From NCBI GenBank assembly GCA_021234155.1, contig JAJEKV010000016.1:20152441-20216440 (forward strand): a stretch of 64,000 nucleotides of DNA. Reading direction: 5' to 3'. A model generated the notes under the pieces. That model saw only the letters and a list, made by a program, of their open reading frames with translations, made no database searches and was not told the DNA's origin. The first letter of the stretch is position 1. Every line of letters begins with the position of its first letter. The DNA comes from Isoetes taiwanensis (Eukaryota > Streptophyta > Lycopodiopsida > Isoetales > Isoetaceae). Below are positions 1 to 64,000 of this stretch, in pieces. Made by a program: the position numbers and the translations under genes.

Positions 1-3000
1 AAAGGCGAAGTCGCCATGGAATTCGGGCCAATGACCGACGCCCGGTGGTCATCTTTCACAGTTGAGCGTGTCGTCGAGCGGGTGGCCATCCCGCCGGGCC
101 GAAGTTGAAGGGGACGGCTCAGACGCTGATGTGGACTTGACCCCAAAGACAAAGAAGAGACCCGGGCGAGCTGGCCAAAGTCGTGGACCCGCCGCAGACA
201 TGGAGGGGCAGCGGTGCTGGTCCGGGGAAGGATGCGGAATTCAGGCACCAAACAGGGATGCAGGCACTCAGGCCCCTACCGAGTCCCCCTCCGGGGGCCC
301 CGGTGGCATGCATCCACATCTTCCACTCGGGATCACCACTACCACCGGACCTGAAGTGGCTTATGCATGCCACTAAATAGGGATCGCGGCCCAACAAGTG
401 GTATCTCCGAATTGCCATGGCTTTCCATGGCGAAGGGGGACATCTCAATTCCGCCGCCATGGACATGGACCTTATCTTCCTCATGGAAACATGGGAACAT
501 GTCGGGTCACAAGCTACCGATTTGACAGATACCCGGCTTACTCCGTCTTCAATGAGTGCAGGAAATGAGGACGGCGGAGGAATTGCGTGTTACTACCGCA
601 TTTTGGCCCAATCGGTCTCCCGTGCAAGGCATGCACAAGCACAACAGATACTGTGGGTACGAGTGCGGAAACGGCGATGGCAGCCCTCTCTTTGTGGCGG
701 CTTGCTACTTCCCACATGCCGAGAGCAACTTTACCACACGCACTTGGATGTGGGCCGGCGGAGAGCCCTATGTCGATCTATATGATGACATACAGATGCA
801 GAACAATTGGGCAAGGTCATGTTGCTTGGAGATTTCAATGCACGCTACAAAGGCAGAGTATCCCAAAATTCGAACCTCTAGGCGAGGATGTGTTGCAAAT
901 GGACCCCGCAGAGATGGTTTGGCCAAGGGCGCCGATGATGACCTGTGTGACATGGTATGGCCGGCAAACATTGGCCGGGCAAGATCTTTGACCCGGGTCA
1001 TTTGCAATGGGTTGGCACGATGGCCGCCCTCCGGCCGCTTCACTTGTAGACAGAGAACCGGGGGGGCGGCACCGGTGGTGGTGGATTACGTATAGCGACG
1101 CGCAGCAATGCCTACACTTGATCACTCGCTTGGGGGGACAGGTGGCCGGACGCAGGAAGTAGACTCACCACCGGCCCACCGTTCTTGCAAGATAGATTGG
1201 CAAAGCCAACCGAGAGCACTCCATTGCCCCAACACCCCATGTACCACGGGTTGCGGCCCGACTATGATCATGCGGGCGGTCTATGCGAGGATGCTTGAGC
1301 ATGAGTGCCGAGTGCCGCAGCTCCCCACACTTCAACAGCCAGACGGCCCAAATTAAACGGCTCGCCGAGGGTAGGGGCAGATGTTTTGGGGAGAGGCCGC
1401 CTCGACGCATCCACGGGGGCTGCAACCACCTTCCCCGCATCACTGGTTCGATGTGAATGTCGAGTAAAACGATGGCTCGCCAAGTCTTGGACCCCACCAT
1501 TCGCCCCGCCCGTCCGTCAATACCGCTCCTTCCTCAAGACCCGGTACCTTTGCGAGCACCAACAAGAGATGTTTGGTGCGCTGGACCGCCACCCTAGGGG
1601 CCCTACGGAGAAAGGTCTTGAGTAAGCCTGCCTGACCCACGGGAAATATTACCCAGGAACAATGGGTGAGATACTTGCGGCGGTATGTATGACCCAATGA
1701 GAAGCCGGGCACCGTACCTCGTGAGACGAGGCCTAGCGGTCATTCTTGAAGGGGATGTCATAATGGGCACCGCGAAAGCTACTTGAGGAAGGCGGCAGAT
1801 TTGGATGGTATGCGAGGCAAAGCTTCTAAAGTGGGCGGGCCCCAATGGTGCGGTTCTCCGCGGACTCTTCAACGAGGGGCATTGCAAGAAGGCTTTCCCC
1901 GCATTGGACTACCGGTTGAGAGTCGTGCCCCCATATACAAAGCGGGGACCCCCCGCAGCCGACCAACCATCGTACCATTATGGTGATTCTGTCTTTGCCA
2001 AGTTGTTTGGGATTCTTGGCGGCCCGACACTTTGGGCAAGAGGATGGAGAAGTGCGGGCTCTCACATAAGCGGGCTTCCGCCCGGCATTCTACTATTGAC
2101 CATATCTTCACTCTGCTAACACTCATAGAGGATAGCGGAATCAACGCCGAATCCGCATTGTTGCTTTGTGGATTTCGCAAAGGCTTTTGACCACGATTGC
2201 TTCACCGGGATAAGCCAGGGAGATGATTGAAACGACTAAGGACCCCCGTCGACTTGCGGCGAATGCTATATACTGATTATAAGGAGGCTTGCTTTCGGTC
2301 GTCTCTGCTAATCGGGGAGCCCGTTGTTAGTAACATTGGGAGATGCGCCAGGGCTGCCCTCTATCCCCGACGCTCTTCGGCTTGTACATTGACCGGCTAG
2401 AAGAATGGTATGGCCGAAAGCGGGGAGGCTTTCGGTTGATGCACCACATAATCCGGCAACTCATATATGCTGATGATGTTGCCCGCTTGCATATACCCCG
2501 GAGGACATGCAACGCCACACGGATGCTTTGGACACTTTTACGCCCAATTCGACATGAGAGTTAACTTGGCCAAGACAAGGGTCTTCAGCGGTACCATCAT
2601 CCGGCACCCCGCCTTCCCTCATTCACTTACGAGGGGGTAGTGGAGGTGGCTCGGTCTTATAAGTATTTGGGCATTCGGTTTTCTTCTACCACACCTTTGG
2701 GATGCATCCATCGATTTACGAGGTCACTGCAGTCGGAAAGCCACGTATGCAATGCAAAACACTTGATCAAGGAGAGTTGTATGCATGGGATCACCGAGGC
2801 ACACTTGTTGTGGCCTCCTCTATGGGGCAGAAGTGTGGGGCCGGTGATATCCCTCACCACTTGGAGCGATCTAGAGCGGTCTGTAAGGCCTTCTTGGCAG
2901 CACCGGGAGTGAAATCCACGGTCCCATATCGGATCTTGCTCCAGAGACAGGCTTCCTTCCATTTGAGAGGGCTGCTTATTTGAACGTCACCTTATTTACT

Positions 3001-3822
3001 TCGGAAGGTGGTGGCTATGGATGAAGCCTGCTGCCCAACCTTGCTTTGGCGTTGGCGATGGGCCTTACAGCGACTCAAAGCCCATTGGAAAGACAAGCAA
3101 GCCCAATGGTTCCCGCTATGGAATGTGCAGCTACGGATGTGGACCAGTGCATACACGAAGGAACCTTGCCTTGAAGCAGTACTTGGATGCTTGCTTCATG
3201 GCCAAGCTTTGGGATCTTGAGGCCCATCACATGTCAAGGTGGCAAATTATCGACGACGAGTTAATCCCATGCTCACGAGGGCCCACCACTACCTGCGCAC
3301 CCATCTACCCATGAAAAAGCATGGGGGTGATTGCTTCCATTCCGCGAGGTGCACACCACCTGCATTGAGGCGGGGAGATGGATTCGGGGGCAGCGTGAGG
3401 GCAGAGTCTGCTTTGTCAGCAGGCGCCATTGAGGATGAAAGTCACGCCCTCCGGGCACGGTCCGGCGATACCCGGCATATCGGGCTCGGTATGCTCGGTT
3501 AGTTGTGCCCCATCGGGCCTTGCATGACCCTAACGAGCCCGGCCTCGTAGGCTTGTTGGGATCGTACCTCGGGGAGGTAATGGATACGTGGACTCAGTTA
3601 TGCCCCCCGTCGACATTAACCTGTTTGTACTTGTGATTATGTATATAGCTGTGCGGTATGTCGCAAACATCCTTATTGCTACTAAGGTTTTCCCCAAAAC
3701 CCTTGGTGAGCGGGGGTTTTTAATCTGGTAGTATCGCTTCTTTGCTCTCTCTTTGTACTTGGGTCCCATAGGCCAGTTGGTCTCCATGGACGAAAAAATC
3801 ATATTCTATTCTATTCCTAAAG
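1..3822 (+). mobile_element. LINE-A: GC-rich non-LTR retrotransposon, decayed
   Basis: This is a non-LTR retrotransposon that continues past the left edge. The order seen is a Pro/Gly-rich ORF1-like piece (about 62-380), an APE-type endonuclease, a reverse transcriptase, a C-terminal region, and a 3' UTR ending in a short ATTCT repeat near 3,805-3,822. It is far richer in G+C than the AT-rich DNA that follows. No frame stays open throughout, so the copy is dead. The C-terminal region and 3' UTR match the plus-strand copy at 60,796-62,140 and the minus-strand copies at 16,331-17,552 and 23,785-24,056. The 3' UTR holds the shared 'gggtcccata' block and a 'tggacga' end. I did not assign a clade. 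Confidence 0.85.
417..3500 (+). pseudogene. LINE-A ORF2 remnants: endonuclease, reverse transcriptase, C-terminal domain
   Basis: ORF2p of such elements nicks the target and copies its RNA by target-primed reverse transcription. The endonuclease part shows 'DLIFLMETW' (about 463-489) and the Mg-site motif GDFNAR at 828-846. The reverse transcriptase shows the block QGCPLSPTLFGLYIDRLE starting at 2,349 and the catalytic YADD at 2,466-2,477, followed by VNLAKTR-like and YKYLGIRF motifs (about 2,560-2,690). Downstream, 'GVKSTVPYRILLQ' (about 2,906-2,945) matches the same place in the younger copy at 61,250. The coding sense jumps between frames many times and the final Cys/His motif is eroded, so no protein is expected. 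Confidence 0.8.
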
Positions 3823-3989
3823 CATGTGCAGCATACCTACCACGAGGAATTGAACCATGGTCTCTTATACCAATTGTTACACATTAAGCCCCTTTAGAGC
3901 TAACCAAACCAAAAGGTCAAATCATAGAAATCGTTGTCCAATGGCCCCAACCTTTCCCAGGCATTATCCTATACTCCACATGCCATATC

Positions 3990-4003
3990 ATTTGGGGTAT
4001 TAT
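3990..4003. repeat. Left 14-bp target-site duplication
   Basis: The 14 bases atttggggtattat occur here and again at 5,268-5,281. The segment between them carries a T-rich/TTA-repeat edge on the left, which is the A-rich 3' end of a minus-strand insert. Together this is the signature of target-primed retroposition. Confidence 0.6.
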
Positions 4004-5267
4004 TATTATTATTATTTTTTTTGAAGGAACGAAGTTTTATATTAATCATATAGGAAGTATTACATCATAAGGGATCCCACATGGATCAAACCATAATTAA
4101 GCACAACAACTAGAATGTTTCTTCACAGTAGAAAGATTACTACAGGAGTTACTCAACATCTTCATCTTTCTTGTGCAGAAACTTATTAACAGCTCCAAAA
4201 GCCTGATATGTATGAAGCACCATAATCCCCGTCCACCTAGTAACCAGATATTGTAATGATGATACCTGAGATAAGCCATTAAGGCCCCCTAAATTCTCAA
4301 ACCAAATAGTAGAACCACATAAATTCTCCTGAAATATTGGGAAAAGGCAAGAAAACATGTATATCTGGATAGCAGTAGCAAAATGGAATGAGGTTCTTGG
4401 CATAGTAGTACCAAAACCAATCAAGCATCAGCACTTGAAAGATTCACCCAGGCATAGCAGTACCTGAGCAAGAACCGAGAGCTAAATAAACATAGGGTTC
4501 TTGGCATAGCGATGCGAGAATCGATCAAGCATCGACTTGAAAGATCCGCTCAGGCATAGCAGTACCTGAGCAAGAACCGAGTATTTAAGATCATCTCACC
4601 ATGCTGCCATGCTACCTATTATATCTGCAATTCCTGACCATTCACCAACAACTCCGTAGTAATCCACATAATTTAACTAATCAGTGTGAGCCTTTACTAT
4701 CATCCAAATACATAATCCAGACCTTTCTGCTAGAAAGAAAGAGTGGAGGGAAAGGGAAAATTTCTACTGTAAAGAGGACTTGGAAAAAGATAGCACTGCC
4801 GAAATCTGAAAACTGCCACCATAAGCTAACATTCCAAAATCTTGTTCCATCTTATAGACATCTGTGTCATTTCGGTATGTCTTTTGCTCAAAAAGATAAT
4901 AACAGCCATAAAACAAGAGGAAAGATCCTTCAAGAATCCTTCAAGAAATAGTCTTTTGAACCAGAACATAATGCTTCCGAAGCAGAAGGAAGCAGAAGAG
5001 CAAAGATAATCACGTTAGTGGCTTACCCGGAATCATTAGCAGACCGCCCTGGTGCTGCTATAGAAAATCGTCCTGCTATAATTTCTCAAATCCACAAACA
5101 GAAGTCAAAGTTTCCCTTCTAGCAACAGAAATCAGAGTTGGGAAAGCAATAGATTAGAAGCAGTTCCGGTGGAGAGAAGGGGGGCGACCCCTGTCTCACG
5201 TCACCGCCCTCGCCGCTGCCGCCTGCGCCAAGAACCGCCCATTTTCAACCTAGGCCCCACGTGAAAT
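4004..5267 (-). mobile_element. Retroposed segment of unknown identity flanked by 14-bp direct repeats
   Basis: This 1,264-bp segment is bounded by identical 14-bp repeats. Read on the minus strand it begins in a GC-rich stretch (5,165-5,255), becomes AT-rich, and ends in an A-run followed by TAA repeats (complement of 4,004-4,022). That polarity fits a retrocopy. A minus-strand reading frame of 91 codons (4,149-4,424) ends close to the 3' tail, but I recognise no domain in it. A minus-strand 'ggtaagcc' sits at about 5,023-5,030, so this is not obviously a spliced mRNA copy. It could be a SINE, an unrelated LINE tail or a retrocopied non-coding RNA. Confidence 0.5.
4394..4581. repeat. Two imperfect tandem copies of about 87 bp (103-bp period)
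   Basis: Positions 4,394-4,480 and 4,497-4,581 share 'gttcttggcatag', 'caatcaagcatc' and 'ggcatagcagtacctgagc' in the same order. The duplication lies inside the retroposed segment. Confidence 0.7.
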
Positions 5268-5281
5268 ATTTGGGGTATTAT
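5268..5281. repeat. Right 14-bp target-site duplication
   Basis: This is an exact copy of 3,990-4,003 and marks the 5' (minus-sense) boundary of the retroposed segment. Confidence 0.6.
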
Positions 5282-5457
5282 GGCTAATTATTATAATAGA
5301 GCTATCCAACAACATTTCTTTCCAGCTCAAGCACAATAACAAATAACTCAAACACCATTTAATGGTATTCTATAGATATAATATTGTTCTTATGAAGTGT
5401 AGACATAAACTTCTCTATCTTCTTATTTAAAAAGGCAAGGCCTTGGTATTTGTGCCG

Positions 5458-5489
5458 GAACGCCGCATGTTACGCCGCATGCGGCGTTC
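5458..5489. repeat. Perfect 12-bp inverted repeat (hairpin) in a dispersed GC-rich block
   Basis: GAACGCCGCATG at 5,458-5,469 is followed by its exact reverse complement at 5,478-5,489 with an 8-nt loop. The surrounding block (about 5,443-5,560) is related to 9,586-9,660, which shares 'tgtgccggaac' and 'gcatgttacgccgc', so this is a dispersed repeat and not a gene end. Confidence 0.6.
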
Positions 5490-5889
5490 CCTTACCGCTT
5501 GCGCGTCCCCTTCCGGGACTATTTTGAATTTTGTCCCTCTCCACTTGCTATTTGAATTTCGTAGTTCAGACCGGATGAAGGTTGTGGATGGAGGTTGCTA
5601 TGGTGTCGGCCACATTCTATCCTGGTTCTTAGCTTCATCACACATGCATGCCACAAAAGTACGACATTTATTTATAAAGGCAAAATTATCAAGCTAGATT
5701 TCGTCCTTTCGCAAGAGTTGCTTCTTCTGAGAACGTGAAATCTTCGATAGATAATGGAGCTTTTGACAAGTGTGAGCTTCTTGCTCACTGATAAATCTTA
5801 GATTGGCGGTCTCTTACTTATATTAGAGACAATATACTTCTCATTTCTAAAGCATCTAGATGTATTCTGTTTTTTTTTCCTTTTTTCTG

Positions 5890-8260
5890 TAGTACTAGCA
5901 GCACCTGGAACTACCAAGGCATCTAGATCTGTTCAAAGTCTAACTATGAAGGCAGTTGAAGATACTGGAAATGTTGTCAGGGTTATTATACTGCTGAAGG
6001 TCTTCCATTGTTTGTGACTAGAGATCTTCTGAAGCAAGAAAATCAGATCGATCATCTTTGGATCGCCACATCACAAGGTTTATTTCTTCGCATTTGTTTC
6101 ACAATACATTTTGCTCCACTTTCGACTTATTTAATTTACGAGTTCTAGATCTAAGGTAGAGCTGTCGCTGCCCGTGGTTTATGGACCCATTGCTTGGTAT
6201 GTTACAATGTGGTTGCATTATGAAGCTTGCAGAAGCATTTCTTTAACATATTTATCAGGTGATTCCATCAGGAGGTTTTCTGCTTGGTAGAATCATCAAT
6301 CTAGAGCAGCTACCAAATCCTAAGTTCTAATGATCTTTTGAGGGATTACTTTGATTGGAGGAATTCTCTCCTACCTATACTCTTGATTTTACGACACTAG
6401 AAGACAAAAGATCTAAGTGCAACTTTTCTCAAAATTCTTAAGAAGACCACTACTTTGTACATGGATTGACTATTGGCAAGTACTTCCATTTTCTGGAATT
6501 TCATTTTTACTTAAATTCCATACATGTTTTCTCCTTTTACTTACTGACTTCCGATTGCTTCACCCATTCCTACAAATGTTTATGTTTCTCCTTCACTTCA
6601 AGTAGCATCAGCTTTATAAAAAAGATAACAAGGGCTACTTTTTTCTTCCAAATGCTTCTAATTCTTGCATCTTATAGCAAACATCTCTCTTTTAAATTTG
6701 TTTTAATAGGAAGCTGTGATACTGAGCTCACATCTAAAGCAAGTGAGGGATATGCTCGCAGAAACCATTCGTTCGCATTGATATGCACCAATATGACATT
6801 TTGTACAAGATTTAGGCATTGTGGATGTTCTTACTAGAGGTAAAGGGATATTCCCATTTTTGAACTGGGTGGAATCCAGCCCTGCCAGTAAAGGGATCAC
6901 TGAGAAAGACATCACGAGTCAATTGTTGAATTATTGGATAAAGATGTTGGAGATTCATTGCAGCTCCACTTTGCTCTTTGCACAGAACCTGTATTGTCTT
7001 TAATAATTACATGCCAAAGAGAGGATTCATGTTTCATATGCGAATTAAATTACCATATCCATAGTCCATACGTGCCAACGGATCCATTCTTTCCAGTAAG
7101 GATTTTGTCAAGACTGAAAGATATTGGGAGTCATCTTAAATATAAAACGCAGGAAGATGCATGCACATGAATTTACTGGGTTTGAATTTGCAGCCAATGC
7201 TTTGGATATCTCTTTCCTTAGATATTTTTGTGTCTATTATTTTTCTTTTATGATCATCAATGCTTTTGCTTTTGAAATGTTTCTGCTGATACTGCATCAT
7301 TGAATACACTGTATGTTCTTCATATTCCTTCTACGAGACTGGAGCAGAATATTGGTTGGCAGTCAGGAACATTGGTTGGCAATCCTAAGAATGTTGTGGA
7401 GTTTATTTTGGGCTGATTTTTATAAAGCCATGTTTGAGCGGCTATGAGGATTCACTGGATAAAGATATTAGGTTGAGTTGGTACAGTTTCATTGCCCTGG
7501 GTTTATTCATGGTCCAGCCCAAGATTTCACAGTATCAAGGCAATTAAGCACGTGATTGCGTCAAAAGCACTATTGACTCATCTTCCATATCATATGTTAT
7601 ATTAGAGCAGAACCTGCACGTGCAAAGATAAATTTATTTGTTGAAGCACTTGCATGTATCATATTCCATTATACATGTAATAGGGGACGTGCATTGTTAA
7701 CCACCACTGATGTTACTTAGTTTGATGGAATTGCACTTTCATTGCATTTCTTTCCTAAATGTTTATGACCAATTGGAGGTCTGCCAGGAGACAAGAATGC
7801 AAAGAGATATCATCTGTGGGAGCTAATTCTAACAGCTTTGTCCTGCTTCTTGAACATTGTAACAGAAACAAGAAAACTAGCTACATAGCTTCCCTCTTTA
7901 ACTCCTCAATATGGGCTGGAAGGTTTAATAGGATTTTCAATCTGTTTTATATATCTCCTCTTTAAAGCAGCACTAAACGCATTTGCCTGACATGTTAATT
8001 AATCTCCCTAGCAGCTTTTTGAGATTCACCATGTAAAAGGCTGATGCATTCTATGTACTCCATTGCATATCTTTGCTGCAACAAAAACAGGATATGGAAG
8101 GAACTTGAGAAGGAATTTCCACAGTTAAACATTTATCAAGATGCACTTGAAGGTCCTTCTTTGCCTTCCAATTTTGATCATGGATTGGTAACAACGTATC
8201 TGATAATTGAGCACATTGAATGCATTTTGGCCTGAATTATCGCATTGGCCAACCAAATTT
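5890..8260 (+). other. AT-rich stretch with coding-like islands, no gene assigned
   Basis: Several short plus-strand islands look coding and are bordered by splice-like sites. Examples are 5,987-6,080 (open, ending at a possible donor after ATCACAAGG), 6,160-6,200 (containing RAVAARGLWTHCL, followed by gtatgt), 6,705-6,990 (two overlapping frames) and 8,085-8,190 (containing NIYQDALEGPSLPSNFDHG). They do not join into one frame and I do not recognise the family. They may be eroded exons of one gene or of a captured fragment. Confidence 0.25.
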
Positions 8261-8908
8261 CAGGAGTGCTGTGAGCACCTACATTGGCCATGGATTGCTT
8301 CAATATCTGCATATATTCCAGTGCCATTCTTTCTTTTTGGCATGTTTAAATTTGATCCTTGCCATTTTTGTATCCTTCTATAGTTTTTGGAGCTACTGAT
8401 TGCTAATTGTAGCATAAAGTAGGTAGAAGAGATGTTGTTTTACTTTATTTGTTGTTAACAGGTCCAAGAATTTTATGCCTTTATTTGTTGCTTGATTTTA
8501 CATAACTTCTAAAACATTGACAATCTTTATTATTTGTTAATGATGTGTGTTGTATTTTGCAGCTCAAATTAGCAGTGACTAAAGGGCTAGCTGTTTTACT
8601 CTTTTGAAGGTGCCAAATGAAAAGCGCAGTTGCAGCATGATACATCATGTGAGGTTCTATGTTGTTTTTAAGTCTTAAGTTTTTGTGAGCTTAGAGATCT
8701 CCACTTCCATGTTTTTCAACTAAATCGAAGTTTGATATGCAGGGCACTATCAGAGTTTGATATAGACCATTGTTTAGGCATATGAGATTCTAAGAAGTAC
8801 AGTAGCATCAAAATAATATCGCTTGGTTTTTTGGCATCCACGTGCAAATATTCTTCCAACATCAAAGTTTCACATTTTTCTTCACATAAGTTGCACTAAA
8901 ATCGTTAT

Positions 8909-9513
8909 CATTTTGAACACTGATAACCAGGTTTGTTAGCATTTCTTTGATTAACATATATGCAAACAAATGAAACATTTGATAAATTGTCAATTCGTTA
9001 TTCCAAATTCTTCTGTCCAGCCTCAACATCAAGCACTGCTCTATCAAGCACTGCTCTGCTGCAGCTTACTATTTCTGCTAGGTAAAGTCATGTCATTTTA
9101 AAACTCTGATAACCAGAACTTCTTGATGCATTTTAAGCTAAATTTCCTTGAGGTTTGTAAACAGATTTGTCAAGGTCATGGTATAACATACTCTGCTTTG
9201 TCATAGCACATGACCTTAAGTTTGAATTCAGATCTTTGTAATTGGGCCATAATTTTGTTAAAGCAATTGCACGAACCTGTGTCATTTTAAACAATGATAA
9301 CCAGCATTTGTTAGCATTTCTTTGATTGACATGTATGCAAAAAAATGGAACATTTGATAAATTGTGAATTCATTTTGCCAGGTTGTTCTGCCCGGCCTCA
9401 GCATCAAGCACCGCTCCATTGCAGCTTACTATCTCTGATAGGTAATGTCATGTCATTTTGAACTCTGATAACTAGCGTTTCTTGATGCATTTTAAGCTAA
9501 ATTTTCTTGAGAC
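8909..9513. repeat. Diverged tandem duplication, about 373-bp period
   Basis: 8,909-9,153 and 9,282-9,513 share a long ordered set of words: 'tgataaccag', 'tttgttagcatttctttgat', 'catttgataaattgt', 'catcaagcac', 'ttgcagcttactat' (variant) and 'cttgatgcattttaagctaa'. Both copies have several substitutions and small indels. Confidence 0.75.
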
Positions 9514-9585
9514 TGAAAAGGACTACTCAATCATCTTAGCAGAATTTGCTGCTATCTTCTTCATTAAAATGGGTGCCTCTTGGTT

Positions 9586-9660
9586 TTTGTGCCGGAACAC
9601 TGCATGTTACGCCGCCCTGCTTGCATGTCCCCTTGCGAGTCGCTACAAAATTTGAATTGA
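9586..9660. repeat. Second copy of the GC-rich block at 5,443
   Basis: This carries 'tttgtgccggaac', 'gcatgttacgccgc' and 'gtccccttgcg' in the order seen at 5,443-5,560, but the perfect hairpin is lost. Confidence 0.55.
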
Positions 9661-12600
9661 CTAAGCCCTTACAATTCTTTTACATGCTTTTACATATTCC
9701 TTTTCAGTTCATGTGCATTATTTACCCCTATATCGAGGTTTTTTTCAGACTCAGGTTAGTGGATCTTGCATTTTTTTTTTAGTTGCAAATGTTATAGTGC
9801 CATTGCATAGTTTGTCTGCTAATTTGCACTACTACACTACGTTGAATCATGGAGGCATCTAGAATTAATTATTACAAAAAATATTTTCTTGATGTAAGGC
9901 ATTTTGTTTAAGAAATTGAAAAACTGTGGATAAATCATTTGTCATATTTTAATCCATCTGTCATTTTTTAATCATATACATGCTCTCAGATAATAGTACT
10001 GTTGCGTGTCTTTTAAATCCTGGTTTATGCTGTCTGATATCAGCGGGAGAGGTTTATATTTTTAATTAAGGATAACACAATTCTCTTTGTCTTCGTGTTT
10101 CACACAAGTTCTTCACAAATTTTAAAATTTATATTGATGTAGTGACTTTTCAAGTATGTACTCTTTATTATTTCTATTCTAGCAATAGCTTTATCTTGGC
10201 AAGTTGCATTTACACCATGATTTTCTTTTGCAGGTGGCTTGAACAACATGCAAAAGGCACTGACAAAGATTCAAGAATGTGTAAGCTATTGCATGACCCG
10301 TTCAGTTAGGGTTATTGTTGTAACCTATTTAATACTGCACAAGATAGACGATGCTTAAGAACCATGTAGGTCAAGTCTGATACACTTCATCTTTCTTATT
10401 TTTTCGCTTTGAAGGTCTGACCACACACATCTCACAGTTGAAATAAGTTGCCAAAGAATGCTTTGTTCTCCCTTATCATACGAATTAGTCTAGAATTGAT
10501 AACTTTTGTCTTTTCCTGTCCCAACCTCTGGAGAATAGAGCCTTATGTCGTATTGCTTATGCCAGTGCTTGCTAATTGCCCAATTGTCAGGGCATAATTT
10601 TTGTGCTTGAATACTTTGATTTTATCTATTTGTGTTGAGACTTTTGTGTTTTTAATGCATTCAGGTTCAAGTTTTGATCTAATTCCCGTCTATTTCTAGA
10701 ATCATGTAATATGATTTTATCAGCATGACTACAGACTGTGTAATTTTGATCTAAATCCGCATGTCTCTGTCAAATGGAAGCTTTTTGTCTGGATTTAATG
10801 TAGTGAATGTACAAGAGTGAAACTGAATTTTTTCTGCAGGATTCTTAGCATCTCCTATGCAAAGTAGTTTTGAAGCAAGATCTAGAGCTTTATTTTCATA
10901 TTCATTTGTCTCATATTCAAAAGCTTTTGGTAATATAGCCTCATATTTTTGTGATAAATGGTAAAAAAGGATCAATACGAGCAAAACCATTCCATGTTTT
11001 GTACATTTTGCCCAAAATATGCACGAGGCAACCATTATAAATGCAACAGTTAACCAATTTATAAGTGGGCAACATCTCAAATGCACTAAATGACAACTGT
11101 ATTATGGATGACATTTTCTACCATTTCACAAAAGCCCTTATCCACTGTCGTGTTGAAGATTAAGAAGAGTATTCATTGTCAATTGAAATTATATTATCAC
11201 TGGCCTTATATTATTATTGTCTGTCTTTATTTGCTTTTCCTTTTTTTTTTTTTTATTATTATATGACCTGTGGTATCTGGTTGCTCATGCCAGAATATGC
11301 TGATGTAGTGCACTAATTGAACAATAGAAAACAAGCATCTATCACTTTAATTGCTTATGAAGAACTCTTAGCAATAATCTGGCTTGTGACATTTCTTAAA
11401 ATGAATGAATCATTAGGGGAAGAATATGACCCATGTGGAGTAGGATGTAATGTTCACTATACAAGGGTATACCACTAAATGCAGAGTCATGAAATAATAA
11501 TCGTGGACAGAAAACTCTTAACAAATATATTGTCTTTTGATACTTAGTTTTCTTCGAACGAGTACATACTATGATATTTTTCGTGCTCGAACAGGGCCAT
11601 AAGCTCTAGCAAAGACTGGTCGAGCCGTAGAAATGCCAGGTGGATCGCCTAAGGTCTACAAGTTTCAGACAGAATGGTTGTGGCCTGTAGGACAGTCGGT
11701 ATGCCCTGCCGTGTAGGATGCTCTGCCCTATTTCATTATATTCCACAAGCAAATGCATAAAGAAGAGGTATCTTTGGCCGCTCAGCCCATGCCTGGTTAA
11801 GCCGCTCAGCCCATGCCTGGTTAATCCATATTCGGTGTTCAAAGAATTCATACAGAGGAGATCTAAACATAGTTGAGCAAGAAGCTTCTAAACATGATGC
11901 ATATCAGAGCAAGAATGAAGCAAGGCCATGGAATTGCAAAATTCTCACGACACTTCTAGCAAAGGAAAGAACAAGATTGATGGCAAGTTTGCAGACCCAA
12001 GCAAAGCACATGACATCGTACTTCCTTTTCAGGTTTGGAAAGTGGTTTTTAATTTGGATATAGAACTTTATTTGCATAGGCATAGATTCATTTGGGTTGA
12101 ACAGTTTTACAGCAGTGTAAGAATTTTGCTTCAATGCTTCATATTACAAGAATTGATTATTTGATAATAGAGACTATTTAATTCCTTTGGTGTATATTGC
12201 ACATGTAGGTTACATCTATGTAACATTTTTGCAGTTATGTCTAGCTATTCTTTGTGGCCCTAACCATGCATCTGCCATGAAGCACTTGCATTGCATTTAT
12301 CTATTATCATGTTTGCTTCTATTTAAAAAAATATATTCTATTCTATTCTTCATTTATGGAACTCATTTTTTCTAACATGACCAGCTACTGATCTGTGCTA
12401 CCCTGGCTTATTACTTTAAATATATTATAGTCCCAAGGGAAGTACATTGGCTGCATGATATAGTGGAGGCATGCTTGGTGCATGCAAATACTTTGCCATT
12501 TTAACATGTTGTGTACTGTCCTGAGAAATAATAAATCTTAGATAGTTCCTTTCGCCATAAATATTATCGTGGACTCTTTGCAGGATGCACAACGACTTTA

Positions 12601-13650
12601 GATCCAGTATCCAATAGACACACTTGTAGTAATGACCCTGGCATGCTGCAGTGGCTACATGCCTATGGCATGTGTATAATTTATTATTTTCGTACGTCTT
12701 GAGAAATAAAGGACATAAGGGTTGGCCTTTATGCATCATTATTTCCACTGATTGTGCATGCAGCATCTCTTCGACGACATAGCCTGCTATTGTGAGTAAG
12801 AAATGTATTACCCATTCCTACTACTGCGCACAGGAAAATAACACAGCTATGGATATTGTGATAGATCTTGACAATGTGAACTAGGCTTGGTGTAAATTTT
12901 GAGTTATTTTTTTACCTAGCTTAGTGTTTTATTTCCTTAAATCTCTTTTGCATTCAGTGTATTTATTGCACATGCATGGTGAAGGGAGATAATCTTAAAG
13001 AATCCCATGACACCTGCTATCCTCAGCATGCCAACCATTCTGATGCTTGTTTTTGTTGTTTTGGGTGCAAGTAACAGGATTCTTTACTCCATGTTATGTG
13101 TTTTCGGTATATCATTGAAGTTAAAGATAATCACAATGATTGGAGGACTTCTCCAATATGGTTTGGAGGACTTCTCCAATATGGTTTAGTACCTGAACAA
13201 ACTATTTGCAAAAAAAGCTTGTAACGAAAATGAATATCTCAGGTTATTTATGTATTACATTCATTTTGAGGTGAGTTCTTATAGAAATATGATTTAACTT
13301 GTATTTTATTTTGAATACAAAGGGGGTAACCCATAGTACAGGGCATGTAATAACTGAACATTTTCTAATTCAGCTATGTTATTTGGAAGTTGATTATTTA
13401 CAGGCATTTTCTCGTATAAGATTACAATAAACTTGTATATTTTGGATCATGGTATTTGATTGTAATATTATGTCCATTGTGCATATTTTGATCTTTGCTG
13501 ATTATATCCACAGTCCATATGATATATTTATATTTGATAACCAGTTCATGGCCTAAGTGCTAAATCACCTGATTAGTCTTAGGGCTGCCTATTGAAGCTT
13601 GATAGTTTCTTGCAAAGAGGTATCAAGTTTAAAGTCTGGTGACAGATTTC

Positions 13651-13655
<5 letters not shown>
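9661..13655. other. AT-rich DNA with two isolated splice-bounded reading frames
   Basis: The stretch holds no recognisable gene. Two islands stand out on the plus strand. 10,234-10,280 lies between a good acceptor (ttcttttgcag) and donor (gtaagc) and reads WLEQHAKGTDKDSRM. 11,815-12,032 is an open frame (containing NSYRGDLNIVEQEASKHDA) ending at a 'ttttcag|gtttgg' junction. Neither matches a family I know. 11,798-11,822 holds a short direct repeat ('ccgctcagcccatgcctggtta' twice, 11,779-11,822). Confidence 0.3.
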
Positions 13656-13688
<33 letters not shown>

Positions 13689-15206
13689 AGGTTTTTGATA
13701 TTACATGCAAAAGAAATTACATGAATATATACAGCAGTTGCAAAGGAAAAAATAAACCTTTGCAATGCTTACTTATCTCAACATTAGAGGTAATTTGAGA
13801 TCTCATTTTGTCCCATTAAGGGATGCTTAAAAAGCCACATCAGCTTTTTAAACTGTCCAATAAGAGAAGAGCTCCAGCGTATTTTATTCCAGTATTATGT
13901 GGCAGCAGTAATTAATGCAGTTCTAACTAACTTTTGCAGTGTCCTTTTTCTACTATAACTTTTGATCAAAAACTCCGATTCGAACACTATTTATGGCAAT
14001 GGATTCGTCTCCTCAAGATCTTTCTAATGACAACCCATTGTTATATCTTTTGGGATGTAAGTATATAAGAAAAGAGCAAAAAACCATATTTTTTAAGGTT
14101 AACACATATGGCTTGTATTGAAATACATCATAACCATATATCACTTGAAAGATCTTTTCATTCTGCATCTAATGCAACAAACGCCGCAGCATTTTCATGA
14201 GTAGATCAAAAGTTATAGGGAAAAAATGACAGCAATGAAGTTGTTAATGCTGCATTAATTGCAGTTTGATGTAGAATACTCATTCTATTGGAGGATTCTT
14301 ATGGGGACAAAAAGAGATCTCAAATTACCTCTAATGGAAAGGACTGAAAAAGGAGCAGCACAGCTAGATAAACAAAATTAGCTGTACCAACTGATCAAAA
14401 AGAGAATATCAGATGCCTGTAATAGTTCAAAATGAGAAATCAGATCTCCAATTCCCTATTCATAGCCCAGGGCAAACTCCAGTGGATCGACCTGTACAAT
14501 ATGAAATACTGTCTCAAGTTCATCAAGATCCAAAGGGGTGTGGACCATGAATTACAGCATGATTTCCGAAGTGATATCGAAATGCTCCTCCCATTTGGCA
14601 GCAAAGTGAATCTTCAAATCGTTCCACCACCAAAGATCTTCATATTCCAGAATGATTCCCAGAGCTGTCTGAGCCAAAATGTGCTGCTTCAAAGTAATCA
14701 TCTTGGCTTTAATTTCCCCCCTTGTCCACTGCTCGAAGGTCGGCTTCGGATCATATCTTCCCCGAGAAGGGGGGATAACCATATCATAATGCTCGGTCAC
14801 AAAATCTGTCAATGTCAACATCAGCATCAGAGATAGTTAATATGAAAAAAGCATAAAAACCATGGTAATTCCCAAGAGAATCCCAATTTCTGTCATATGT
14901 TGAGCCCTTGCATCTTCTATGAGCAATAGCAGTCTCGACCAGCAGGGACTGAAAGCAGGCTTTGATCCAATTAAGCTTAAATGCTTTTTGATCATGAAGG
15001 ATCCTGTTTCGGTGCTTCCAAATGGACCAAAGGGCCAGAGTTCTCAGAGTACCACAAAAGGCATTTGGGAAATTCAAGAAGATAAAGAATTCCTGGAGGA
15101 AGAACCAGGAGTGGCCATACAAAGATTTCGAGCCCAGATCCAAAAAGACAGAAGACGAGGGCTTTTCCTTACCCCCGGTAGTCACACAGAAACATACACA
15201 AAGCAA
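13656..15206 (-). mobile_element. 5'-truncated poly-A LINE relic (minus strand)
   Basis: The plus strand shows a 32-nt T-run at 13,656-13,687, the poly-A tail of a minus-strand retroelement. Upstream in the minus sense, reading frames at 15,206-14,784 and 14,827-14,552 carry 'LRTLALWSIWKHRNRILHD' and 'FEQWTRGEIKAKMITL'. The W-x-IWKHRN pattern is typical of the region after the reverse transcriptase in plant LINEs. The coding part is broken by frameshifts. A fold-back element (13,782-14,336) is inserted in its 3' part. Its poly-A tail separates it from the LINE-A family, which ends in microsatellite repeats. Confidence 0.55.
13782..14336. mobile_element. Fold-back/MITE-like element with 33-bp terminal inverted repeats
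   Basis: The left end 13,782-13,814 (starting cattagaggtaatttgagat) and the reverse complement of 14,304-14,336 match at 32 of 33 positions. The interior is also partly symmetric: 'ctataacttttgatca' near 13,953 is mirrored near 14,205-14,220. No coding capacity and no clear target-site duplication are seen. The shape fits a non-autonomous DNA transposon such as a long-TIR MULE derivative or MITE. Confidence 0.7.
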
Positions 15207-16330
15207 CTCAACAAGCGTTATTGCTAAAACTTTATAATGCCACCATGTCTAGGGCTCAGCTTCCAAGCAATTACTTTTAAATATCCAAATGCATCATTAT
15301 GATGCGGATTTAGTATTATATTTTTAGGATCTCCATTCATCTCCATATGGTTTATTTGTTGTCTAACTCATACGATTTACTAAGTAATTATTCGCTATAT
15401 ACATCATTAGAAGAGAGTAACAATCGACCACTACAGACACATACACATGCTGCCACACATCACCAGACAACTTTTTACTTGAAAATTTTCCTGTCTTTCT
15501 TGCTCCTGCTTTTATCCCTGCTGCACACATGCATTTCTTCCATCTTCTTTTGAAATGATATATTTTATTGTAGCGAGTCATGCATTAGTTGATAACACGC
15601 GCTGATGTGGTGTTGTATTTGAGTCAAACAAGCTCCTCTTCAAGTATATGTGCATGGGCGCTTGCTTCAAACCAGGGAGCATCACACAAATTAGTTTTTG
15701 TGATGAGGGAGCATCACACAAATTAGTTTTTGTGATGGGAGAGACTTCGACGTTAATTCCACATGACACAGTTAGTGATTATGAGCTTCTAGATTTCTAG
15801 AAATAATAATATAGTTGCTGGTAGACCTGAGTCTCGCATGTGGGACATGATATCAAAGCATGTTTACACATTCATATTCGCCACCGTTGGCAACGAGAGG
15901 AGCTTCTATAGCTGTCAATCTCGAATGAGCTTCACATCAAGCCAACAGATGTTTCTAGAGTTCTTTGGGATAGGTTCTTCATGATATGGATCAGTTGAGG
16001 CTGATGGATATAAACTCTACATTTTTAGATTGCACCAATTGTATTTATGTGTAGAAACGGTATATTTGTTTAAAATAATGTTGAAGGCAATTGTTGAACT
16101 AAGAACTAGACAATTTTATACAAGTTACTTCATCTTTTGTTTACACTTTAAAGAAAATATTCTTTCTCTATCCATATGTGTCTATTGCACTTGAAACATA
16201 TGTTGCCATAAATGTCCATGTCCATGACCAATGCCCGGCATCGCTGGGCACACGTTTCTAGTAAGGTATTATGTACAATATGAAGAGTCCCAATCAACAA
16301 GTAAACAATGAACATAGCAAATTATTATAT
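15207..16330. other. AT-rich spacer with a 2 x 32-bp tandem repeat
   Basis: Two 32-bp units at 15,675-15,706 and 15,707-15,738 (gggagcatcacacaaattag...) differ at one base. Each is itself partly palindromic (catcaca...tgtgatg). No gene is seen elsewhere in the stretch. Confidence 0.6.
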
Positions 16331-17552
16331 AGAAGGAAGGAAGGAAGGAAGGTATTTTTATCGTCCACGGAGACCAATCGATCTATGGGACCCAATACAA
16401 AAGCGCAGTAAGCGGATTACTACCCGGATTAAAAAACCCCCGCCCCGAAGGGTTTTCGAAGGAAAAACCGTGGCAGCAATCAGCTTGCTGACAAACTGTT
16501 CTAATATACAAAATGCAAAAACACACAAATATATACACTCATGCACCGCACCCATAGTGCCTGATCAGCGGGCAGCCAGGCGGGGGCAAAGATGAGCTCG
16601 CAGATCTAGTACCTTCTGAATGTACGACCCCAGAGCACGTACTGACGGTGTGTTCATCAGCAAATGTAGGGGCAAGTCCGCCGCGTACTAAGGGAGCGTG
16701 TCCGCCCGGATCGACCGAATCTTTGGGCAACTGGAAAGTGTGAGACTCATCCTCAATGGCACCCGTTTGACAAAGCCCGACAAAGCACATCCCGGGGGGC
16801 TCCCCAATCCACCGGATCTCGATCACGAAGATGGTGGGCGCAATGCGAATGGAGGCAATGAGCGGCTTTTGAGGCGGTACCGGGACGCAGTAGATTTGGG
16901 GGGCCGGGCTAACACGGGGTTGATGTGCTCTCCCTTGTAATGGGCGTTTTGACCTACTCTAGAGCGTAGGGGTCCCGAGCTTGCCAAGGAAACAAGCGTC
17001 CGGGTACTCCCATGCGGTATCCACGATCGGCCTCTGTGTCCACCTGCGCACCTGTGCTCCTGCCGTTCCATCTGGCTGAACCAGCGATCTCTCTACCCCC
17101 TCCAGCGGGCCACGAGGCGGCAGGCCCATTGCCCTGGCAGCGTAAGCCGAGTCTTGGAGCCGAGAGCATCACCCATATTAACCACTTTAAAAAATAGGCG
17201 ATGTGTCTATCAAGGGCTGCCGTGAGGTAAAGAATCGTTTTCGCGGCCGAGAATCGATAGGGACCGAAGGTTTCACCCCAAGTGCCTTACACTTTTGCTC
17301 AAGTCATTCGGGTTGCCAAAGAGGCGGTCGGGCCCCAATCCCGACCCCGTCTGGAAGGGCGGGGATAAGCCGGTGCCAGCAGTGTTGATGGCCCCAATCA
17401 TAGAGCTGCACTTTGGGATTTGTTGTTACGCATGGCATAAAGTGCTTTCGACTGCTATCACCCATGGCCGGATGGCCTCCCCAACAGGCGAGGGGGAACT
17501 CCACTCCTAGGTACTTGTAGGTGGGCGTGACCTCTACAGGCTGTCCCCGAGA
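16331..17552 (-). mobile_element. LINE-B: 5'-truncated minus-strand copy of the LINE-A family
   Basis: On the minus strand this starts within the reverse-transcriptase-distal region: 'RGQPVEVTPTYKYLGVEFP' is read from about 17,552 downward and matches RGQQVKVTHTYKYLGLEFP of the copy at 60,950. It runs through the C-terminal region (GAIEDESHTFQ, about 16,745) and the 3' UTR with the AAAACCC...GGGTTTT stem, and ends at 'tcgtccacgg' (16,361). The flanking GGAA repeat (16,331-16,352) takes the place of the tail. The frame is broken in many places. Confidence 0.85.
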
Positions 17553-18127
17553 AGTTATAGTATACAATAAGAACATTCTTAAGCAACAACTAACAAGACA
17601 AAATTATGTTTTGCAATTTGACAAGTTATGGATTCAAATTTATGAACTACTAATTCAAACTTGTGAATAATCCTATGAGCAAGCAGCTTGAGCCACGGAC
17701 TTAGTCTGTGAAGGTAGCTTTGTCTATAACTCAGACCATGGGAACCATATAAGAAATAATAATGAGATAACGTTAATAAGTCTAAGCTCTACACAAAATT
17801 TAAATAACGGATGGAAGTTTGTGAAGCATATCTATATATGAATTAACAAACTCAAGCATGGAATGTAAGCAATAACCCATAACAATACCTCCATCCATGA
17901 ATATAAGTCCGCTAGATATGTGAATCTTTATTAACAGACTCAAATTCGTGATTCTATCAGAATCCTAACATCTAAATCTTAGATAACGGACTCAAGTCCG
18001 TGACTTCTACCTAAGTCTTCAATAATGCATGCAATTCACAACTTTGCGAGTTCTTTATACCCAAGACTTGAGATAGTTCGTATTTCACAAAGAAATGCAT
18101 AGTTATGTATTTCACAAAGAACTAAGC
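17553..18127. other. AT-rich spacer with short palindromic 'ggactcaagtcc' words
   Basis: Several related words recur ('acggacttagtctgtgaa', 'acggactcaagtccgtga', 'agactcaaattcgtga') in a degenerate array between about 17,630 and 18,005. No gene is seen. Confidence 0.45.
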
Positions 18128-18167
18128 TCTCTCCCTCCCTCCCTCCCTCCCTCCCTCCCTCCCTCCG
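18128..18167. repeat. CTCC/CCCT microsatellite
   Basis: About ten copies of the tetranucleotide ccct occur in a row. Confidence 0.95.
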
Positions 18168-21100
18168 GATGCGATTCTTTAACCACCTAGGAAAATTCCG
18201 CAGAGATCATGATAGATCTTCACTTTGCCAAAAAAAACATCATACTTTGCTCAGTTTATCAATATTTCCTCCACCCAATTCGTAGAAATTGAGTTGCAGC
18301 AGCCTGGTTCTGCCTCGCGATAGCTTCCCCAAAGCCGCCATAACTTCCCCAGACATGCTGGAATTTCCATTAATTTTTTGTGACCATTGATCAAATCCAA
18401 TGATTGTAAATGCATCCACATGGATGATTGTAGATGCATCCACATGCACAAAAGTCCTAGGTGGCAGCAACTCTCTAAAATTGCTTGAAAGTGTCAACAT
18501 GTATTTGTGCAAACATGTGAAGGGTTTCCCTCACACGGTAATGTTTTTTTCGGCAGCTGTAATGCCGAGTAGTAGTTTTCGGGCAAAATTTTCCTTCATT
18601 TCTAATTGACTTGAATTTTTACAGTAGAGAGGAGGGAAGCATTTTTTCCGATGGAAGCGAACATCATGGGGAGTTAATCTCCTCTGCCTTCCATGATTAG
18701 GGAAATAGAATTCAAACCTGAGCGAGTTTTGAGCTGTTGTTTAGGGATCCCGGTCTGTTTTTCTTTCCCTCCTCCAGCTCCATCGGTATCTGGCTATGAA
18801 AAACGTTTTGCTTCACAGAACTATGTTTTGGGCAAGAAGCTATCCAATCACAGAATACAAAGCTATGAAGAAGTCAGTATCCATTTTGGCTACTAGAATT
18901 TACTTCATGATATGAAGCATGCAGGGTTTCTATTTTTTGGATCTCTGCTCAACCCTTTGCATTTTGTATTTTTATATTCTTCTGTAAAGCTCCATATGCG
19001 GCATAGATCATTGTAAGAGGCGACTGTTAATGGGTAGGGGATAGATCGATCTGAACAAATGGCTCTGGGGCAAACCTTCCTTTGTTCATCGCAACGATGA
19101 TGAACAAGAAGCTCTAGAATTCAGCTATGGTGGAACATGATTCGCCCTCTCCCACTGGTCTGGTATAATGCATACAACTTTTCATATTTTTGGGTCTCTG
19201 TTATTTTCCCTAAAAGTTGTTCATTTGGATTGAGGTTTGGACATGAAATGAAAGTTCAGAAGACCTTATCAGCTAAATTAAAGAGTGATCTATTTACCAT
19301 TCTCTTTGTCAAATTGGTTTCTTATGTTAACAGAGGCCAATGCATGGATTTGACGTTATGTTTGAATGGATTAATGCATTTTTTGAAGCGTCAGATGCAT
19401 GAGAGCAGTGGCTTTTTTATAGAAAAGTATGACGAGTTTTTTGTTTTCACTTATTTCCTTTGGTCTATAGATGAGCTTTTCTTTACATGTAGGTGATTTC
19501 GGATTTTTCTCTTTTGTTTGTTGCTTAAATTGCATGTAGATTTGGCTTACGCTAAGGAATAATGCCTTTGAAAATGAACAGCTCATGTGTGGATGCTGCT
19601 AGAATGATCATGTGAGGTAGGTAAATGTCTCTCTATTCTTTCTTTTGGTATTTATCTCTAAATTTCCGTTCAAATGTTCATGATGTCAATAAAAAATCAT
19701 GCAATTTCTTTGTGCCCCTTTTAAAGTCTTTGTCCTATACCTTTCTAGATAGGCTCAATGCATACATTTGCTTTGCTATATTCTGCATTGTTGTCATGAA
19801 CTACATTGGTGTCATGAATCACTTTAAGGATCTTTTTGGGTTCATTTGTTCGTCTTACATTGGGTTGTTTTTTCTGCATAATTAGACTACTCTTCCTATG
19901 AGCTTTGATAAGGTTAGGAACTCCTTTTAGGGCAGGGTTTGGAACGAGTCACTTCATTTAATTGTCGAGTTGCTCAATTTAGACAATACTGGTTCCTCCT
20001 TAATGATTAATCTTAACTTCGTTCATTTGTGTATGCCCAAGTGTAAGTAAAAAATGCTTCATTCAGACTAATCTGACTTTGCTATAAATTGGTCTCTCAT
20101 TTGGGTGTGCAGAGATGCTTTTAAAATTCCTTGAGCAAGATATCATGACTTATTATGTTGCAGATGTTGGGCCACAAAATATATAGTCATGGATTTATAG
20201 AAATTTAATAGAGAGAGCGGTACAGTGGTAAGTGAGAACTCAACATATAAAATTTAGTTGGACTAATTTTCCACATGTTCTGCAACATAGTTCAGAATTT
20301 GCATATTGTTATTCCATGGTTAAACTTATGTAGTTATTAATAGACTTGCCTAACCCCCCTGGAAGCTTTAGATGCCATTGAGAAATGCGGTTCACAAGCA
20401 TAGCTTTTAAGCTTTCAGGCAAGGCATTTGTTTAGTTCTCAAGTTTGAAGCTTGGAGTTTATGGGTCTAAATGTGTTCAACATGAGCATAAAACCTGAGG
20501 CTAAGTGTAAAGTTTTGTTTATTTTATAATATAGTGTAGCCTTCAGAGAAGACCTCTCCGAAGTCCTAAATCCAACAAAGGAAATCCGAAAAAAATTGGT
20601 AAGCTTTGGTTTTGCAAGTAAAACAACCTTCGAGTAAAGACTGGAGCTTAGTCTTAGACTATTGCTTTGGAAGGAGACTTGTATGCTTCATGAGGTACAT
20701 CTCCCAAATCTGCACCATTCGCAGAGTGTAAGGTATTTTTTGAGTGAGTGGTACTGGAGCTATGTGCTAGTTCGTTAAGTGCAGTTGCAACTAAATCTTC
20801 TTTTCTAGGTGCTCCTTTGTTTTAAACTATGCCGAAGGTTACCAAACTCCTCGAATTATCATCTTCCTTGTGGCTAGAATAAAGTATAATTATACCCCTT
20901 CACGATATATCCATACCCTACAAATATACATGGAATTCCTCTATTAGAGAACATTTCTCATCTCTGGCCAAGTTTGCATATGCTATACACCCAAAAATTA
21001 TGAAGCCATACAGCTAGGATTTTCTCCTTTCCAACTCTACAAAATCCCCTTCACATATTCTGTTCACTCATTTTTAAAGAAATTGAAACTTAGCATGTCC

Positions 21101-22418
21101 CAACTCCTATGGAACATTTGGTTCTTATCAATTGACTGTGCATTTAAGCTGTAGAATGCCTTTGACACTAACTCAGTTTATACAAGTTGGCTTCTCTCTT
21201 TCCTTGTGCTACAACTGTGTTGTGTTCATCTTTAAAACAATGCATTTTCTATTTCAAATGTAGCAAATAGCTTGGCATCATTTATCTTAGACTGGAATTG
21301 GGTTTATACAAGGCGTCTTTGAGCTGTATTTTGTTGTGGCCTGTGGGAAGCTTCAATGCCATAGTGGAACCTAGAGACCACGTGATTTACCTATGAGACC
21401 ACGTGATTTACCTATGTTAGGAGACTATAGCAACATAGACAATAACCTATGGGAAAAGCAATGATTAAAATTTTGAAAAATTAGAGCATCAAACTGCAGC
21501 ATAAGAACTTCCAATATTAACGAAGAAAGTCATATAGAAATATCCCTCTTGCCCCCGTAGACCCCTGAAATCCAAACTTATATGTAAAAACTGACGGCAA
21601 CCAACTGTTTGCCCAACAAATGTAGTTTAGACGACAAATGAAAACGTGTTATGATTTCAAGGGCATTCAAAAATCAACATGGAGCTTGCCAAATGAAGAG
21701 ACAATCATGTCGATATCCTCCCTAAGTATCACCACTTGATATGCCATGAAGACAATGTAAATCAAGGTTGTAGCCAGATCCAATGAGCTGAAATGAATAT
21801 GCCGCCGTCACTATATACGAGAACCTTGACCCATCCCTAGCTGGCTAAGTTGCACAACCTCTGAGATTAATCTCAGTACATAATTGGCTTATACTAATAA
21901 ATGGCTTGGGAGATATGGAAAGAAAGAATATGTGGTAAATGTAGGAAAGAATGAAAGAGACCTAAGAGTAAAAAGCCTTTGAAAGTCTATTTAAAACCTT
22001 GGAATCATCGCCATGAAAACATGTTTAGATTCGCCACCTGAAGAAACAACATGAAAATCTCAAATAAAACAATATGATCGCAACAAACAATCGAGACTTG
22101 GCATAGGAACCACAACATGGGAAAAGATATGCCAACGGAAAAATAAAACAAAAACCAGATAGACGGGAGAAAATGCGGGTGCAATAAGGCCCAAAAAGTC
22201 CATGTCAGGATAGCATGACCCGAGCCATTGGGAATGCTAGAGTATTTGAGAAAAAAGAGGAATAAACGGGTTTGAACTACCCTAGGTACAAGGAATATTA
22301 TAGGGGCATGTGGGGATAATGTCAAAAAATGTTGGCAACAAAATTTGTTGAGTAAAAATTGGCCTAAAACCTTATAATTTAAGGACTCGATCTAATATTT
22401 ATAAGCCATTTTAAAAAG
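18168..22418. other. Long AT-rich stretch, no gene recognised
   Basis: Only short unsupported reading frames are seen. Small direct repeats occur at 18,403-18,448 (gatgattgta(a/g)atgcatcca, twice) and 21,372-21,416 (gagaccacgtgatttaccta, twice). Nothing here supports a gene, RNA or complete element. Confidence 0.5.
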
Positions 22419-22429
22419 ATGCACAGCCC

Positions 22430-22615
22430 CAAAAAGTGGGGATGCCACCATTGGTGGAAAAAAGCCGATGGATGCAAGAATAGCGTAGAGGTGAAGAATC
22501 GGCTCCAGCCAATCCGATTTCTCAAAAGCAATTCGCCTCAGACCGCTCGATGGGAGGAGTCTGAAACAGCTCCGCCAGATGGGATGGAAATCACATGCAG
22601 GAGCTGCATCTGTGC

Positions 22616-22647
<32 letters not shown>

Positions 22648-22661
22648 AAAAAAAAAAAAAG
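22430..22661 (+). mobile_element. Poly-A-ended GC-richer block, possible SINE/retrocopy
   Basis: A block of distinctly higher G+C (22,430-22,613) ends in an A-run of about 48 nt (22,614-22,661, interrupted by one G). That layout fits retroposition on the plus strand. I see no clear RNA polymerase III boxes and no convincing target-site duplication. The next bases hold a small hairpin (cacggagggttgccctccgtg, 22,678-22,698). Confidence 0.4.
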
Positions 22662-22737
22662 AAACAAGGTGCTGCGCACGGAGGGTTGCCCTCCGTGACC
22701 CGAGAGTGAAATGGCTTAAATCACACTTCAAAGTCAT

Positions 22738-22800
22738 GTTTTCGAGCATATACTGACATATACTTGGAATATGCCACAAACCCACATGGATGAGGGTAAT
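22738..22800 (+). repeat. Diverged partial copy of hairpin-ended repeat family R2
   Basis: The words 'gcatatac', 'catatacttggaatatgcc' and 'acccacat..atgaggg' appear in the same order as in the full copies at 25,200 and 32,760. The terminal hairpin is absent. Confidence 0.5.
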
Positions 22801-23784
22801 ATAGCTGGCATAGGATCTGTAAGACCACAAGGAAAGCTATACCTCAAAGCCAATCAACTCTCAGTCTCCAGGATGGATGGATGGATGGAGCTAAAAAAAG
22901 GTAGCAGTTAAAAGAGCAGCCAAGCCAGTTGAAACTTTTGGCATAAGATGAAGTTTAAACTTTTTGTGGCATGCGATGTAGTACTTGTTTTTTCTGGCAA
23001 AGTGGAAATGGCATTAACTATATCTAAAATTTGTTTTGAAGTACTTGAAGCAATAATCAAATGCTTCAAGTACTTGGTAGTAGATTGTTCATCTGTGTCA
23101 ATCATACTATTGTCCAGAAATATTTGGCATCCTAGGAATTGGTGCCCTAGTGGTGCATCGCTCATCTCTCAATAACCAAAATCTTTTCCTAGCTGTTGTC
23201 ATCATTGTTGTTATGGATAAGGTATGTCTGGTTGCTTTTGTGTATCTATGGAAGCCCGTGGTACTCTCTGTGCTAGGTGTTGCTAATATTTCACAATTGC
23301 TAATTGAGCCCATGATATTGTAATAAAAATTATACTTATTTTTCTATGATGTCGAAATGTCACACAAATCCTCTATACATCATCACATGTACATATATAT
23401 GCTATCGCATCTACATAGATGCTATGTAGACAAAATGAATTAATCATCATCCACAAGACTAAGGGATATTGCAATCACCACAATAAGCAAGGACTTTGCG
23501 AATAAAACAATAAGTCTCAATTCAATATGAGCCAGATCTGATCAACCTGTTTTGCATTTTTATATATGTTCACTTTGGGCTTGTTAATGATGCATTATGT
23601 TTATGGGCAATGTTGACGGCAAACGTCTAATTTATTGCAAACACTAGAAAAATAAGTGGTTCCTTAATTCATGATGTCTGTATTTTTGGCATTATTACAC
23701 CTGTACTTTTTGGCATTGTTGTATCTGCAAATAATGTATCAAGAGACATAGCAAACATGTCGTTATAATTAAGAATGAGAATGA
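22801..23784. other. AT-rich spacer, nothing recognised
   Basis: A short GGAT repeat lies at 22,871-22,888. A minus-strand frame of 85 codons (22,908-23,165) has no recognisable domain. Confidence 0.4.
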
Positions 23785-24056
23785 GAATGATTTTTTATCG
23801 TCCACTGAGGCCAATCGGCCTATGGGCCCCACAAGGAGCGCAGCAAACTTATTATTGTCCGGGTTAAAAAACCCCCGCCCCGAAGGGTTTTCGAGGGAAA
23901 AACCGTGGCAGTAATAAGAATGCTGTCAAACTGTACAAGTATACATCAATGTATATATACATGTCAAGTGGGTGCCCGAGGACATAGCTGATCTCGCATG
24001 TCCATAACCTCCTGAAGGTATGATCCCAGCACCCGTACGGATGCTGTGCTCAATGT
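23785..24056 (-). mobile_element. LINE-C: short 5'-truncated minus-strand copy of the LINE-A family
   Basis: The minus strand encodes the last residues of ORF2 (ASVRVLGSYLQEVMDMR, compare TSVRSLGSYIQEVLDLR at about 61,900). This is followed by the shared 3' UTR with the AAAACCC/GGGTTTT stem and the 'tcgtccac' end. The tail is a GAATGA-type repeat (23,775-23,792), different from the tails of the other copies. Confidence 0.85.
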
Positions 24057-25199
24057 CACATGTAAGGAAGATGAATCAAGTGAATTTTGCTAAACAAAAT
24101 GGCATCTTTGTTGTCTAATTACTCCAATAATCTATTGCATCCATATACTCTATAGTATCTCTATACCCCTAGCTATCAAGATATATTTAATATTTTTCGT
24201 AAGTTCTAATGCCTGAGCATCATCTTCAATAACCTCAAATATGGTAGTAAAAGAAGATTTGTATTGATGCAATCTGTTGCAAGATCTCAAATCATTTATC
24301 ATTTCATGTATCTAAAGAGGCTATATTCAAAGCTGCAAACTTAAAAAGGAATGAATACGAACAACATCGAGCAACACAATAATACACATGATATAAACAG
24401 CTTGCATCACAGCCTTGAGAACTGACACCTCGATTAATGTTAGGTTGAGACGAAATAGGAATGAACAGGTCTTCCATAGCCACGGATTTCACTAGGGGTA
24501 AAAGAACAAACAGGATTTAGGAAATCAGACAATCATTTGTTGCTCCAAAATCGATCTGCATAGTCGCTTACGTTATGCATTTGTAATGTGCAGCCCCGGA
24601 ACTTGTTCCTTCACCAAGGGAATAGCAAAATTAAAAAAAGAGCATAGCTGAACCTTAAACAATTACAAAGAAGCTGGAAGGGCGACTGCAACCTGGCTCG
24701 CTGGAAAAGTGCCCACTCGCAAAGACAAAAATCACCGCTTCTCAACATTGTATATCATATTTAAACTATAAATACTCCAACATTAGGACAACCTTTACGA
24801 CAAAATTAGCTCTAGTTATTATGGAATTTGTCTTGCAACTCAAATTTTGACTTCTATTATAAGAGCCATAAAGATAAGTACAATACCTGTCTCCAAGTTT
24901 ACAAATGTTTCTTCTTCATTTATGAAGGGCAGTTTCATTTATGGCCCAAAAATGTTGATGTAAAGCATCTGAAATAAGATCCCTCCACAATATCTTGTCC
25001 AAAAGTTCCATAACCCTCCAGAATATTATGCATCTATTTGCCAAGAGACTGTTCCTAAGAGAAAACATCATGAGTGTTGTGTCTTTCACAAAAGAGGCAA
25101 TAGGCAGAAGACAAAAACATCAAAAGCAGCCATGCAAAGGTGCGGGAATGGAAAGAAGACATTGCCAAGTCCGGCGGATAGCGTTTGTGTAGCAGGCTG
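24057..25199. other. AT-rich stretch, no gene recognised
   Basis: A minus-strand frame around 25,055-25,260 (CLFCERHN) has a Cys pair that could come from the tail of a plant LINE, but it is too short to call. Confidence 0.3.
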
Positions 25200-25352
25200 A
25201 TAATGGGGCTGGATGACCCACCATTTACAGGCAGCAGCCAGTTTTTAGCAGTCATCAGCATATGCTAGGTATATGCCAGCATATACTTGAATATGCCCAC
25301 ATACCCACATAAATGAGGGTTTGCCCCCCTAGGGGCAACCCAAAAATTGCGG
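25200..25352 (+). repeat. R2 repeat, copy 1: about 150 bp ending in a GC-rich hairpin
   Basis: The block starts 'aatggggctggatgacc' and ends with gggtttgcccc-ccta-ggggcaaccc, a near-perfect inverted repeat. It is almost identical to 32,759-32,907. The sequence around each copy differs, so this is a dispersed element. Confidence 0.8.
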
Positions 25353-27441
25353 CTTGAAAGCATATGGAAAGTCTAGATTGCCAATTGTTTTTTATGGTGC
25401 TGAATGTCTAATGAAGAAAAAAGAGTCTCTACCAAAAATTAAAGATCACTTAGCATCATGTGAAATTACTCTCACTGTGAAGTGTGAAAGCTCATTGTTG
25501 CAACAAAATATAAAATCTCAACAATTATATTGAAGCCGAGCAAACTAAAATAGTGTACTTGAAAACTCAAAAGTAGCACATGCAGTTGACTCCGTTGACC
25601 TTTTGAAGCCACACTAATATCCCATCAGCAAATTTGAGAATCGTCTGATCCACTTAAGAGGTGGCCCTCTTTGAAAGGGCTCAAAGAAAGACCATAACCC
25701 TCATTCTTATGGCGACTATTGTGAAACTAATAGTGCATAAATGCTAAAATGTATCAGTATCTTTAACATGCTACAATGTTCTTTCAAATTTATTGAATCT
25801 CTTCATATATCTGAGCATGGCAAACATGGTTATTTCCTCAGCGTCTTACCTTTTGTCAAACTCATTGAACTTGCATGCGTCCAAGATCTTGGCGTAATAT
25901 AATCCCTTGATTGAGAGACAAAGATGAGCAAAAAAAAAAAAAAAAACATCAATTTTAAAAAGTACAATAATCTTGCGTTTATTTTTCATCACAATCTCCA
26001 CTACATTCATGAAATGGGCATTTACATGCCTTGTCTCTAGTGGAAAAACCATTTAAAAAATACTAACAATGGCATTTAAAAGACAAATAGCTCGCAGACA
26101 TCATGATATGCACACAGTTAAAATTTATAGGACTTTGCATTGCAGGTTTCGATCAGCTAAACCTTAAAAGGTGTGCGAGTAACATCTCCATAGCCTCTAG
26201 GAAAAATAGATGGATCTCTGTCCTTTCTAAAGTAGCATGTGCATCGCCAAACACAACTTTCGCTTTAGTTATATCCTTCCTCAAATCAAGCTTGCGATTC
26301 AAAGTTCTGCAAATTCTATTAAAGATATGTACTTACCTCCCAAACTTTATCAGAAAAATGGAATGTTTGCACGTTATTTGTAGAAAAAACCCATTTAACA
26401 ATAGCAACGTTTGAAACTACTCGAACCCCATTATTGCTATTGCAGTCATCTACACGTAATTTTTGCGAAGCTTGCAACCATTTCAATGACAAGCTTAATT
26501 GAAGTGGAGTGGTTTGGTGCAATTTTAAAAAAGAAGCAACCACCGGTCAAAACAAAGAACAAGGCAAACTATGGCCCTAAGCACAAACTAGCCCATCCGC
26601 CTTCCAAAGCTAACTAGCATCTATCTCGAATGCGACTAGCATCTATCTCTCGAATGCTAGCTTCCCATCAAATATAACCTAACACAAGCTACAATCGTTT
26701 CTCACACTTGTGGTTAACAAATGAATGCAACTTGGGCGTAAAGTCCAATGCAGTCAAATAGGAAAGATGTTTTGTCCACTCCGCGGTTGCAACCACAAAA
26801 TCATTGAAAGGATTTAAGGCCAAGCAATTAATCTGCGATCAATGACCAAAGAAATGAGATTAACAAGCCGTAAAAACATGCCGGATAAAGGATACCGGGT
26901 AACATGACATCATACCTCGATATGTGTGCAATGACATGCAAAAGCTTTTCACAAGATCTTGCATGTCCTCAAGTTTCAGATGACTAGATTGCCATCATTT
27001 CTAACTGATCCAAAAGGCCAAATGAGCCATCATCTCCAACTGATCCAAAAGGCCAAATGATTCTTCTGCCTTAAATGTACTAGTTAACTTGCATTTATTT
27101 GTAATTTTGAGTACAGAATAGAATGGGCGAAAAAATCCAATCACAGATTAAGCGCACCAACATAGGGTCGTTGAGGAGGGAAGAACGGCGACCAAAGCAG
27201 CCAGATTTGTCGCAAACAGGGATATCCACAAAATTAGTAACAGGATAACTAGCAGAAAGGAGCCCAACATGGAACACCAGATTGTTACCCTGCAGCTATA
27301 CATTATCTATATTCCACCAAACCAACAAAACCTTAACTGTAATGCCTGAGAACTGCGTAAGAGCCCCATAAGATGCATATCCTTTGATAGTAGTACCATA
27401 AGAAACAGTCTGTGATACATGGAATAATTTAAGGGCTAAAC
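25353..27441. other. AT-rich stretch, no gene recognised
   Basis: The only notable item is a short direct repeat at about 26,991-27,061 (catttctaactgatccaaaaggccaaatga and a near copy). Reading frames are short and unsupported. Confidence 0.4.
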
Positions 27442-29206
27442 TTAGCTATTTGGCGATTTTTTAGCACATTTTCGAAAAAAATTGGCTAAAGTAAATGGAA
27501 AAATTTGGGAAACTAGCAAAAAGGCACGCCAGAGGTTGTAGAAAATAAAGGCGAAGTCAATATTTGCAAATAATTCTAAGGCAAGTTTGTCAGCAAATAC
27601 ATATGTTGCCTTTTCTATTGTCATTGGATTGTTGGTTTTATGATCATGGTTATATAACTTCATTAGTGTTGTCATTATGTGTTGGCCTAATTGTTTATTT
27701 AGAGATAGGCATTCGTCTATCGTCAAGTTGTAGCCGACGTGCAATATAGAAGCTTGATAGGTTGTGATGCCCTCTGAGATGGTTGCAAGGTGTTGAATTC
27801 CTTGTTTTTTGGTCATGTTGCCGTAGTTGGCTTCGACATTCTTTTTCCTTAGGATGTGTTTAACAAATCCCGTGAAAAGAATTGTCAGTTGATTCGGTAT
27901 TCGTTGCGGTTTCATATTTTTATTTTTACGTTTACCTTCAGCTGGTTCTTCGTTGTTTTCTTGTTTGAAGACTTTCATTTGCTCGGTTGCTTCTTGTGTG
28001 AAGCTCTGGAGTTCTGAGACTGTTTGTCAACCTCTTACGTATTTGCTGGGCTCGATTCCACAAATGTTTACATAGCGCATCGTGGAGCTGTCTAGTGTTT
28101 TTGTAGTTGCACTAGATGATGATGGCTTTGGCTTTTTGTTTTGTTGTTGTTTTTTTATGTCTTCGTAGTATGTCTTGTAGAACTACAAGTATAGATTAAT
28201 GTTGGTTTTGATATTCATTCAGATGTATGAGTTTAAACTTGTTTGGGATGCTTACTTGGCTAGCCTGCGGACGTTTCTTCGATGTGCTCTTACTGCTACT
28301 GCCTTTGTCGTTGCCCATTATGATTCTGGAAATATCAAGGTTTACAATTTTTTTTTTTGTTTTTTTTTTATTTATTTATTTATTTCTAGAGGCTTATACT
28401 CTGTTAGTATTTACCTAAGCGAGCCATGCGAGGCTGTTGTTTGGTACGAAGTCTGTCGCTTGTATTGGCCTCACTACTCTTAATTGATCTCTTGTTTTAA
28501 CTCTGGAGAACATTACATATAATAATAGACCAGGGGAAAATGCTTTTCTAACAGCTTTTCCTTCTATGGTTCCTCCTTGTGACTTGTGTGCAGTGATTGC
28601 ATACGACAAGGCAATTGGGAACGTCTTCTTGTAGAAATGTTTGCCTTCATGGTATTTGTGCTCAACTTTGGTTCTCCTTATTTCAACATATTGTAAGGAG
28701 TCATTGATGCTACATATGATAGAATGAATTTCTTGTGTATCGGGATCATTGTTGATGTATGTCACTATTCCGGGTGTACCATTGGCTATAGATGATGCGA
28801 CATCGATGTTTGTTGTTATAATGATTTTACAGCCAACTGCTACGAATGGAAGTTCATGGAATGATGGATCATCTAGCCATGTTTGCAGTGCCTATTCTTC
28901 TGATACATTGGTTTCGAGATTGAGGGGCTTCACTTGATTTTGAGTGAATATCTTGTGGATCGAGATTGAGGGGCTTCACTTGATTTTGAGTGAATATCTT
29001 GTGGATCGCATATCTGGACATCTTCATTATGGGTGCATAAAGTTGTTGTATTTTGGTCGATAAAGCTATGTGCATCTTCTTTGTCAATGAATTTGTTTCT
29101 TAGGGTGTTTCTTAGTTCGTCATTTGTGGGTTGTCGGACGAGTTAGGGGTGCCGATTTGAAGAATGTGCTTGTTGGTGCTCAATGCAACTAGCTTGTTTA
29201 GCTCTA
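27442..29206 (-). pseudogene. PIF1-like DNA helicase remnant with C-terminal extension
   Basis: PIF1-family proteins are 5'-3' DNA helicases, and Helitron transposons encode members of this family. Read from high to low coordinates, the minus strand first gives 'LCTHNEDVQICD' (about 29,050-29,010, compare the usual L-P-T-N-E-V block). Then comes 'LPFVAVGCKIIITTNIDVA' (about 28,860-28,800), and then an open frame (28,765-28,415) with 'PIALSYAITAHKSQGGTI' and 'LLYVMFSRVKTRDQL', the late helicase motifs. Further down, a frame with MRYVNICGIEPSKY (about 28,085) and the 178-codon frame at 27,978-27,442 may be the C-terminal extension. A 46-bp tandem duplication (28,915-29,006) shifts the frame, and stops separate the pieces. 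The N-terminal Walker A region was not found. Confidence 0.65.
28915..29006. repeat. 46-bp exact tandem duplication inside the helicase remnant
   Basis: 28,915-28,960 and 28,961-29,006 (cgagattgaggggcttcact...) are identical. The length is not a multiple of three, so it disrupts the helicase frame. Confidence 0.9.
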
Positions 29207-32200
29207 ACGGATTATGTGCAACAAAGTCCCATCCTATGGAAGCACCCAACACAAGTGTAGTATTTTCCTATTAATTTTAGTTGCCAGCTGATTGAATTTT
29301 GATACTTTGTTAAATGAAACATTTTATTGTTGCTACTTTGTTAAATAAAACATTTTCTTGTTGCTAAACATGGGCATCCGAATGTTGGTAAACATTCGGA
29401 TTTTATGTGGAGGTCCACAAGTTATACAAACAATTAATACAATCTTTCATCTCTAGCACTTTTCAACTATTTTTTTCCAGCTAATCTAGACTCTTGTTCC
29501 TCTCCATTCACAGTAAGTCAGGGAATTCTAATAAGCCAGATTTGCATGCTTGTATGTCACGTACTTTGCGGACTTGATGAATGCCTATGCATGGAACATT
29601 ATAATGTTGGTAAACCTAGGCTGTTTGATCCATCATCAAAGTGAAGTAGTCATTTTCAATCCAATTGGGCAATCAAATCCTATCGTCTCATAAATCCTGC
29701 AATATAACAAACTATAATTCTTGCAATCAAATGGCCTGCTCAATCTTATCAAGTGAGTTGGGTAAGAATGCGTATAGAAAAGATCAAGCTTTAGCGCAAT
29801 GTCCATATTCTCATCTACTGTCCACATCTCATGTTCCTCCTCTGGTTGGTGATTTAGACAGTTCATGTTTGAATTTAAGATTAATATAGTCCTCCCACTT
29901 CTGAACAAGACAAATTCTGATTGGCAAGGTTAGAATGGCAGCGAAGACAAATCTAATAACATCATGCTCTAGAGATTGGCCTCAAATTTAGGTTAAGATA
30001 TATGGCCCTAGAAACAAATTCAAAGGAAGAAAAGGGCACAACACATAGGCTGCACGATCTTTATAAGGACTAGGGTCAGAATCCATGGTAAATTAATGTG
30101 AGATGGCCAGTCACTGATTTGATTCTTGAACTATGCAGTTACAAACAATGGACAGGCTGAAACATCTCCAGGTCTTATTCTCTCTCTGAATAAAGTTTGC
30201 ATCAGTCAACGGTTCAGAACATAACTGCATGAACTAAGACATGATCCAATGCTTCCGGAGCCTCCGGAAGTTGGTCCAGATGTACCATACGTTTTTGGTG
30301 TAATGGGTAAGCTTATAACAGATTGATCTCTACTGTCTTGGCATGTCATTATGCAGCTGTCATATATTGATCTGTTTCGTTAATAAGGGCACACAAAGAT
30401 CAAATCAAGGATTCTCAAGGTCATAGAAAAGAAACAAATCGTACTAGAGATTTGCATGCCACGTATATGTGAAAGTGCTTTCTCCTTTTCGTGTAAATGT
30501 GGATATTCTTCTCATGCAGTGAGATGTCGTTTTGCATGGCATTGCTAATTCTAATATATTATTTTTACATTCAGGATCTTACCTGAGGTATTGATGCTGG
30601 TTTTATCATTGACAAGAAACATTCTAGATGCTGGAATTACCAACAGATATGCAAGAAGACTACAAACCAGTGATGACATCCCTGCAGACAGCTTAATGTT
30701 TAGCAGCTTTTATAATGAGCTCAATGCTCCAGAGCAGGTTCTTCTTTAGAATCACTGCTTCAGATTTTAATCACCAGACTAATGCTGCAGCGGATGCATT
30801 GTCCTATAAATGGCAGCATGCGCATAATGGGAAGGCATAAACCTGGACATAAACCTGCTAAACAGTCTCACTTATGCTGCTATCTAAGCCATCACGGATG
30901 GTTTTCAAGTACAGATAAATTCCATGGGAATACATGTCGCTGATTATAGCAAGATAAATTAAATCATATTTCTAGAGTTGCAACAAAAAAAAAAAGCATC
31001 ACAAAACTTACGGAAGAATACGTTTTCCTTGAAGAAATCGTCTACAAATCAAACACTTGGATGAATCCACCTACAAAAACAAGAAATGTTTAATACAAAA
31101 GGACTATGAAAACCGCTAATTGCATCACTAAACTTGCAAACGTAAAGCACGATCTCGGTACAAATTGACAAACTAAATAGAAATATCAAAGGCACATTAC
31201 TGGTTTTGGATTTAGAAGCAACAACGAAGCCCATATAGGGTTCTTACCAGAGAGGAATCCTTTGGCTTTGTTAGTATGAGGAGAGGAAGAAACGTAAGAG
31301 CAAAAACCGAACATAAATGTATTCCCAATCAAACGACATAAATGTATTCCCAATGCAAACGCAAATGCAAACTCATAAGCAGCTTCTTTAGTTAGTGTCA
31401 AAAACTACAAACTTGCAAATGTAATTGACGATCTCTGTACAAATGGAAATGCACAATCTCGGTCTTGGAATTAGAAGCAACGACGAAGCCCTCCTATCCA
31501 ACACAGAATTAAAAAAAAAAAAACAAGAAATCACCTCAACGTCAATAATCGGTACAGTATATAACTTGCGGATTGACACAGTAAGAAGCAATTTGACACA
31601 GTAAGAAGCAATTGGACGAGCGAAAGCCATAAAGAATAAAGGCTCGATGGAGGGAGGGAGTTATTTCGCGACCTTCTCCATCTCCGTGCCATTTTTAGCC
31701 ATTTTTCTAATTTTCTCGGCCATTGATTCGTAAAAGAGAGCATCTAAAGGTTCAACACATGCCACCTCATGTTTTGCTTACTTGGAACTGCTACGTGGAT
31801 AGCCTAGAATTGCAAGGAAGGTTGCATGCTTGGTTAGGCTGGCGTGCTAAAAATTAATAATTTTAGCTTACCTTTTTTCGGGATTGCACCAACCGTGGAG
31901 CTCTTTAGCCAAACACTAGAAGGTAAGAGAGTGAAATTTTGTATTATTTAGCTAAATCATAGAAAGTTTGAGAATGAATTTTGGGCTAGTTTAGCTAATA
32001 TTATTCTAATTTATAAGAAATATATGATTAGTAGTCTAGTTTGTAAGAAATATATGATTAGTAGTTTTATTTCTAGCATTATAAATTTATTTGAGTCATA
32101 GATTTTGTTAATTAGCATTATTTTCGAATGTTTTCACAAAGAAAATGACTAAATACGTGGAAATAATTGAAAAAAAGTATAGTAATTTGCCGTAGTATTT

Positions 32201-32758
32201 TCCGTTGGTCACACCATAGAAATTTTTGGGATGATATTTTTGTTAGTTTAGCTAAACGCTAGAAAGTACGAGAAGAAAAATATGTAGAGTTTAGCTAAAC
32301 CACAGAAAGTTTTGGGATTAATATCGAGCAAGTTTAGCTAAAGTCATTCTGGCTAATAAGAAATATGCGATTAGTAATTTATTCCCTGCTGTGATAAGAA
32401 CTGACTTCTCTGGAGAAGACAGAAATTCCCAGAAACCCCAAACCAGCCTATCCACAGGAGCAAGAAGAATGATCGATTCCAAGCCTGGGCAACACGATGG
32501 ATCCATAGCCCGATGCTCCACAGTCACACATCATGCATAATAAAGAAATTTAGGCATCTAGAGCTTCGTCTTTTCAATAAACAGGGGGTACACTTAGATC
32601 AAACTGAGCAGAGCTTAGCCATCGCCCGGAATACAGTGCATCCTTCTAACTGTGCTCTCTAGTCTGCGATATTAACTGGAAAAGGAAAAGAGAAGTGTTA
32701 GATTATGCAAAGAATCCAAGAGTGAGCTCCAAATCTACCTCCGCTGCTTCCTCCATCG
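29207..32758. other. AT-rich DNA with two isolated exon-like frames and degenerate repeats
   Basis: Plus strand 30,233-30,306 reads LRHDPMLPEPPEVGPDVPYV and ends at a 'gtaagc' donor. 30,575-30,736 lies between a 'tacattcag' acceptor and a 'cag|gttctt' junction and is open for 54 codons (containing SDDIPADSLMFSSFYNEL). Their phases do not join and I know no family for them. From about 31,910 to 32,370 the words 'tttagctaaa', '(ca)tagaaagt' and 'aagaaatatatgattagtag' recur as a decayed tandem repeat. Confidence 0.3.
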
Positions 32759-32907
32759 TAATGGGGCTGGATGACCGAGCATTTACAGGCAGCAGCCAGT
32801 TTTTAGCAGTCATCAGCATATGCTAGGTATATGCCAGCATATACTTGAATATGCCCACATACCCACATAAACAGGGTTTGCCCCCCTAGGGGCAACCCAA
32901 AAAAATT
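32759..32907 (+). repeat. R2 repeat, copy 2: about 150 bp ending in a GC-rich hairpin
   Basis: This is nearly identical to 25,200-25,352, including the terminal gggtttgcccc...ggggcaaccc hairpin and a following A-run. It differs by a few substitutions ('accgagc' for 'acccacc') and a short indel before the hairpin. Confidence 0.8.
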
Positions 32908-33880
32908 AGAGAGGCATGTACCTTGTGCATGCTGCGCTGCCTCAGCAGCGATTCGACCATAGATCAGATCCCCTCACTTTTTTGAACCAACAGATGGATC
33001 CAGTCCAGATGGCCTGCACTGGGCGGCCTTCCTGGATTCGACTAGGTCGGATGTCACATGTGGAACTGTGGCCTTGGAGCTCCTGCCTGACAGTGATCTG
33101 CATGCTGGAAAACTGGAATCCGGCCATTCCTTCTTCTTTCCAGAAAAATGCCCCTGCAAAAAACATCCTAGAAACACAGAGAACAGAGGCAGAGAGGAAT
33201 TTTGGCTGATCTGTTTTGACGTATATATGGCCTCCAGATATTGCTTTTGGTTCCATCATCGCCTTGCTGCCGCAATCGTTGTATGAACCCTTGGCTTGAA
33301 TGGTTTGGATACAGATGGAAGAATCGATGCTCCCTAGTGATAGTGTGATAAAAATTGCAAAGCTTGCCAATAAGATATTGTATCAGAGAGTAATCCTTTA
33401 TCGCATTTAGGCAGCCCATAATATACATGGGAACTCATAAGAGAAGAAAGAATTGATTGAAGCATCTCTGAGCTCAGATGTAACCACAATCCCAATCCAC
33501 GATTTTGATTCAACTAGCATCTCTCCTGGATTCTGTGCACAAGTAGACTTCCTAGGATGGCAAAAGACGAAGATTTAACTCGATTGGAACAATAAGGCAA
33601 AAAGAGAGAATGCAAATCGATGCTGAGTGATGTTAAGATCTATGAAAACCAGAACTAATCTTGATGCATGCCATAGTTATGTAAATATTTTGAGATGCAT
33701 CCCATAGCCATACAAGGAATCGAAAACCCATGGAGAATAAATTTTTTTGCAAGCAATAATGCCTAAATGACTAAAAATAACTTGTTTGTGACAGAATCTC
33801 CAACATACATCAACTAAAAATAACTTTATACTTATGAAAAAAATCGAAAAAACTTTGAAGAATGGCATAAAGCGACTAAT
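32908..33880. other. AT-rich spacer before the tandem array
   Basis: A minus-strand frame of 142 codons (33,370-32,942) and overlapping plus-strand frames exist, but none shows a recognisable domain. The stretch ends at the A-run 33,881-33,896, where the 7-kb repeat unit begins. Confidence 0.35.
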
Positions 33881-34712
33881 AAAAAAAAAAAAAAAACTAT
33901 TTAGGAGATGATGAGAATCACAAGCACATACCTTCAAAAGACAACTGGAGAAGACCTACATCAACAGTATTGCTGTGTGTGTCCAATTGATAGGAGAATA
34001 TTTGGAGAAAACCCACACCAACAGTATTGCTATGAGTGTCCAACCGACAGGAGAATCTTTGGAGACGAATGGATCAAATAACTCTAGCTAAGGCAAGGAC
34101 GCTTGGATTGGGGAAGGCAGGAATATATTGAGCAAGATGAGGAGGCCAACCCGGTGCAAGGTGAAAGAGAGCAGGGAGGAAGGTTTGCCCAATGTTACTA
34201 TACTGCTATGAGAAGAACACCGAATGAGAAAAAACACGAAAAGACCGAATATATATCGCTCGCCCGCTCACGAGAATCTTGATCCTACGGCGTGGATCGA
34301 TCTCCATAAAATCTCAAAGAATAATAAATACTATTTGCCTAGGCATAAAAGTGCACACAAAAATATACATAAAGATCAAATGCCTTTTGGGAGGAGGAAG
34401 CAAAAAAAACAATGATAGGACTAACAATGATTGCAAAGGAAGAAAAAAGTGATAGCAAATAAGGTTGGAGGTTGGCATAGATAGAAATGATGAATGTTTG
34501 AAATAGTTATAGGCCTTAACAATGATGGCAAAGGAGGTTGGAGGTCGCCATCTGAGTTATTTTAAGATTGAAATGATGATGCCTTCTAATGTATATTGCA
34601 ATGTGAACTATGAGCTATTCCAAAAAGCCAAAATCTCCTTGAGTAACATTATTGTGTACTTGATCGGCCATCTTAATAACATTACCAATACAAGAAATTT
34701 ATCGCGGCGGCC

Positions 34713-35684
34713 TTCTTTAGTTCTAACCCAATAAAGTTGGCACGAGTCTAAGTTCTAGTCTTGTTTAGTAATGGATTTATCATAGTTCGCATTTGCGCAA
34801 AAGGCTTTCTTGAACGGATTGAATATATGGGATGCGTGTCCTTGCCGTAAGATAGACCAGATAGTTCTAGAATCTTGCGCAAACTTTAAATGCTATTTTA
34901 GAACACATGCGCTACTTGGTCAAGGAAATAAAAAGGAAAAATCAATAGTGGCAACTTACAGAAAAATTTAATGAACTCTTGCAAACTACCAAATGGTTAT
35001 GGCTTTTTTTTGCTGAATTTCACAATGCTGAAACAACTGAGCATAAAAACATAGTTTGTTGCACTTTGGAGCAGATCAATCCTCTCAAAGTCAAGGATGC
35101 GAAGGGTTGCTTGAAATTGCTAGCAGAGGGCGGGAAACATTGGAGAAATTTGTCCTGGTCGAAGAAGATCGCGTGGGATATCTTTTTGCACCACGCCCGG
35201 AATTTCAAAACAAACATAGCCAACATAGATGCCATAGCCTTGCGTGCATTTTGAGCCGAAAAAAATAGCCACTATTCTGCATCTTTGTGATGAAAAATCC
35301 TCCTATATTTATGATTACTACCAAAAAATACGTTTCTTTTTTTGAATTATCTACACTCCTTGGAACTCTAGTTCCGAATTTATTCCAACAATAAAACTTT
35401 GCTACATATTCTTCCGAGGAAAGTTCGCCCTCAATGACAGAGCATTAATCTGCATCATCATTTTCGTGACTGTTATAATTTGTGCAGAATTTCCACTTGC
35501 TACATCACAAGGGCGGTGATGCAAATGACTCATCGAATTCCAACATGATGCAATCTTGATGTGCATGCAAGCTAATGGTTCCAAGTTTGAGGATGCACAT
35601 ATTGAAGAAACCTTTCATCTCTGGGACTGAATCATCAAGGATTAGATAAGTCATGCTTATCCCCTTTCAATAGCTCATTACAAT
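34713..35684. other. Helitron interior, left part: no gene recognised
   Basis: A plus-strand frame of 91 codons (34,979-35,254) and its minus-strand counterpart show no known domain. This segment presumably belongs to the captured flank, because it lies between the outer and inner Helitron 3' ends. Confidence 0.35.
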
Positions 35685-36331
35685 TTATGATGGTAAGAAT
35701 TGGCAGTTCTCAATACATGAGAATGGATCCTCTATTGTCTTTCTAGCACGCCAATAAATAGCTCCAGAAGCTTCTGCGTTTCCATTCTGCAATGTAAAGC
35801 AAGACTATTATAATGTGGAAAAAAAAAGATTAGGCGTGCTTTTAAGAGTAAAGATAAAGGTGTGATACCTTCAACTCGAATGCAAGGTATTCTTGCCAAA
35901 GTAGTGTCTCTGTATGCCCATAAACCCTAATGGCCAAGTCATAAAAATTCCCGACTTTTGGCAATGCCTTAAAGTCACCTGCAGCTGCTGATCTTGCTTC
36001 AAATCTAATGCAATGGTTGAATAGTTGAAGGCTAGCATCAGGATACAATAGGAAGCTGAAAATATAAGGTATTATACTTTAAAATCCTTAAGCAGCCAGG
36101 TTTTCATGTTAAAACCTTACTTGTCATATGTCTGCCGAGCTTCTTCAAGTCCCTTGTTGTGCAAGACCCAATCGGTTATGCAACATGCAAAAGTTTTTGA
36201 AACTTCGCAAAACAACCTTCTGATCTGAGAAGAACTCCATTACCTGCCATATACATAATCTGTCAGTGCGTGTATTTAGTTAAATTGCAAACTAGTTATA
36301 GAACATACCATGTACCACAAAGCCTTTGCTT
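35685..36331 (-). pseudogene. Captured 3' end of a UTP6-like gene (HAT repeats), four exons
   Basis: UTP6 is a HAT-repeat subunit of the U3 snoRNP/small-subunit processome that acts in nucleolar pre-18S rRNA processing. Four minus-strand exons splice cleanly: 36,331-36,309 (AKALWYM), 36,224-36,121 (containing RRLFCEVSKTFACCITDW and GLEEARQTYDN), 36,055-35,869 (containing LYPDASLQLFNHCIRFEA and ETLLWQEYLAFELK) and 35,786-35,685 (containing GAIYWRARKTIED, then a stop). All internal junctions are GT-AG and phases agree, giving about 136 residues. The HAT-type W...Y..FE and A-IYWRARKT patterns near the C terminus fit UTP6. All upstream exons are missing and replaced by a CER1/CER3-like fragment, so this is a partial copy. 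The family call is from memory of the pattern, not a search. Confidence 0.65.
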
Positions 36332-36373
36332 CTGCAAATGAAACTAATTGTAGCGCTTGTTCGAAAAGACAAA

Positions 36374-37210
36374 TTACGCCAATTTCAAAGGTGGAAAAGT
36401 TCTGAACATCCATTCTGGCATGAATTCCCAGTTGCAGTGTCCAATGCAATTCAAAAAGACTAATACAACGGTGTAAACGTAGAGGAGCCCAATTGAAAAA
36501 ATTCCTAAAAGACTTGCACAGATGTAGGGCGATTCAAAAAGCAAGGCGTAGGCAATATGCTCAGCAAATGGATGGACATTTCCTGCAATTTGAACAAAGG
36601 GTGTAAATAACAGCCCAACTTGACAACTTTTACACCAACTAAGATTAAACCCATCACCTGTCACAGCTTCTGTTAGAAAAGAGGAGTGATGATGAGAATG
36701 ATATCTGGTGTATAAATAATGGTGATGCAGCAGCCGATGAAACCAATAATATATGAACTCTGTCGGGCCTATATGGTAGAAAAATGCAAACACAAAACCG
36801 GCCGAGTTCCAGGCAGGAAAGTAATTAAAGTAATTTGTGCACTCGTGGAATCCGCAGAACATTAGACAATCCAATAGGATATAATCTTCCCTGTAATGAA
36901 ATGAAGCAAAAAGAGAGAACGTAGTGTTAGACATTTTTATCCAAATAGAGTAATAACAGAGTAATGCCAAGACGAATAATGACAGAGTAATGGCGAAACA
37001 GTGGATCAGCTTTGGCAAAACAATGTGTACCAGTTGCTTTCTCTGTCCAGCTGATCAAACTTCATTCCTTTAAGCTGAATCTGATGCTTATCGACCACTC
37101 CTCTAAGGCGTGTGACAGACATCCAAATCTGGCCATGGAGGTACTGTAATGCCTCCGCCAAAGAAATTGGTATGAATTGCTTTCACTATGAACGGAACAT
37201 AGAGAGCATA
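36374..37210 (-). pseudogene. Captured CER1/CER3-like (fatty acid hydroxylase superfamily) fragment
   Basis: CER1 and CER3 are ER membrane proteins with His-box di-iron-type domains that make alkanes for cuticular wax. Three minus-strand exons are seen. 37,210-37,031 contains LYVPFIVKAIHTNFF, then, one frame over, LQYLHGQIWMSVTRL and MKFDQLDRESNW. 36,890-36,658 contains IGPTEFIYYWFHRLLHHHYL and YHSHHHSS. 36,582-36,374 contains HPFAEHIAYALLFE and GHCNWEFMPE. The 75-nt intron 36,657-36,583 is in frame. Compared with the family, exon one has lost about 17 codons at GGG/LQYLHG with a frame change. The sequence ends at FPPLK, before the last His box and the whole C-terminal half. This is therefore a dead fragment. 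The start exon was not found. Confidence 0.8.
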
Positions 37211-37704
37211 CTGCACACAAAAAAGAAAAGATCAAAATGCTGAAAACAGCAATGCGGAACTCAAACAGCAAAAACCAAATGCTGAAAAACGGCGATGCAA
37301 AGCATTTTTCGTTTCCTGTAATCAAACAGCAAGTAAAGAATTTGAACAGGGCAATATAGATCAAACAGGAAGAAAAGAAATGCTAAAGAACGGATTTAGG
37401 CATCAAAATCTTCAAGATTTGGATCAAAAAGAATGAAAAGAATGATCGGCTTATACTTATAGGCAGCAAGCAGATTACCGGACCGCTATGTCGGTGAATC
37501 CTTGCTCATCGATTTTGCCACATGGGGCTTGAAGCTGCAGATCCGACCACGCCCGAACGCCTGAACGCATGTCGAAGCGGATAAGGATAAAAAAACGTGG
37601 CTTCCTCTGATATTTTCTCCAAAAAAAAAATTCCCTCCCTATTTTTTCCCTCACTCGGGAATCAAGAGCATCAAGGCATCGAATCTTGGTGTGAATAAAT
37701 TATA

Positions 37705-37738
37705 CAAGAAACTTATCGCGGCGGCCAAGGCCGCCGCG
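37705..37738 (-). other. Internal (older) Helitron 3' terminus with perfect hairpin
   Basis: The first 22 bases match the outer end at 34,691-34,712 with one difference. Here the GC-rich arm cgcggcggcc (37,717-37,726) is followed by a 2-nt loop and its exact complement (37,729-37,738), giving a 10-bp hairpin 12 nt from the CTTG end on the minus strand. The next base on the minus strand is T, as expected for a Helitron insertion. It marks where the element would have ended before read-through. Confidence 0.7.
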
Positions 37739-37810
37739 AACGTTTCTCTTCCCCAACTCGTCTATACATGGCCGCCGCGAACGTTTCTCTTCCCCAACTC
37801 GTCTATACAT
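37729..37810. repeat. 41-bp exact tandem duplication next to the Helitron hairpin
   Basis: 37,729-37,769 and 37,770-37,810 are the same sequence (ggccgccgcgaacgtttctc...). The duplication includes one hairpin arm. Confidence 0.85.
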
Positions 37811-39507
37811 GCCCTGTCAAAGAAATAAACTATTGCAAATAGCATGTTACTTGCTACCTAAACTGTTTCAAATATTGCCTAAAATGCTTTTACTTGGACT
37901 GGATCATGGAAACATACTATATTTTGCTCTCCACTTAGAGCTTGTGAAAGATAAAGTTGCATATCATGAATATGGTGATGTCGAAGGCTAGAAGCTTTAT
38001 AGACCAACTGGATGGCATCATCCCATGGCCATAGAACAAATGCCTTAAACTGTGGCCATAAAGTACATGCCTTAAACTAATGCATGTGACCTAGCATATA
38101 AAAAATTTACAGTATCATTTCCCATTTGACTTATTCACTGCAAACTAGATTTGAAACATAGGTTGTGTCCGATTGTAATGAGCAACACGGCAGACTAATG
38201 GACCTGGATGGTTTAACCTAACTTAGGGTGTATATTCATCTTGCATAAAAATGCACATAACGAAGCAATCAACATAATAGAGATTAGGGAACTTGATTCT
38301 TGCATAACAATGCACATAACGAAGCAATCAACATAATAGAGATTAGGGAACTTGCTATATGATGCAAGTGTGTGGCAATTACCAAATGCGCCGCAATAAC
38401 AGTATCACATGAAATGCACAAATGTTGCCACCTTGTAAGTTAACCTATGACCTTTACTTTTCTTTAAACATTTGAATTGACAACACAATTTTCAAGACAA
38501 ACATCTGCCATCATCTTCAACGTGAGAGAATACTTGAAGGGAACAGAAGCATTTTAAGGCTAGAAATGGTTTTATAGAGCAAGAGTTTTAACGAGATAAA
38601 TTTACAACCTGCTTTGTATCTTAACAACCTGCTTTGTATCTTACTAAATGCGTACAACCTACCATCATTTGCACTAGCAACCTCAACATCTGGTGCAGAA
38701 ATTGTAGCAAAAGTCAAGCTCACCATTATTTAATTGTCTGGAAACATAATACACAGGCATAAATAAAAGCTAGAACATAAAGGGAAACAAAAAGAGAGGA
38801 CAATAGTTCAGGATTGCCAGGCATAAAAAAGTCAAAATTTCTGAAGCTGACTGTCTACTAGTCCTTATTACAGCCAAGCTATAAAATCCAGCTTAAGAAT
38901 CATGTTTTCAAAATAATGAGATCCCTTTCAACAAAGAGAAAATTGCATGTCTTTAGAAGAGAGAGCTCCACTCATTTCCCATTTGAAATTTGCCAGACGA
39001 AAACATTTTAAAAACCAAAGAGGAACTTGCCTCCTGTGATCAGAGTACTCACAAATCCCACAAAAATCTTCTATTACAAATCTCACTGTGTTCAAGAACT
39101 TAGTTGCCTCAAGCAAGAAATTCACTGGCCTTGCCAAGCCACCTTCTTAAGAAATTTTAAACTCGAAGCATTTATTCCCTAAGATCTAAAACAAAGACTA
39201 CACATCAATTGAAGCTTGCAGGCCTTTCTATTTGCAACTTACCCCGGCATGTGATCATCGGGCTAAATGCCACGCTCTAAACAGTAAAGCACAAGGGAAA
39301 CCTTTGGTCGGAAAATATTTCAGGATCTGCCTAAATGCTGCAGACCAAGCCCCTGTTTTGGGGTCTACAAATCAGTTCCATGGGCCTTACAAATCATGGC
39401 ACACAAGCCCCAGTTTGTAGGCAAAATTTCAAACCCTCATGTGTCGGAACTGGAGTTGCAGAAAACCCACAACAAAAAGATCCGAAGCACAACAGTTTTG
39501 GACTTAC
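37811..39507. other. Helitron body, no gene recognised
   Basis: Two tandem duplications are seen: 59 bp at 38,241-38,299/38,300-38,358 and about 20 bp (acaacctgctttgtatctta) near 38,605-38,643. Reading frames are short and lack domains. Confidence 0.5.
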
Positions 39508-40061
39508 CATTTTCTCTGTCTGCATGATCAAATCTGGCAAATCTGTGTATAGCAGAAGCGATGTCCTTGATATAGATATCAAATCCAGATCCCCTGCAAG
39601 AGTGCAATGTTTTAAATCAAAACGAGAAGCATAAGAGTCCCTTAGCATTTGCTTGCAGCGGCCATAACCAGAGCTTTAATTTCTGTAAAAAAAAATAGAA
39701 GGGTTTCAGTTCCAGTTGACAACCAACCTGAGTCCCGAAGGAGAAAGCTTGCTTCGAGCCCAAAGCGTAAGAATCCAGTGTAATTTTCCAAATCCTCTAG
39801 CTTCACTCCAGGGCTCATTTATTTTTGCAGTGAACATTGCAGAACCATTGGAGTGCAGGTAGCAAATCAGACTTGGCACAGCCAAGAACAGAATGGATTT
39901 TCGCTTAGAAACAAAGGAGCTCGGGCTAAAAACAGGGGATATGATCTCTGAATCAAAAGAACAGGGGATTTTTCTGGCGAGAGGCTTGAAGTAAGGCTTA
40001 CCTGATCTATTTTAATGACGTGGGCAATGGATTTGCTCACCGGAATTGAAACTAAAGCCAT
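39508..40061 (-). other. Splice-bounded coding-like fragment of unknown family in the Helitron
   Basis: On the minus strand a frame ending at 39,728 (containing SARGFG-like and KLHWILTLWARSKLSPSGL pieces) stops at a 'cag|gttgg' donor. It joins in phase to 39,593-39,508 (containing GFDIYIKDIASAIHRFARFD), which ends at a strong 'gtaagt' donor. A further candidate first exon (40,061-40,002, MALVSIPVSKSIAHVIK, donor gtaagc) does not join in phase. I do not recognise the protein. It could be a third captured gene fragment. Confidence 0.35.
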
Positions 40062-40806
40062 GATTTCAACTGATTTTCGCTTATTCTAACGCCGAAATTA
40101 GCTGCTTTTATGCTTGCGAAAGACACAGACTAGGTCTTGGGGTTTCGGAGAGATAAATTTCGTCACTGGAATTCAAAGGAAAGGATGGGCAACTATATAC
40201 ACAGAGCAAATTTTGGAAGCAACTCACCGGGGGTTTTCTAGCTCTGGCTGCACGGCTAGTGCTAGTCTTGTGCAGGGCGATGGAGATAGCAGCCTTCGTG
40301 AGAATTCAGATGAATCACAAGAATATATGGGCAGGCCGGCTCAGAATACGTCACAGGAGCTTGGAAATCGTGGCAAACCCTATCATATAAAGGAAAACTT
40401 CATCTGCAACCCGTGCAAAGACTTCAACCATATCCCTCCGCATGGGATTTGATGTCGCTTCCCAAATCCGGCGATGGCGGTGCAATCTATCTAGCTCCGG
40501 ACCATTCTAATCCGGCGGAATGGCGAGTACAGGGTGGGCCTGCCGTCTTTTTTTTTTTCCATATTTTCTTTATAATGACTATTTTTTCCTCAGAAACCGA
40601 ATATCCCAAAAGCATTTCGTAGGAGAGTTATATATGTTTAGATAAGAGTAGATTAGATCCATGTATACAATATAGTTCCATAGATGAGATATAATAATTG
40701 TGTCTCCTACTACGAGGATAAGGTGTATTAGGTAAAACATTAGTAACGTCTTCATACGAGGAAGAAAAACAGGTGTGTCTAATATCCTTCTCACTTTTTA
40801 ATATGA

Positions 40807-40976
40807 TACGTGGCATAAATTAGTATGTTTGACGTTTGATTTTATAGGTGTGCACCCCACATGTTAAGTCAAGAATTGTGCCAAACTATGAATCATTTGT
40901 CAATACCCATTTTTGAATAAATTGTCATCTCTATTATTGTCTAGGTTGAAGACTGTTCCAATACTATCCTATTTAA
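40807..40976 (+). promoter_or_regulatory. Promoter elements of Hog gene A: ACGTGGC box and TATA box
   Basis: TATTTAA at 40,970-40,976 lies 39-45 nt before the start codon, so the 5' UTR must be very short. TACGTGGC at 40,807-40,814 has the core of a plant ABRE/G-box. Both are kept at the same distance in units B and C. Confidence 0.45.
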
Positions 40977-41014
40977 GAAGCCCCCCTTGCACATAAGCCC
41001 ACAAATCCTCAACA

Positions 41015-42293
41015 ATGGCGCGGGCTATAGCATTATGCTTCTCCTTGTTCATCTCTTTCATGTTAGCCCATGGCTTGCTCAAGTCACCTCCTCCACCTAA
41101 CTCTCCTCCTCCTCCTCCACCACCTGACTCTCCTCCTCCTCCTCCACCACCTGACTCTCCTCCTCCCCCACCCATCACTCCCCCTCCACCACCTCCCCCT
41201 GATTCCCCTCCTCCGCCTTCTACTATTCCTCCACCTCCTCCACCTTCTACTATTCCTCCACCTCCTCCCCCACTCACTACTTCCCCTCCTCCACCTTCTC
41301 CTCCCCCACCACCTCCTAGTAAAGAAGTTTGTTTTCCAGGTGAGCATATAAATGATGTTTCCTTTGATAAAGTCTCAGTTAGGATGTTACTAATACACTT
41401 GTCCAAAATCTAGGTGATGCTTTGGTGCAAATGATGAATGGTGGGAAGAAAGCAATGAGAGATCTTGAAGTTGGTGATAAGGTATCTAACAATTATGATA
41501 ATATAAAGGCACATTCTTACTAATATCTTTCGTTTAGGTGGCTGTATTCGCTGAGGATGAAAAGATTCTTTATGGTGATATTTATGCATTTGGCCATAAG
41601 GATCCAAATACCTTTAGTGAATTTTTAAGGATAAGCCTTAAAAGTCGTAACATATCTTCTACTTATTATGCCATTGAGCTCACAACTCTTCATTTTGTGC
41701 CAATTATGGAAGGTATCCATTGTTCCAACTTATTATCTTTCATAATACTACCTATCTCATGGTGTTTGTAAAAAAATAGATGTGCATCAAGGTCTTAAAG
41801 ATAAGTGTGCACAAGATATTAGGATCGGTGATACTATGTGGAATATGGAAAACTCATCCTTGGAAGTCATCGGTAAACTCTTAGCTTGAAAACATTGTTA
41901 AGTTTTTGCTGACATTGATAGTGTCATGTTCTTGCAGACATTTCTAGAGTGTGGAAGCAAGGGTTATATAATCCCCTCACAATGGATGGAACCATAATGG
42001 TGAATGATGTCCTAGCATCTGTTCATAGTGAATGGTTCCTCGATCATATATTTGATGCATTTGGTATAACCTCATTGCTTCCACTTGCATATCAAGTAAT
42101 TCTAACTCCTCTACGTGCTTTATATTGCGTCCTTGGCAAGCACAACTATGTGTCTATCTATAATAGGGTGGATTTGATGTTGGATGTGGCCAGCTTTGGC
42201 ACTAGATATGGAGGGACCATGGCCATTGCCACTGCCACTGTTGCGGGTTTTGTGTCTACGTTTATGATCTCTAACTACAATAAACGTGAATAG
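41015..42293 (+). CDS. Secreted extensin-like protein with C-terminal Hedgehog-type Hint (Hog) domain, copy A
   Basis: My five-exon model is 41,015-41,339, 41,414-41,481, 41,538-41,712, 41,780-41,872 and 41,938-42,293. All introns are GT-AG and phases agree, giving 338 residues. Residues 1 to about 20 are a signal peptide. Residues 23 to about 103 are SerPro3-7 repeats of the extensin glycomodule type. Then comes the Hint domain: nucleophile block CFPG (Cys at about 106), MRDLEVGDKV, LYGDIYAFGHKDP, the TxxH box in ELTTLHF, and GLYNPLTMDGTIMVNDVLAS, which matches the closing block of Hedgehog Hog domains. The C-terminal tail has amphipathic/hydrophobic segments (LTPLRALYCVLG) and a likely membrane helix before the KRE end. 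In animals this fold cleaves before Cys and transfers the N-terminal part to cholesterol. Here residue -1 is Val rather than Gly, and the lipid or nucleophile is unknown. The start is the only ATG that gives a signal peptide and lies just after a TATA box. Confidence 0.88.
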
Positions 42294-42641
42294 GTCATTC
42301 TATAATTATTCAATATGTATATCGACCAAAGGTTGCCTTGATTGTTAGCAGCCATAATGGTTGGAATAATTAAAAATACATTATTGTGTAATATCGCCCC
42401 TAATGGTTATGATTTTTTTTCTTCTCTCTTTTATAAAGGTATCAAATAACCCCCTCCCCCCCGGGGCGTGCATCAATCCTTTTCTATTCTTTTTTTTTAT
42501 CTTTCCTCGTATACGATGAGACATGAGTTTTATACGTATATGTATGAGATATAAGGGGAGATTATAACCTCTCATATGCTAACTAATCCCCGTTACTTAG
42601 CTCAATTTTCTTCTTTGCGATGACATGTTTTTTGCAGTGAG

Positions 42642-42757
42642 CATTTTATAAACAATAGTATCAAACCATGAAATCCACATTCAATCCTTGTATCAAGCAT
42701 TTTATAAACAATAGTATCAAACCATGAAATCCACATTCAATCCTTGTATCAAGCATA
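42642..42757. repeat. Tandem duplication of about 57 bp (also in units B and C)
   Basis: The words 'gcattttataaacaatagta' and 'ccatgaaatccacattcaat' occur twice in a row. The same pair is found near 49,643-49,757 and 56,668-56,784, so it predates the unit duplications. Confidence 0.85.
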
Positions 42758-43029
42758 AGAGAAAGATCTATCATAAGGGTAGACGCATGTTATGGACGAA
42801 AATGGCCAAAGCTATAGCGATGGCAGGGTCTTTTGAACTTTGTTTGATTTAGTTTAAATAAAAAAAAATTATTCTCCATATGGACTTCTGAGGGGAAGCA
42901 ATGTTTGAGCAAATGCTCTTGAATGGATGCCGTAGTTGCGAAGAAAAGCAATCAGCGAGAAAATATTTTACAGGATCAAATTTCCTTTTTGTTTTTGGTA
43001 CTCCCTTAACAATCAAATAGGAATGAAAA

Positions 43030-43433
43030 AGCCTTAAAAGTCGTAACCTGTCTTCTACTTATTATGCCATTGAGCTCACGACTCTTCATTTTGTGCCAAT
43101 TATGGAAGGTATCCATTGTTCCAGCTTATTATCTTTCATAATACTACCTATCTCATGGTGTTTGTAAAAAAATAGATGCGCATCAAGGTCTTAAATATAA
43201 GTGTGCACAAGATATTAGGATCGGTGATACTATGTGGAACATGGAAAACTCATCCTTGGAAGTCATCGGTAAACTCTTAGCTTGAAAACATTGTTAAGTT
43301 GTTGCTGACATTGATAGTGTCATGTTCTTGCAGGCATATCTAGAGTGTGGAAGCAAGGGTTATATAATCCCCTCACAATGGAGGAACCATAACGGTGAAT
43401 GATATCCTAGCATCTGTGGTTCCTCGATCATTT
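43030..43433 (+). pseudogene. 5'-truncated Hog pseudogene downstream of copy A
   Basis: This is homologous to the end of exon 3 (from CCTTAAAAGTCG), intron 3, exon 4, intron 4 and the start of exon 5 of the Hog gene. It lacks the signal peptide, the Pro-rich domain and the catalytic Cys. Exon 5 has a one-base deletion (atggaggaacc for atggatggaacc) and a further small deletion, then the homology stops. It keeps the TxxH box sequence. Confidence 0.85.
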
Positions 43434-44669
43434 TTTTTTTATATAACAACCGATTCAATTGTTTTAGGGGTATATGGTCTATAGTTTCAGGAATTGTTAT
43501 TTTTACATCCATATCAAATCCGCCTGGAACCCCCTGTTATTTTGCTACATATTTATATAAATGTTGTTATATGCCAATTGTGAGATCATTTTGTGGCAGT
43601 TAGGCTATGCTTGCTCGCCTTTTTCTGACAAGAGCTTTACATTTTGTTGTTAGCTTAATATTACTAGTGCTAAGTTGCCCTAGAAACTATAGCCATTATG
43701 CTTGCTTGCAATTCTTTAGTAGGAACTTTATATTTGGTTGTTAACAATGTATAATGGTACGAGTGCCAAGTTGTTGCCCTCATGCTTCAAAATCATGCAC
43801 CCACAAATAAAGAATAGATTCAATTACACCTATGTGCTTCAATAAGGAGAAATGCCACAAATAAGGAGATGTTACTAAGGTACTAGCTAATTTGCAGTCG
43901 TTCCGCCTGCATCGAGAGGGTTGAACAAATAAGTAAGGTTTGACAAATTTAAATGCCATAACATGCAACCCATAAAGGCATTGTACCATAGTTTGCCACA
44001 AATACTTTGTCATTCCATAATCGTTTTTGAACTTTTATAGTGGATGAACCTATCTTATAATGATACTGATACCTATGAGCTTATATTGATACTGATACCT
44101 ATGAGCTAATGGTAACTTACAGACAGTTCAAGATTTGGAGCTGCACATCTTTTCCATATACATAGAGAATAAAATCAACTTTCTTGCTCGTAGATGACTA
44201 TCACTAAAGCTTTCAGCATAAACTGGAAAATGGAATTTAGTTTTTAAAGAAACATAAATCTAGCATGTAATTATAAAAGTGATTACCATGCATCTTTATA
44301 ATGACTTCGGCTCAAGTGATTCCAATGTCATATGAAGGGGGAGTAGAGGAATCATCACCGATTGGCGGGGATTCACGGAATCAACACCACGATAATGAAA
44401 AATGACCGGATGTCTAATTTTGCCATTGCTACTATTTGTATCTCTTCAAAAGGATGGCTTTACAACGTGTGCATATTTGTACCAAATCATTCGCTAATAA
44501 TGCAGACTACACCAATCTTTTCTCATCATTCACACTTAGATTGATAAATGCAAGTATCTTCTTCATTCTAAATATCCCCATAGATTACCAAAGAAAACAT
44601 GACCGACAATACATGCTTTTGCAAAACATTGTTTATAATGTTTCTCTGATTCGGGCTTATGCCCCTCCT

Positions 44670-44738
44670 TCTGTATTGGGTCCCATAACCCGATTGGGTT
44701 TCCCCGGACGATAAAATCTTTATCTTTATCTTTATCTT
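44670..44738 (+). mobile_element. LINE 3'-end fragment with TTTATC tail (unit A)
   Basis: 'gtattgggtcccataacc', a 'ggacgataaaa' end and then TTTATC repeats match the last ~55 bp of the LINE-A family. It is present at the same place in units B and C, so it inserted before the array formed. Confidence 0.75.
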
Positions 44739-47700
44739 GAAGGTCCTCCTACATGGGCCAAACTATATCATCCATATATGTAATGTTTGCACATATGAGC
44801 TTACGCCATTACATGCTTATGATTATTTGGCTTCTTTGCATCTATGTAAAAAACCAAAGCCTCATCGTATTACATGATGCACATGTCTTGCCAACCTTAG
44901 CACAACAATGCCTACCCTGAGAAAACAATGGTAGGTGGCACTAGGATGTAACAATAGTGTAGTAGGGACTACCTAGTATTCAATAGTGTAGTAGGGACTT
45001 TGTTTCCTAAGAACTAGGGTAACGGTTACCATAGTGGGAAAGATAATCTTAGACTGCAGAACAAAAATCTAAACAAGTGTAGTTATGCAGTCTCAATTAT
45101 ACTCATGTGGACAACAGCTCGATGGATTAGCTCCCAATTGCATTGCCGCATGACTTGCTCAGTTTACCTAGTCCACTATAATGTAACAGAGTACCAGGAT
45201 ATGCCAAGGGGTTCATAATTTATGCATCACACTCTCTTGAGTGTATTGGGCCATTATGACTTAACATACTGAAATGAGATCAGGGAATCAATTAATATGA
45301 TGCTTATATCTACATGTATTTTTGCAACCTTTCACGGATCTATACAGCCCATCCATAATTGTTACCAATGCAGCAATAATAAAGGAAGGAAGGAAGGAAG
45401 TAACAAATATGATGAAATAGCTTGATGTGTTCACTTTTGCAGTGGTAGATTCTGAGATGTGCAGTCACAGTTCTTCTTGTGCACTACAGCCTTATATTTA
45501 CAACTAGGCAAAATCTTAAGTGTACATAATGCTATCTTGCAGAGCTGCCTATCTCAGATCTGGAACTACAGCTTATGATTAAACTGTACCACTGGTTATT
45601 TATCAAAACCAAGACTTCCAAATTATGCCTATAAGATCTAGATTTCATGTCAAATGGATCTGCTACAGTAGCTATGAAAATCATTTCGTACATGTAGAAA
45701 TAATGATTCAAATACAATTTCAATGCATAAAATCCAAAACTATTATAACAGGAAGTGTAACCTGTTGTGCTTGAAGTTGAGGGAGAACTCCAGCCTAATG
45801 TCCGCATTTTCAACATTAGATTCATCCACAAAATTTTCGTGGCCATCATGCTGAGTTGTTCCAGTGCCATAGAATTATCAAAAATTGCTTATGAGATGTT
45901 TGCAGACAGGTCTTCTTTTTGCCACCTCCAAAATCCTGGCAAATACTAATCGTTGCCTATAGATCCAGAAGAAAGTTCAGCCGTGTACTAGAATGCAGCA
46001 TCAAGGATGTCTTTGCATGATCGGCTACAAAGATAGCTCTCCTTGCACGTTTTTGGCCTTTCGGCAGCACTGCTTGAATGCTCTTGCATTTCGGCCTTTA
46101 TCTGTGAGTTAGGTCGTAGAGCAAGTTTTCACAACCCTAATTTGTTTCTTATCTAAGCCAAGCCATAATTTTCATCAAAAATTAAGTGTAACATATAAGT
46201 CGAAAAAACTATCTTCTAGGTGCATGTCATATTTTTCTTTTTTCTTTCAAGCCAATAACTGCAAATCTATACCAGTTTGTAGTTACCTTAGTGTTGGACC
46301 TCCATATGTGTATTTCCATCTGTCTTGAGCCTGAACTTCTTTCAGGCCTATCTTTTATTTCATGCCGTAAGGCCTTCAAAACTCTTATTTTTCGAGAACC
46401 CTCAAGCTTTAGTAAGATCTCAAGGTGTATCTCAAGAGAACTTACCGTGTGATGAACATGTAGCTAGTTCAAGGACCTCATTTATTTCAAGTCATACGCC
46501 AGAAAGCGTCTTACATTTCTCTAAAGCCATAGAGCAATGAATTGTAGAATCTAGGTTGTAAGCGTGGTCTTCAACATGTGCTGACTTGATCTGTTATACT
46601 GCAATAATGCAATTCCATTATCCTTAGATATGTTGCCCATTATTCCTATGCACTGGTCAAAAATTTTTCCAGTGAAAGCCAGTGAAGTCAATAAAGGTCA
46701 CGCCAAAATGCCATGAAACCATAAAATCCCAATACCATACTCATACCATTACTATGATATCTTGTATTCAAAATTGTTTGATGAACCAGTAAAGGTTTAT
46801 CCCTGTATCAAATTGTAAAAGCATTCCATCATTACTTATAAAAAAAACTATTCAGGAGATGATGAGAATCACAAGCACATACCTTCAAAAGACAACTGGA
46901 GAAGACCTACATCAACAGTGTTGCTGTGTGTGTCCAATTGATAGGAGAATATTTGGAGAAAAACACCAACAGTATTGCTATGAGTGTCCAACCGACAGGA
47001 GAATCTTTGGAGACGAATGGATCAAATAACTCTAGCTAAGGCAAGGACGAGCTTGGATTGGGGAAGGCAGGAATATATTGAGCAAGATGAGGAGGCCAAC
47101 CCGGTGCAAGGTGAAAGAGAGCAGGGAGGAAGGTTTGCCCAATGTTACTATCTTTTGCAATGAGAAGAACAATCGAAAAGAGAAAAACACGAAAAGACCG
47201 AATATATATCAGTCGCCCTCTCACGAGAATCTTGATCCTACGGTGTGGATCGATCTCCATAAAATCTCAAAGAATAATAAATACTATTTGCCTAGGCATA
47301 AGAGTGCACACAAAAATATACATAAAGATCAAATGCCTTTTGGGAGGGGGAAGCAAAAAAAACAATGATAGGACTAACAATGATTGCAAAGGAGATTGGC
47401 TGGAAGAAAAAAGTGATAGTAAAGAAGGTTGGAGGTTGGCATAGATAGAAATGATGAATGTTTGAAACAGTTATAGGCCATAACAATGATGGCAAAGGAG
47501 GTTGGAGGTCGGCATCTGAGTTATTTTAAGATTGAAATGATGATGCCTTCTAATGTATATTGCAATGTGAACTATGAGCTATTCCAAGAAGCCAAAATCT
47601 CCTTGAGTAACATTATTGTGTACTTGATCGACCATCTTAATAACATTACCAATATTAGATCCATGTATACAATATAGTTCCATATGTCATTGATGAGATA

Positions 47701-47828
47701 TAATAATTGTGTCTCCTACTACGAGGATAAGGTGTATTAGGTAAAACATTAGTAACGTCTTCATACGAGGAAGAAAAACAGGTGTGTCTAATATCCTTCT
47801 CACTTTTTAATACCAAATTAGTTTATGA

Positions 47829-47998
47829 CACGTGGCATAAATTAGTATGTTTGATGTTTGATTTTATAGGTGTGCACCCCACTTGTTAAGTCAAGAATTG
47901 TGCCAAACTATGAATCATTTGTCAATACCCATTTTTGAATAAATTGTCATCTCTATTATTGTCTAGGTTGAAGACTGTTCCAATACTATCCTATTTAA
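47829..47998 (+). promoter_or_regulatory. Promoter elements of Hog gene B: CACGTGGC box and TATA box
   Basis: CACGTGGC at 47,829-47,836 is a full G-box/ABRE core (units A and C have TACGTGGC). TATTTAA at 47,992-47,998 lies 37-43 nt before the ATG. Confidence 0.45.
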
Positions 47999-48034
47999 GG
48001 AGCCCCTTGCACATAAGCTCACAAATCCTCAACA

Positions 48035-49307
48035 ATGGCGCGGGCTATAGCATTATGCTTCTCCTTGTTCATCTCTTTCATGTTAGCCCATGGCTTGCTC
48101 AAGTCACCTCCTCCACCTAACTCTCCTCCTCCTCCTCCACCCCGACTCTCCTCCTCCTCCTCCACCACGACTCTCCTCCTCCCCCCACCCATCAGTCCCC
48201 CTCCACCACCTCCCCCGATTCCCCTCCTCCCTTCTACTATTCCTCCACCTCCTCCACCTTCTACTATTCCTCCACCTTCTCCCCCACTCACTACTTCCCC
48301 TCCTCCACCTTCTCCTCCCCCACCACCTCCTAGTAAAGAAGTTTGTTTTCCAGGTGAGCATATAAATGATGTTTCCTTTGATAAAGTCTCAGTTAGGATG
48401 TTACTAATACACTTGTCCAAAATCTAGGTGATGCTTTGGTGCAAATGATGAATGGTGGGAAGAAAGCAATGAGAGATCTTGAAGTTGGTGATAAGGTATC
48501 TAACAATTATGATAATATAAAGGCACATTCTTACTAATATCTTTAGTTTAGGTGGCTGTATTCGCTGAGGATGGAAAGATTCTTTATGGTGATATTTATG
48601 CATTTGGCCATAAGGATCCAAATACCTTTAGTGAATTTTTAAGGATAAGCCTTAAAAGTCGTAACATATCTACTACTTATTATGCCATTGAGCTCACAAC
48701 TCTTCATTTTGTGCCAATTATGGAAGGTATCCATTGTTCCAACTTATTATCTTTCATAATACTACCTATCTCATGGTGTTTGTAAAAACATAGATGCGCA
48801 TCAAGGTCTTAAATATAAGCGTGCACAAGATATTAGGATTGGCGATACTATGTGGAGCATGGAAAACTCATCCTTGGAAGTCATCGGTAAACTCTTAGCT
48901 TGAAAACATTGTTAAGTTTTTGCTGACATTGATAGTGTCATGTTCTTGCAGACATTTCTAGAGTGTGGAAGCAAGGGTTATATAATCCCCTCACAATGGA
49001 TGGAACCATAATGGTGAATGATGTCCTAGCATCTGTTCATAGTGAATGGTTCCTCGATCATATATTTGATGCATTTGGTATAACCTCATTGCTTCCACTT
49101 GCATATCAAGTAATTCTAACTCCTCTACGTGCTTTGTATTGCGTCCTTGGCAAGGACAACTATGTGTCTATCTATAATAGGGTGGATTTGATGTTGGATG
49201 TGGCCAGCTTTGGCACTAGATATGGAGGGACCATGGCCATTGCCACTGCCACTGTTGCGGGTTTTGTGTCTACGTTTATGATCTCTAACTACAATAAACG
49301 TGAATAG
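48035..49307 (+). CDS. Secreted Pro-rich protein with Hog (Hint) domain, copy B
   Basis: The exons by homology and splice sites are 48,035-48,353, 48,428-48,495, 48,552-48,726, 48,794-48,886 and 48,952-49,307, giving 336 residues. The signal peptide, CFPG, LEVGDKV, TxxH (ELTTLHF) and GLYNPLT blocks are all kept. Exon 4 differs from copy A (KYKRAQDIRIGDTMWSMEN against KDKCAQDIRIGDTMWNMEN). In the Pro-rich domain two compensating frameshifts turn part of the SPPPP repeats into RLSSSSSTTTLLLPPP, so the released part would differ while the Hog domain stays in frame. The gene appears functional at sequence level. Confidence 0.85.
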
Positions 49308-50033
49308 GTCATTCTATAATTATTCAATACGTATATCCACCAAAGGTTGCCTTGATTGTTAGCAGCCATAATGGTTGGAATAATTAAGAATACATTATTG
49401 TGTAATATCGGCCATAATGGTTATGATTTTTTTTCTTCTCTAAGTCATCAAATAAGCCTCCCAGGCGTGCACCAATCCTTTTCTATTCTTTTTGTTTATC
49501 TTTCCTCGTATACGATGAGACATGAGTTTTATACGTATATGTATGAGATATAAGGGGAGATTATAACCTCTCATATGCTAACTAATCCCCGTTAGTTAGC
49601 TCAATTTTCTTCTTTGCGATGACATGTTTTATGCAGTGAGCATTTTATAAACAATAGTATCAAACCATGAAATCCACATTCAATCCTTGTATCAAGCATT
49701 TTATAAACAATATAGTATCAAAACCATGAAATCCACATTTAATCCTTGTATCAAGCATTAGAGAAAGATCTATGATAAGGGTAGATGCATGTTATGGACG
49801 AAAATGGCCAAAGCTATAGCGATGGCAGGGTCTTTTGAACTTTCTTTGATTTAGTTTATATAAAAAAAAAATTATTCTCCATATGGACTTCTACGGGGAA
49901 GCAATGTTTGAGAAAATGCTCTTGAATGGATGCCGTAGCTGCGAAGAAAAGCAATCAACGAGAAAATATTTTACAGGATCAAATTTCCTTTTTGTTTTTG
50001 GTGCTCCCTTAACAATCAAATAGGAATGAAAAA

Positions 50034-50313
50034 GCCTTAAAAGTCGTAACCTATCTTCTACTTATTATGCCATTGAGCTCACGACTCTTCATTTTGTGCC
50101 AATTATGGAAGGTATCCATTGTTCCAGCTTATTATCTTTCATAATACTACCTATCTCATGGTGTTTGTAAAAAAATAGATGTGCATCAAGGTCTTAAAGA
50201 TAAGTGTGCACAAGATATTAGGATCGGTGATACTATGTGGAATATGGAAAACTCATCCTTGGAAGTCATCGGTAAACTCTTAGCTTGAAAACATTGTTAA
50301 GTTGTTGCTGACA
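50034..50313 (+). pseudogene. 5'-truncated Hog pseudogene downstream of copy B
   Basis: This holds the end of exon 3, exon 4 and part of intron 4 only. Its exon 4 is identical to that of gene A (including 'gtgcatcaaggtcttaaaga') rather than gene B, which points to gene conversion or unequal exchange. Confidence 0.85.
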
Positions 50314-51679
50314 TCAAGGTGGTTAAAAAACGCGTTTTTTATTCATAAAAATCTTGTATAAAAATCCGTACCTACTCTAAAAGATTTTTATGAAATAGGA
50401 TAGCAAAAAAAAAAAAAAAAAATTGCCCCTAATTTTTTTTTGCACCTATGACAACCGATTCAATTGTTTTAGGGATATATGGTCTATGGTTTCAGGAATT
50501 GTTATTTTTACATCCATATCAAATCCCCTTGGAACCCCCTGTTATTTTGCTACATATTTATATAAATGTTGTTATATGCCAATTGTGAGATCATTTTGTG
50601 GCAGTTAGGCTATGCTTGCTCGCCTTTTTCTGACAAGAGCTTTACATTTTGTTGTTAGCTTAATATTACTAGTGCTAAGTTGCCCTAGAAACTATAGCCA
50701 TTATGCTTGCTTGCAATTCTTTAGTAGGAACTTTATATTTGGTTGTTAACAATGTATAATGGTACGAGTGCCAAGTTGTTGCCCTCATGCTTCAAAGTCA
50801 TGCACCCACAAATAAAGAATAGATTCAAGTACACCTATGTGCTTCAATAAGGAGAAATGCCACAAATAAGGAGATGTTACTAGGTACTAGCTAATTTGCA
50901 GTCGTTCCGCCTGCATCCAGAGGGTTGAACTTTATTTGCCACAATGTCTAAAATAAGTAAGGTTTGACAAATTTAAATGCCATAACATGAATGCTATAAC
51001 ATGCAACCCATAAAGGCATTGTACCATAGTTTGCCACAAATATTTTGTCATTCCATAATCTTTTTGGAACTTTTATAGTGGATGAACCTATCTTATAATG
51101 CTACTGATACCTATGAGCTAATGGTAACTTACAGACAGTTCAAGATTTGGAGCTGCACATCTTTCCCATATACATAGAGAATAAAATCAACTCTCTTGCT
51201 CGTAGATGACTATCACTAAAGCTTTCAGCATAAACTGGAAAATGGAATTTAGTTTTTAAAGAAACATAAATCTAGCATGTAATTATAAAAGTGATTACCA
51301 TGCATCTTTATAACAGCTCAGCTCAAGTGATTCCAATGTCATATGAAGGCAGGAGTAGAGGAATCATCACCGTTGGCAGGATTCCTGGAATCAACACCAC
51401 GATAATGAAAAATGACAGATGTCTAATTTTGCCATTGCTACTATTTGTATCTCTTCAAAAAGGATGGCTTTACAACGTGTGCATATTTGTACCAAATCAT
51501 TCGCTAATAATGCAGACTACACCAATCTTTTCTCATCATTCACACTTAGATTGATAAATGCAAGTATCTTCTTCATTCTAAATATCCCCATAGATTACCA
51601 AAGAAAACATGAGCGACAATACATGCTTTTGCAAAACATTGTTTATAATGTTTCTCTGATTCGGGCTTATGCCCCTCCT

Positions 51680-51748
51680 TCTGTATTGGGTCCCATAACC
51701 CGATTGGGTTTCCCCGGACGATAAAATCTTTATCTTTATCTTTATCTT
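51680..51748 (+). mobile_element. LINE 3'-end fragment with TTTATC tail (unit B)
   Basis: This has the same fragment and tail as at 44,670-44,738. Confidence 0.7.
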
Positions 51749-54700
51749 GAAGGTCCTCCTACATGGGCCAAACTATATCATCCATATATGTAATGTTTGC
51801 ACATATGAGCTTACGCCATTACATGCTTATGATTATTTGGCTTCTTTGCATCTATGTAAAAAACCAAAGCCTCATCGTATTACATGATGCACATGTCTTG
51901 CCAACCTTAGCACAACAATGCCTACCCTGAGAAAACAATGGTAGGTGGCACTAGGATGTAACAATAGTGTAGTAGGGACTACCTAGTATTCAATAGTGTA
52001 GTAGGGACTTTGTTTCCTAAGAACTAGGGTAACGAAGTTACCATAGTGGGAAAGATAATCTTAGACTGCAGAACAAAAATCTAAACAAGTGTAGTTATGC
52101 AGTCTCAATTATACTCATGTGGACAACAGCTCGATGGATTAGCTCCCAATTGCATTGCCGCATGACTTGCTCAGTTTACCTAGTCCACTATAATGTAACA
52201 GAGTACCAGGATATGCCAAGGGGTTCATAATTTATGCATCACACTCTCTTGAGTGTATTGGGCCATTATGACTTAACATACTGAAATGAGATCAGGGAAT
52301 CAATTAATATGATGCTTATATCTACATGTATTTTTGCAACCTTTCACGGATCTATACAGCCCATCCATAATTGTTACCAATGCAGCAATAATAAAGGAAG
52401 GAAGGAAGGAAGTAACAAATATGATGAAATAGCTTGATGTGTTCACTTTTGCAGTGGTAGATTCTGAGATGTGCAGTCACAGTTCTTCTTGTGCACTACT
52501 GACCTTATATTATTTACAACTAGGCAAAATCTTAAGTGTACATAATGCTATCTTGCGTGAGTTTGCCTATCTCAGATCACGGAACTACGACTTATGATTA
52601 AACTGTACCACTGGTTATTTATCAAAACCAAGACTTCCAAATTATGCCTATAAGATCTAGATTTCATGTCAAATGGATCTGCTATAGTAGCTATGAAAAT
52701 CATTTCGTACATGTAGAAATAATGATTCAAATACAATTTCAATGCATAAAATCCAAAACTATTATAACAGGAAGTGTAACCTGTTGTGCTTGAAGTTGAG
52801 GGAGAACTCCAGCCTAATGTCCGCATTTTCAACATTAGATTCATCCACAAAATTTTCGTGGCCATCATCCTTAAGTTGTTCAGTGCCATAGAATTATCAA
52901 AAATTGCTTATGAGATGTTTGCAGACAGGTCTTCTTTTTGCCACCTCCAAAATCCTGGCAAATACTAATCGTTGCCTATAGATCCAGAAGAAAGTTCAGC
53001 CGTGTACTAGAATGCAGCATCAAGGATGTCTTTGCATGATCGGCTACAAAGATAGCTCTCCTTGCACGTTTTTGGCCTTTCGGCAGCCCTGCTTGAATGC
53101 TCTTGCATTTCGGCCTTTATCTGTGAGTTAGGTCGTAGAGCAAGTTTTCACAACCCTAATTTGTTTCTTATCTAAGCCAAGCCATAATTTTCATCAAAAA
53201 TTAAGTGTAACATATAAGTCGAAAAAACTATCTTCTAGGTGCATGTCATATTTTTCTTTTTTCTTTCAAGCCAATAACTGCAAATCTATACCAGTTTGTA
53301 GTTACCTTAGTGTTGGACCTCCATATGTGTATTTCCATCTGTCTTGAGCCTGAACTTCTTTCAGGCCTATCTTTTATTTCATGCCGTAAGGCCTTCAAAA
53401 CTCTTATTTTTTCCAGAACCCTCAAGCTTTAGTAAGATCTCAAGGTGTATCTGCAGAACTTACCGTGTGATGAACATGTAGCTAGTTCAAGGACCTCATT
53501 TATTTCAAGTCATACGCTCGTAAACGTCTTACATTTCTCTAAAGCCATAGAGCAATGAATTGTAGAATCTAAGTTGTAAGCGTGGTCTTCAACATGTACT
53601 GACTTGATCTGTTATACTGCAATAATGCAATTCCATTATCCTTAGATATGTTGCCCATTATTCCTATGCACTGGTCAAAATTTTTTTCTGGTGAAAGCCA
53701 GTGAAGTCAATAAAGGTCACGCCAAAATGCCATGAAACTATAAAATCCCAACACCATACTCATATCATTACTATGATATCTTGTATTCAAAATTGTTTGA
53801 TGAACCAGTAAAGGTTTATCCCTGTATCAAATTGTAAAAGCATTCCATCATTACTTATAAAAAAAACTATTCAGGAGATGATGAGAATCACAAGCACATA
53901 CCTTCAAAAGACAACTGGAGAAGACCTACATCAACAGTATTGCTGTGTGTGTCCAATTGATAGGAGAATATTTGGAGAAAAACACCAACAGTATTGCTAT
54001 GAGTGTCCAACCGACAGGAGAATCTTTGGAGACGAATGGATCAAATAACTCTAGCTAAGGCAAGGACGAGCTTGGATTGGGGAAGGGAGGAATATATTGA
54101 GCAAGATGAGGAGGCCAACCCGGTGCAAGGTGAAAGAGAGCAGGGAGGAAGGTTTGCCCAATGTTACTATACTGCAATGAGAAGAACACCGAAAGAGAAA
54201 AAACACGAAAAGACCAAATATATATCGCTCGCCCTCTCACGAGAATCTTGATCCTACGGTGTGGATCGATCTCCATAAAATCTCAAAGAATAATAAATAC
54301 TATTTGCCTAGGCATAAGAGTGCACACAAAAATATACATAAAGATCAAATGCCTTTTGGGAGGAGGAAGCAAAAAAAACAATGATAGGACTAACAATGAT
54401 TGCAAAGGAGATTAGCTGGAAGAAAAAAGTGATAGCAAAGAAGGTTGGAGGTTGGCATAGATAGAAATGATGAATGTTTGAAACAGTTATAGGCCTTAAC
54501 AATGATGGCAAAGGAGGTTGGAGGTCGGCATCTGAGTTATTTTAAGATTGAAATGGTGATGCCTTCTAATGTATATTGCAATGTGAACTATGAGCTATTC
54601 CAAAAAGCCAAAATCTCCTTGAGTAACATTATTGTGTACTTGATCGACCATCTTAATAACATTACCAATATTAGATCCATGTATACAATATAGTTCCATA

Positions 54701-54844
54701 TGTCATTGATGAGATATAATAATTGTGTCTCCTACTACGAGGATAAGGTGTATTAGGTAAAACATTAGTAACGTCTTCATACGAGGAAGAAAAACAGGTG
54801 TGTCTAATATCCTTCTCACTTTTTAATACCAAATTAGTTTATGA

Positions 54845-55014
54845 TACGTGGCATAAATTAGTATGTTTGACGTTTGATTTTATAGGTGTGCACCCCACAT
54901 GTTAAGTCAAGAATTGTGCCAAACTATGAATCATTTGTCAATACCCATTTTTGAATAAATTTTCATCTCTATTATTGTCTAGGTTGAAGACTGTTCCAAT
55001 ACTATCCTATTTAA
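54845..55014 (+). promoter_or_regulatory. Promoter elements of Hog copy C: ACGTGGC box and TATA box
   Basis: TACGTGGC at 54,845-54,852 and TATTTAA at 55,008-55,014 keep the spacing of the other two copies although the gene is broken. Confidence 0.4.
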
Positions 55015-55052
55015 GAAGCCCCCCTTGCACATAAGCCCACAAATCCTCAACA

Positions 55053-56320
55053 ATGGCGCGGGCTATAGCATTATGCTTCTCCTTGTTCATCTCTTTCATG
55101 TTAGCCCATGGCTTGCTCAAGTCACCTCCTCCACCTAACTCTCCTCCTCCTCCTCCTCCACCACCTGACTCTCCTCCTCCTCCTCCACCACCTGACTCTC
55201 CTCCTCCCCCACCCATCAGTCCCCCTCCACCACCTCCCCCGATTCCCCTCCTCCTTCTACTATTCCTCCACCTCCTCCACCTTCTACTATTCCTCCACCT
55301 CCTCCCCCCACTCACTACTTCCCCTCCTCCACCTTCTCCTCCCCCACCACCTCCTAGTAAAGAAGTTTGTTTTCCGGGTGAGCATATAAATGATGTTTCC
55401 TTTGATAAAGTCTCAGTTAGGATGTTAATAATACACTTGTCCAAAATCTAGGTGATGCTTTGGTGCAAGTGATGAATGGTGGAAAGAAAGCAATGAGAGA
55501 TCTTGAAGTTGGTGATAAGGTATCTAACAATTATAATATTATATAAAGGCACATTCTTACTAATATCTTTCGTTTAGGTCGCTGTATTCTCCGAGGATGG
55601 AAAGATTCTCTATGGTGATATTTATGCATTTGGCCATAAGGATCCAAACACCTTTAGTGAACCTTAAAAGTCGTGACATATCTTCTACTCATTATGCCCT
55701 TGAACTCACGACTCTTCATTTTGTGCCAATTATGGAAGGTATCCATTGTTCCAACTTATTATCTTTCATAATACTACCTATCTCATAGTGTTTGTAATAA
55801 AATAGATGCTCATCAAGGTCTTAAATATAAGCGTGCACAAGATATTAGGATCGGTGATATTATGTGGAGCATGGGAAACTCATCCTTGGAAGTCATCGGT
55901 AAACTCTTAACTTGAAAACATTGTTAAGTTGCCGTTGACATTGATTGCGTCATGTTCTTGCAGACATATCTAGAGTGTGGAAGCAAGGGGTTATATAATC
56001 CCCTCACAATGGATGGAACCATAATGGTGAATGATGTCCTAGCATCCGTTCATAGTGAATGGTTCCTCGATCATATATTTGATGCATTTGGTATAACCTC
56101 ATTGCTTCCACTTGCATATCAAGTAATCCTAACTCCTCTACGTGCTTTGTATTGCGTCCTTGGCAAGGACAACTATGTGTCTATCTATAATAGGGTGGAT
56201 TTGATGTTGGATGTGGCCAGCTTTGGCACTAGATATGGAGGGACCATGGCCATTGCCACTGCCAGCTGCTATGGTTTTGTGTCTACGTTTATGATCTCTA
56301 ACTACAATAAACGTGAATAG
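55053..56320 (+). pseudogene. Secreted Pro-rich/Hog gene copy C, inactivated by two frameshifts
   Basis: The exons by homology are 55,053-55,377, 55,452-55,519, 55,578-55,738, 55,806-55,898 and 55,964-56,320. Exon 3 lacks 14 bp present in A and B (after AGTGAA), which gives an immediate TAA. Exon 5 has an extra G in 'aagcaagggg', a second frameshift. The Pro-rich exon also contains a shifted stretch that reads as a Leu-rich run (about residues 61-80) before returning to frame. The signal peptide, CFPG and TxxH codons are still present. The last residues differ (a short 'agctgctat' replacement near 56,263). This is most likely a recent pseudogene. Confidence 0.85.
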
Positions 56321-57331
56321 GTCATTCTATAATTATTCAATACGTATATCCACCAAAGGTTGCCTTGATTGTTAGCAGCCATAATGGTTGGAATAATTAA
56401 GAATACATTATTGTGTAATATCGGCCATAATGGTTATGATTTTTTTTCTTCTCTCTTTTATAAAGGTATCAAATAACCCCCTCCCCCCCGGGGCGTGCAC
56501 CAATCCTTTTCTATTCTTTTTGTTTATCTTTCCTCGTATACGATGAGACATGAGTTTTATACGTATATGTATGAGATATAAGGGGAGATTATAACCTCTC
56601 ATATGCTAACTAATCCCCGTTAGTTAGCTCAATTTTCTTCTTTGCGATGACATGTTTTATGCAGTGAGCATTTTATAAACAATAGTATCAAACCATGAAA
56701 TCCACATTCAATCCTTGTATCAAGCATTTTATAAACAATAGTATCAAAACCATGAAATCCACATTTAATCCTTGTATCAAGCATGAGAGAAAGATCTATG
56801 ATAAGGGTAGATGCATGTTATGGACGAAAATGGCCAAAGCTATAGCGATGGCAGGGTCTTTTGAACTTTCTTTGATTTAGTTTAAATAAAAAAAAAATTA
56901 TTCTCAATATGGACTTCTGAGGGGAAGCAATGTTTGAGCAAATGCTCTTGAATGGATGCCGTAGCTGCGAAGAAAAGCAATCAACGAGAAAATATTTTAC
57001 AGGAGTAGAGGAATCATCACCGTTGGCAGGATTCCTGGAATCAACACCACGATAATGAAAAATGGCAGATGTCTAATTTTGCCATTGCTACTATTTGTAT
57101 CTCTTCAAAAAGGATGGCTTTACAACGTGTGCATATTTGTACCAAATCATTCGCTAATAATGCAGACTACACCAATCTTTTCTCATCATTCACACTTAGA
57201 TTGATAAATGCAAGCATCTTCTTCATTCTAAATATCCCCATACATTACCAAAGGAAAAACATGACCGACAATGCATGCTTTTGCAAAACATTGTTTATAA
57301 TGTTTCTCTGATTCGGGCTTATGCCCCTCCT

Positions 57332-57400
57332 TCTGTATTGGGTCCCATAACCCGATTGGGTTTCCGCGGACGATAAAATCTTTATCTTTATCTTTACCTT
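57332..57400 (+). mobile_element. LINE 3'-end fragment with TTTATC tail (unit C)
   Basis: This is the same ancestral fragment as in units A and B, with minor substitutions. Confidence 0.7.
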
Positions 57401-58575
57401 GAAGGTCCTCCTACATGGGCCAAACTATATCATCCATATATGTAATGTTTGCACATATGAGCTTACGCCATTACATGCTTATGATTATTTGGCTTCTTTG
57501 CATCTATGTAAAAAACCAAAGCCTCATCGTATTGCATGATGCACATGTCTTGCCATAACTATAGTCCATAAGACCTTAGCACAACAATGCCTACCCTGAG
57601 AAAACAATGGTAGGTGGCACTAGGATGTAACAATAGTGTAGTAGGGACTACCTAGTATTCAATAGTGTAGTAGGGACTTTGTTTCCTAAGAACTAGAGTA
57701 ACGAAGTTACCCTAGTGGGAAAGATAATCTTAGACTGCAGAACAAAAATCTAAACAAGTGTAGTTATGCAGTCTCAATTATACTCATGTGGACAACAACT
57801 CGATGGATTAGCTCCCAATTGCATTGCCGCATGACTTGCTCAGTTTACCTAGTCCACTATAATGTAACAGAGTACCAGGATATGCCAAGGGGTTCATAAT
57901 TTATGCATCACACTCTCTTGAGTGTATTGGGCCATTATGACTTAACATACTGAAATGAGATCAGGGAATCAATTAATATGATGCTTATATCTACATGTAT
58001 TTTTGCAACCTTTCACGGATGAGACTATTGACTCATCCATAATTGTTACCAATGCAAAAGAATAATAAAGGAAGGAAGGAAGGAAGTAACAAATATGATG
58101 AAATAGCTTGATGTGTTCACTTTTTGCGGTGGTAGATTCGAGATGTGCGATCCGCAGTTCTTCTTGTGCACTCTGACCTTATATTTACAACTAGGCAAAA
58201 TCTTAAGTGTACATAATGCTATCTTGCAGAGTCGCCTATCTCAGATCGGAACTACAAACTTATGATTAAACCGGTAACCCGGGTTATTTATCAAAACCAA
58301 GACTTCCAAATTATGCCTATAAGATCTAGATTTCATGTCAAATGGATCGCTGATAGCTATGAAAATCATTTCATTACATGTAGAAATAATGATTCAAATA
58401 CAATTTCAATGCATAAAATCCAAAACTATTATAACAGAAGTGTAACTTTGTTGTGCTTGAAGTTGCAGGAGAACTCGACCTAATGTCCGCATTTTCAACA
58501 TTAGATTCATCCACAAAATTTTTATTGGCCATCATCTTTGAGTTGTTCCAGTGCCATAGAATTATCAAAAATTGC

Positions 58576-58776
58576 TTATGAGATGTTTGCAGGCAGGTCT
58601 TCTTTCTGCCACCTCCAAAATCTTGGCAAATACCAATCGTTGCCTATAGATCCAGAAGAAAGTTCAGCCATGTACCAGAATGCAGCATCAAGGATGTCTT
58701 TGCATGATCGGCTACAAAGATAGCTCTCCTTACACGCCTTTGGCCTTTCGACAGCCCTGCTTGAATGCTCTTGCAT
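58576..58776 (-). other. 66-codon reading frame open only in unit C
   Basis: The minus strand reads CSRSCKDILDAAFWYMAELS and NDWYLPRFWRWQKEDLPANI before a stop. In units A and B the same positions have TAG in place of two Trp codons (AAF*Y and ND*Y), and in D the sequence is further altered. No family is recognised. It may be the relic of a last exon from the ancestral unit. Confidence 0.25.
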
Positions 58777-58803
58777 TTCGGCCTTTATCTGTGAGTTAGG
58801 TCA

Positions 58804-58915
58804 TAGAATAGAATAGAATAGATTTTTAGCGTCCATAAATTCTTTGAGATAATCCAGTGGTAATGATACCAAGATGGAGAAGTTGGGTATCGATGCCAAT
58901 GCCTCTCGCATGCGA
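58804..58915 (-). mobile_element. SINE-like insertion with the LINE tail (unit C only)
   Basis: About 112 bp is present in C but absent at the same site in A, B and D ('gagttaggtc' then 'agttttcac'). On the minus strand it ends in a TTCTA-repeat tail preceded by '(g)gacgcta', like the LINE-A family 3' end. It contains GGCATCGATACCC, similar to a tRNA-type B box. This suggests a SINE mobilised by the LINE family. Confidence 0.5.
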
Positions 58916-59636
58916 AGTTTTCACAACCCTAATTTGTTGCTTATCTAAGCCAAGCCATAATTTTCATCAAAAATTAAGTGTAACATTCATCATATAAGTC
59001 GAAAAAACTATCTTCTAGGTGCATGTCATATTTTTCTTTTTTCTTTCAAGCCAATAACTGCAAATCTATACCAGTTTGTAGTTACCTTAGTGTTGGACCT
59101 CCATATGTGTATTTCCATCTGTCTTGAGCCTGAACTTCTTTCAAGCCTATCTTTTATTTCATGCCGTAAGGCCTTCAAAACTCTTATTTTTTCCAAAACC
59201 CTCAAGCTTTAGTAAGATCTCAAGGTGTATCTGCAGAACTTACCATGTGACGAACATGTAGCCAGTTCAAGTCATAAGCTCGTAAAGGTCTTACATTTCT
59301 CTAAAGCCATAGAGCAGTGAATTGTAGAATCTAAGTTGTAAGCATGGTCTTCAACATGTGCTGACTTGATCTGTTATACTGCAATAATGCAATTCCATTA
59401 TCCTTAGATATGCTTCCCATTATTCCTATCCTTTCTTCCTTCCTATGCACTGGTCAAAATTTTTCCGGTGAAAGCCAGTGAAGTCAATAAAGGTCACGCC
59501 AAAATGCCATGAAACCATAAAATCCCAACACCATACTCATACCATTACTATGCTATCTTGTATTCAAAATTGTTTGATGAACCAGTAAAGGTTTATCCCT
59601 GTATCTAATTGTAAAAGCATTCCATCATTACTTATA

Positions 59637-60718
59637 ATAAAAAATCCTGCCTGGTGGGCCACAGTTCATTATAGAGTTAGCAATAAGGAGAGTAGGACCT
59701 TGTTGCCAAAGCCCTACCCTACCTATATTGCTAACTCTTATTACATAAAAGACAAGTATTATTTTCCTTCAAAAGAGCCAAATGGCAAGCAAGTGGACCA
59801 AAAAAGTGGCCACTTAGATTTTTCAGAATATCACTTTTGTTATCAAAGTGTAAACAAGATATACCCCTTTGGTAAGAGTACCTAATCCTGGCCAATGCCA
59901 AAGGACTGGTTTGAATGGCCAAAACTCAGTCTATAGTTCAGCTTCAATGTCAAGTTTCATTGGAATAATTTCATAAAAAAGAGCTGTCATATTACCTTTA
60001 TTTCTTAATGGATTTCCTTTTCTCTGATTTGATTATTCGTATGAAAGTTCTCGTCAAAGCCAATGTCTATGTGTCCACGTCTGGTTATTTGCAACAATGT
60101 CTTCATTGCCAGTCTTTTCCATTTCCTATAAACATATCATTGTTATCAGTAAGAAAGTAAATACACCTGACTGTAAACCACATTAAGGTCCCTAGTATAA
60201 CTAGAGAACTGAGTATTTGAAAAAAAACCTTTTAAATCTGTATCAAACAGACTTTTACCTTTTCATGAACTTTTGCAAAGAACACTTCTAGGTACAATTG
60301 GCAGCCCTAAGTTAATCCAGGTGCATCTTAACTTCGGCCTTAATATGGTTACAATTTGAATTTAAACAATTTGAATTTATCTACAAAAGATTTTCATACT
60401 TCAGAAATGTATATCTTCCATATCCTAAAAAAATTCTGCCAAAGCTTTATTCGATAACATCCATAAGCTTATCTTTCCATCATTTGCCATCTAGTCTTGT
60501 AGAATTGAAATAACGGGAGGAAGAAATCCCATTACATGTTTCATTGTACGCAGAATTTACATGATATACGCACTTTATTTATCACAACTTCAAACCAAAG
60601 AGCAAGAAGTTCGGTTACCTGCAGTAGAACCAAAGGACAGTTAGCCATAAGTGGGTAAAAGCCTAAGCTACTAACAGGTAAGCAATGAACTTCTTGGGTT
60701 TAACACCCTTCACCTTGA
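59637..60718. other. Spacer between units C and D, start repeated at the right window edge
   Basis: The first ~90 bp ('gtgggccacagttcattata...ccttgttgccaaag') recur at 63,911-64,000, so the array has a second, longer period that includes this spacer. The rest is AT-rich with no recognisable gene. Confidence 0.7.
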
Positions 60719-60799
60719 ACGAAGTTACCCTATTGGGAAAGATAATATTAGACTGCAGAACAAAAATCTAAACAAGTGTAGTTATGCAGTCTCAACATA

Positions 60800-61977
60800 T
60801 CCTCTTAGCTCACACCAGAGGGTATGCAGTCTCACCTAGATGCTCTGGATACATTCTGCCAGGCCACAGACATGAACGTCAATCTGGCTAAGACTAAAGT
60901 AGTCCTAATCTCATCCTCGCGCCATCCAAGGCCCCCTTCATTCACTTATCGAGGGCAACAAGTGAAGGTGACACACACCTACAAGTATCTGGGACTGGAG
61001 TTTCCTTCTACACTATGCTGGGACACTTCCATAAGATTTCGTGTAGCAGCAGGCTGGAAAGCACTTTATGCAATGCAGAACAATAACCACAGAGCATAAT
61101 TATATGATTGGGGACATCAGGCACATCTGTTCAGGGTATTGGTAGAGCCCGTTCTTTTGTACGGGGTTGAAGTCTGGGGCCCAGTGGTGTCCCTTGCTAC
61201 TTGGAGTGCCTTAGAACAGGTGCAGAAGGCCTTCTTAGCACGGCACTCGGAGTGAAATCCACGGTCCCATATCAAATTTTGTTGCAGGAGACGGGTTTCC
61301 TGCCACTTCAGCGAGCGGCCCTTGATAGATACATCGTCTATTTCCAGAAGGTCGTAAATATGGATGATGATCGTCTACCGCACTTGGCTTATGCAGTGGC
61401 AATGGGACTACAACGACTCAAGAACTGTTGGAAGGATAAAAGAGTGCAGTGGCTAACTAGATGGAATGTCCAGGCGCACATGTGCATCCAGGTAGAAACA
61501 GAGGCAGATCGCGATAGCCTGAGATGTTACCTTGATGCTTGTTTCTCCAGCAAGCTTTGGGATTCCAGGGCCCTGGAGCAAGTCAAAACAGCACATTACA
61601 AGCAGCACATAAATCCCACATTAGAACGAGGCCCACAGCGCTACCTACGTTCACATCTGGCCATGAAAAAGCGCAGGCATATCGCCTCCATTCGCACAGG
61701 TGCCCACCATCTCCGGATTGAGACAGGTCGATGGATTGGGGAGCCACGTCAGGATAGGGTTTGTCAGTGCTGCCAGACGGGAGCTGTTGAGGATGAGTGT
61801 CACACTTTCCAGAGTTGCCCAGCATATGATCAGATTCGGACACGCTATGCTCAGTTGATTAGACCTGATGAGCCGCTACACATGATACTGGGCACGACTT
61901 CAGTGCGCTCACTCGGATCATACATTCAGGAAGTACTGGACTTGAGGGCTCAGATATGCCCCCAGTCAACCATTTAA
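60800..61977 (+). pseudogene. LINE-D ORF2 C-terminal part (one stop, one frameshift)
   Basis: The frame at 60,800-61,240 contains NVNLAKTKVV, YKYLGLEFP, and, after one TAA at 61,097-61,099, VLLYGVEVWGPVVSL. A frameshift near 61,240 leads to the open frame ending at 61,977. This carries GVKSTVPYQILLQETGF and a Cys/His cluster CQCC...EDECH...C (about 61,762-61,818), typical of the end of LINE ORF2 proteins. The family role is reverse transcription at the target. This copy lacks the endonuclease and most reverse transcriptase motifs and cannot act alone. Confidence 0.85.
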
Positions 61978-62018
61978 TCGTTGTCAGCAGTCTTATTGCT
62001 GCCACGGTTTTTCCCTCG

Positions 62019-62046
62019 AAAACCCTTCGGGGCGAGGGTTTTTTTT
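62019..62046 (+). other. Conserved 3' UTR stem-loop of the LINE family
   Basis: AAAACCC (62,019-62,025) pairs with GGGTTTT (62,036-62,042), followed by more T. The loop is GC-rich (ttcggggcga). The same stem is present in LINE-B (about 16,432-16,455) and LINE-C (about 23,867-23,890), and in worn form in LINE-A (about 3,690-3,722). It is a likely recognition structure for the element's own reverse transcriptase. Confidence 0.6.
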
Positions 62047-63910
62047 AATCCGGGCAGTAATGTGACCGCTGCGCATTTTGTATTGGGTCCCATAGGCCGA
62101 TTGATCTCCGTGGACGATAGAAACAATTCTATTCTATTCTAATTATACTCACGTGGACAACAGCTCGATAAGCTCCCAATTGCATTGCTGCATGACTTGC
62201 TCAGGTTACCTAGTCTACTATAATGTAACAGAGTACCAGGATATGCCAAGGGGTTCATAATTTATGCATCACACTCTCTTGAGTGTATTGGGCCATTATG
62301 ACTTAACATACTGAAATGAGATCAGGGAATCAATTAATATCATGCTTATATCTACATGTATGCACCATCAGGATTTTTGCAACCTTTCACTGATTTGTAC
62401 AACCCATCCATAACCGTTACTAATTCAGCAATAATAAAGGAAGGAAGGAAGGAAGTAACAAATATGATTAAATAGCTTGATGTGTTCACTTTTGCAGTGG
62501 TAGATTCTGAAATGTGCAGTCACAGTTCTTCTTGTGCACTACGGCCTTATATTTACAACTAGGCAAAATCTTAAGTGTACATAATGCTATCTTGCGAGCT
62601 GCCTATCTTAGATCCGGAACTACACGGTTTATGATTAAACTGTACCCTCGGGTTATTTATCAAAACCAAGACATCCAAATTATGCCTATAAGATCTAGAT
62701 TTCATATCAAATGGATCCGCTACATTAGCTATGAAGACAATCATTTCTTACATGTAGAAATAATGATTCAAATACAATTTCAATGCATAAAATCCAAAAA
62801 ACTATTATAACAGGAAGTGTAACTTTGTTGTGCTTGAAGTTGAGGGAGAACTCCGCCCTAATGTCCGCATTTTCAACATTAGATTCATCCACAAAATTTT
62901 TTGGCCATCATCTGCCGAAGTTGTTCGGTGCCATAGAATTATCAAAAATTGCTTATGAGATGTTTGCGGTAGGTCTTCTTTCGCCCTTCGCCAAAATCCC
63001 GGCAAATACTAATCGTTGCCTATAGATCCGAGAAGAAAGTTGACCATGTACCGTAATCGCAAACATCAAGGATGTCTTTGCATGATCGGCTACAAAGATA
63101 GCTCTCCTTGCATGCCTTTGGCCTTTCGGCAGCCCTGCTTGAATGCTCTTTGCATTTCGGCCTTTATCTGTGAGTTAGGTCGTAGAGCAAGTTTTCACAA
63201 TCCTAATTCGTTGCTTTTCTAAGCCAAGCCATAATTTTCATCAAAAATTAAGTGTAAAATACATCATATAAGTAGAAAAAACTATCTTCTAGGTGCATGT
63301 CATATTTTTCTTTTTTCTTTCAAGCCAATAACTGCAAATCTATACCAGTTTGTAGTTACCTTAGTGGAGACCTCCATATGTGTATTTCCATCTGTCTTGA
63401 GCCTGAACTTCTTTCAGGCCTATCTTTTATTTCATGCCATAAGGCCTTCAAAACTCTTATTTTTTCCAGAACCTCAAGCCTTAGTAAGATCTCAAGGTGT
63501 ATCTGCAGAACTTACCATGTGATGAACATGTAGCTAGTTCAAGGACCTCATTTATTTCAAGTCATAAGCTCGTAAAGGTCTTACATTTCTCTAAAGCCAT
63601 AGAGCAATGAATTGTAGAATCTAAGTTGTAAGCGTGGTCTTCAACATGTGCTGACTTGATCTGTTATACTGCAATAATGCAATTCCATTATCCTTAGATA
63701 TGTTGCCCATTATTCCTATGCACTGGTCAAAAAAATTTCCGGTGAAAGCCAGTGAAGTCAATAAAGGTCACGTCAAAATGCCATGAAACCATAAAATCCC
63801 AACACCATACTCATACCATTACTATGATATCTTGTATTCAAAATTGTTTGATGAACCAGTAAAGGTTTATCCCTGTATCAAATTGTAAAAGCATTCCATC
63901 ATTACTTATA

Positions 63911-64000
63911 ATAAAAAATCCTGCCTCCTACCGTAGGTCAGGGTGGGCCACAGTTTATTATAGAGTTAGCAACAAGGAGAGTAGGACCTTGTTGCCAAAG
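63911..64000. repeat. Copy of the C-D spacer start, cut by the window edge
   Basis: This matches 59,637-59,721, apart from a short insertion ('cctaccgtaggtcag'). Confidence 0.8.

Follow-up and report, generated by a model that had tools for sequence, protein, structure and literature searches.

Can a plant gene that joins a secreted, hydroxyproline-rich N-terminus to a Hog domain, the C-terminal part of Hedgehog proteins, release that N-terminus by self-processing and leave a lipid on it? The question is raised by a gene on the forward strand of Isoetes taiwanensis, at positions 41015-42293 of the window, that is, of the whole stretch of 64,000 nucleotides that was analysed. The gene structure, the Hint homology, the conserved catalytic residues, the modular N-termini and the constraint on the Hog domain are directly supported by the data. 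We put the probability that this locus is best explained by release of a Hyp-rich N-peptide by a sterol-esterifying Hog domain at roughly 0.5.

Gene structure and identity of the C-terminal domain

The gene encodes a protein of 338 aa in five exons. The sequence-only reading had predicted this model, and it was borne out: all four introns (74, 56, 67 and 65 bp, in order) are GT-AG and the frame is intact. Exon 1 (41015-41339; this and the following limits are based on the spliced translation) begins with a signal peptide-like N-terminus, MARAIALCFSLFISFMLAHG (residues 1-20, 41015-41074), recognised by hydropathy and with an assumed cleavage point. No other 19-mer of the protein is as hydrophobic as residues 4-22 (hydropathy 2.16). 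An extensin-like Pro-rich domain follows (residues 21-105, 41075-41329), identified by motif count and ending in SKEV. Pro makes up 66% of its 85 residues; it contains seven SP3-5 motifs and lacks Tyr. CFPG begins at residue 106, with Val at position -1. According to sequence alignments Cys106 (41330-41332) is Hog Cys1 and the predicted nucleophile, and cleavage would be expected between Val105 and Cys106. Exon 2 (41414-41481), which encodes GDALVQMMNGGKKAMRDLEVGDK, has its first codon split with exon 1. Exon 3 (41538-41712) contains His151 (41595-41597), which is Hog position 46 in the alignments and replaces the Hedgehog general base Asp, and the block B motif TxxH, here TTLH (41682-41693); both are kept in the paralogues. 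Exon 4 (41780-41872) is followed by exon 5 (41938-42293), with GLYNPLT...GTIMVNDVLAS, a C-terminal region of 88 residues and a hydrophobic stretch near the end. Motif J keeps the GTI.VN.VLAS shape and continues as VLASVHSEW (42009-42035), with Val aligned to the Cys of Hedgehog SCYA. Val at -1, CFPG and the other Hint blocks were thus found in the spliced protein as claimed.

The exon 1 donor was GT in 15 of the 15 extensin-type loci tested, and the splice sites recur in paralogues, so the join of exons 1 and 2 is not a chance of this copy. The strict donor pattern failed to recognise three of the 18 extensin-type loci, which were left out of the donor and model check for that reason. These are the third window copy, which keeps the donor GT and has a broken Hog frame, L026, whose Hog frame is also broken, and L009, which is missing the FP codons. 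The proposed order of signal peptide, Pro-rich domain and Hog domain in a plant gene is supported by hydropathy, the SP3-5 motifs and the Pfam Hint match. The N-terminal domain had been called extensin/AGP-like; the SP3-5 motifs favour the extensin-like name, and the AGP-like part of the label is dropped. Extensins are recognised by a signal peptide, here by hydropathy, and at least two SPPP motifs, and the protein has both. The Tyr-X-Tyr cross-link motif, which occurs in some extensins only, is absent from the N-terminal part. A Gly-rich antisense ORF at 40969-41409 was rejected as it merely mirrors the Pro codons of the opposite strand. Contamination is deemed unlikely: the gene contains spliceosomal introns, the scaffold that carries it is 22 Mb long, and its relatives are spread over several scaffolds.

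The predicted Hint domain was recovered in Pfam-A as PF01079 (residues 104-252, 99.7 bits, E 2.4e-28, cut-off 29.7 bits). The match spans model positions 11-162 of 213, and the sterol-recognition part is unmatched. A Pfam scan of the 338-aa protein to E 1 yielded Hint alone and no Hedge signalling domain, and NCBIfam gave no match at E<=0.01. When the Hog part was searched against PDB with phmmer (E<=1), all four sequences matched were Hedgehog: Sonic hedgehog 7e2i (1.3e-8) and Drosophila Hedgehog 6tyy (5.3e-7), 1at0 (1e-5) and 6td6 (1.3e-4). We then searched PDB at E<=10 with a profile built from six intact Hog domains of the Isoetes genome. Again 4/4 matched sequences were Hedgehog and none was an intein. 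Over residues 1-145 the E-values were 7.5e-13 for 6tyy, 1.7e-11 for 1at0 and 2.1e-10 for 6td6; the match to 7e2i (1.5e-9) was split in two pieces. An earlier profile, one row of which included a few assumed letters, found the same four sequences with matches ending at 145-146. These searches support classification as a Hog-like rather than an intein-like domain. An intein was rejected on the absence of intein chains among the four profile matches, and VWA-Hint (Vint) and bacterial-toxin Hint domains were rejected since Pfam gave Hint alone and the PDB profiles Hedgehog only. In a short-peptide member of the family described below, PT-HINT scored below its Pfam cut-off.

The last 88 residues had no Pfam or PDB match, and no SRR (motifs K and L) was detected in these searches beyond Hog residue 145-147. 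This region is conserved across the plant subfamilies. Near its end lies a hydrophobic 19-mer with a mean hydropathy of 1.41-1.87 in the one member tested per subfamily; it might serve either to anchor the protein in the membrane or to contact sterol. An AlphaFold2 model of exon 5 alone, of low confidence (mean pLDDT 46.8), has helices past motif J and folds the hydrophobic stretch into a pair of strands rather than a membrane helix.

Subfamilies and tandem copies

A protein search yielded 98 exon matches in the genome, in whose assembly the window is on contig C974. Searching with PF01079 instead was weaker, with 18 matches, because exons match singly. The set analysed comprises 30 loci, 27 of them fetched and three being the window copies; three fragments were added later. 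A second genome search listed a few further fragments on C1036, outside the 30 loci.

Exon 1 was read upstream in 26 of the 30 loci, leaving out L025 and the loci L031-L033, which are degenerate in appearance. Three subfamilies were distinguished by their secreted N-terminus, which is extensin-like, a hevein (chitin-binding) domain or about 14 residues long. The extensin type, with a signal peptide and SP repeats, has 18 loci (the three in the window, L007-L020 and L026). The hevein type, on C1036, has six loci with a signal peptide, a hevein-type chitin-binding domain and a Pro/Gly linker. The hevein stretch is readable in four of them (L023, L024, L029 and L030), and L025 and L028 were placed there by their Hog exons. 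In Pfam the hevein-Hog model of L024 matched Chitin_bind_1 (E 4.3e-8) and Hint (E 4.9e-28). The third type, on C1034, has three loci with a signal peptide and some 14 residues, and the L022 model matched Hint at E 2.2e-25. With only these residues between signal peptide and CFPG, L022 and L021 possibly encode a short secreted peptide that would be released by the Hog domain; truncated relatives occur at L045 and L046. The first intron lies in the codon right after CFP in all three subfamilies, and the join between N-terminal part and Hog domain is therefore shared and old. That hevein and short-peptide N-termini occur in sister subfamilies strengthens the proposed modular reading of signal peptide, N-terminal part and Hog domain.

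Intact start-to-stop models were obtained for 6/18 extensin-type, 1/6 hevein-type and 2/3 short-peptide loci, counts that are rough because errors of assembly could account for small indels in the Pro-codon repeats. L007 and L020 were scored as not intact since their exon boundaries were not transferable. In the window, all on the forward strand, the second tandem copy (48035-49307, 336 aa) has an intact start-to-stop frame with its Pro-rich stretch partly in a shifted frame. The third (55053-56320) has a broken Hog frame, in which the lengths of two exons are 161 and 357, against 175 and 356. Two truncated duplicates contain exons 3-5 (43029-43437) and exons 3-4 (50032-50314). The Hog copies ride on tandem units of about 7 kb with 95-96% identity. 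Within 33889-64000 of the window, blocks at 33.9-34.7, 44.3-46.8, 51.4-53.9, 57.0-59.7 and 62.1-64.0 kb recur with 89-96% identity.

The reading frame of the Pro-rich region shifts between copies. The extensin-type locus L012 (C1045:21291500-21294500) has an N-terminal part of 383 residues in which Pro-rich stretches alternate with His/Leu-rich and Ser/Thr-rich ones, which suggests repeated frame changes in Pro-codon repeats. The I. taiwanensis assembly is described as Nanopore-based (PMC8566536), and we infer that the indels in these repeats may partly be errors of such an assembly.

Active site, constraint and predicted processing

In a gapless alignment from Cys1, FGHKD stands here against FMDRN in 1at0, so Hedgehog Asp46 corresponds to His. 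The general base Asp46 is absent from the protein encoded at 41015-42293. His46 and TxxH were each found in 29 of the 30 loci. Neither is seen in L025, where exon 3 gave no match. With a stricter pattern the count for position 46 fell to 28, as L033 was then missed too. Among the six intact Hog domains Cys1, His46, Thr75 and His78 of TxxH, and V140-D151 bar one position are invariant. The Cys of motif J (SCYA) is absent, with SVHS or SAHS instead. Residue -1 is Val in the extensin-type copies and Gly in the hevein and short-peptide copies. Cys1 and TxxH are retained in the sister subfamilies at 44-46% identity.

Asp46 is reported as the general base for sterol attack in Hedgehog (PMC9163320, PMC8529194). 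The same sources describe an engineered D303H (D46H) Drosophila Hint whose structure, pKa and catalysis are retained and whose range of accepted sterols is wider. PDB 6TYY is this mutant (Zhao 2019, via PMC9163320), and it was the best match of our family profile search. Judged by the alignments, these plant Hog domains thus carry natively the residue that chemists had engineered into the Drosophila protein. The precedent is limited in that activity was reported in Hedgehog, which possesses an SRR. The role of position 46 is also described differently in the cited texts: Asp46Ala is said to stop step two and not step one (PMC4695875), whereas a review has both steps coordinated by Asp46 (PMC9163320). 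Conservation of His46 is, because of the latter account, no proof of step two.

Selection on Hog exons 2-5 was estimated from nine extensin-type loci in which these exons are intact, among them L008, L009 and L013, whose exon 1 is faulty. NG86 dN/dS was 0.20-0.63 over the 36 pairs, an estimate biased because only unbroken copies were compared. In 18 pairs across subfamilies dN/dS was 0.25-0.35 and dS 1.4-2.2. Differences summed over the 36 pairs amounted to 911/8272 at third codon positions (0.110) and 759/6684 in introns 2-4 (0.114), against 627/8272 at first and 391/8272 at second positions (0.047). Read with the limits that exons were unbroken, that pairs share history and that values are NG86 estimates, this points to purifying selection on the intact Hog domains.

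Secretion, cleavage, nucleophile, location and purpose are what we infer beyond these data, as follows. The signal peptide would take the precursor into the secretory pathway. The Hog domain, from Cys106 on, would attack the carbonyl of Val105 to give an internal thioester, aided by TxxH; formation of the thioester is likely because Cys1 and TxxH are kept. A hydroxyl nucleophile would then resolve it; the most likely candidate is the 3-hydroxyl group of a (phyto)sterol in the membrane, with His46 as the activating residue. The Hyp-rich N-peptide would be freed with a C-terminal ester and kept at the membrane and wall face. Self-cleavage at Cys106 is likely and a sterol ester on the released peptide plausible. 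The conservation of His46 and of the C-terminal region speaks for a step with a sterol or lipid alcohol. Against a simple copy of Hedgehog stand Val at -1 in the extensin type, the undetected SRR, the lost motif J Cys and the many broken copies. Since the same module follows a hevein domain and a short peptide in the sister subfamilies, the Hog domain might be a general-purpose tail by which small apoplastic pieces are released and tagged.

The thioester could also be resolved by water, a small thiol or an amine, in which case a lipid-free Hyp-rich peptide would result and the hydrophobic C-terminal segment would only anchor the precursor. Isolated Drosophila Hint is reported to undergo the N-S shift and to be cleaved by water and hydroxylamine and not by cholesterol (PMC4695875). 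Such hydrolysis would likewise agree with the failure of the Pfam and PDB profile searches to detect an SRR and with the hydrophobic 19-mer near the C-terminus. The 88-residue region conserved across subfamilies has no obvious need in plain hydrolysis, however, and His46 would be hard to place if position 46 served step two only, as the Asp46Ala result has it; this second argument is weakened because Asp46 is elsewhere said to coordinate both steps (PMC9163320). We regard hydrolysis as rather unlikely. That Cys106 is not processed at all, and that a wall glycoprotein now keeps the Hog-derived part as a folded tail, possibly tethered to the membrane, seems improbable. Val at -1, the lost motif J Cys, His46 and the hydrophobic C-terminal segment would suit such a tail; yet Cys1 and TxxH are kept in the sister subfamilies, with dN/dS near 0.3 across them.

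We consider it more improbable still that the family is decaying, duplicating fast, mostly broken and perhaps unexpressed, with the copy at 41015-42293 intact by recency. The share of loci not intact (12/18 extensin-type, 5/6 hevein-type, 1/3 short-peptide), the broken third window copy and the near-identical tandem units would be expected of decay. Constraint among unbroken copies, a sample biased for that reason, and across the older subfamilies argues against it, and the indels in Pro-codon repeats may partly be Nanopore assembly errors. Returning to sterol-esterifying release, a wider proposal is tentative and in our judgement has less than an even chance: that a lycophyte Hog domain with native His46 cuts secreted wall-directed modules (extensin-like repeats, hevein, short peptides) and joins a plant sterol to their C-termini as an ester. 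Apoplastic glycopeptides and chitin-binding domains would then have a sterol anchor comparable to that provided by GPI, and the general-base swap D46H made in the laboratory would be what nature already uses.

Relation to known Hog proteins and extensins

Mosses, Selaginella and red algae are known to have Hog proteins, and in several of these the N-terminal part is secreted (Buerglin 2008, PMC2362128; PMC13353863), and a sterol-type adduct has already been proposed for Hog proteins by Buerglin (PMC2362128). The earlier statement that no such system had been described therefore holds in part: plant and algal Hogs had been reported, and the joining of Hog with extensin or hevein is unreported in the literature searched. 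That search covered titles and abstract openings of open-licence literature, where neither this joining nor a paper on Hedgehog and Isoetes was found. Within this literature, the extensin-like and hevein wall modules, the size of the lycophyte family and the native His46 are new.

The Hogs of Physcomitrella and Selaginella are likewise land-plant Hogs with the motif J Cys replaced, as it is in red algal Hogs too, and the moss protein has a good signal peptide (PMC2362128). They differ, by description only, in a conserved upstream region reported as unique to them, and their description in that source includes no extensin-like or hevein N-terminal part. Drosophila and vertebrate HhC share Cys1, TxxH and GTI.VN.VLAS with the plant domain, and residues 1-145 are alignable with Drosophila; the plant Hog differs in His for Asp46, the absent SCYA Cys, an undetectable SRR, no Hedge domain and, in the extensin type, Val at -1. 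The engineered D46H Drosophila Hint shares His46 and is reported active; there the residue is engineered, in the plant family it is native. Red algal non-Hh Hogs of Cyanidiophyceae (Kelch with Hog) are also Archaeplastid, multigene and joined to other N-terminal domains, but the partners described are Kelch or trefoil, and the cited text names no extensin or hevein partner (PMC13353863). Short and chimeric extensins (EXTs) share the signal peptide and repeated Ser-Pro3-5 (PMC4769139). Unlike some of these, the plant N-terminal part has no Tyr, and a fusion with Hog is unnamed in that text, in which "other chimeric EXTs" are an open class.

For animal Hedgehog, sterol attachment by Hog has been documented; for other eukaryotes the cited literature only proposes it. 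A plant multigene family with recognisable wall modules offers concrete Hog precursors to test and a natural His46 active site to set beside the engineered version. It also supplies candidates for a non-GPI lipid anchor of wall glycopeptides.

Two minor observations concern other sequences. On the reverse strand of the window, at 36377-37054, lies a membrane protein-like exon with the His-rich boxes HRLLHHH and HSHHH. Its Pfam match to FA_hydroxylase was weak (E 0.0032, below the cut-off) and PDB gave no match; the His-box motif presumably resembles that of plant CER1/WAX2-like wax genes. Among IMG/VR viral contigs, 11 loci (L034-L044) matched the plant Hog profile weakly, at 24-35% identity.
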